DNA of 32,540 nucleotides from assembly GCA_947475175.1 (NCBI GenBank), contig CANJLN010000012.1, forward strand, positions 1 through 32,540, read 5' to 3'. A model generated the notes under the pieces. That model was not told where the DNA came from, made no database searches, and saw only the letters and a program-made list of their open reading frames with translations. Shown piece after piece: positions 1-32,540 of the stretch. A program made the translations under genes and the position numbers. How positions within the stretch are numbered: position 1 is the stretch's first letter; every line of letters begins with the position of its first letter. This stretch comes from Alphaproteobacteria bacterium. Its GTDB lineage: Bacteria; Pseudomonadota; Alphaproteobacteria; Paracaedibacterales; CAIULA01.

Positions 1-147
1 TATTTGAAAAACAAATTTATGCTGGAGCATACAAGACATCGATCACCTTGGAATGCTATCGTCCATATCCTATCAACACTTATTGCCTACTCTCTTAAAT
101 CTCATAAACCCAAAATAAAATTTAACTTTCTAATCCCGAACTAGGGT
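1..147 (+). mobile_element. Right end of an IS982-like insertion sequence with the transposase C-terminus
   Basis: An open frame enters from the left edge and runs 47 codons to a TAG at 142-144. The peptide contains MLEHTRHRSPWNAIVHIL and later LIAYSLKSHKPKI, which resembles the conserved C-terminus of IS982-family transposases (EHTRHRS...N...AY...KP). The frame is followed by CTAGGGT (141-147). Its complement ACCCTAG fits the ACCC-type termini known for that family, so I place the element's end at 147. The transposase converges on, and overlaps, the 3' end of the gene at 130-1017. The family call is from memory of its C-terminal motif and is moderately secure. The rest of the element lies outside the window. 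Confidence 0.6.
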
Positions 148-1017
148 TTTTAAGGACAATTTTTTACTACGTTTGATAAGCTCAAACACAACCTTTAAGC
201 TTGTGGGTGATTTTTTAAAAAGAAGATTCAGGCATTCTTTGGCGAAAGTTGATGGGTGTTCTTGAAGTCTTTCAAATATGGCTTCTATGGAATCATCTTT
301 GAAGCATGTGTTGATGATGTCTATATTGTCATCCTCGGACTTGTTCCGAGGATCTGGGGACTGCAAAGATCCTCGGAACAAGTCCGAGGATGACAGTGTG
401 GAGTTCGAGGATGACAGAGCACGGTCGGACTGACAAACCTCCAATTCTTTCAATAAATCCTCTTCCCGCTCTTTATGTATAAAATGTGTTGCCAGGCCAT
501 AACTCAAGGCCTGATGATAATCCAGAGTTTCTCCTGTCAAAGAAAAATAGAGATTAAGAGAAATTGGGAGTTTTTTATAAAAATGACCAGCCCCCACATC
601 GGTAAAAAAGCCAATGGTGGTCTCTGGCATTCCCAATTGCGCTTGTTCATTAACGATCCGGTATTTTGCGTGCATGGCAAGGCCCATGCCACCCCCAAGG
701 GTCAGTCCATTGATCAAAGTAATAATTGGTTTTGGATAGGTGCTGATTAAATAATTCAGTTGATATTCTGCTCTGAAAAACTCTTCCGTGTATGACTTAT
801 TACCCTCTGTTTGGGCATAATAAGCAGCCTTAACATCACCGCCAGCGCAAAACACCTTGTCCATAGAGGAACGAATGAGGATTGTTTTTATGTCTGGGTT
901 TTTGAGAGCTTGTTCTAGTGCATCAGTTATGGATCTAGTCAATTCCAAGTTTAAAGCATTATAAACCTCCGGGCGATTGAGAGTAATGGTGAGGAGAGAG
1001 TTGTTTATTATTTGCAT
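130..1017 (-). CDS. 3-hydroxyisobutyryl-CoA hydrolase-like enoyl-CoA hydratase/isomerase family protein, C-terminally truncated
   Basis: A crotonase-fold enzyme. The HIBCH subgroup releases 3-hydroxyisobutyrate from its CoA ester in valine breakdown. Visible are the N-terminal strand with NRPE and NALN, the oxyanion-hole region FCAGGDVKAA (about 57-66), GGGMGLAMH (108-116), and MPETTIGFFTDVGAGH with E132 and D140 at the spacing of the HIBCH catalytic pair. The C-terminal region KSPTSLKVVFELIKR is also typical. Two things are odd. Residues about 199-231 are a palindromic repeat read as protein (LSSSDLFRGS and DPRNKSEDD). The protein also stops at residue 295, just after that helix, where homologues continue for roughly 60-80 residues. 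The last codons (TLVRD and TAG) lie in the terminus of the flanking IS. It may be inactive, and 'pseudogene' is a fair alternative label. Confidence 0.8.
   Translation of the reverse strand: MQIINNSLLTITLNRPEVYNALNLELTRSITDALEQALKNPDIKTILIRSSMDKVFCAGGDVKAAYYAQTEGNKSYTEEFFRAEYQLNYLISTYPKPIITLINGLTLGGGMGLAMHAKYRIVNEQAQLGMPETTIGFFTDVGAGHFYKKLPISLNLYFSLTGETLDYHQALSYGLATHFIHKEREEDLLKELEVCQSDRALSSSNSTLSSSDLFRGSLQSPDPRNKSEDDNIDIINTCFKDDSIEAIFERLQEHPSTFAKECLNLLFKKSPTSLKVVFELIKRSKKLSLKTLVRD
327..417. repeat. Palindromic repeat pair inserted inside a coding gene
   Basis: Two copies of a 28-bp palindromic unit (core CCTCGGA-n-TCCGAGG) lie head to head at 327-354 and 368-395 with a 13-bp spacer. The whole begins TGTCAT and ends ATGACA. 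A partial third copy (TCGAGGATGACA) follows at about 404-415. The insertion keeps the host gene's frame and contributes roughly 30 residues. This parallels the Rickettsia palindromic elements found in frame within proteins. Confidence 0.9.
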
Positions 1018-1060
1018 TACACACTTTTAGTGAGATGAACGAATGGTATGCAACATAGTA

Positions 1061-1093
1061 CAAAGGCCGTCAGAAAAGATCCAGCGGCCTTTG
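1061..1093 (-). terminator. Hairpin downstream of the secreted-protein gene
   Basis: CAAAGGCCG (1061-1069) and CGGCCTTTG (1085-1093) form a perfect 9-bp stem with a 15-nt loop. It begins about 32 bp beyond the stop codon of the minus-strand gene at 1125. There is only a weak T-rich stretch after it on that strand, so termination is plausible rather than certain. Confidence 0.45.
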
Positions 1094-1124
1094 ACTTCTT
1101 GTCGATAAGTATATTTTAACCCAA

Positions 1125-2663
1125 CTATTCGGCGAATTTACTCGGATCAATCTCGGAGACTGTTCCTGTCAGTTCGCTTACTATAGATAAAAGGTCTTCA
1201 AGAGGGGCATTTGCTTTGCCTGTAGAAGTTCCAAAGTAATACTGATGGCCATGTGTAAATCCAAAGTGAGAAACCGCACTCAGCATATCTCCAACATAAA
1301 TAGGTATTTCAGCGGTTCCTGTTAAGTATGGTAGCATGGCAAAAGCTAGGGGGTTTTCTGCTGCTGTTAAAGTTAGACTACTTGCATTTTGTTTGATTAT
1401 TGATAGCAAGGCTATAGCAACGGTTTTAGCTTGTTTTTCTAACAAACCATCAATTTCATCTCTTAGTCTGATTCCAAATTTGTCTGCTGCGATAACGCCA
1501 GCATCTATGGTATCATCAGCTTTTTCTAGAAATTCACGTAGCTGCTTCACATTGTCTCGTTCATTCATTAGAAGACGACCACCTGCAAAAGCAGCTAATT
1601 CTATGTCATCAGAGAACGTAAACCCAAGTTCCATTTTAACGTCTAACAAAACGTCGTCTCTTCTTGGGCTGGAATTAACAGAACTTCCTCTGCTTTCTGC
1701 TCTCTCGTGCACCCTGTCATGAGTGGCAGCAAAGGTTACAGCTGGTTTTCCACCCGTCGGAAGGTCATCCTCCTCCACTCTTGTTCCTGTCTTCGCTTTA
1801 GCTACTGCTCTATGGCTCTCAGGTGAAACATGAAGCCTGCCAATAAAAGGTGCTCTAACCGCAGTTAACCCTAATTGAACAAGAGGTTGATCTGTGTAGG
1901 TTGTTTTACCGCCAGAGCCGTAATTGAGTAAACCAAGAACTACGAGTGGCGCCCAGAAATTGTCGAGTTCTTGGCCGTTTGCCATGAACGTAACATCTCT
2001 ACGGGTTGGGTTCACTCTATCTCCGATTACTTTTACTTTAAAAGGTGTTTTTAAAGTTTTAGTTGCTGCGTAAAATGCTCTAACTACGCTGCAATTCTCT
2101 GCAAAGGTGTCTGCAGGTCTAATTGGCCTTGTTGTTCCGAATACGCGGGTGGTATGAACTTGGCTCGCAAATGGTGCTATTCCTGGAATACTCTCTGATT
2201 CTGTGATTGCTCTGATGTTATTTCCACTGGGCGGCGGTGCCTTATCCTTATCTTCTCCGAGAGCAGCAATAATGGCGTTACCATAAAGGGCGTCAATAAA
2301 TGCGAACGTCGAAGAAACATGCTCGCCAACGCTTCCAATTGCACTTAATTCCCTTTTATTGAAGGCCGTATTATCAATAAGCCACTGTGCATTCTGTAAT
2401 ATTTCTTCCACGGAGGTTTCAATAGTCCTGGACACGGTCACAGTTGTTCTCCAACAGCAACAACCCGTCTGCTCGGTTTCTGTGCCTACAATTCTGTATC
2501 TTGGTGGATTGATTCCTCTGGTAGTTCCAAGCAGAGCCTCTCTCTCTCCATTTAGCCCTGATTGCAAACTCTCATCACCATTCGTACTAGCCATACCAGC
2601 ACTTATACTAACTAAACTCGTTGTTAACAACGTTAACAAAATCTTTTTACTTAAATTTTTCAT
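1125..2663 (-). CDS. Secreted or periplasmic protein of unknown function, 512 aa
   Basis: I do not recognise this protein. It begins with a clear Sec signal peptide: MKNLSKK, a hydrophobic stretch to about residue 22, then a likely cleavage near AGMA/S. The mature part has a Cys cluster GCCCWR (about 67-72), a low-complexity PPPSGNN segment (about 143-149), and a charged, probably disordered stretch around residues 300-335 (RVEEDDLP and HERAESRGSSVNSSPRRDD). The C-terminal 180 residues are mostly helical in appearance. There is no membrane anchor after the signal, no lipobox, and no aromatic C-terminal residue typical of outer-membrane barrels. The start is supported by GAGGAAACG directly before the ATG. 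It is a single-gene unit flanked by repeats. A host-interaction role would be a guess. Confidence 0.75.
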   Translation of the reverse strand: MKNLSKKILLTLLTTSLVSISAGMASTNGDESLQSGLNGEREALLGTTRGINPPRYRIVGTETEQTGCCCWRTTVTVSRTIETSVEEILQNAQWLIDNTAFNKRELSAIGSVGEHVSSTFAFIDALYGNAIIAALGEDKDKAPPPSGNNIRAITESESIPGIAPFASQVHTTRVFGTTRPIRPADTFAENCSVVRAFYAATKTLKTPFKVKVIGDRVNPTRRDVTFMANGQELDNFWAPLVVLGLLNYGSGGKTTYTDQPLVQLGLTAVRAPFIGRLHVSPESHRAVAKAKTGTRVEEDDLPTGGKPAVTFAATHDRVHERAESRGSSVNSSPRRDDVLLDVKMELGFTFSDDIELAAFAGGRLLMNERDNVKQLREFLEKADDTIDAGVIAADKFGIRLRDEIDGLLEKQAKTVAIALLSIIKQNASSLTLTAAENPLAFAMLPYLTGTAEIPIYVGDMLSAVSHFGFTHGHQYYFGTSTGKANAPLEDLLSIVSELTGTVSEIDPSKFAE

Positions 2664-2858
2664 CGTTTCCTCGGTATCAAATATTTTAAAATCTATTTTT
2701 TATGATGATTTCAGGTAATATACATCCGGTTAATATATATGTATCACTATCCTGAATTCAACAATAAATATTTGTTTTTAACTTATTTTTTATTATTAAT
2801 TTTTAATAAAATTTTAAATAATTTTTCATCACCAAAAAGGCCAACCAGAAAGCGTACA

Positions 2859-2886
2859 GATCCTCGGAACAAGTCCGAGGATGACA
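2859..2886 (+). repeat. Palindromic repeat unit
   Basis: A single 28-bp unit starting GATCCTCGG and ending CCGAGGATGACA, identical to the copies at 368-395 and 3114-3141. It is intergenic. Confidence 0.9.
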
Positions 2887-3081
2887 GTGTGGGGTACCAC
2901 GAATGGCAGCGCGGGCCCCCAGGATGATGAGACGCGGACAACGAGACGAGGACAACGAAATGTGTCACGACTCAGAGAATGACAACGAGGAAACAAAATT
3001 TCCAGTTGAAAATGAGTGCAGAGTTCTTAAGATTGGAAGAGAGGAGCCACACGCTTCTTTTTAAACTTGTTTTTACTCTTG

Positions 3082-3163
3082 TGTCATTCTCGCATTTATT
3101 GCGAGAATCTTTAGATCCTCGGAACAAGTCCGAGGATGACAGCGGGGGAGTCCGAGGATGACA
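3082..3163 (+). repeat. Composite palindromic repeat plus half copy
   Basis: The unit begins TGTCATTCTCGC, folds on TTGCGAGAATC, then continues with the 28-bp CCTCGGA/TCCGAGG palindrome (3114-3141) and ends ATGACA. A half copy GTCCGAGGATGACA follows at 3150-3163. The same two-hairpin architecture recurs at 6021-6078. Confidence 0.85.
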
Positions 3164-3213
3164 GTATGGAGTCCAAGACAGTGAGGGGTAAATGACAAAA
3201 ACAAGTAAAATTT

Positions 3214-3915
3214 ATGTCTGAAGATAACAAGAACGTAACCTCTGCTCATCTTTTGGTCGTTGATGATGACAGTCGTTTACGCACGTTGCTGGTTCAGTTT
3301 TTAACGGAACAAGGATTTCGGGTGCAGGCGGCCTCAAACGCTGCAGAAGCTAGATCTCAACTGGCATGCCATCATTTTGATGCCATCATTTTGGATGTGA
3401 TGATGCCAGGCGAAAGCGGTACTGATCTTACAAAAAGCTTAAGAGAAACAATGACGATACCTATTTTATTGTTAACAGCGTGTGATCAGCTTGATGATAA
3501 GGTCACCGGATTTGATCAGGGTGCTGATGATTATTTAACCAAACCTTTTGAACCTGTGGAATTATTGGCCCGTATTCGCTCTCTTATTCGTCGTTCAACT
3601 CTTTCTCATGATAAAATCTTGTCCGAGGTCAGTCTTGGGTTGTATAGATTCAACATGCAAAGCGGGCAGCTTTTATTCGAAAACGAGGCTATTTATCTGA
3701 CATCAACAGAAATGATTCTTCTTAGAACGCTATCACAAATACCTCATCAACCTTTTTCACGAGAAGAATTGGCCCAAAGAATTGGTCATCGAGTCAGCGA
3801 GCGAACTGTTGATGTACAAATTACGCGCCTTCGTAAAAAAGTTGGTGATGACCCTAAAAATCCACGCACCATTCAGACAATCAGACATATTGGATATGCC
3901 CTATGTCCCCATTAA
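3214..3915 (+). CDS. OmpR-family response regulator
   Basis: A two-component response regulator of 233 aa. The N-terminal receiver (about 12-125) has the acidic triad VVDDD (D17-D19), the phosphoacceptor D61 in ILDVMMPG, T88 in LLLTAC, and K110 in DDYLTKPFEP. The C-terminal winged-helix DNA-binding domain (about 135-232) has the family hallmarks LTSTEMILLRTL, SRE, RTVDVQITRLRKKVGDDP and IRHIGYAL. It overlaps the following kinase gene by 13 bp, so the two are translated together and form a cognate pair. The best guess is an envelope or osmotic-stress regulator like OmpR, based on the partner's EnvZ-like layout; targets cannot be read from the sequence. The start has little Shine-Dalgarno support. 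Confidence 0.93.
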   Translation: MSEDNKNVTSAHLLVVDDDSRLRTLLVQFLTEQGFRVQAASNAAEARSQLACHHFDAIILDVMMPGESGTDLTKSLRETMTIPILLLTACDQLDDKVTGFDQGADDYLTKPFEPVELLARIRSLIRRSTLSHDKILSEVSLGLYRFNMQSGQLLFENEAIYLTSTEMILLRTLSQIPHQPFSREELAQRIGHRVSERTVDVQITRLRKKVGDDPKNPRTIQTIRHIGYALCPH

Positions 3916-5246
3916 AGATACCCGCATTAAAAGTCGGCTTATTTCATCCCTGGAGGACGCTAAAGAAGCTACTCCCGCAGAGTTTATTTGGACGGTCGCT
4001 GATTATTTTGGTAACCCCCCTTATTCTTGTGCAAGTTGTTATGGGGTATATCTTTTTTGATCGCCATACGGAAACAATCTTAAGACTGTTATCGGATACA
4101 ATTGCCGGTGATATTGCCTTGGTTCTAGATTGTGTTGAAAAAGGAGATGATTTTCAAAGAATCAAAGACCTAGCACAACGTAACCTTAGCTTAGATTTAT
4201 CGTTGGATTCTGAAAATACCTTGGAAAAGGTTGGCGTGCATCGTCATTCGTGGCTCTATTCTTTTTTAGATGCTGCCCTTAATGAAAAAATAAAAGCCTC
4301 TTATTTTGTGAGGATGGATAGCGATTCTATTTACATTTCTATTAACAGCAGCAAGGGCGTGCTGAAAATAAAACTATCCAGAAAGCGCTTGTTCAGTCGC
4401 ACAACACCCCTTGTAATTATTTGGACGGCTGTTTCGTCTATTCTCTTATTTGGTGTGGCTTCTTTATTTATGCGCAACCAAATTCGCCCCATTAGAAGAT
4501 TATCTGAAGCCGCTGAGCGATTTGGACGCGGAGATGAAAGTCTCCCCTTTAAACCTGAGGGAGCAACAGAAGTGCGCAAAGCTGGATTTGCATTCTTGTT
4601 GATGCGGGATCGTCTAAAACGGCAACTATCTGATCGATTGGAAATGTTGGCAGGGGTGTCGCATGACCTTAGAACGCCCCTTACACGGATGAAGTTGCAA
4701 TTGACATTGATGAAGGAAGAAGAAGAATTAAAAGCTCTGAAACAAGATGTTCTTGTTATGCAAGAAATGATCGAGGGGTTTTTAACCTATGCCCGAGGAG
4801 CGGGTGACGAAGAAGCAAAAGAAATTTTAATTCAGGACGTTCTCAAACCAATTATTGATCAAATAAAAACCGCAGATTTCCAAATTACTTTAGAGTGTTT
4901 TGAAAATACAAAAATTCTTTTAAAGGTAGGAATTTTTAACCGTTGCTTAACTAATTTACTGTTAAACTCCAAACGGTATGGAAAGAGTGCTGTCGTTAAA
5001 GTACAAACACAGCCTCGCCATTTGCAGATAATTATTGATGATGATGGTCCAGGTATACCATCAATTGAGCGGGAAAATGTTTTCCGTCCATTTTACAGAC
5101 TGGACCAGGCGCGGAATTTAGATAGCGGTGGCGTGGGCTTAGGGCTCAGCATTGCAAGAGATGCAACAAGAAGCCATGGGGGGCAGATTTATCTGCGGCA
5201 ATCACCGATGGGGGGGTTGCGGGTTGTCATACGGCTTCCTCTCTAA
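3903..5246 (+). CDS. EnvZ-like membrane sensor histidine kinase
   Basis: A 447-aa inner-membrane kinase for the preceding OmpR-type regulator. TM1 is at about 33-52 (LIILVTPLILVQVVMGYIFF), followed by a periplasmic domain to about 165, TM2 at about 168-190, and a HAMP linker beginning RNQIRPIRRLSEAAERFGRG. The HisKA box is GVSHDLRTPLTRMK with phospho-His H254. The HATPase domain has an N-box NLLLNSKRYG, G1 box DDDGPGIP and G2 box GVGLGLSI. Length and order match EnvZ. It starts inside the end of the regulator gene, which argues for translational coupling. About 90 bp separates its stop from the phasin gene, so those two need not share a transcript. Confidence 0.92.
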   Translation: MSPLKIPALKVGLFHPWRTLKKLLPQSLFGRSLIILVTPLILVQVVMGYIFFDRHTETILRLLSDTIAGDIALVLDCVEKGDDFQRIKDLAQRNLSLDLSLDSENTLEKVGVHRHSWLYSFLDAALNEKIKASYFVRMDSDSIYISINSSKGVLKIKLSRKRLFSRTTPLVIIWTAVSSILLFGVASLFMRNQIRPIRRLSEAAERFGRGDESLPFKPEGATEVRKAGFAFLLMRDRLKRQLSDRLEMLAGVSHDLRTPLTRMKLQLTLMKEEEELKALKQDVLVMQEMIEGFLTYARGAGDEEAKEILIQDVLKPIIDQIKTADFQITLECFENTKILLKVGIFNRCLTNLLLNSKRYGKSAVVKVQTQPRHLQIIIDDDGPGIPSIERENVFRPFYRLDQARNLDSGGVGLGLSIARDATRSHGGQIYLRQSPMGGLRVVIRLPL

Positions 5247-5332
5247 GTGTTATTGAGAGTCTGTGATTGACGGCGATAAAGATTATAAGGTGTCCAATTA
5301 TATTTTGAGTAAAATTTACCGGAGAGCAGCTA

Positions 5333-5854
5333 ATGAAAAAGTCAGAACAACCGAGAGAAAAAGTATCTTCAGAGGAATCTAAAGGAAAAGCATCATCAGA
5401 GAAAGCGCAGGAAAAGAAGAATAGTTCAAGCCGTTTTTCCAATCCAGCAGCGGAAATGTTTAAAGCTTTTGCAGCAGATATGAAAAAACCAAGCGTTGAT
5501 CGGGAAGCGCTTATCAATAATCATCGCAAAAATTTGGATGCAATTAATGATGCAAACAAAATGGCCGTGCAAGTTATTAAAACAATATCCGACTTGCAAA
5601 GTCAGTATGTTCGTCAAACTTTTGATGATATGAATGCGATGGTGCGTGAATTGTCTGCTTCTAAGTCTTCTAATAATCAATGGGAATCTCATGCAGAAAA
5701 AATCAAAGAGGCGATGACGAAAGCAATTGATCATTCAACAAGCATTTCTAATGTGATGGTAAAATCCAATCATGATCTTTATGGAAAAATGCAAAATCAC
5801 TTTAATGACCATTTGGACGAGATGAAAGAAAAAGCGCATAAGTATAAGAATTAG
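5333..5854 (+). CDS. Phasin family protein
   Basis: A 173-aa, mostly helical, charged protein. The N-terminus (about 1-35) is Lys/Glu/Ser-rich and probably disordered. It is followed by phasin-type helices: NPAAEMFKAF, VDREALINNHRKNLDAINDANKMA (about 62-85), then FDDMNAMVRELSAS and HSTSISNVMVKSNHDLYGKM. Phasins coat polyhydroxyalkanoate granules. The 'NHRKNLDAI...A' pattern is what I recognise from the alphaproteobacterial family. No PHA synthase is visible in the window, so granule association is inferred from family alone. A GGAG lies about 9 bases before the ATG. Confidence 0.8.
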   Translation: MKKSEQPREKVSSEESKGKASSEKAQEKKNSSSRFSNPAAEMFKAFAADMKKPSVDREALINNHRKNLDAINDANKMAVQVIKTISDLQSQYVRQTFDDMNAMVRELSASKSSNNQWESHAEKIKEAMTKAIDHSTSISNVMVKSNHDLYGKMQNHFNDHLDEMKEKAHKYKN

Positions 5855-5935
5855 AACGAGACCATTTGAGACCATGAGGGCGTTCACTGAAACTATATCA
5901 TCTGGGTTTCACACTGTCATCCTCAACACCACCAT

Positions 5936-6078
5936 CGTCATCCTCGGACTTGTTCCGAGGATCTTTTCAGACTATTTTCATTCACAAAATCACTTTCATA
6001 AAACCAATCCTTTCTATCACTGTCATTCTCGCAAGTATTGAAATCTCTTAGATCCTCGGAACAAGTCCGAGGATGACA
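5936..6078. repeat. Paired palindromic repeats with an internal spacer
   Basis: A unit in one orientation at 5936-5963 (CGTCATCCTCGGA...) faces a composite unit at 6021-6078 (TGTCATTCTCGC..., then the CCTCGGA/TCCGAGG palindrome ending ATGACA). Together they form an inverted pair with about 57 bp between. Confidence 0.85.
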
Positions 6079-6104
6079 GTGCAGGGCAACCTCATTAAAA
6101 AACT

Positions 6105-6248
6105 TGTCATCCCAGAAAGTAGGCAAGTCCAAGCTTTAGCTTGGTTAACGAGCCACTTGTCAGGGTTATTTTATAGCTTTTCTGGATCCCGGATACCAAG
6201 TCTCATAACGCGCCTGAAGGCGCGATTCGACTAGGTTCCGGGATGACA
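6105..6248. repeat. MITE-like element with TGTCATCCC/GGGATGACA ends
   Basis: A 144-bp segment begins TGTCATCCC and ends GGGATGACA, so its termini are perfect 9-bp inverted repeats. Inside are two perfect hairpins: CCAAGC-TTTA-GCTTGG (about 6130-6145) and CGCGCC-TGAA-GGCGCG (about 6209-6224). It has a related but distinct body from the 28-bp units. No protein is encoded. Confidence 0.7.
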
Positions 6249-6523
6249 GTGTGGGTATGTGGATATAGCAGAATAGATGTAAAATGATAACAATCTCCGT
6301 AATCAGCGACGGATGGACGTGCTCATTTTACATCGGCTTTGCTACGCCTCAACGACATACCAGGAAAAAATTGCCGGGTTTTCACGTCTTTTGGGGCAAT
6401 GAGGTATTTTTTGCCTATTGGATCATTTGTTATCCTGGCAATACTGTTCCCCTCTGACACTCAATTGATACTCAATACTGTCATTCCCAGATCACTATCG
6501 CGTCATCCTCGCACCACCCACAC

Positions 6524-6607
6524 TGTCATCCTCGGACTTGTTCCGAGGATCTTTCGAAGTGAATTATAAAGCGCCCTGAGATCCTCGGAACAAGTCCGAG
6601 GATGACA
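6524..6607. repeat. Head-to-head palindromic repeat pair
   Basis: Copies at 6524-6551 and 6580-6607 are in opposite orientation with a 28-bp spacer. The whole begins TGTCATCC and ends GGATGACA, the same layout as the pair inside the gene at 130-1017. Confidence 0.9.
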
Positions 6608-6750
6608 ACAATTTAGTCCGAGGATGACAACAATTTAGTCCGAGGATGACAACAATTTAGCCCGAGGATGACAACAATTTAGCCCGAGGATGACCGTAAT
6701 TTCAAACCAGAGGATGACTACCCAACCCAGAGGATGACTACCCAACCCCA
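6594..6750 (+). repeat. 22-bp tandem repeat array upstream of flagellin
   Basis: Five head-to-tail units of 22 bp run from 6594 to 6703. Consensus start is GTCCGAGGATGACAACAAT, with positions 1-2 varying GT/GC. Two shorter degenerate units built on CCAGAGGATGACTACCC follow to about 6750. The unit is the right half of the neighbouring palindrome plus AACAATTTA, so the array probably grew by slippage from that copy. There are no spacers, so it is not a CRISPR. Confidence 0.9.
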
Positions 6751-6766
6751 TGGCACGCGACTTGCA
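6751..6766 (+). promoter_or_regulatory. Sigma-54 promoter of the flagellin gene
   Basis: TGGCAC-GCGAC-TTGCA is a perfect match to the RpoN -24/-12 consensus (TGGCAC, 5 bp, TTGCA). The predicted transcription start is near 6777, about 44 bp before the flagellin ATG. Sigma-54 control of late flagellar genes is established in Caulobacter and other bacteria. It implies RpoN and an enhancer-binding activator elsewhere in the genome. Confidence 0.88.
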
Positions 6767-6820
6767 CTTTATAAAACCGCAAGTATGCAAATAACTTAAT
6801 TCACAAGAAGTGAGGATATT

Positions 6821-8305
6821 ATGGGTTTATATATTAATACGAACGTGGCAGCTCAAGGTACGAGTACGACATTACGTGGTTTATCTGACCATTTAGCAAA
6901 AGGCCAACAACGCTTAGCGGCCGGTACTAAGAGTGTGTCTGATGACGCATCTAGCGCATCGGTGGGATTTGCCATTTCAGCGACAATTGGGTCCTTATCA
7001 CAAGCATCAAGTAATGCTGCGCAGGGTAGTGCTTTGTTGCAATTGGGTATGGCAGCATTATCGTCAACGGAAGCAGTATTCCAACGTATGAATCAGCTAG
7101 CGGCGCAGGCAAACTCTGACTCTATCGATGATACACGTCGCGGAATGATTGACCAAGAATTCCAAAAGTTGCTAATTCAAGTTGATACAAACGCGGCAAC
7201 GAAATGGTTTAGTACGTCATTGTTTTCGGGTAGTGCAGCAACAAGTACAGGTTCTGCAGTCACTGCTACTGCTGCTCTCGTTGCTGTAGCAAATGCTTTT
7301 AATTCTAGCGTTCCCACAATTGCTGGTTTTGTTAATGGCGCAGTAAGTAATGCTGTAACTACCGCAACTGGTGTTGCCAATACGTATAGTGTGTCAGTCC
7401 AAGTTGGAAACCAAACATTTACAAACTTAGCTGTTACCGGGGATAATGCTGGAAACTTTACATTAACCAGTACATCAAACTCGAACAACACAATTAGCCT
7501 TGCCTTTGATACGGCTGCCACAAGCACTGCCGTAAAGAATAATTTAGCCAACAACTTCGCGGCAAATCTTGCTACAGCTCTTGGTGCTACCTTTCAGAGT
7601 GGAGAAATATCGCTTGCTTCTTTTTCAGGTGTTACATTTGATGCGGCGACTTCGGGTGTGACAGCGGGTCAGTGGGGAGTATATTATACATACGCTGATA
7701 ATCTTGGTACGTTCACTCTTACAAATGGCGCAGAGACTTACGTGCAGACTGTTAATGCTTCTGTTTTGACCCCTGCTGCTGCAGAAACAGTTTCTTTTTC
7801 TAACGGTCTCAGCATTAATTTGAGCACTTCTTTTGCTCTTCAAACAAACTCTGGAACGCTAAATGCCCCACATTCAATTAATATTACGGCGGGTACTCTA
7901 CCAACTTTTGCTTTCCAGACGGGTCAGGCTTCATCAGATACCACATCTGTGAGCTTTACTGGTGCTAGCGCTTCTGCGCTTTCTTTAACGGGAATAGATG
8001 TCACAACAACAACTAACGCAGCAGCTGCTACAACCGCAATTCTAACCGCGATGACAACGGTTGCAACTCAAATTGCGGTACTCGGTGGTGTGAATAGTCA
8101 GCTGGGTTACCTGAGTGATAACTTGGCGGCTTCGATTCAAAACCAAACAGCAACGAGAGCGACCTTTACGGACATTGACGTTGCTACGGAATTGACTGAT
8201 GTACAAAGATTGAATGCAAATATTCAGGTTGCTCAAACTATGTTTACGCAGTCAATGAAAAGCTTTTCGAGCAAGGCAGAGCTTGTGCAATCAGCAGCTC
8301 GTTAA
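6821..8305 (+). CDS. Flagellin
   Basis: The filament subunit, 494 aa. The N-terminal D0/D1 region has MGLYINTNVAAQGTS, LAKGQQRLAAGTKSVSDDAS and VGFAISATIGS, then the helix MNQLAAQANSDSIDDTRRGMI. The C-terminal D1/D0 region (about 415-494) has GVNSQLGYLSDNL, RATFTDIDVATELTD and NIQVAQTMFTQSMKS, ending QSAAR. The middle (about 130-410) is a Ser/Thr/Ala-rich variable domain, as expected for the surface-exposed part. The start follows a GTGAGG Shine-Dalgarno and a sigma-54 promoter. fliD and fliS lie downstream, completing a filament cluster. The C-terminus is slightly divergent from the usual LSLLR ending but the family assignment is firm. Confidence 0.93.
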   Translation: MGLYINTNVAAQGTSTTLRGLSDHLAKGQQRLAAGTKSVSDDASSASVGFAISATIGSLSQASSNAAQGSALLQLGMAALSSTEAVFQRMNQLAAQANSDSIDDTRRGMIDQEFQKLLIQVDTNAATKWFSTSLFSGSAATSTGSAVTATAALVAVANAFNSSVPTIAGFVNGAVSNAVTTATGVANTYSVSVQVGNQTFTNLAVTGDNAGNFTLTSTSNSNNTISLAFDTAATSTAVKNNLANNFAANLATALGATFQSGEISLASFSGVTFDAATSGVTAGQWGVYYTYADNLGTFTLTNGAETYVQTVNASVLTPAAAETVSFSNGLSINLSTSFALQTNSGTLNAPHSINITAGTLPTFAFQTGQASSDTTSVSFTGASASALSLTGIDVTTTTNAAAATTAILTAMTTVATQIAVLGGVNSQLGYLSDNLAASIQNQTATRATFTDIDVATELTDVQRLNANIQVAQTMFTQSMKSFSSKAELVQSAAR

Positions 8306-8319
8306 GGATAGACTAAATA

Positions 8320-8342
8320 AAGGCTAGTGGAAAATTAGCCTT
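8320..8342 (+). terminator. Weak hairpin after flagellin
   Basis: AAGGCTA (8320-8326) and TAGCCTT (8336-8342) form a 7-bp stem with a 9-nt loop, 15 bp past the flagellin stop. The following bases (CGTCATTG) are not a T-run, so it may attenuate or protect the 3' end rather than terminate strongly. Confidence 0.4.
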
Positions 8343-8428
8343 CGTCATTGCGAGGAGCTATTGCTCCGTGGCAATCCAGAAAAAAATACAACTGGATCGC
8401 CACAGCCCTTGCGGGCTTCGCGATGACG
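8343..8428. repeat. Palindromic element with CGTCAT/ATGACG ends
   Basis: An 86-bp element begins CGTCATTGCGAGGAGC and ends CGCGATGACG, with internal matches GGCAATCCAG and CTGGATCGCC flanking an A-rich centre. Its layout matches the widespread CGTCATTGCGAGG-type intergenic repeats of alpha- and gammaproteobacteria. It differs in body from the CCTCGGA palindromes but shares the GTCAT...ATGAC termini. Confidence 0.8.
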
Positions 8429-8438
8429 GTACCACCAC

Positions 8439-8466
8439 TGTCATCCTCGGACTTGTTCCGAGGATC
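8439..8466 (-). repeat. Palindromic repeat unit
   Basis: A further 28-bp copy, TGTCATCCTCGGA through TCCGAGGATC, in the flagellin-fliD gap. It is the last copy seen in the window. Confidence 0.9.
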
Positions 8467-8533
8467 TCAGAACGACATTGTAGAGTGTGAGAATAACATT
8501 GAAGCAGTTTTCTAACCAAAAACAGGAGATTAT

Positions 8534-10648
8534 ATGCCCGGAGGGATGACCGTCAGCGCATCAGGCACAACTCAATTTGGCCAGGCGAAAATTGATAAAG
8601 AAGGGCATTTTAAATTAACCCAAAAGGTTGATGGTCTTGATATGCTTGCCGAATTCGAAGCAATGGCTGATGCTCAACGATTGCGAGCAAAACCGTACGA
8701 GGACCAAATTGATACTGACAAAACCAAGGTACTTCCTGAACTTGCAGCTTTAGAAGCTAAAACTTCTGCCTTGCAAAAAGCTGTTTCAGGTCTGACAAAC
8801 TTTATTGGATATGACACATCTTCAGTACCCAATGCTTTTCAAAGTAAAGAAGCCTCTATTCTTCCTGGAGCAGATAATTCAGTTTTCTTGACGGTGACTC
8901 AAAGTGCTGTTGCGTCGTCTGTTCCTATGACTTTTGCAGTCCAGCAAATGGCCAAAAATGATTCTGTGAGCACAACACTTTCAAAAAATTTCAGCCCCAC
9001 TGTGTCAATGACAACTGATCCAACAATCGCGCTTGCATTAACGGGTGACTTGGTGATTAATGGACAAACAGTTACTATTAATCCAGCTATGACGCTGGAT
9101 GATATTAATACAGCCGTTGGGGTAATTGCAGGTGCTGCTAATATCACCGTGGGTATAAACGGATCTGGGGATTCTTCTTATCTTGTTTTAACAAGTTCTG
9201 TTGCAAATCCTGTTATCGATCTGACTGGCACTGACCCCGCTATTTCGACTGGTTTAGCTTTAACAACTGACCAAGTTGACCCAACAATTGCGCTTGGGAT
9301 GTCAGGAGATTTGGTCATGAATGGTGAAACTGTCACTGTTACAACCACAATGTCTTTAACTGACATTCGAAATGCGATTAATGCCGTTGGTGCCGTTGCT
9401 AGTGTAACCACACAACTTTTAAATTTATCATCAACCGATGGTTATAAACTGACAATAACGTCAACCGAAACAGCTGTCCCTATTGACTTTACGGGGACAT
9501 CAGCATCTCTTCAGGGATCTAATGGTCTCGGCTTACCCTCTTCAAATACAACACTTGATAGCCTGGTCGCTAAATTTACCTATAATGGCGACAATGTTGT
9601 CAGAACGACGAATCAAGTTGCAGATCTGATCACGGGTGTTACGATTAATCTTCAGAGCGAAAGCACTCCTCCTGGCGCCACCTCAGCCATTATTGGTATT
9701 GATGCTAACAATATTTATTCGACCATCGTTACTTTTGTTAAAAGCTATAACGATGTCGTTGAACAAATTGACAAGAATCAAAAAGCAACCATGAAAGGAG
9801 GTAATGGTGAAGTGGAGGTTGATTCTGAAGCGGTCTTGTATGGAAAAAAGATTTTAAGAGATTTAAAGGATATGATGACAAGTTTTGCGGGCCAAGCGCC
9901 TTCAGGCTTATCTTCGGGGAATCCTTACAAGGCTCTTCCTGACATTGGTATTAAGTTTGTCGAAAATAATCCTGATGAAGCAGATCGCAATATATCTGGA
10001 AAATTGTATCTAGATACTGACACTCTCAAAAGTGTTCTTAACACGCAAACTAACATTCCGTATGTAGCAGAGTTTTTGGGTAATAGTGCCACGGTTACAA
10101 GCAGCTATTTTAGCGTGGGTTATTTTCCAGTTAATCTTAATCCTTTGGTAGCAGGACAACCGATAACGGTTACTTATATTAACAATGGAGATGCTACTTT
10201 TTCAGCGACTTTAAGTGTGCCAGGGCAAGCAGTGGTCACAATTGATCCTTTGCCCAATGTGAAAATCATTAATGGTCCCGCTGGATCCATTTTCGAGGGG
10301 TTAACAATTGGTTACTCAAGCGAAGCGCCGGTCCCTTCTTTTGGGGATCCTGAAACAACAATAATTACGTTAACGCAAGGCATTGCTGATAATTTTAATA
10401 ATTCTTTAAAAAGTGCTTTGCAAAAGGCCGCGAATGGTGGACCACCAGTAGGCATGTTTGAAAGCGCGGTTGATCTTATCAAGAAAAAAGATGAACAGCT
10501 TACAGGACAGGTCAAGCGTATTAACGACGCTGCTGATCGATTCTTAGCAAGATTAGAAGCGAAAATTGGTCAAGTGTACCAAGCTGCTGATAAGGCAAAA
10601 TCGATTGTCAGCATCATCGATGCTTTTAATAATATGGGTAGGGATTAA
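8534..10648 (+). CDS. fliD: Flagellar hook-associated protein 2 (filament cap)
   Basis: FliD caps the growing filament and helps flagellin fold. The N-terminal FliD domain (about 30-150) includes KVDGLDMLAEFEAMADAQRLRAKPYEDQID and MTFAVQQMAKNDSV. The C-terminal domain (about 380-700) includes SYNDVVEQIDKN, GEVEVDSEAVLYGKKILRDLKDMM, LPDIGIKFVEN and a terminal amphipathic helix VKRINDAADRFLARLEAKIGQVY. At 704 aa it is longer than the roughly 450-500 of enterics. Part of the excess is an internal duplication: residues 162-245 and 249-335 both begin DPTIAL..(T/S)GDLV(I/M)NG(Q/E)TVT, an 87-residue period resembling flagellin hook-IN motifs. AGGAG lies 6 bases before the ATG. fliS follows after 12 bp, so the two are cotranscribed. 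Confidence 0.9.
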   Translation: MPGGMTVSASGTTQFGQAKIDKEGHFKLTQKVDGLDMLAEFEAMADAQRLRAKPYEDQIDTDKTKVLPELAALEAKTSALQKAVSGLTNFIGYDTSSVPNAFQSKEASILPGADNSVFLTVTQSAVASSVPMTFAVQQMAKNDSVSTTLSKNFSPTVSMTTDPTIALALTGDLVINGQTVTINPAMTLDDINTAVGVIAGAANITVGINGSGDSSYLVLTSSVANPVIDLTGTDPAISTGLALTTDQVDPTIALGMSGDLVMNGETVTVTTTMSLTDIRNAINAVGAVASVTTQLLNLSSTDGYKLTITSTETAVPIDFTGTSASLQGSNGLGLPSSNTTLDSLVAKFTYNGDNVVRTTNQVADLITGVTINLQSESTPPGATSAIIGIDANNIYSTIVTFVKSYNDVVEQIDKNQKATMKGGNGEVEVDSEAVLYGKKILRDLKDMMTSFAGQAPSGLSSGNPYKALPDIGIKFVENNPDEADRNISGKLYLDTDTLKSVLNTQTNIPYVAEFLGNSATVTSSYFSVGYFPVNLNPLVAGQPITVTYINNGDATFSATLSVPGQAVVTIDPLPNVKIINGPAGSIFEGLTIGYSSEAPVPSFGDPETTIITLTQGIADNFNNSLKSALQKAANGGPPVGMFESAVDLIKKKDEQLTGQVKRINDAADRFLARLEAKIGQVYQAADKAKSIVSIIDAFNNMGRD

Positions 10649-10660
10649 AGGATAAAAAAA

Positions 10661-11116
10661 ATGCAAAAAAGTCTTAATAATTATAAAAACAGCCGTTTAT
10701 CAGTTACGCCAGAAAACATGCACTTGCACATTGCGATGTTGTTTGAAAAAGCAGCCATTCTTTTGGCGCAATCTGCAGCAGAAAAAGAAAATAAAGAATT
10801 CGAGGCATACGCTGTAAATATCCAAAAATCGATGAAGATACTGACTAGTTTAATTGGAATTTTGGATCCCAATGATGTTGAGGCGATTCAAAGTGGAGCG
10901 CCCCTAAAGCCCAATCCGTGGGACAGTTATTTTACCTCTGTTTTTTTAACGTTGAACGAGATAGCACTCAAAAACAATAAATCAAAGCTTCATACTCTTG
11001 TTAAAAGTTTGAAAGATGTTGCAAAAATGTGGCGAAATCAGGGCAAGTTGCAACCAGACGGTGCATCGTTTCAATCTTCATCGGACCAATCAGTTGGGAT
11101 GACGTTGAGCTGTTAG
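10661..11116 (+). CDS. fliS: Flagellin export chaperone
   Basis: FliS binds the flagellin C-terminus in the cytoplasm and prevents premature polymerisation. This is a 151-aa helical protein starting 12 bp after fliD. Features are the opening SLNNYKNSRL, the helix LHIAMLFEKAAILLAQSAAEKE (the family's 'L..LY..A...L..A' segment), IQKSMKILTSLIGILD (about 53-68), and the C-terminal helix LHTLVKSLKDVAKMWRNQ, equivalent to the 'L..LR..W' end of FliS. Similarity is recognisable but diverged. Gene order with fliD and flagellin is the strongest support. Confidence 0.85.
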   Translation: MQKSLNNYKNSRLSVTPENMHLHIAMLFEKAAILLAQSAAEKENKEFEAYAVNIQKSMKILTSLIGILDPNDVEAIQSGAPLKPNPWDSYFTSVFLTLNEIALKNNKSKLHTLVKSLKDVAKMWRNQGKLQPDGASFQSSSDQSVGMTLSC

Positions 11117-11223
11117 TGAAGTAGAGGTTGTTTTTAATGACTGGCGACACGCGTCATCATTGTGCTAAACATTATCTAAAGATTATAGAATACTGAGATT
11201 ATGTTGTGTTTGCTTTTTGGTTG

Positions 11224-11997
11224 ATGGCTCAGAAAAAGCCGTCTTTTGTTTTTTTAAAATTGATCATTGTGGCCTTTCTTTTCAGTGCTTGTACTGAGAA
11301 AGAAGAGCCTTACAACGATCGTAGTGTAGAAGATCTGTACAACACAGCGATGGATCGTTTTGATGAGCAAAAATACCAAAAGGCAGCGAAGGCGTTTGCC
11401 GAGGTTGAGCGTCAGCATCCTTATTCAAACTGGGCACTAAAAGCACAGATCATGTCGGCTTATTGTTATTACGAAGCCAAAAAATATGACGAGGCCATCG
11501 AAAATTTTAACGTTTTTGTGCAATTACATCCAGGCCATCCAGAAGTGGCTTACGCCTTTTACATGCTTGGTTTGTGTTATTACGAACAGATCCCCATTAT
11601 CGAGCGCGATCAAAAACCAAGCGAGCAAGCTCAAAAGTCGTTTCAAGAAGTTCTTAATCGTTTTCCAAACAGCGTTTATGCAAAGGATGCCAAATTTAAG
11701 ATTGATTTGATTCGTGATCACATGGCCGGTAAAGAAGTAGATGTTGGGCGCTATTATCAAAAGCGATTTGCCTATTTGTCAGCTTTGAATCGTTTTCAAG
11801 AAGTTGTGAATCTTTACCAAACAACCTCGCATGCTCCAGAAGCATTGCATCGTATGGTTGAGTGCTATCTAGCTTTAGGACTTAAAAGAGAAGCCAAAGA
11901 AACAGCGGCAGTCCTTGGATTCAATTATCCCAACAGTGACTGGTACAAAGACACCTATGCTTTGATGCAAACTTCGGCTCCGGAAACGCTGCAATAA
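11224..11997 (+). CDS. bamD: Outer membrane protein assembly factor BamD (lipoprotein)
   Basis: BamD (YfiO/ComL) is the essential TPR lipoprotein of the BAM complex that inserts beta-barrel proteins. I start at ATG 11224 because MAQKKPSFVFLK plus a hydrophobic run ending in lipobox FSAC (Cys 22) is a proper lipoprotein signal; a GTG at 11206 would add six residues in front of the basic region. TPR repeats follow: YNTAMDRFDEQKYQKAAKAF, AYCYYEAKKYDEAIENF and AYFMLGLCYYEQ-type helices. FPNSVYAKDAKFKIDLIRDHMAGKE and VGRYYQKR are strongly BamD-like. recN begins 10 bp after the stop, the pairing usual in alphaproteobacteria. Confidence 0.93.
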   Translation: MAQKKPSFVFLKLIIVAFLFSACTEKEEPYNDRSVEDLYNTAMDRFDEQKYQKAAKAFAEVERQHPYSNWALKAQIMSAYCYYEAKKYDEAIENFNVFVQLHPGHPEVAYAFYMLGLCYYEQIPIIERDQKPSEQAQKSFQEVLNRFPNSVYAKDAKFKIDLIRDHMAGKEVDVGRYYQKRFAYLSALNRFQEVVNLYQTTSHAPEALHRMVECYLALGLKREAKETAAVLGFNYPNSDWYKDTYALMQTSAPETLQ

Positions 11998-12007
11998 GGA
12001 ATCATCA

Positions 12008-13696
12008 ATGTTGCTAGGTCTATCTATTCATGATGTTGTTCTGATTGATAGTCTGGATCTGCAATTTGACAAAGGGTTTAGTGCGCTCACTGGTGAAACA
12101 GGGGCTGGTAAGTCGATTCTTTTGGATTCTCTCAGTTTGGCTTTGGGAATGCGTGGTGACACATCCCTTATCAGACAAGGGGCTGATCAGGCTGTTGTGA
12201 CAGCAGAGTTTGACTTAAAGGGGTTAGACGGTGCTCATCCTTTGAGAATGCTTTTGTGTGAACAAGGATTCGATTCTGATCATACACCTTTGACTCTAAG
12301 ACGCGTTTTGCATAACGGTAACAAAAGTCGCGCCCTTGTGAATGATCATCCCGTGAGTATTGCTTTGCTGCGTGATATTGGTCAGCTGATTCTTGAGATT
12401 CACGGTCAATTTGATCATTTGATGAATGTAAGTTTACATCATAAAATTTTGGATAGTTTTGCAACAAGCAATTACCCCGCGTTAGGTGCTCTTTTTATTA
12501 AGCTTGCAGGTGCTTATGATGCATGGAAAAAAGCAGAGCAAGAATTAGAACACCAAAAATCTTTACAAGCAGAGGCATTAAGAAAGCAATCTCATTATCG
12601 TTTGCTTTTGGAAGATTTGGATAAATTAAATCCTCTTGATCTGGAAGAAGAATCTCTTTTGCAAGATCGTCAGGACATTTCGCATTACGGTAAAATTTCA
12701 GAAGCAGTCCAAGGTGCTTTAAATACGCTTCGTTTACCAACCGATATTCAAACGACGCTTTACACCATCCAAAAAAGTTTAGAACGTGTAAATAGTGTTG
12801 GTTTGAAAGATCTAACAGAGGCAACAAAAGCGCTTGATAGAGCGACGATTGAAGTTCAAGAAGCTTATGAACTTTTAAGGGCTTTACATGATCTCAATCA
12901 AGAAAGCACAGAAAAGCTGAACCGAATCGAAGATCGGCTGCATTCACTTAGAGCTATGGCTCGGAAATATGGCTTACAGCCGTTGGAATTGTATCAGGTA
13001 CATCAAGAGGCTCGCGCGGCTGTCAACGCCTTAGAGGATAGTGACGGTCATATTTTGCGCTATCAGCAAGAATTAGAGAAATGCCTAAAAGAGTATCAAG
13101 ACTTGGCGGAAAAAGTTTTTGTGATTCGGTCAAAAGCAGCACGTACCCTTGAAGAGATGGTAATGAAAGAATTACCAGACCTAAAGTTACCACATGCTTT
13201 TTTTAAGGTAGAAATCCTAAAACAAGAGCAGCCTAGTCCAAGAGGTTCATGCCATATTGAGTTTTTTATAGCTGTCAATAAGGGACAAGAATTAGCTCCT
13301 TTGGCAAAGGCCGCATCAGGGGGCGAGATGGCGCGTCTTATGTTGGCTTTAAAGGTTGCACTGGCTCATCATGGTTCTATTGCCACTATTGTTTTTGATG
13401 AAATTGATACAGGCGTTGGTGGTGCTGTTGCAGCTGCTATTGGACAACGTCTGTCTAGGTTGTCTGAGACGGTTCAGGTTCTCTCCATTACTCATTCCCC
13501 ACAAGTAGCCGCCTATGCCGAAAACCATTTCTACGTTTTTAAGCAAGATGAGGGACATAAAATGGTCACCAAGGTTAAAGCATTAAATCCTGCTGAACGC
13601 CAAGAAGAATTAGCTCGTATGCTATCAGGTGCTGTTGTGACAGAAGAAGCAATGGCTGCTGCGGGGCAACTGCTAAAAGATGCTGTGGTGTCTTAG
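12008..13696 (+). CDS. recN: DNA repair protein RecN
   Basis: An SMC-like ATPase for double-strand break repair, 562 aa. The N-terminal lobe has Walker A GETGAGKS (29-36) after LSIHDVVLIDSLDLQF. Conserved EIHGQFDH follows near residues 128-135, then a long central coiled coil (about 160-370). The C-terminal lobe has the ABC signature ASGGEMARLMLALKVAL, Walker B IVFDEIDTGVGG, and the H-loop VLSITHSPQVAAYA. Length is as expected. It is tightly downstream of bamD and ends 16 bp from the convergent spoT/rel gene. No SOS box is evident ahead of it. Confidence 0.96.
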   Translation: MLLGLSIHDVVLIDSLDLQFDKGFSALTGETGAGKSILLDSLSLALGMRGDTSLIRQGADQAVVTAEFDLKGLDGAHPLRMLLCEQGFDSDHTPLTLRRVLHNGNKSRALVNDHPVSIALLRDIGQLILEIHGQFDHLMNVSLHHKILDSFATSNYPALGALFIKLAGAYDAWKKAEQELEHQKSLQAEALRKQSHYRLLLEDLDKLNPLDLEEESLLQDRQDISHYGKISEAVQGALNTLRLPTDIQTTLYTIQKSLERVNSVGLKDLTEATKALDRATIEVQEAYELLRALHDLNQESTEKLNRIEDRLHSLRAMARKYGLQPLELYQVHQEARAAVNALEDSDGHILRYQQELEKCLKEYQDLAEKVFVIRSKAARTLEEMVMKELPDLKLPHAFFKVEILKQEQPSPRGSCHIEFFIAVNKGQELAPLAKAASGGEMARLMLALKVALAHHGSIATIVFDEIDTGVGGAVAAAIGQRLSRLSETVQVLSITHSPQVAAYAENHFYVFKQDEGHKMVTKVKALNPAERQEELARMLSGAVVTEEAMAAAGQLLKDAVVS

Positions 13697-13712
13697 AATC
13701 TTCTTTTCTTTA

Positions 13713-15869
13713 TCAAATTCTTTCAACAAACGTGATAATAGGTAAATTTCTAAGTGCTGCTTTTATATTTTGAAGATGTTCGACGTCTTTCACTTCTACG
13801 TCAACGAACAGATCCCAAAATTCAGCTGTGCGATTGGTTATTTTAAGGTTGACTATATTGGCTTGGTGCTTACTGATTGCTGTTGTCATGCTTGCCAAGC
13901 TTCCGGCTTTGTTGATGAAAGTTAATTTTAGTCTTCCAACGTGCCTTGATTCTTGATCTATTTCTTCATCCCAAGAAAGGTCTAACACACGTTCCGGATC
14001 AATTGCAGATGTAACTCCCTCGCAGTCGCTTGTGTGTATCGTAACACCTTTACCAGTTGTGACAACACCAATGATGCTATCACCTGGTAAGGGATGGCAA
14101 CACCCTGCGTAATGCAAAGCCATACCTGGAATAAGGCCTTTAATGCAAACCGTCGTTTTTCCTGAACCATTGATTTTGTTTGGTTTTGCAATAGCTTTTC
14201 TTTCTGCAATCTCATCTGGTGAGAGTTTTTCAGGTGTTGTTTCTTTTTTGTGGCGATCCGGAAAAGAAACAACAACGATTTCTTTTGCTGTGTGAATTCC
14301 CTCCCCAACAGCGGCGAATAAATCATCGATAAGGTTATACTGAAAATGTTGAGCAGCTGTCATCAAAGCTTTTTCAGAATAGGATACTCCTTCCTTAATG
14401 CAGGTTTTGTGCAGTAGAGATTTGCCAAGTTCGCTAAATTGGTCACGTTGTCGACTTCTAACAAATTTTCGAATCCGAGCGCGTGCTTTTCCTGTAACAA
14501 CAAAACGTTCCCAAGTAGGTGAGGGGCACTGATTTTTAACAGTAATGATCTCGACTTGATCTCCGTTTTGCAAATGGCTCCGAAGCGGCATCTGACGTCC
14601 ATTAATTTTAGCGCCAACGGTGCGATCACCTACGTCAGAATGAATGGCATAAGCAAAGTCAATGGGTGTTGCTCCCTTTGGCAGTGGGATCAGTTCTCCT
14701 TTCGGCGTGAAACAAAAAACCTGGTCTTGAAACATCTCAAGTTTTGTGTGCTCCAAAAATTCTTCTGGTCCAGATGCTTGTTCCAATATCTCCAAAAGCC
14801 CTCGAAGCCATGCGTATTGTTTACCATCAGGAGATAAGCTGCCTTTTTTATATTGCCAATGAGCAGCCACGCCTAGTTCAGCAATTTGGTGCATTTCTTT
14901 GGTTCGTATTTGCATCTCAATACGGTGATTTAAAGGGCCAATCAGACCTGTGTGAAGAGATTGATAGTGGTTAACCTTAGGTGTGCTAATATAATCCTTA
15001 AACCGCCCGGGAACCACATGGTAGTGGCTGTGGATTACACCAAGTGCCTGATAACATTCTGAGACACTGTTAACAACAAGACGAAAAGCCATGATATCGG
15101 CAAGTTGCTCAAAAGTAATATTCTTTTTTTGCATTTTGCACCAAATTGAATAGGCCGTTTTAAGACGCCCACTGACGGAACATTCCAAACCTGCTTCCTC
15201 AGCAACTCTTTTCAAATCATTCATAATCGTCTCAATTGTATTTTCTGAAGACGTATATAAAAATTTCAAACGACTTTTAATTGACTCATGCATTTCAGCA
15301 TTAAGCTCAGCAAAAGCTAAATCCTCTAACTCGTCATTTATTTTATGCATGCCCATTCTTTCGGCTAAGGGCACATAAATTTCCATGGTCTCACGCGCAA
15401 TGCGACGCCTTTTAGTAGTATCTTCGATAAAACTGAGAGTTCGCATATTGTGGACACGGTCAGCCAGCTTTACAAGCAACACGCGGATGTCGCTTGACAT
15501 AGCAACGACAAGTTTTCGAAAGTTCTCGGCTTGTTTTGTTTCTTCAGATTGCAACTCAAGTCGAGTTAGTTTTGTGACACCATCGACAAGACTTGCAATT
15601 TCAGACCCAAAAAGACTTTGAATTTCCTCTAATGTTGCTGATGTGTCTTCAACTGTATCGTGAAGAAGGGCAGTGACAATAGAAGCGCAATCCATTCTCA
15701 TGTCGACTAAAATGCTAGCAACTTCTATAGGGTGAGAGAAATAAGGGTCTCCAGAGGCCCTTAACTGACTGCCATGAACTTTCATGGAAAAAATATAAGC
15801 GCGATTCAAAAGCTCCTCATCAGCTCCAGAATCATAAGCTTTCAATCGTTCTGTTAACTCAAACTGCAT
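13713..15869 (-). CDS. spoT: Bifunctional (p)ppGpp synthetase/hydrolase (RelA/SpoT homologue)
   Basis: A long RSH enzyme that makes and degrades the stringent-response alarmone. An HD hydrolase domain covers about 20-150: GDPYFSHPIEVA and the HD pair in LLHDTVEDT, then LADRVHNMRT. The synthetase domain is at about 225-340 (GRLKTAYSIWCKMQ, DIMAFRLVV, DYISTPKVNHYQSLHT, VEMQIRT-like EMQIRTKEMHQ). TGS is at about 380-440 (VFCFTPKGELIPLPKGATPIDFAYAIHS), then a zinc-finger-like region with AGCCHPLPGD, and a C-terminal ACT domain. Both active sites look intact, so it is called bifunctional. I start at ATG 15869; a TTG two codons upstream is possible. Alphaproteobacteria usually have a single copy called rel or spoT. 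Confidence 0.95.
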   Translation of the reverse strand: MQFELTERLKAYDSGADEELLNRAYIFSMKVHGSQLRASGDPYFSHPIEVASILVDMRMDCASIVTALLHDTVEDTSATLEEIQSLFGSEIASLVDGVTKLTRLELQSEETKQAENFRKLVVAMSSDIRVLLVKLADRVHNMRTLSFIEDTTKRRRIARETMEIYVPLAERMGMHKINDELEDLAFAELNAEMHESIKSRLKFLYTSSENTIETIMNDLKRVAEEAGLECSVSGRLKTAYSIWCKMQKKNITFEQLADIMAFRLVVNSVSECYQALGVIHSHYHVVPGRFKDYISTPKVNHYQSLHTGLIGPLNHRIEMQIRTKEMHQIAELGVAAHWQYKKGSLSPDGKQYAWLRGLLEILEQASGPEEFLEHTKLEMFQDQVFCFTPKGELIPLPKGATPIDFAYAIHSDVGDRTVGAKINGRQMPLRSHLQNGDQVEIITVKNQCPSPTWERFVVTGKARARIRKFVRSRQRDQFSELGKSLLHKTCIKEGVSYSEKALMTAAQHFQYNLIDDLFAAVGEGIHTAKEIVVVSFPDRHKKETTPEKLSPDEIAERKAIAKPNKINGSGKTTVCIKGLIPGMALHYAGCCHPLPGDSIIGVVTTGKGVTIHTSDCEGVTSAIDPERVLDLSWDEEIDQESRHVGRLKLTFINKAGSLASMTTAISKHQANIVNLKITNRTAEFWDLFVDVEVKDVEHLQNIKAALRNLPIITFVERI

Positions 15870-16065
15870 GGTCAAAGGGACACCCTAACGAATTCAAAAT
15901 GTACTTCTAAATACTAGTACACTCCCTAGAATTATATCAGCTTATTTATTTGGCTCAACTCGTTTTAAATCCTATGTTTGGTATTTTCATCGATAAATAG
16001 GGTGTTAACAAAACTTGAGAATTGCATTACATTGCTAGAAAGCCACTCGAACTCTATGATAAAGA
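15870..16065. promoter_or_regulatory. Divergent promoter region of spoT/rel and pgsA
   Basis: A 196-bp AT-rich interval must hold both promoters. TGTACT/AGTACA (about 15900-15921) is an inverted 6-bp repeat with a 10-bp spacer close to the spoT/rel start and could be a binding site. I find no confident -35/-10 pair. Confidence 0.3.
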
Positions 16066-16614
16066 ATGCTCTCTACCATACCGAATGTATTGACCCTTAC
16101 GCGCATTGCTTTAATTCCGATCATGATGATGGCTTTCTATGCGGGTGGTCAGTTCGGAAGTTGGATGGCAGCTCTCGTCTTTATCGTTGCTTGCTTAACC
16201 GATTTTCTAGATGGCTACGTGGCACGAGTTTGGTCGCAAACATCTCGTTTTGGGCAGTTTCTTGATCCCATAGCAGACAAACTATTGGTTGCCACAACTC
16301 TTCTTCTTTTGGCAGGGTTTGAACGCATCAGCCGTTACAGTTTGATTCCAGCGAGTATTATTTTGTGCCGGGAAATAACAGTGTCAGGCTTACGTGAATT
16401 TTTAGGTGAACTGAAAATTAATATGCCTGTGACAGTGATTGCAAAGTGGAAAACAGCAATACAGATGTTTTCGATCTGTTTGTTACTTTTAGGAGGCATT
16501 CAAACTTTTGGAAGCCATATCCTGTTTTTAGGAGAATGCATGCTCTGGGTAGCAGGCATTATGACGCTTGTTACTGGCCTAGATTATTTAAAAGCTGGCA
16601 TGAAATATTTCTAA
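16066..16614 (+). CDS. pgsA: CDP-diacylglycerol--glycerol-3-phosphate 3-phosphatidyltransferase
   Basis: This makes phosphatidylglycerol phosphate, the committed step to phosphatidylglycerol and cardiolipin. It is a 182-aa inner-membrane enzyme starting MLSTIPNVLTLTRIALIP. The CDP-alcohol phosphotransferase signature is complete: DG-YV-AR-8 residues-G-QFL-D-PIA-D, within LDGYVARV...FGQFLDPIADK. Four or five further hydrophobic segments follow, with CREITVSGLREFL (about 102-114) typical of PgsA. There is no obvious partner gene. It is divergent from spoT/rel and followed by a 300-bp gap. Confidence 0.94.
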   Translation: MLSTIPNVLTLTRIALIPIMMMAFYAGGQFGSWMAALVFIVACLTDFLDGYVARVWSQTSRFGQFLDPIADKLLVATTLLLLAGFERISRYSLIPASIILCREITVSGLREFLGELKINMPVTVIAKWKTAIQMFSICLLLLGGIQTFGSHILFLGECMLWVAGIMTLVTGLDYLKAGMKYF

Positions 16615-16926
16615 CAAACAATATGTGCAATATAATTTCAAAATAGCAATTTTATTTCCTATTCTTTATGAATATCCGACTCTTTATTTGTTTTTTACCA
16701 TATTAAATAGGTAGCAAGCAAAGAAGAATCGTGATATCAACACAACTGTAAGTTAAGATTTTATGAATATGAGACTCTTAACATTTATTTAAAGAAGTCT
16801 ATTAAGCTTTGCGTTTACCGAGTAAAAATACGAGAGTCGTCTTAATCTTTGGGTGCTAACTGAAAGCACTTTTGGAGAAGGTATGATGTTTTCGAAAGTA
16901 CTTAGAAAATATTTGAGGGCATAAAG
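16615..16926. promoter_or_regulatory. Control region of the PAS-GAF kinase gene, with a direct repeat and stem-loop
   Basis: This 312-bp gap holds a near-perfect 22-bp direct repeat at 16665-16686 and 16760-16781 (TTTATGAATAT-nn-GACTCTT core, 19 of 22 identical, 95 bp apart). The second copy overlaps an inverted repeat GTTAAGA/TCTTAAC (16752-16758 and 16776-16782). A weaker relative, GAGTCGTCTTAATC, lies near 16830. The sites look like operators. Just before the kinase gene is the short leader frame listed separately. Confidence 0.5.
16883..16924 (+). CDS. Possible 13-codon leader peptide ahead of the kinase gene
   Basis: A strong Shine-Dalgarno GGAGAAGG (16874-16881) precedes ATGATG, giving MMFSKVLRKYLRA and a TAA at 16922-16924. 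The stop ends two bases before the TTG start of the kinase, in a different frame. The kinase's own start is otherwise weak (TTG, poor ribosome-binding site). The frame may therefore deliver ribosomes to it by coupling, or be a remnant of an older N-terminus split off by a small indel. Nothing proves it is translated. Confidence 0.4.
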   Translation: MMFSKVLRKYLRA

Positions 16927-18963
16927 TTGAAAACGAATTTTAAGATACCAGAAGTTTTCGTGAGGGTTGACGGTGAGCCGCCTGACTCTTCTTCTTGCAC
17001 CCCAAAGATGGGTTTCTGGGATTGGGATGTTTTGGAGGGAAAAATATACCTTTCAAATCACTTTTGTCACATTCTGGGTTATAGCGAAGATGAAATCAGT
17101 TCTACTCATCCCGATGAATGGAAAAAATATATTCATCCAGAGGATTTGATAAAGCTGACCGAAGTAATGAATTCTCACTTAAGTGGAATTACTCTTGCCT
17201 TTGAAATGGAGGCTCGATTTCTTCACAAGTCTGGCGAGTGGAAATGGATCCTCAATAGTGGGAAAGTTACGGAGAAAGATGAAAGCAGTATCCCTTTACG
17301 AGTCATCGGGGTTCATCTTGATACGACCAAGCTAAAAGAAAAAGAACAGCCATTAGGACTCAATGAAGATTTGCTGAAAGCAATCAAAACATTCCAATCG
17401 GATTATTTTGAAACTGATGACTATGGAAAAATTTTCGATCAATTATTGGAAACAGTCATCCGATTAACAAACAGTGAGTGTGGATTTATTGGTGAGGTTG
17501 CTGAAGGTGAAGACAAAAGAATTTATCTAAAGCCTTGTGCTTCCAAAAGTATAGAAAACATTTTAGAAACGGCTCAATTACAAAAGGTTCTCTATTTGAG
17601 CGAAATAGACTCTTATCCACTACAATTCTTATTGAAACACGTTATTGACGAAAAAGAAGTCGTTATTGTTGAAGAACATTCTCTCAGACAATCTCAATTG
17701 AGAAGTTTTATGGGAATTCCTATTTGCACTGACGAAAAATTGATTGCAGTTTTAGGGATTGCTAACAGGCCCGGAAATTACAACAAAGAGGTTCTGGATT
17801 ATTTAGAGCCCTTAATGGTAACTATTGGAAATCTTATTGAAGCACGTGATCATGTGCATCTTCAAATAGAAACAGAACAGATTCTAAAGCTCTTTATAAA
17901 GAATAATCCAGCGGCAGTCGCTATGTTTGATCATGATCTTGGTTATCTTTTAACAAGCGATGCGTGGCTTAAAGATTATGATTTACATGATTCTGACATT
18001 ACCGTAAAAAGCCTGTATGAAACGTTTCCAGATATTCCTCAAAGATGGAGGCAATTAAAAAAAACTTGTTTGCAAGGAAAAGTTGAGATTTCCGAAGAAG
18101 AAGAATTAACAATGCCAAGTGGAGAAACAGCATGGATAAGGTGGGAAGCTCATCCTTGGTACAAGTCTGACAAGACAATTGGCGGTGTTATTCTTTTTAC
18201 TGAAATAATAACCGAGTATAAAAACGCTCGCTTAAAAATGCAAAAAATGATTGATGATTTAACACGCTCTAATCGCGAATTGGAAAGATTTGCCTATATC
18301 TGTTCGCATGACTTAAAAGAACCGCTGAGAGCTATTTCTAGTTTCATCCATCTTATTCATAGACATAATGCTGGTTCTTTTGATTCTGAGACACAAGAGT
18401 ATTTTAACTTTGTGCAAAAAGGTGTCCAGAGAATGAAAAGCCTGATTGAAGATATTTTGGTATACTCAAAAGTTGATTCTGAGAATGCTCACCATACGAT
18501 TGTTTCAATTGAGAATGTTATTTCAGAAATCAAAGAGATACTTTCTCTTAAATTGGCGGAGTCTAAAACCACAATCGAAACAGGGTATCTTCCTGAGATT
18601 TATGGTGATCATACACAAATTACGCAACTTTTTAAAAATCTAATTGAAAATTCAATCAAATTTCGCTCTTCTACAAATCCAATAATTAAGATAGAAGCAA
18701 CAAGTAAGGATGGATATTGGCAGTTTGTTGTGCGAGATAATGGTATAGGGATACCAGAAGAGTACCATGACAAGATTTTTCTAATGTTTGAACGATTGCA
18801 TGGTAGAGAAATGTACGAAGGTTCGGGAATTGGTTTGTCTGTCTGTAAAAAAATTGTAGAGTACCACGGTGGAAAAATAGAAGTGAGATCCAACAAGTCT
18901 GGTGGATGTGATTTTTGTTTTACTCTTCCCTCGGGATTGATTAAACACAAACTTATAGCGTGA
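16927..18963 (+). CDS. Soluble multidomain sensor histidine kinase (PAS-GAF-PAS-HisKA-HATPase)
   Basis: A 678-aa kinase with no transmembrane segment, so it senses a cytoplasmic signal. PAS_3-type domain at about 28-136 (GFWDWDVLEGKIYLS, GYSEDEI, HPEDL, GEWKWILNSGKV). GAF-like domain at about 160-315 (SECGFIGEV, SFMGIPI, LGIANRPGNYNKEVLDYLEPLM). Second PAS at about 318-435 (NNPAAVAMFDHDLGYL, WIRWEAHPW). HisKA has RFAYICSHDLKEPLRAIS with H461, the phytochrome/bacteriophytochrome-like type. HATPase has NLIENSIKF, DNGIGIPEEY and GSGIGLSVCKKIVEYHGG. No chromophore Cys or PHY domain is apparent. It starts with TTG; an ATG at codon 28 would cut into the PAS domain. It overlaps or abuts the next gene, a receiver protein that should be its partner. 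Confidence 0.9.
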   Translation: MKTNFKIPEVFVRVDGEPPDSSSCTPKMGFWDWDVLEGKIYLSNHFCHILGYSEDEISSTHPDEWKKYIHPEDLIKLTEVMNSHLSGITLAFEMEARFLHKSGEWKWILNSGKVTEKDESSIPLRVIGVHLDTTKLKEKEQPLGLNEDLLKAIKTFQSDYFETDDYGKIFDQLLETVIRLTNSECGFIGEVAEGEDKRIYLKPCASKSIENILETAQLQKVLYLSEIDSYPLQFLLKHVIDEKEVVIVEEHSLRQSQLRSFMGIPICTDEKLIAVLGIANRPGNYNKEVLDYLEPLMVTIGNLIEARDHVHLQIETEQILKLFIKNNPAAVAMFDHDLGYLLTSDAWLKDYDLHDSDITVKSLYETFPDIPQRWRQLKKTCLQGKVEISEEEELTMPSGETAWIRWEAHPWYKSDKTIGGVILFTEIITEYKNARLKMQKMIDDLTRSNRELERFAYICSHDLKEPLRAISSFIHLIHRHNAGSFDSETQEYFNFVQKGVQRMKSLIEDILVYSKVDSENAHHTIVSIENVISEIKEILSLKLAESKTTIETGYLPEIYGDHTQITQLFKNLIENSIKFRSSTNPIIKIEATSKDGYWQFVVRDNGIGIPEEYHDKIFLMFERLHGREMYEGSGIGLSVCKKIVEYHGGKIEVRSNKSGGCDFCFTLPSGLIKHKLIA

Positions 18964-18974
18964 TGAGGGTGACA

Positions 18975-19736
18975 ATGGACGATATCGCTTTAGATAGCAT
19001 TAAAGAACTCGATATACACGTCGGAAAACGCTTAAGGGAAAAACGACAAAAACTTGGGATGACTCTGGCTTATGTTGCGGAGCGCTTGGGGGTATCTCAT
19101 CAACAAATCCAAAAATACGAACAAGCTCAAAGCCGTATTTCAGCAGGCATGTTATACCAAATTGGTCAATTGTACGGCGTTCCATCTCATTATTTTTTTG
19201 ATGGATTTCAAAGTCTAAAACAAAAACTTGGTGAAAGACAAAATACGGATATTATTTGTCACAATCGTGAAAAAGCTTTAAATATTCTTCTTGTTGAAGA
19301 TGATCCAACAGATGAACTTTTAACCAGACGCGCCCTTGAAGCAGCTGATCAGAAAGTAAATATTTTTTGTGTTCATGATGGTGCGCAGGCCATTGAGTTT
19401 CTTCGTTACAAAACAATGAATGTCGATTTTCCAAGACCTGATATTGTCCTTCTTGATCTGAACATTCCAAAACGTGACGGACACGATGTCTTAAAAGAGA
19501 TCAAAAGAGATCGAGATATACAAGACATTCCCGTTGTCATTTTAACAAATAGCATTAGCGTTCAAGAGATGATTGCTGTCTACAAGAATCAAGCTTCTGG
19601 CTATATTAGCAAGTCTTTCGATTATGATTTATTTCAAAAAAGCATGATTGGTTTTGTTGAATATTGGTCTTTAGTGGTCGTTTTACCGAATACATCCCAA
19701 GATATAGAGTGTATTCCCCTCAGACAAGCTGTGTAG
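18975..19736 (+). CDS. XRE-type HTH domain fused to an Rcp1-like receiver domain
   Basis: A 253-aa protein. An N-terminal Cro/CI helix-turn-helix (about 14-75: VGKRLREKRQKLGMTLAYVAERLGVSHQQIQKYEQAQSRIS...LYGVPSHYFFDG, split here as one domain) is of the common alphaproteobacterial type. After a linker comes a complete receiver (about 102-230): VEDDPTDE, D161 in VLLDLNIPKRDG, T191 in LTNS, K213 in GYISKSFD. These features are typical of Rcp1-like receivers, which usually stand alone beside phytochrome-like kinases. The order HTH-then-receiver reverses that of OmpR or NarL proteins. I start at ATG 18975, five bases after GAGGG; ATG 18963 and GTG 18960, overlapping the kinase stop, are alternatives. 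Likely a DNA-binding output of the adjacent kinase. Confidence 0.88.
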   Translation: MDDIALDSIKELDIHVGKRLREKRQKLGMTLAYVAERLGVSHQQIQKYEQAQSRISAGMLYQIGQLYGVPSHYFFDGFQSLKQKLGERQNTDIICHNREKALNILLVEDDPTDELLTRRALEAADQKVNIFCVHDGAQAIEFLRYKTMNVDFPRPDIVLLDLNIPKRDGHDVLKEIKRDRDIQDIPVVILTNSISVQEMIAVYKNQASGYISKSFDYDLFQKSMIGFVEYWSLVVVLPNTSQDIECIPLRQAV

Positions 19737-19840
19737 ATTTAAGTTAGAATAACATGACACGCAATGACAATTTTCTTGTTTCAGAATAATACTTCCACTA
19801 GACTTATTTACATTAAAGACCGTTAGAAAAGTATAAGTTG

Positions 19841-20863
19841 ATGTTTGTAAGTTCTCGTCGTCGCCGTCATTCTCCTATTGATATTTGGCCTGGTTTTGTT
19901 GATGCTTTAGCCACCATATTAATGGTGATCATCTTTTTGTTGATGACATTTGTTGTCTCTCAGCTTTATCTAACAGATGCGATCACGGGCAAAGATGAAG
20001 CCCTTTCAAATTTAACCAAGAAATTGGAAGCGTTAACTCTTGCTTTGGGGGACGAGAAAAAACTTAGTGAACAACATCAAGCTAAAAATACTGAATTAAT
20101 AACATTATTGGCAGTCCTTCAAACACAAATCGACACGCTCAAGCAAGAAGTCGATGACCATCAAGCTGAAAAAATTCTAGCAGTACAAAAAAGCAAAACC
20201 TTGGCTGAGCAGCTTGAGGATTTAACGGCTCAGCTTGCAAAATTAACAGCGGCTTTATCCTCGAGTGATACTAAAAATAAAGAGATAGATCAAGAGCTTG
20301 GCGCTTTAAAACTGCATCTGGATTCTACCCTTACAAGCAAGAATGAAGAATTGAATAAATTAAATAGCGAATTACAAACCGTAAAAGACAAACATAATGA
20401 AAATAATCGCTTGGGGCAGTTAAGATCGGAATTCTTTACCAAACTCCAACAAGCTGTTGGAACTCGCTCTGACATGCGTGTGGTTGGTGATCGGTTTGTG
20501 TTTCAATCCGAAGTCTTATTTGATAAAGGGTCTGCAGACCTTGGGGTTGAAGGAAAAAAGAAATTGGATCAATTGGCAGATGCTCTTAAAGAAATCGCTA
20601 ATAAAATCCCAAATGATTTGAGTTGGATTTTGCGTGTTGATGGTCATACAGATCGTTTGCCTATTCATACTAAATTTGCATCCAATTGGGAACTTTCGTC
20701 GGCTAGAGCGATTTCTGTTGTGAAGTATCTGACTGAAAAAGGTCTTGATTCAAAGCATCTTGTTGCTGCTGGTTTTGGTGAGCACCAACCAATGGATGGC
20801 GGTGATAAAGAGGAAGAATTGGCTAAGAACCGCCGTATTGAGTTTAAGCTAGATCAGCGGTAG
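19841..20863 (+). CDS. MotB/OmpA-type peptidoglycan-binding membrane protein with coiled coil
   Basis: A 340-aa protein. Arg-rich N-terminus SSRRRRHSPIDIWPGF, one transmembrane helix (about 18-44: FVDALATILMVIIFLLMTFVVSQLYL) with an Asp (D21) at its cytoplasmic end as in MotB/ExbD/TolR, a periplasmic coiled coil (about 55-190), and a C-terminal OmpA-like domain (about 205-340: FDKGSADL, VDGHTDRLPI, NWELSSARAISVVKYL, GFGEHQP, NRRIEFKL). The NWELS..RA motif is typical of MotB-like proteins. A MotA/TolQ-like partner would be expected but is not in the window. The long coiled coil and distance from flagellar genes argue against it being the flagellar stator itself. ATG 19841 is preferred to the TTG just before it. 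Confidence 0.82.
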   Translation: MFVSSRRRRHSPIDIWPGFVDALATILMVIIFLLMTFVVSQLYLTDAITGKDEALSNLTKKLEALTLALGDEKKLSEQHQAKNTELITLLAVLQTQIDTLKQEVDDHQAEKILAVQKSKTLAEQLEDLTAQLAKLTAALSSSDTKNKEIDQELGALKLHLDSTLTSKNEELNKLNSELQTVKDKHNENNRLGQLRSEFFTKLQQAVGTRSDMRVVGDRFVFQSEVLFDKGSADLGVEGKKKLDQLADALKEIANKIPNDLSWILRVDGHTDRLPIHTKFASNWELSSARAISVVKYLTEKGLDSKHLVAAGFGEHQPMDGGDKEEELAKNRRIEFKLDQR

Positions 20864-20868
20864 GAATC

Positions 20869-21558
20869 TCAAGCCGCTATCTTTTGATAATCACTGAGCT
20901 CTTCGATAAGCTTCCTAAACTCGGGTTTTTGTAAAAGTTCTCTAAAAAATGGCCTCAGCGTTATCAGAGTTTTGCTTTCTGGATCGATCCCTTTTCCTTT
21001 CAGTAAATCTGCTGCTTTAATCCATAGTAAAGCGTCTTTTTCTTTAAAATGGCTATCTTCTAAGAGCTTTTGTGCGGCTCTAAGATCAGAACTTTGGTAA
21101 ACTCGTTTTGTTTCGACTAAGCATAAAACAATTTCACGTCCTTTGGGGGTTGTTTCAAAATAAATCTTCCCCTTAGACAGCTCTTCGGCTGTAAGCTTGT
21201 AAAGCCTAGCTGACTCTTCATCGCATTCTCTGATGCAAGCATCTTGGAAAGTTTCAGGTGTACCATCTGCTTTTAAGTCCAAATTCCCGCCAAACTCGCT
21301 GTAAGTACCCTTGTCAGTGCCGTCAGATTCTCTGGACAAGAGAATGTAGGGAGTACCGTTAGAGTATGTGTAAAGTAAGACTCCTGCTGTTCCAAGGGGG
21401 CGCCCATCGGGTTTAAGAAGAGAGGGACGTTTTTGAAGGATGTCTCCTTTGAAAATGGTAGACGTCGGCGATTTAAATGGGAGTGTAACAGCTGCTGAAA
21501 GGGCGCAGCTTATAAGACAGAGAATAATGACGAGTGATCCAGCAAAGTACGACATCAT
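20869..21558 (-). CDS. Exported or membrane-anchored Nudix-like protein
   Basis: About 229 aa. From ATG 21558 (AAGGA Shine-Dalgarno just upstream) the protein begins MMSYFAGSLVIILCLISCALSAA, a signal peptide or anchor, followed by LPFKSPTS. The body has a Nudix-like region: AGVLLYTYSNGTPYILLSRE, SEFGGNLDL and then PETFQDACIRECDEESARLY, where E102, R110, E111, E114 and E115 match the E-x7-RE-x2-EE core. The loop between the GG pair and E102 is longer than the canonical box and the last Gly is absent. Substrate unknown. Nudix enzymes are normally cytoplasmic, so export is unusual. It ends 6 bp from the convergent MotB-like gene. A start 11 codons upstream (21591) is possible. Confidence 0.7.
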   Translation of the reverse strand: MMSYFAGSLVIILCLISCALSAAVTLPFKSPTSTIFKGDILQKRPSLLKPDGRPLGTAGVLLYTYSNGTPYILLSRESDGTDKGTYSEFGGNLDLKADGTPETFQDACIRECDEESARLYKLTAEELSKGKIYFETTPKGREIVLCLVETKRVYQSSDLRAAQKLLEDSHFKEKDALLWIKAADLLKGKGIDPESKTLITLRPFFRELLQKPEFRKLIEELSDYQKIAA

Positions 21559-21725
21559 CAAGTTCCTTAATGTATGATTTTGAACCAACACTTAAGATAT
21601 TAGAGGTAAAGTTACTCCTTTTGCGTTTAGTTCGTAAAGAGGGTTATTTTGAAAAATATGTCCTCTCTGTCAAAACAATAAGAATTTTGGTACCATTAGT
21701 AAAATAAGTTAAAAATTAGTTTAAA

Positions 21726-23255
21726 ATGATTAAACCTATGACTAAACGAGTTCTTCTTTGTATTCTGGATGGTTGGGGAGTAAGAAACGAACCGGAGAAT
21801 AATGGTATTGTTGTCGCTCATGAATGGACACGAATGCTTAAAACCTATCCTTGGGCTACTCTCGAAGCATCCGAGCATTTTGTAGGCCTTCCTGATGGGC
21901 AAATGGGTAATTCAGAAGTGGGGCATATGTCCATTGGTTTAGGGCGTGTTGTTATGCAGGATCTGCCTCGTGTTAGTCAGGCTATTGCGGACCACACCTT
22001 GGAAAAAAATCCAAAAATAACTGACTTTATTAAAACTCTGAAAAACAATAAACCCGTCTGTCATCTACTGGGACTTTTATCTCCTGGTGGGGTTCATTCT
22101 CATCAAGATCATATTTTAGCTGTGGCTAAACTCCTAGATTCTCAAGGAATTCAAGTCAAGATACACGTTTTTTTAGATGGCCGGGATACACCTCCCCAAA
22201 GTGCTTTAGGATACCTAGAGGAATTTGCAAAAGCTTTGAAAGGCTCTAATTGCCAAATCGCAACTCTTGGAGGACGTTACTATGGTATGGATCGCGATAA
22301 ACGTTGGGAAAGAGTTCAAGTTGCCTATGAAGCTTTGGTAAGCGCTAGTTCTCAAGACCATTTCAAAACTGCACAAGAAGCAGTTCTGCATTTTTACGAT
22401 CAAGGTGTGACAGATGAGTTTATACCTCCAAGCATTATTGGAGACTACCAAGGGATGCAAGATGGAGAGGGACTTTGGATGATGAATTTCAGAGCTGACA
22501 GAGTTCGTCAAATTTTATCTTCTTTGTTATTTGATTCTTTTGCCGAGTTTCCGCGTTCAAAAAAGATTAACTTCTCAGGCATTTTGGGGATGACCGAATA
22601 TGCTGATAACTTAACATCTTTGATACCAGCTGTTTTCGAAAAAACACCTCTTTCTAAAGGGCTTGGAGAGATCATTGGTTTGTCTGGAGAAAGTCAGCTG
22701 CGTATTGCTGAAACAGAAAAATATGCGCATGTTACTTTTTTCTTTAATGGGGGTAGAGAAGAGCCATTTCCAAATGAAGATCGTATTCTTATTCCTTCTC
22801 CAAAAGTAGCAACCTATGACTTACAACCTGCCATGTCTGCAGACGAGGTAACGGAAACTGTTCTAAACGCAATGCAAAAACAAGAGCATCAACTGATTGT
22901 CGTTAATTACGCTAATCCTGATATGGTGGGGCATACAGGCGTTGTTAAAGCGATTGAAGAAGCTATTGTAAAAGTCGATGAATGTCTTTTTAAATTGGAA
23001 AAAGCTGCTTTGGATAATGAATGGATCATGTTGATCACTGCTGATCATGGCAACGCTGAGTTTATGAAAGAAAATGATGGTACACCTCATACAGCTCACA
23101 CGTGCAATCCTGTTCCTTTTGTCATGATCAACAGTCCCAAAAGAAAACTAAAACAGAAGGGGGCGCTGTGCGATGTTGCTCCGACTGTTTTAGAACTGCT
23201 AGACTATGAAAAGCCATTAGAAATGACAGGCAATTCTTTACTGGAGCTTTTATAA
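21726..23255 (+). CDS. gpmI: 2,3-bisphosphoglycerate-independent phosphoglycerate mutase
   Basis: Interconverts 3- and 2-phosphoglycerate in glycolysis/gluconeogenesis using two Mn ions. At 509 aa it is full length. N-terminal metal motif LCILDGWGVR (D15), nucleophile S63 in GQMGNSEVGHMSIG, GGVHSHQDH, HVFLDGRDTPP, GRYYGMDRDKRWER, MMNFRADRVRQI, and C-terminal metal sites NYANPDMVGHTG and TADHGNAE with HTAHTCNPVPFV. All expected ligands are visible. It is the first gene of a tight five-gene run; the next gene starts immediately after its stop. ATG at codon 5 is an alternative start. Confidence 0.97.
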   Translation: MIKPMTKRVLLCILDGWGVRNEPENNGIVVAHEWTRMLKTYPWATLEASEHFVGLPDGQMGNSEVGHMSIGLGRVVMQDLPRVSQAIADHTLEKNPKITDFIKTLKNNKPVCHLLGLLSPGGVHSHQDHILAVAKLLDSQGIQVKIHVFLDGRDTPPQSALGYLEEFAKALKGSNCQIATLGGRYYGMDRDKRWERVQVAYEALVSASSQDHFKTAQEAVLHFYDQGVTDEFIPPSIIGDYQGMQDGEGLWMMNFRADRVRQILSSLLFDSFAEFPRSKKINFSGILGMTEYADNLTSLIPAVFEKTPLSKGLGEIIGLSGESQLRIAETEKYAHVTFFFNGGREEPFPNEDRILIPSPKVATYDLQPAMSADEVTETVLNAMQKQEHQLIVVNYANPDMVGHTGVVKAIEEAIVKVDECLFKLEKAALDNEWIMLITADHGNAEFMKENDGTPHTAHTCNPVPFVMINSPKRKLKQKGALCDVAPTVLELLDYEKPLEMTGNSLLELL

Positions 23256-24353
23256 ATGTTTTTTAGGGTAATGTTTTTAAAAACGATTAGTTTTGCAATA
23301 ATTCTTCTTATTTCTTTAAGTAAAGTTGCCTCTACTCAAGTAGGTCCAACAAATGATGTTCATCGAAATTTAATTCAAATTACCCGGCACCTTCAAACCA
23401 TTGAAGAAAAACTCAATATATTAGAAGAAGAAATGAAAGCAGTAGCTGAGGAAGAAGAAAAAGCGCTGATGAATGTTGCCAGTCATCAACATAATCTTGT
23501 ACAGGTTCTGCAAACCCTCAAACATTGGCGTGAATACTCTCCCGCTTTAATAGCATTTTCAACAATTTCATCCGGTGATTTGATTCATAGTCTTCTAGCG
23601 CTCCAGTCGCTTTCCCCTCAGTTGGAAAAGCAAAATAAAACAATAGTAGAAGCCATCAAGAGAGTCGCGGCTCTTCGACTGCATCTCCAAGAAAAAGCAA
23701 AGCAGTCTGACCTTATAAAAGGTGAGTATCAAGAGTCATTACAAAAACAAGCCAGTTTGTTTGAAGTCAAATTTCAAAAAATGGATACTCAAGATCCAGA
23801 GTTTGTTGCTTTTCAAGAAAAGCTGAAAGACAAAGAGAAATTGACTTCAGATGAACTTATTACTTACTTGCAGACACTTGTAACTGGGGAAGAAGGTCAA
23901 TCTAAAAACGAAGAATTAATTCTGTTTGAGGCTGTTGTTGGAAAACGGATACAACCCTGCCAGGGTGCTATTTGTCATGATAGTACGGAACAAAATCTTG
24001 TTCTTAAAATTGAATCGAGATCTGAAGCGCAAGTGGCGAGCCCATGGGATTCCAGAGTTGTTCAACTTAGTTTTGTTGAAAATAAAGGGCACATTGTCAT
24101 GCTAAAGAAAGATAACTTTTACATAATCGTTAGTGGTCTTGGTTCTATTAACTGCCGTTTGGGCGAGTTTTTACACGCGGGTGAACCTTTGGGATGCATG
24201 CCAAGCTCTTCTTCAGCAGTCACGGAACAAAAGACAGTTTATGGAAATTCTGCATCTAAAAAACAACTTCTAACGATCGAATTACGTAAAGGAATTCAGA
24301 TATTAGATCCCACCCCTTATTTAAGACCGAATTCTGATGATAAAAAAGTTTAA
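23256..24353 (+). CDS. EnvC-like murein hydrolase activator (degenerate M23)
   Basis: A 365-aa exported protein. A signal peptide (ISFAIILLISLSKVAS, about 12-27) precedes a long coiled coil (about 35-85 and 125-160: NLIQITRHLQTIEEKLNILEEEMKAV), as in EnvC. The C-terminal LytM-like domain (about 225-360) keeps landmarks such as VASPWDSRVVQ, GHIVMLKKDNFYIIVSGLG and LHAGEPLGCM. It lacks the H-x3-D and HxH zinc ligands, so it should be catalytically inert. EnvC proteins of this kind activate amidases for septal cell-wall splitting. It begins one base after gpmI and overlaps ctpA by 17 bp; this gene order is common in alphaproteobacteria and supports the call. Confidence 0.83.
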   Translation: MFFRVMFLKTISFAIILLISLSKVASTQVGPTNDVHRNLIQITRHLQTIEEKLNILEEEMKAVAEEEEKALMNVASHQHNLVQVLQTLKHWREYSPALIAFSTISSGDLIHSLLALQSLSPQLEKQNKTIVEAIKRVAALRLHLQEKAKQSDLIKGEYQESLQKQASLFEVKFQKMDTQDPEFVAFQEKLKDKEKLTSDELITYLQTLVTGEEGQSKNEELILFEAVVGKRIQPCQGAICHDSTEQNLVLKIESRSEAQVASPWDSRVVQLSFVENKGHIVMLKKDNFYIIVSGLGSINCRLGEFLHAGEPLGCMPSSSSAVTEQKTVYGNSASKKQLLTIELRKGIQILDPTPYLRPNSDDKKV

Positions 24354-25542
24354 CTATCTTTTTCTTGTACTTTGCCTTCTTTCTGCTTGCCGGCAAGATT
24401 CTGGCCAAGATAAAGACGGAAATGCCACACGTATCATTGAAAGTCTTTTGCCAGAGATTATGGAAAAGATAAGACAAGATTATGTTGAGCCAGTCGATGA
24501 ACAAAAGCTTGCAGAAGGAGCTCTTAATGGTTTGTTGACAACCCTTGATCCCTTTTCTGTCTATTTAAATAAAAAAGATTACCAATCTCTAACAGATGCT
24601 GCTAAAGGTGAGTTTGCTGGCGTTGGTCTTGAAATTGTTGCAACTCAAGGCATGATCAAAGTTATCTCCGCAATTGATGATACACCAGCGTATAAGGCAG
24701 GAATCAAATCGGGAGATATGATTTCTCACATCAATGGGCAAGAAGTTCATAAATTATCTCCAAATGATGCTTTGCAGCAATTGCAAGGGGAGGCGGGAAC
24801 AGAAGTATCTCTGACAATTCTACGCAAGGATTCAGACTCTTTTGTTGTTAAACTAACAAGAGCCGTTATAAAAGTGAACCCTGTAAAGTTTATGGTCAAA
24901 CAAGATGTGGGTTATATCCGTATTGCTTGTTTTAATGAAAATGCAGGTAAAAAACTGCATGAGGCTCTTCAAAAACTAAATTCTATGTCGGATATTAACG
25001 GATTAATTTTGGATCTACGGAATAATCCCGGAGGAACTTTAGAGCAAGCCGTGGAAGTTGCTAGTTCCTTCTTAGATTCGGGAATAATCGTTGACATTAA
25101 AAGCAGAAATTCCAGTTACAACCAAACAATAAGGACCATCAATCAAGATTTAATCAAAGGAATACCAATGGTTGTTTTGATTAACAAAGGGTCAGCATCT
25201 GCTTCGGAAATTGTGGCAGGTGCGCTGAAAGATCATAAGCGAGCGATTGTTATGGGGACTCAGTCTTTTGGTAAAGGCTCTGTTCAGACTATTTTTAGTA
25301 TTCCTGGTTATGGTGGATTTAAATTAACCACCGCCAGTTTTTATACGCCTAAGGGAAATGCTATTCAAAATAAGGGTATTGAACCCGACATTATCGTTGA
25401 AGAGAATGAAGCTTCTGCAAAGAAAGAGGAGATTAAGCCTCCTTTGCTTAGTGAACCTCCACTCGATTATCAAATTCAACGAGCCATTGACCTTTTAAGA
25501 GGACTCTCGGTCTTTCAAATGAAAGGTCAATATGGTTCGTAA
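24337..25542 (+). CDS. ctpA: Carboxy-terminal processing protease (S41 family), lipoprotein
   Basis: A periplasmic tail-specific protease that trims or degrades envelope proteins, 401 aa. The N-terminus MIKKFNYLFLVLCLLSAC is a lipoprotein signal with Cys 18. Helical DPFSVYLNKKDY (71-82) precedes a PDZ domain (about 85-175: GEFAGVGLEI, PAYKAGIKSGDMISHINGQ). The protease core has LILDLRNNPGG, and the Ser-Lys dyad S288 (GSASASE) and K313 (FGKGSVQ) with the 25-residue spacing known for this family. It overlaps the upstream EnvC-like gene by 17 bp and the downstream gene by 11 bp. In E. coli, the Prc/NlpI system degrades the endopeptidase MepS, which fits its place among cell-wall genes. Confidence 0.95.
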   Translation: MIKKFNYLFLVLCLLSACRQDSGQDKDGNATRIIESLLPEIMEKIRQDYVEPVDEQKLAEGALNGLLTTLDPFSVYLNKKDYQSLTDAAKGEFAGVGLEIVATQGMIKVISAIDDTPAYKAGIKSGDMISHINGQEVHKLSPNDALQQLQGEAGTEVSLTILRKDSDSFVVKLTRAVIKVNPVKFMVKQDVGYIRIACFNENAGKKLHEALQKLNSMSDINGLILDLRNNPGGTLEQAVEVASSFLDSGIIVDIKSRNSSYNQTIRTINQDLIKGIPMVVLINKGSASASEIVAGALKDHKRAIVMGTQSFGKGSVQTIFSIPGYGGFKLTTASFYTPKGNAIQNKGIEPDIIVEENEASAKKEEIKPPLLSEPPLDYQIQRAIDLLRGLSVFQMKGQYGS

Positions 25543-26335
25543 AATAATGATTTTAGTGTTGCTGTTTACCATGGGCAATCCTGTTATTGCAAGTTCACCG
25601 CCACAACAAAGCATCGTTCCTCTAAGTAATAATGGGATTAGTGCTCGTTTTCTGAAGGGTGGTCTATGCGTTAGTACTCCTGAGATTAGCGTGACTGTTG
25701 GGCATTTTGGATTTGAAGGGGCAATTGAACAGGTTTTAACTCTCCTTCCAAGCTCGGTTACTCTTGCTTTTGATGTCTATTCTAAGCTGGAAAAAAAATG
25801 GGTAGATAGAGCTAAAGAACAGGGAAATTCAATCTTTTTAACGGCCTCATCTTTTAAGTTTATTGCAGGCAACGCCGCAGGTCCAACCTCATTAAATCTC
25901 TATACTCAAGAATCCGATATACAAGAATGGCAAAAATATGTCGGTGATTCTTTGAAGGGTTTTTTAATTGATAGAAATGTTTGTCAAGGCACCAGAGTTT
26001 TTGCAGCCCTTGCTAGCTATATTAAAAAGCAGAATCTATTATTATTTTTGTCAGAACCTGGTGAAAATACGCAAGCGATTTGCAGCGATCATCCAGGAAA
26101 ATGCTCTGTCGGGGATATTGTTATCCAACTTACTGACGCTGGCGATCTTGTTGAGCACAAACTAGAGGCGACTCGGTTGCTTGCTGAAAAACAGGGATAT
26201 GCAAATCTTATTGTCTTTTTATCAAATTCTGAAATGCTGACAGCACTTAAAAATTGGATGATATCCTTGGAAGAGAAAAAGTTTAATTTTGTTTCTATTG
26301 AAAAAAACTCAACTAAAGAAAACCGTTATGGATAA
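25532..26335 (+). CDS. Divergent polysaccharide deacetylase family protein (YibQ/DUF610-like), degenerate
   Basis: A 267-aa exported protein with a signal peptide (IMILVLLFTMGNPVIAS). The body follows the YibQ layout: ISVTVGHFGFEGAIEQVLTLLPSSVTLAFDVYSKLEKKWVDRAKEQG resembles the family's opening up to 'LP..VTLAF.PY....'; later GFLIDRNVCQGTRVF parallels the 'GvNNHMGS.....' region. The Asp pair normally found in the first strand (DDLG-like) reads VGHFG here, and other conserved polar residues are also replaced. Catalysis therefore looks lost. The strongest support is position: after ctpA and before rppH, as in many alphaproteobacteria. It overlaps ctpA by 11 bp and rppH by 8 bp. Confidence 0.68.
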   Translation: MVRKIMILVLLFTMGNPVIASSPPQQSIVPLSNNGISARFLKGGLCVSTPEISVTVGHFGFEGAIEQVLTLLPSSVTLAFDVYSKLEKKWVDRAKEQGNSIFLTASSFKFIAGNAAGPTSLNLYTQESDIQEWQKYVGDSLKGFLIDRNVCQGTRVFAALASYIKKQNLLLFLSEPGENTQAICSDHPGKCSVGDIVIQLTDAGDLVEHKLEATRLLAEKQGYANLIVFLSNSEMLTALKNWMISLEEKKFNFVSIEKNSTKENRYG

Positions 26336-26825
26336 AAGCCACGCCTCTGATGTAAGGCTGGGAATAGGTCTTATGCTTGTTAACAAAGAAAGAAAGGTCT
26401 TTGTGGGGCAAAGGAAAGACACCCCTCAAGATCAAGATAGTTCTTTTTCTTGCGAAGCATGGCAGATGCCTCAAGGAGGTATCGATAAAAATGAACTTCC
26501 TCAAATCGCCTTATTCAGAGAAATGAAAGAAGAAATTGGGTGTAATAAAGGCGAAATTATTGCAGAGAGCGAAGAATGGCGTACTTATGACTTACCCCCT
26601 CATTTGCGTGTTAGGCTTTGGAAAGGACGTTTTAAAGCACAAACACAAAAATGGTTTCTTGTACGTTTTTTAGGGGATGATCAAGATATCAATGTCAACA
26701 CGACTCATCCGGAATTTCTCGATTGGAAATGGGTTGATTTCAGCCAGCTCTCGGATCTCATTGTACCCTTTAAACGCGACGTTTATCTTTCCGTTATGAA
26801 AGAATTTGGATGGTACTTTGAGTAG
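26328..26825 (+). CDS. rppH: RNA pyrophosphohydrolase (Nudix)
   Basis: Removes pyrophosphate from the 5' end of mRNAs, starting RNase E-dependent decay; also known as the invasion-associated protein InvA/IalA in alphaproteobacterial pathogens. The Nudix box is complete: GGIDKNELPQIALFREMKEEIG (G-x5-E-x7-RE-x2-EE-x-G). Also present are FVGQRKD near the N-terminus, WQMPQGG, HLRVRLWKGRFKAQTQKWFLVRF and the final EFLDWKWVDFSQL. I start at ATG 26328, which overlaps the upstream stop as ATGGATAA. This gives 165 aa, normal for the family; an ATG 13 codons earlier lies deep in the previous gene. Confidence 0.94.
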   Translation: MDKSHASDVRLGIGLMLVNKERKVFVGQRKDTPQDQDSSFSCEAWQMPQGGIDKNELPQIALFREMKEEIGCNKGEIIAESEEWRTYDLPPHLRVRLWKGRFKAQTQKWFLVRFLGDDQDINVNTTHPEFLDWKWVDFSQLSDLIVPFKRDVYLSVMKEFGWYFE

Positions 26826-26831
26826 CTCGAT

Positions 26832-28244
26832 TTAACCCGCTGCGTGAGAGTGACGACGATGGTGGTGAGAGTGATGATGAGGTTCAGTTAAAGATTTTTC
26901 TTTAACGTCTTTAGCAACCAGTTGATTTTTTAAAGGAAACCCAACGATTTGTGTTTCAACCTCGGTCTTTAAGAGATTGAATTTTGTAAGATCATTTTTA
27001 GCAAGTTGAGTTGTTGGCAATTGTTTTATTGTCATAGGATTCACATGATGGCTTTTGTAAAGGACTCCAAAGTGGAGATGGGGCCCAGTTGCAAGCCCTG
27101 TTGCGCCTACGTTACCAATATGATGCCCCTGGCTTACATGTGTTCCAACTCTTACAAAAATTTTACTAAGATGACCGTATTCCGTTTCATAGGTGCTCGC
27201 GTGTCTAATTCTGACATAATTGCCAAAATCACCGTGATAACCCGCTTTGATTACAACTCCATCTCCAGCTGACATAACAGCAGTTCCAATAGGAGCTCCA
27301 AAATCAATACCTTTATGATCGCGCCTATAACCTTTGATAGGATGCGTTCTTGGGCCATACCCGGAAGTGATTCTCATTTTTCTTGGATCAATAGGGGTTT
27401 GTAAAAGAGCTCTAACGACACTCTCTCCTTTGGCATTGTAATATCCAGACACACCACTTGCCCCCTTAAAGTGATAAAGTTTATGAGGGTGTCCATTCGC
27501 AGAGACAGCAATATATAATAAACTGCCTGATTTAATAGCTTTTCCATTGCTGTCTTGAAATTCTTCATAAAGAAGTTCAAAAGGATCCCCACGTCTGATG
27601 CCATGTTGAAAATTGACTGTATAACTAAGCGCTTTAATTGCTTCATTTATAACTTTTTTGGGCACATGAAGCTTATGAGCAGTGCTATGAAAGCTTGACT
27701 TAATGTTGCCGCCAATTCTTCGTAACTTTTTTGTTAATATAGCTGCAAATTTATCGACCTTAAAGCCATGCTTTTTATGTTTGGTGAGAATAATTTGATG
27801 TTCAATGTCTGGTTTGAATTCTAGTTCAACTAAAGTGGCTTGGCTCATTTCACTTTCTTGGTGGTATTTCACCAAGATTATTTGTCCAATTTGGAGATCT
27901 TTAAAATTATAGGCTTGTCGTAGAGTTTTAGTTGACTCCTCTATTTCTTTTGGTGCAATACCTAGATTTGCTAGCAAGGAACCGATTGTATCCCCTTTGC
28001 CAACCTGAAGCATTTGTTGTTTTTCAGAATTAAACTTGGCTTGAGAAAAAGAAATAGGAGAGGTCGTTGTTTGGGAATTTGTTTCCAAACTTTGGTCAGA
28101 GATTTCAGGGTTTAGCGAAGAGGCTATTTCTACTTCTTTCTCAAGTTGAGCCTGAAGTTTGTAACCAATGTAGTACTCACGAGCAGAGATCAAACAGGCT
28201 ATTGTCATTAAACCAACACTTATGAGATGTGTGTGTTTTCTCAA
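26832..28244 (-). CDS. M23 family murein DD-endopeptidase with His-rich tail
   Basis: A 470-aa cell-wall hydrolase of the MepM/YebA type. A membrane anchor or signal lies at about 7-25. A LysM/OapA-like segment covers about 77-125 (LQVGKGDTIGSLLANLGI, QIGQIILV). An intermediate domain leads to the catalytic LytM domain (about 290-410) with H310 and D314 (DHKGIDFG) and the HxH pair H389/H391 (GPHLHFG), so it should be active. The start is a TTG with AGGAG 9 bases upstream. The C-terminus is odd: EPHHHSHHHRRHSHAAG, nine His in 17 residues, likely metal-binding. It is divergent from fabI and convergent with rppH (6-bp gap). Confidence 0.92.
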   Translation of the reverse strand: MRKHTHLISVGLMTIACLISAREYYIGYKLQAQLEKEVEIASSLNPEISDQSLETNSQTTTSPISFSQAKFNSEKQQMLQVGKGDTIGSLLANLGIAPKEIEESTKTLRQAYNFKDLQIGQIILVKYHQESEMSQATLVELEFKPDIEHQIILTKHKKHGFKVDKFAAILTKKLRRIGGNIKSSFHSTAHKLHVPKKVINEAIKALSYTVNFQHGIRRGDPFELLYEEFQDSNGKAIKSGSLLYIAVSANGHPHKLYHFKGASGVSGYYNAKGESVVRALLQTPIDPRKMRITSGYGPRTHPIKGYRRDHKGIDFGAPIGTAVMSAGDGVVIKAGYHGDFGNYVRIRHASTYETEYGHLSKIFVRVGTHVSQGHHIGNVGATGLATGPHLHFGVLYKSHHVNPMTIKQLPTTQLAKNDLTKFNLLKTEVETQIVGFPLKNQLVAKDVKEKSLTEPHHHSHHHRRHSHAAG

Positions 28245-28472
28245 TCCTGCTTTCTCCTCAATATTTCTATTATTAATCTTCTTAAGATAATGTTATCGAT
28301 TAGACCAATAAAATTTCTTTTTTATTATATCTTTGACTAGGCTATTCTGCCAATTCTTGCTCTTGATGTCAACTTGTTTGCTGTTGCAGGAGCGTTATTT
28401 TACTTGAATCCTAAGTTAGCATCAGTCATTACTAGTACAAATAAATGATTCTTCCATGACCAATGAGGATAT

Positions 28473-29279
28473 ATGAATAAGTTATTGATGCAAGGTAAAC
28501 GTGGCGTGATTATGGGATTGGCCAATGATCATTCCTTGGCTTGGGGAATTAGCCAAACTTTAGCAAAGCATGGCGCTGAGCTGGCTTTTACGTACATGGC
28601 TGATGCTTTTCAGAAAAGAATTACGCCGTTAGCAGAACAATTGAAATCCGATTTTTTGGTTCAATGTGATGTAAGTCAACCAGGTCAGGTGGCTAGTGCT
28701 TTTAATGAAATTGGAAAGCGTTGGGATTCTATTGATTTCGTTCTTCACTCTCTGGCTTATTCAGACAAAGAAGAATTGAAAGGCAAGTATTTAGAGACGT
28801 CTCGAGCTAATTTCTTAAACTCTCTTGATATCTCTTGTTATTCGTTTACAGAAGTATGTCGAGAAGCCGCTCCTTTAATGAAAAACGGGGGTTCATTTCT
28901 GACCCTGACTTATTATGGTGCTGAGCGTGTTATGCCGCATTATAATGTCATGGGCGTTGCCAAAGCAGCGTTGGAATCAAGTGTACGTTATCTGGCTGTT
29001 GATTTGGGCGGTCAAAATATTCGTGTGAATGCTATGTCTGCAGGACCTGCTAAAACACTCGCTTCTTCTGGCATTGGTGATTTTCGTTATATTTTAAAAT
29101 GGAACCAGTATAATTCTCCTTTAAAACGCAATATCACCTTGGACGATGTGGGTGGTGCTGGTTTATATCTTTTGAGCGATTTATCAAGCGGTGTTACCGG
29201 CGAAGTACATCATGTCGATGCTGGTTATCATGTGGTTGGCATGAAAGCCGTGGACGCACCTGACATTTCGGTTGTGTAA
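28473..29279 (+). CDS. fabI: Enoyl-[acyl-carrier-protein] reductase (NADH)
   Basis: Performs the last reduction of each fatty-acid elongation cycle. It is a 268-aa SDR-fold protein. Cofactor-binding segments GVIMGLANDHSLAWGIS and CDVSQPGQV are FabI-type. The active site has Y147/Y148 (TYYGA), Y157 and K164 (YNVMGVAKAALE), equivalent to E. coli Y146, Y156 and K163. The C-terminal VNAMSAGPAKTLASSGI and VTGEVHHVDAGYH are diagnostic. GAGG lies just before the ATG. It is a single gene, convergent with the S24 protein gene (2-bp gap). FabI is the target of triclosan-class inhibitors; no resistance inference is made. Confidence 0.97.
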   Translation: MNKLLMQGKRGVIMGLANDHSLAWGISQTLAKHGAELAFTYMADAFQKRITPLAEQLKSDFLVQCDVSQPGQVASAFNEIGKRWDSIDFVLHSLAYSDKEELKGKYLETSRANFLNSLDISCYSFTEVCREAAPLMKNGGSFLTLTYYGAERVMPHYNVMGVAKAALESSVRYLAVDLGGQNIRVNAMSAGPAKTLASSGIGDFRYILKWNQYNSPLKRNITLDDVGGAGLYLLSDLSSGVTGEVHHVDAGYHVVGMKAVDAPDISVV

Positions 29280-29281
29280 TT

Positions 29282-29863
29282 TTACCTAACGGCGTGAATC
29301 ACTGTGGTGACCACGCCCCAAATGGTAAAAGACATGGATTCTGTCACTTGTATGGGGTGAAAGTCTGGGTTTTCAGGCATAAGGTAAATCAGGTCACTTT
29401 CTATCTTAAGCCGTTTAACAGTTAATTCTCCGTCTAATACCGCAATGACAATATCGTTTTGTTTCGGTTTAAGCCCGCGATCAACAATCAAAACATCCTG
29501 GTGGTTAATGCCAGTATTAATCATAGAATCACCCGTAACACGTACAAAGAAAGTCGTGGCCGGGTGTTTGATCAGATGTTCATTCAGATCCAAAGCTGTT
29601 TCGATTGAATCATCTGCCGGAGAGGGGGCACCCGCCGAAACAGCACTGGCATAAAGAGGAAGAGAGTAAGATTTCTCAGAAAAATCAGAAGAATACAAAC
29701 CTTCTATCGTTCCGTCGTGATTTTTTGCTCTGAAAGTTGATTCCAAGAATTTTTTGACAGCCGGAATCATACTTAAAGGAAGACGGACAGGCTTTGTTTC
29801 TTCTTTATAGGTGCCACTTAATTGCTTGCGACCGGCTCCTGCACGAAAACCACCTCTTGCCAT
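29282..29863 (-). CDS. UmuD/LexA-like S24 self-cleaving protein with N-terminal DNA-binding-like extension
   Basis: A 193-aa protein. The C-terminal S24 domain matches UmuD: cleavage site A77-G78 in VSAGAPSPADD, nucleophile S113 in TGDSM, and K150 in ELTVKRL. The G-S-K spacings (35 and 37) are the same as E. coli UmuD (25, 60, 97). The N-terminus is about 53 residues longer than UmuD. It starts RGGFRAGAGRKQ (a basic GGxRxGAGRK motif seen in several DNA-binding proteins), then TKPVRLPLSMIPAVKKFLES, which could be a ribbon-helix-helix. No umuC is nearby. It has its own strong promoter with an overlapping palindrome, fitting a self-cleaving repressor like UmuDAb, or a stand-alone Pol V subunit. 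Repressor function is inferred. Confidence 0.82.
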   Translation of the reverse strand: MARGGFRAGAGRKQLSGTYKEETKPVRLPLSMIPAVKKFLESTFRAKNHDGTIEGLYSSDFSEKSYSLPLYASAVSAGAPSPADDSIETALDLNEHLIKHPATTFFVRVTGDSMINTGINHQDVLIVDRGLKPKQNDIVIAVLDGELTVKRLKIESDLIYLMPENPDFHPIQVTESMSFTIWGVVTTVIHAVR

Positions 29864-29878
29864 CGCTGCATCCTTTTA

Positions 29879-29926
29879 TATGATTACTGTTTCAATAATC
29901 ATAAAAGAGATGAGGTGTTGTGTCAA
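29879..29926 (-). promoter_or_regulatory. Strong promoter with overlapping operator for the S24 gene
   Basis: On the minus strand, TTGACA (29921-29926) is separated by 17 bp from TATGAT (29898-29903), a near-consensus sigma-70 promoter. A perfect inverted repeat TATGATTA-9 bp-TAATCATA (29879-29886 and 29896-29903) covers the -10 box and the start region. It ends 15 bp before the ATG. That is where an autorepressor would bind. It does not match the GAAC-N7-GAAC alphaproteobacterial LexA box. AAGGA precedes the ATG. Confidence 0.75.
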
Positions 29927-30200
29927 GCGGGCGGTTTTTTAATGTAGGAGCTCGTGCTGAGCCTGCGAGCTCCATGTAATTTGTGGATTCAAGAAAATAA
30001 TTTTCGTGGACTATTTTTCAAGAAACCTAACATTTCTGCGGTTTCTGAGGAAAATCCGGCGGAAACAGCTGGGCTGACAAAAGTTAATTTTTTATTACTT
30101 TCTTTATACCCAACATGTTAATCCTGAGCTATCTTTAAGAAAAAGCTCACTTGCTCCTTATATTGAATTAGCAAACAATTTTTATTAATAAGAGAAAACC
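29927..30200. other. Gap between the S24 gene promoter and yjdM
   Basis: About 270 bp with no gene. It contains a perfect 8-bp hairpin GGAGCTCG/CGAGCTCC (29947-29954 and 29966-29973, 11-nt loop) and a smaller one GAGCT/AGCTC near 30126-30148. Neither has a T-run. The yjdM promoter is presumably here, but I see no clear boxes. Confidence 0.5.
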
Positions 30201-30545
30201 ATGACAAAAATAATTCCATCTTGCTCACAATGTGGCATGCCAAATACGTATCCAGATGGCGCATTACTTATTTGTGCTGATTGTGGGTATGAATGGCCAA
30301 TACAACAATCATCTGAAACAAATGATGATAGTGAGTCAGTCATAAGAGATTCCAATGGTAATATACTCTCGGATGGTGATTCGGTCGTAATCATCAAAGA
30401 CCTTAAGGTGAAAGGCTCTTCTATTACTCTCAAGGTGGGAACTAAAATCAAGAGCATTCGTTTGGTCGGTGGCGATCATGAAGTGGATTGCAAAACGGAT
30501 GCTGGCCAATTTATGCTCAAAGCCTGCTTCCTAAGAAAATCTTGA
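30201..30545 (+). CDS. yjdM: YjdM/PhnA family zinc-ribbon protein
   Basis: A 114-aa protein. The N-terminal zinc ribbon has two CxxC pairs (CSQCGMPNTYPDG and CADCGYEW, about 8-30). The C-terminal domain has the family hallmarks VIRDSNGNILSDGDSVVIIKDLKVKGS, LKVGTKIKSIRLV and ILKACFLRK-like FMLKACFLRKS. It was historically annotated as 'alkylphosphonate utilization protein PhnA', but the family's true role is unclear and phosphonate genes are absent here. It is a single gene at normal length, just outside the tRNA-linked integration site. Confidence 0.93.
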   Translation: MTKIIPSCSQCGMPNTYPDGALLICADCGYEWPIQQSSETNDDSESVIRDSNGNILSDGDSVVIIKDLKVKGSSITLKVGTKIKSIRLVGGDHEVDCKTDAGQFMLKACFLRKS

Positions 30546-30623
30546 ATTATAAATTATCCATAACTCAATCTATATATCGGAATTTTCGGCGGTTAAAGGC
30601 TGGAATATCTTTGTCTTTATGGT

Positions 30624-30645
30624 GACTTTTCAATCTCGAAAAGTC
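30624..30645 (+). other. Perfect 8-bp hairpin between yjdM and the att site
   Basis: GACTTTTC-AATCTC-GAAAAGTC. It has no T-run on either side, so I do not call it an intrinsic terminator. It might be a 3'-end structure for yjdM mRNA. Confidence 0.4.
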
Positions 30646-30674
30646 TGCGGGTGATCACGAACCCTTGTATTTAA

Positions 30675-30719
30675 TGGTGCCGGTTGGGGGACTCGAACTC
30701 CCGACCTACTGATTACAAA
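30675..30719 (-). other. 3' fragment of tRNA-Thr(TGT), probable attachment site
   Basis: Read on the minus strand, the segment runs from an anticodon loop TTTGTAA (anticodon TGT) through stem ATCAGT, AGGTC, a T-arm GGGAGTTCGAACTCCC, to CCGGCACCA with encoded CCA. The D-arm and 5' acceptor half are missing, and the T-loop is one base short. It is therefore a fragment rather than a gene. A 3' tRNA remnant directly beside a P4-type integrase is the classic att end of an integrated element. The intact tRNA-Thr should lie at the other end, outside the window. Confidence 0.8.
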
Positions 30720-30838
30720 TGAGAAGGTTTAATATTTATGTTCATATATAGAACTAGATAAACCTTTACAAAGCCTCACATTTTCGCTAAATCATATTTA
30801 TGAAACTTTATAAAAGATCATCAGAATACACCTCTAAA

Positions 30839-30857
30839 GTATACCCCACGTATACCC
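30839..30857 (+). promoter_or_regulatory. Direct repeats GTATACCC, possible integrase arm sites
   Basis: GTATACCC occurs at 30839-30846 and 30850-30857, an 11-bp period that places both on the same helix face. It sits between the att fragment and the integrase gene, where arm-type recombinase or excisionase sites normally lie. CTCTAAAGT and ACTTTTAGAG flank the pair as an imperfect inverted repeat. Confidence 0.4.
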
Positions 30858-30885
30858 AAACTTTTAGAGAGGCGACAACAAACAC

Positions 30886-30918
30886 GGTGAACTACTGAGC
30901 ATTTATCAGTAGTTCACC
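30886..30918 (+). promoter_or_regulatory. 13-bp perfect stem-loop before the integrase gene
   Basis: GGTGAACTACTGA (30886-30898) and TCAGTAGTTCACC (30906-30918) pair perfectly around GCATTTA. The stem ends a few bases before the Shine-Dalgarno AGGAG and 13 bp before the ATG. It could be an operator, or an mRNA hairpin limiting integrase translation. Confidence 0.6.
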
Positions 30919-30931
30919 TATAGGAGCAACT

Positions 30932-32092
30932 ATGAAGTCACAAGAAAATACCTTTAACTTTACCAAGAAGATTTTAGATAGCCTTCCTCTACCTCCGGAA
31001 GGCAAGCGTTTTTACCTTTATGATATCAAAGTCCGAGGCCTTGAGTTGATGGTAACAGAGCAAGGCTCCAAATCATTTAAAGTTTATCGTAAATGTAATG
31101 GGAAGCCTGTCAGGGTGACTCTTGGCAAATACCCTGAGATGACGATTGAGAATGCCCGCCACCAAGCTCAAAGTATCATTACAGATATGCTCAATGGCAA
31201 AAACCCGAATGAGGAAAAGAAAACACTTCGCGAGGAGACCGCTTTGGGGGATATGTTTGTTTTGTTTATGGAACGCTACAGTAAACATCACAAGAAAACC
31301 TGGAAAGATGATGAAAAGGATGTTCCACGCTTTCTGGGGCACTGGTTCAAAAGAAAATTATCAGCTATCAGCAAGCAAGACATACAAACACTTCATGAAA
31401 AGATTAGAACCGAGAACGGTCTTTATCAAGCCAATCGTCTGCTGGCAAGAATTCATATTATTTACAACAAAGCTATCGAGTGGGGATGGGAAGGAATCAA
31501 TCCAGCTCAAGGCGTTAAGAAGTTCAAGGAAAAATCAAGGGATAGATTCTTGCACCCCGATGAATTACCCCATTTTTTTGAAAGCCTGGATTTAGAGGAA
31601 AATGATTCTATTCGAGAGTACATCTATGTTTCTCTTTTAACGGGAGTGAGGAAGTCCAACGTTCTGGCTATGCGTTGGGAAGACATTTATTTTGAAAGAA
31701 GAGAGTGGCTTATACCGGAAACCAAGAACGGTGATTCTCTTCGCGTGCACTTAATCGAAAAAGTTATTGATATTCTGAAAGGACGTGCTGAGAGATACCC
31801 TCGAAGGGAATGGGTTTTTGAGGGGAAGGGAACAACAGGTCATTTAGTAGAACCAAAATCAGGTTGGAAAAGGATATTAGAGAGGGCAGGCATTAAGGAT
31901 TTACGACTTCATGATCTGAGAAGAACACTGGGAAGTTGGCAAGCCGCTACCGGTGCTAATAGTTTCATGATTGGTCAGTCTCTGGGACATAAGAGTACGC
32001 AATCTACAGCTGTTTATGCTCGGTTGAACATTGATCCTGTTAGAGATTCTGTTGAGAAGGCCACCCAAGCTATTTTGAACCATGCAAAGTAG
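30932..32092 (+). CDS. int: P4-type tyrosine recombinase (integrase)
   Basis: Site-specific integrase of 386 aa. The N-terminal arm-binding domain (DUF4102 type) at about 10-95 includes FYLYDIKVRGLELMVTEQGSKSF and RVTLGKYPEMTIENARHQA. A core-binding domain follows (about 105-190). The catalytic domain (about 205-380) has Arg in LLTGVRKSNVLAMRW, Lys in PETKNGDSLRV, H-x-x-R in RLHDLRRTLGSW, His in IGQSLGHKS and the Tyr nucleophile in AVYARL. All six active-site positions are accounted for, so it should be functional. It is preceded by the tRNA-Thr fragment and candidate arm sites, which fixes this as the left end of an integrative element running rightward. Confidence 0.95.
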   Translation: MKSQENTFNFTKKILDSLPLPPEGKRFYLYDIKVRGLELMVTEQGSKSFKVYRKCNGKPVRVTLGKYPEMTIENARHQAQSIITDMLNGKNPNEEKKTLREETALGDMFVLFMERYSKHHKKTWKDDEKDVPRFLGHWFKRKLSAISKQDIQTLHEKIRTENGLYQANRLLARIHIIYNKAIEWGWEGINPAQGVKKFKEKSRDRFLHPDELPHFFESLDLEENDSIREYIYVSLLTGVRKSNVLAMRWEDIYFERREWLIPETKNGDSLRVHLIEKVIDILKGRAERYPRREWVFEGKGTTGHLVEPKSGWKRILERAGIKDLRLHDLRRTLGSWQAATGANSFMIGQSLGHKSTQSTAVYARLNIDPVRDSVEKATQAILNHAK

Positions 32093-32286
32093 GGGTATCT
32101 CCATCAAGTGATATTTCTTGTTGTCGTTAAGAAGGAATGTGCAGAGATGATAATCTGCTTGATAATCATTCATAAAAACTTATAACCCCCGGTTCTAAAA
32201 TGAAGTGAAACGCATTAGAGTGTTTGTTGTTAAGACAGGCACAGAAAGGCGTTGCAAGTGAGAGAATACAAACAATTAGGCTATGA
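32093..32286. mobile_element. Possible remnant of an IS30-like element
   Basis: After the integrase comes 165 bp without a gene. Then a GTG at 32258 opens a 40-codon frame starting VREYKQLGYEERTKLAELW, which resembles the N-terminus of IS30-family transposases (YKQL..EER..I). The resemblance stops after about 20 residues, and the frame ends at 32384. The match is short and I cannot identify the IS termini, so this is tentative. Confidence 0.3.
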
Positions 32287-32540
32287 AGAAAGAACAAAAT
32301 TGGCAGAGCTTTGGCAATTGAAGTCTTTTTTAATAGCGATCAAGAACTTTCACAGGAACAAACAGCCTTTCGCGAGTCCATGACGGAACAGGCTTACCAA
32401 GAGGCTGCGCTAGAAACTCAAAGAAAACATGAGGAAGCGGCTATCTTGGCCAATCAGTTATGGGAAGAAGCTCGTATGGAGGGGGCTTCTGAGTATTTGG
32501 ATAAAAAACAAGTCATGGCTTATGGCCTTCGCTTTAGTGA
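32287..32540 (+). pseudogene. Partial primase/Toprim-type protein, frame entering without a clear start and leaving the window
   Basis: An open frame from just after a TGA at 32284 to the right edge reads ALAIEVFFNSDQELSQEQ and TEQAYQEAALETQRKHEEAAI, then LANQLWEEARMEGASEYLDKKQVMAYGLRFS. The last part resembles the segment before the Toprim domain of plasmid and phage primases ('...A...W..A.......YL..KGV..YGLR'). The first in-frame ATG is at 32380, inside the recognisable region. The upstream part of the gene seems replaced by the IS30-like fragment. If ATG 32380 is used it may still be a shortened gene; the 3' part is not visible. Confidence 0.45.

Follow-up and report, generated by a model that had tools for sequence, protein, structure and literature searches.

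We identified XRR, our label for a fusion regulator of helix-turn-helix (HTH) and receiver domains, which is probably a two-component transcription factor in which a PraR-class head is held under phospho-control by an Rcp1-class receiver, and which is probably autoregulatory. Its gene follows that of a soluble sensor kinase in the window, by which we mean the whole stretch of 32,540 nucleotides analyzed here. The family to which XRR belongs is conserved across small-genome, largely host-associated Holosporales-type alphaproteobacteria and is apparently uncharacterized: our search of the open-access literature found no description of an XRE-receiver fusion, which bears out an earlier preliminary description of the architecture as little described in this lineage. 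The kinase-regulator unit comprises the following features.

16927 to 18963, forward strand: soluble sensor histidine kinase (PAS-GAF-PAS-HisKA-HATPase), likely cognate, with the H-box ICSHDLKEPLRAIS.
18975 to 19736, forward strand: XRR fusion regulator, N-terminal Cro/CI HTH and C-terminal Rcp1-type receiver, 253 aa from the ATG at 18975.
19032 to 19193, forward strand: HTH_3 domain of XRR (Pfam E 2.4e-13), with the recognition helix SHQQIQKYE.
19284 to 19631, forward strand: receiver domain of XRR (Pfam Response_reg E 5.1e-19), with D161 (codon 19455-19457), T191 and K213.

HTH_3 and Response_reg were both detected by Pfam within a single uninterrupted frame (18960-19736), at E-values far beyond chance. 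The receiver retains the acidic pair (in EDD), the phospho-accepting D161, the Thr/Ser residue T191 and the lysine K213, and is followed by an Rcp1-like C-terminal tail, YW..VV.LP. The complete Cro/CI HTH ahead of a complete receiver noted in the preliminary description is thereby confirmed, with residues numbered from the ATG at 18975; counted from the GTG at 18960, they become D166, T196 and K218. By Pfam, the output domain comes first and the receiver last, the reverse of OmpR/NarL/NtrC-type regulators. The AlphaFold model (mean pLDDT 84, pTM 0.60) comprises a helical HTH, a short linker and the receiver; the linker is flexible and of low confidence, with pLDDT below 50 at residues 88-91. 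Among the structures listed, no solved chain covered both domains.

The kinase/XRR join reads gcgTGAtgAGGGtgacaATGgac. The ATG at 18975 appears to be the best start of XRR on sequence grounds, being preceded at 5 nt by AGGG and also fitting the N-termini of relatives, and the two genes therefore most likely lie end to end, 11 nt apart. The listed start, the GTG at 18960, which overlaps the kinase stop codon (TGA, 18961-18963), and the ATG at 18963, which overlaps it as well, are possible alternatives. Of the overlap or abutment reported earlier, abutment is thus the more likely. That two separate genes were merely made to look fused by an assembly error or a frameshift has a practically negligible probability: no frameshift was present at the HTH/receiver junction, no point in favor of this reading was found, and it is refuted by approximately 50 orthologues that carry the same domain order intact in one frame in separately assembled genomes, including the complete plasmid of Candidatus Paracaedibacter acanthamoebae.

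A profile search matched 33 of the 42 genomes of the window's order, about 31 of them at full length; the matches in G018 and G011 are truncated at contig ends and were excluded from the latter count. Among 385 genomes sampled across the class, full-length matches occurred in 18 genomes outside the order, all small (0.7-2.3 Mb), whereas larger genomes matched through the receiver only and carry separate receivers and HTH proteins. Within a phylum sample of 398 genomes, full-length matches were confined to the window's own genome and one of the 18. The fusion is thus no isolated oddity but belongs to a lineage-wide family, which refines the preliminary description. The nearest relatives of XRR share 96% identity (same genus code), followed by proteins at 85-86% and then at 57-69%. 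The orthologue in Candidatus Paracaedibacter acanthamoebae (WP_051908914.1) is annotated merely as a response regulator, and further labelled members come from metagenome-assembled genomes named Paracaedibacteraceae, Holosporales or Holosporaceae. In Candidatus Paracaedibacter acanthamoebae the fusion resides on a 15-kb plasmid (NZ_CP008942.1) together with a separate receiver and a PAS kinase. Among the hits examined together with apparent fusions on Rhodococcus and Shinella plasmids, it alone was real; the others were rejected, as the alignment crossed a stop codon or entered unrelated upstream sequence. In one genome (G040), a stop codon between HTH and receiver splits the gene, representing a pseudogene or a re-separation. 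The receivers from 50 fusions fell on one side of a branch separating them from 18 stand-alone receivers (SH-aLRT 100, by a quick method), and since the fused receivers form one clade, a single old fusion event is likely, judged against this small sample of stand-alone receivers.

We then considered the neighboring kinase as the source of the input. Pfam assigned PAS_3, GAF_2, PAS_4, HisKA and HATPase_c domains to it and returned no match for PHY, the domain that would mark a phytochrome-type partner. Across the family the picture is divided: 24 of the 50 fusions have a kinase gene no more than about 210 nt away, and none adjoins the remaining 26. In relatives the kinase is mostly directly upstream on the same strand, although downstream, convergent and divergent placements occur as well. 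These kinases are related in their catalytic part and differ in the PAS and GAF sets of the sensor part. At two loci (L118 and L120), two histidine kinases stand in tandem before the fusion gene. A few of the fusions without a kinase sit near contig ends, and a kinase may therefore have been overlooked in some of these cases.

Retention of the receiver residues followed kinase adjacency. Asp, Thr/Ser and Lys were intact in all 24 kinase-adjacent fusions, whereas at least one was lost in 8 of the 26 others (Fisher p 0.004, ignoring shared ancestry), the losses being Asp in five, Lys in two and Thr in one (T to A); the truncated copy L161, which would add a sixth loss of Asp, was excluded from the counts. 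For Asp alone the association reached p 0.051, and with the acidic pair counted too, 1 of 24 kinase-adjacent fusions (L124) and 8 of 26 others were defective (p 0.024), shared ancestry again being ignored in both. The kinase frame beside L124 is short or truncated, at 183 aa. When kinase adjacency and Asp retention were compared within phylogenetic pairs, too few of the pairs were informative, and the result was not significant. On the basis of adjacency and co-retention of receiver residues, the PAS-GAF-PAS kinase is likely the cognate kinase of XRR; the pairing proposed in the preliminary description thus stands as likely, a related kinase accompanying the orthologous regulator in relatives.

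Five orthologues (L121, L147, L151, L154 and L159) have the phospho-Asp replaced, by N, E, E, S and S, respectively, and keep the HTH. These are possible phosphorylation-independent derivatives, and because some relatives lack both an adjacent kinase and the Asp, an XRR-type protein can persist without phosphorylation. Such copies, together with the fact that Rcp1-type receivers dimerize, would fit an XRE repressor with constitutive DNA binding, whose receiver is mainly a dimerization module and in which phosphorylation is minor or lost. For XRR itself we hold this to be unlikely, given that the copy in the window and all 24 kinase-adjacent copies keep Asp, Thr/Ser and Lys and that, across the family, fusions have a related kinase as their neighbor.

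The HTH motif of XRR, (S/T)xQQ(I/V)QKYE, is common to short stand-alone XREs of many alphaproteobacteria, and the XRE of Caulobacter phage CcrColossus is 47% identical to the XRR HTH over 68 residues. In the literature, this class is represented by PraR, CdxA, PhrR and TgrL (PMC10688885). We propose that the XRR HTH belongs to the PraR/CdxA/TgrL class, an assignment based on the helix they have in common and on the similarity to the phage protein, with unnamed alphaproteobacterial XREs and one Caulobacter phage XRE standing in for PraR as the comparison set. The members of the PraR/CdxA type are short and carry no receiver, which by Pfam is not the case for XRR. The SELEX consensus for PraR of Azorhizobium and Rhizobium leguminosarum is CAAC-N5-GTTG (PMC5527310); a later MEME analysis in R. 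leguminosarum yielded TTGCAA instead (PMC4149787).

Upstream of the kinase-regulator unit, two features were weighed as operators.

16743 to 16755, forward strand: candidate operator CAACTGTAAGTTA, one mismatch to CAAC-N5-GTTG.
16665 to 16790, forward strand: 31-nt imperfect direct repeats (16665-16695 and 16760-16790), not conserved in relatives.

Alignment of the pgsA-kinase spacer from four family members revealed one well conserved block, at window positions 16724-16761, around CAAC-N5-GTT. The window's copy, a CAAC-N5-GTT(G/A) palindrome, lies within this best conserved intergenic block, and perfect CAAC-N5-GTTG copies occupy the matching place in L112-L114. The first pattern search was guided by the PraR consensus. 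In a screen independent of it, which counted every gapped 4-mer palindrome in the regions upstream of 51 fusion units, CAAC-N5-GTTG took first place, at 6 loci versus 0.22 expected. As three of these six loci are close relatives, we also counted by family: perfect sites occurred in 3 (f1, f13 and f31) of about 16 families, a number that 4 of 2000 shuffles also attained. We rejected the repeats at 16.6-16.9 kb, suggested as the binding site in the preliminary description, which probably meant the two given above, because they are missing from relatives whose regulator is 85% identical; the palindrome appears to be the better candidate operator by conservation. The second-ranked palindrome upstream of fusion units (L111-L164), GAAA-N11-TTTC, occurred at 14 loci versus 2.2 expected; it may serve the SIQQLQRYE subgroup as operator or may reflect shared ancestry.

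The site could instead be bound by a stand-alone PraR-like XRE, the fusion having another operator. Five genomes (G001, G003, G004, G005 and G007) do carry a stand-alone XRE of the same recognition helix class, and fusions with the helix SIQQLQRYE or SLQQMHRYE have no perfect site upstream. We nevertheless regard this as improbable: the window's own genome (95% complete) contains no second HTH relative at E <= 0.01, and in three families the site occurs at the transcription unit of the fusion itself. A further alternative, that the N-terminal domain binds a partner protein rather than DNA upon receiver phosphorylation, has an alphaproteobacterial precedent in PhyR, which combines an N-terminal transcription-factor-like domain with a C-terminal receiver (PMC8103513). 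It is very improbable for XRR, as a class-matching operator is enriched upstream of fusions and few parts of the protein are as conserved as the helix that contacts DNA, which has S42, Q45, Y49 and E50 invariant in 19 sequences and is mostly kept even where the receiver has decayed.

The window's own genome contains 42 perfect CAAC-N5-GTTG sites, most inside genes and only 5 of the 42 between them; no regulon is therefore visible, and a genome-wide regulon based on perfect sites was rejected. One attractive site, located 35 nt ahead of an ATP/ADP translocase-like gene (L186, around 1490-1520), was discarded because it forms one arm of a hairpin and does not occur in relatives. R-body (reb) genes, considered by analogy with PraR in Azorhizobium, had no perfect site directly upstream; the nearest one lies inside a neighboring gene, and most fusion-bearing genomes lack reb genes.

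Collectively, our preferred reading of XRR as a phospho-controlled transcription factor would operate as follows. The soluble PAS-GAF-PAS kinase would sense a cytoplasmic cue and phosphorylate D161, altering the pairing of two receivers as in other Rcp1-type receivers, which in turn would change the seating of two XRE heads on a CAAC-N5-GTTG-class palindrome. Since one such site fronts the kinase-regulator unit, autoregulation of the pair is probable, and repression, the mode of PraR, is its most likely form. The order of the domains, the intact active site, the neighboring genes, the conservation across the lineage, the receiver clade and the enrichment of the operator are observed; phosphotransfer, direct DNA binding, the dimer switch and whether the regulation is positive or negative are steps that we infer.

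The genome carrying the window contains three clusters of RebB-family (R-body) genes outside it (L221, L222 and L223, on contigs C31, C54 and C50), and such genes were found in only two other genomes of the 42 in the order; the clusters suggest a Caedibacter/Caedimonas-like endosymbiont. The window also encodes a second, ordinary OmpR/EnvZ-type two-component pair (3214-5246) and, named from their translations, flagellin, FliD and FliS-like genes together (6821-11116) in this presumed endosymbiont. Reduced-genome endosymbionts keep few regulators, and this genome has about 7 receiver domains. A family that is retained throughout the lineage, has a predicted operator and frequently neighbors a kinase gene offers a concrete entry point to how these bacteria sense the host-cell interior. 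If our reading is true, XRR exemplifies a stand-alone XRE repressor brought under two-component control by a receiver placed behind its DNA-binding head. The broader proposal, that one ancient fusion put a PraR-type repressor under histidine-kinase control and thereby made it a core element in regulating the host-associated life of Holosporales-type endosymbionts, retained even in genomes of 0.7-1.0 Mb, is rather doubtful.

Among known systems, the nearest solved receivers, by sequence and by fold, are Rcp1, RcpA and RcpB, which share with XRR the receiver fold, the active site, about 36-37% structural-alignment identity, the YW..LP tail and a HisKA-type partner kinase. They are, however, single-domain proteins without a DNA-binding head, whereas XRR has HTH_3 in the same frame, and their partners are phytochromes, unlike the neighboring kinase of XRR, which by Pfam has no PHY domain. 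With the PraR/CdxA/PhrR/TgrL class, XRR shares the QQ[IV]QKYE helix, and its HTH has about 40-48% identity with short XREs of alphaproteobacteria and of a Caulobacter phage; perfect copies of the PraR consensus stand at the fusion's promoter in some XRR relatives, as against one mismatch in the window. The proteins of this class lack a receiver, and for PraR the controlling partner is the anti-repressor CinS rather than a histidine kinase (PMC10688885). The reversed layout emphasized in the preliminary description is unusual, as claimed, but not unique. PhyR, of the alphaproteobacterial general stress response, likewise places a transcription-factor-like domain before a C-terminal receiver with histidine kinase input, although that domain is sigma-like (PMC8103513) and mimics a sigma factor to bind NepR; that of XRR is a Cro/CI HTH, its N-terminus matching only HTH_3-type families in Pfam. 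The archaeal LtrR and FilR1 are further precedents, with an HTH or wHTH ahead of a C-terminal receiver (PMC5847659), and their likeness to the bacterial XRR is one of domain order.

Follow-up and report, generated by a model that had tools for sequence, protein, structure and literature searches.

The extended umuD gene on contig CANJLN010000012.1 (assembly GCA_947475175.1), whose whole stretch of 32,540 nucleotides we refer to as the window, very probably encodes a UmuDAb-type repressor that is cleavable by RecA, regulates its own expression and also switches an unlinked membrane-protein gene. Our best reading is that of a LexA-substituting autorepressor, kept after polymerase loss and controlling a tiny regulon. 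Below, G000 denotes the window genome, G001 a genome of the same genus, other G numbers further genomes and L numbers individual loci.

Table 1 Features of the extended umuD gene and its promoter in the window.
Feature	Position	Strand	Remark
-35 box TTGACA	29921..29926	-	
-10 box TATGAT	29898..29903	-	within operator arm
Candidate operator TATGATTATTGAAACAGTAATCATA (minus-strand reading)	29879..29903	.	also written TGATTnnTGnnACAnnAATCA
Extended umuD (UmuDAb-type)	29282..29863	-	ATG start, 193 aa plus stop
N-terminal domain, residues 1-44 (GGFRAGAGRK..YKEETKPVRLPLSMIPAVKKFL)	29732..29863	-	putative DNA-binding part
S24 peptidase/dimerisation domain	29309..29659	-	PF00717, about 112-113 bits
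Predicted self-cleavage site A77-G78	29630..29635	-	counterpart of UmuDAb A83-G84
Predicted catalytic Ser113	29525..29527	-	counterpart of UmuDAb S119
Predicted catalytic Lys150	29414..29416	-	counterpart of UmuDAb K156

Protein architecture and kinship with UmuDAb

The 193-aa protein carries a single Pfam match, Peptidase_S24 at residues 69–185, and the LexA winged-helix DNA-binding domain was not seen. Its score for the NCBIfam model PRK10276 ('pol V autoproteolytic subunit') was 160 bits (cut-off 110), and its score for the NCBIfam lexA model lay under the cut-off. The UmuD-like S24 domain described in the initial annotation was borne out, with A77-G78, S113 and K150 all in place. Using the UmuDAb sequence of the A. 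baumannii chromosome as reference, BLASTP aligned window residues 4–193 at 40% identity (2e-47). In addition, a profile of residues 1–44, made from the window protein and 43 relatives with UmuDAb left out, found UmuDAb residues 8–44 with 51 bits at 8.8e-16, where 200 shuffles reached 5.0 bits at most, and none of the short UmuDs and LexAs included in this search scored above the shuffle level. As judged from these comparisons, the window protein is a UmuDAb homologue along its whole length, N-terminus included. The earlier suggestion of an independent analogue of UmuDAb was therefore abandoned on account of the homology of the N-terminal domains. In the BLASTP alignment, UmuDAb E24, K40N41, N100 and G124 correspond to window E21, K37K38, N94 and G118, respectively. 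According to the portions of the two papers cited here, mutation of UmuDAb E24 and K40N41 impairs binding and repression, and N100 and G124 are dimer residues with published mutants (PMC11332147, PMC4807011).

The fold of the N-terminus is less clear-cut. No Pfam family matched it at E 0.1; the helix-turn-helix-like N-terminus of UmuDAb was likewise missed by database searches, as its authors state in the section cited (PMC11332147). In several relatives, the S24 part is preceded by no more than about 45 residues. An AlphaFold2 model built on 44 sequences reached a mean pLDDT of 83 and exceeded 95 for most of the S24 part, with values of about 59 for residues 1–20 (a low-confidence tail), about 81 for residues 21–40 and below 50 for residues 55–62. 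The model is thus compatible with a DNA-binding fold but does not establish one: plain disorder of the N-terminus, which the initial annotation had named as counting against its idea, did not appear, and neither did a confident fold. The proposed ribbon-helix-helix found no backing, as the model gives a helix at residues 30–50 with moderate confidence and no confident second helix.

The candidate operator within and beyond the order

At the promoter, the -35 and -10 boxes are separated by 17 bp and a perfect 8-9-8 palindrome (TATGATTA-N9-TAATCATA) spans the -10 box, confirming the arrangement first described. The exact pattern matched once in the window at up to two mismatches (0.02 matches expected). 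Taken alone, the palindrome is suggestive only, because 10 of 1000 dinucleotide-shuffled versions of the 100 bp upstream contained a perfect 8-bp inverted repeat with a 3–12 bp spacer, and conservation decides. Lack of such conservation had been set beforehand as the refutation of a self-cleaving autorepressor with its operator on the -10 box; orthologous promoters keep the palindrome, and this candidate is now well supported.

To what extent the site is kept could be read from 28 scored extended-umuD genes (33 loci tried; 27 of those scored lie within the order and one, G054, in another order). A putative operator with the consensus TGATTnnTGT(n)ACAnnAATCA was matched at 12 or more of 16 positions upstream of all 28 (p ≤ 0.01 in 26), in a 21-bp form at 15 loci and in a 20-bp GTAC form at 13. 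When six promoters of the same family were aligned, the invariant columns fell mostly within TATGAT....G.AAC...A.TCATA. Scanning 58 genomes with one mismatch allowed returned 41 matches to the 21-bp form in 20 genomes, part of them coding coincidences, and matches to the 20-bp form in 13 genomes. As a control, both forms were reversed, and neither reversed pattern had a match in the same 58 genomes. The core of the window operator is GAAAC, as in G001 and G006, and that of most orthologues GTNAC or GTAC. Since the GTWAC core of UmuDAb is described as essential in gel shifts in the part of the study cited (PMC11332147), the affinity of the window operator may be weaker.

A scan of named genomes extended the comparison to 80 loci, 50 with the N-terminal motif and 30 without. 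Going by their record titles, the 50 extended loci include Pseudomonadota, Cyanobacteriota, Margulisiibacteriota, Verrucomicrobiota (Opitutia), Actinomycetota (Actinomarina) and one Flavobacteriales MAG, although single phylum cases may be misbinned because many of the 50 are MAGs. Two of the 80 loci were dropped from the operator comparison. An unbiased palindrome count was weak: of 48 extended upstream regions, 9 reached p of about 0.05 or below (78 of the 80 loci scored), and the consensus test was adopted for this reason. The consensus was present at 11 or more of 14 positions upstream of 39/50 extended but 1/28 short umuD genes (Fisher 4e-11, an optimistic value because the consensus was fixed after part of the same data had been seen), and at 12 or more positions upstream of 30/50 and 0/28, respectively. 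Among the loci that this test scored weakly or missed, six from Chromobacteriaceae carry TTGA-N4-GTAC-N4-TCAA, exact in five and with one mismatch in the sixth, which closely resembles the UmuDAb site TTGA(N4)GTWAC(N4)TCAA as printed in the excerpt cited (PMC11332147).

Of four plasmid loci read (Legionella, Acinetobacter, Synechococcus), three had related, weaker palindromes at their extended umuD genes. At L222, an extended umuD preceded by a TTTTGATTCTCGTACGCAAATCAAAA palindrome lies on a viral contig, so gene and operator may travel together with phages and plasmids. Shorter S24 genes without the N-terminal domain carry the operator too (G007, G011, G026, G029). We noted a second S24 class of roughly 186–213 aa that is without the GGxRxGAGR domain and has its own GT(N)AC operator (L097, L099, L105, L007); it sometimes adjoins, or diverges from, extended umuD.

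LexA, umuC and a second operator site

The window assembly (1.57 Mb, estimated 95.3% complete) contains an intact recA and one S24 protein; neither the LexA DNA-binding domain (PF01726) nor a second S24 protein was found in it. The initial remark that no umuC lies nearby was right and understated, as no IMS-family polymerase domain (PF00817) was found in the whole assembly. The order of the window genome includes Candidatus Odyssella, which NCBI places in Holosporales. LexA was found in 2 of its 42 genomes (G010, G012) and in none of the 30 with an intact extended umuD, which was counted in any genome whose match covered the N-terminal residues. Across all 58 genomes, LexA occurred in 0/32 with intact extended umuD versus 13/26 others, and within the order alone the association had p 0.08, both comparisons being uncorrected for relatedness. 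In G010, LexA is kept and both extended umuD and umuC are broken (G010:C28, G010:C68), as if the two repressor types replaced each other. As LexA and UmuC were not found in the window genome, its UmuD-like protein is probably a regulator only and not a polymerase subunit, which is also how UmuDAb is reported to act.

Only two intergenic operator sites within one mismatch were present in the window genome, one at the window gene and one at G000:C32:3464-3484. The latter has a perfect core and overlaps the -10 box of a TTGACA-16-TATGAT promoter, placed as at the window gene, 18 nt 5' of the ATG of an unlinked gene whose 90-aa product is predicted to have a single membrane helix. With the same operator over both -10 boxes, the switch would control at least itself and this membrane-protein gene. 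Relatives of the 90-aa gene in G001, G004, G005 and G007 likewise bear the operator, and dN of 0.08–0.09 against dS of 0.62–0.89 within one genus indicates purifying selection; two paralogues checked (L321, L322) had no operator. Other small one-helix proteins adjoin such an operator in G006 and in G019, G027 and G035 of family f6. In two f6 genomes (L089, L129), we observed a common small one-helix protein that starts MSLHHKH, ends FM(D/N)QMG and adjoins the operator, in one of them divergently from extended umuD. Known inhibitors of division that are induced by damage include Caulobacter SidA/DidA, Bacillus YneA and E. coli SulA, and several of these are small membrane proteins. On this precedent, our guess is that the one-helix proteins could be division inhibitors induced by damage.

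Other candidate targets were set aside. The recA promoter of the window genome has no operator. In the Odyssella-like family f8, umuC was rejected as a target, with the operator absent at up to three mismatches from 10 of 11 upstream regions recovered; the exception is a perfect operator before a umuC copy in G036:C24. Another conserved element, about GGTTTTATATTCTTGTTAAGACCA, precedes most f8 umuC genes (L077-L081, L084, L085, L087, L088) and suggests a second, putative regulator of umuC in this family. One-mismatch sites of the TGATTTATGTAACAGAAATGA type lay within conserved coding sequence (read in L047, L065, L071) and were discarded. The other sites examined with two to three mismatches were mostly in ORFs, and the intergenic ones (L302, L303, L309, L310) had no strong palindrome.

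Apart from the umuD locus, the window shows at 30677–30725 a stretch that by eye looks like the 3' portion of a tRNA gene, the plus-strand text being its complement, closely followed by a tyrosine integrase gene (30932–32092). ARAGORN found no complete tRNA, and the tRNA-like stretch may accordingly be the attachment-site remnant of an integrated element.

Proposed mechanism, alternative readings and known systems

In the scheme that we infer for DNA binding, cleavage, damage induction and membrane-protein function, the UmuD-like C-terminal domain would dimerise and thereby set two N-terminal domains on the palindrome over the gene's own -10 box, where the dimer would block RNA polymerase. Upon DNA damage, RecA filaments would stimulate self-cutting between Ala77 and Gly78 by the Ser113/Lys150 pair, and the cut would part the N-terminal domain from the dimerisation domain, so that the promoter opens.

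The strongest competitor, which we nevertheless consider improbable, is an ordinary accessory UmuD of polymerase V whose extension serves some other function and whose palindrome is the site of another SOS-gene repressor. The S24 part indeed scores best as UmuD, and umuC follows the extended gene at 27 of the 47 such loci where 300 nt or more remained. This reading is at odds with the way the operator tracks the N-terminal domain among extended and short umuD genes, and with the homology of that domain to the UmuDAb portion required for repression; moreover, the window genome offers a single S24 protein, no LexA that could be found and no umuC to serve.

Less probable still is a relic, in which umuC was lost from the operon and the leftover umuD is decaying without present function. 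G001 does retain only a umuC fragment, beside umuD, and G010 has both genes broken. Against decay, the frame is intact and the comparison of extended umuD with its G001 orthologue gave dN 0.12 and dS 1.40 (0.09 and 0.62 for the N-terminal domain alone), indicating purifying selection; promoter and operator are intact in both the window genome and G001, and an unlinked gene bears a second intact operator. We give hardly any credence to the palindrome as an RNA or recombination feature (leader hairpin, transposon end): 8-bp inverted repeats can fold as hairpins and similar ones arise in shuffled sequence, but the overlap with the -10 box means that at most part of it is transcribed, and the same placement with a conserved core recurs in unlinked promoters and unrelated phyla.

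The UmuDAb-type autorepressor remains our preferred reading. In the text portions cited, UmuDAb is described as exclusive to Acinetobacter (PMC10100956) or as a feature of the Moraxellaceae (PMC8565304), and as having possibly arisen by acquiring its N-terminal domain (PMC11332147). Within the excerpts consulted of the openly licensed PubMed Central literature (including PMC6511836), no description of this repressor type outside Acinetobacter/Moraxellaceae was found. We put at about even chances a wider proposal, namely that UmuDAb did not originate as an invention of Acinetobacter but belongs, as a single branch, to an old and widely shared second SOS switch (UmuD with a DNA-binding N-terminus and a TGAnT/TTGA-GT(n)AC operator, in at least six phyla), which replaces LexA in LexA-poor lineages such as the window's Holosporales-like order and is rewired there to the one-helix membrane proteins discussed above as possible division inhibitors. 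If domain and operator do occur together in Holosporales relatives, Legionella, marine Actinomarina/Thioglobus, Chromobacteriaceae and cyanobacteria, many genes named umuD would be repressors, LexA-less bacteria would be less unregulated than thought and their regulon would be readable from sequence. This would also allow a direct test of damage-switched genes in hard-to-grow intracellular alphaproteobacteria.

Among known systems, LexA shares the S24 self-cleavage domain and, by the scheme above, autorepression and the DNA-damage logic; it differs in that the window protein is without PF01726 and that the profile of residues 1–44 did not match the LexAs searched. HdiR and the non-canonical Bacteroidetes LexA are likewise S24 repressors standing in for LexA, of phage-repressor or separate origin according to the part of the source cited (PMC8565304), whereas the window protein has a UmuD body and the N-terminus without Pfam match described above. 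UmuD, MucA and RumA agree with the window protein in their C-terminal domain, cleavage site and spacing of Ser and Lys; in contrast to these, the window protein is extended by a further domain at its N-terminus, and no UmuC partner was found in its assembly. From UmuDAb of Acinetobacter, the window system differs in its operator arms (TGATT..AATCA as against TTGA..TCAA, one position off) and GAAAC core, in the overlap of the operator with the -10 box, where that of UmuDAb overlaps -35 elements in the section cited (PMC7273328), and in its second target, a small membrane protein instead of umuC. UmuDAb also has DdrR, encoded divergently, of which no relative was found here in 58 genomes by a search run without a positive control. 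In common with UmuDAb are homology over the whole length with the catalytic and dimerisation residues, a host in which neither LexA nor umuC was found, umuC having been lost or truncated in some UmuDAb lineages, and a conserved candidate operator at the gene's own promoter, whose inverted arms flank a core that is GTNAC or GTAC in most orthologues but GAAAC at the window gene.
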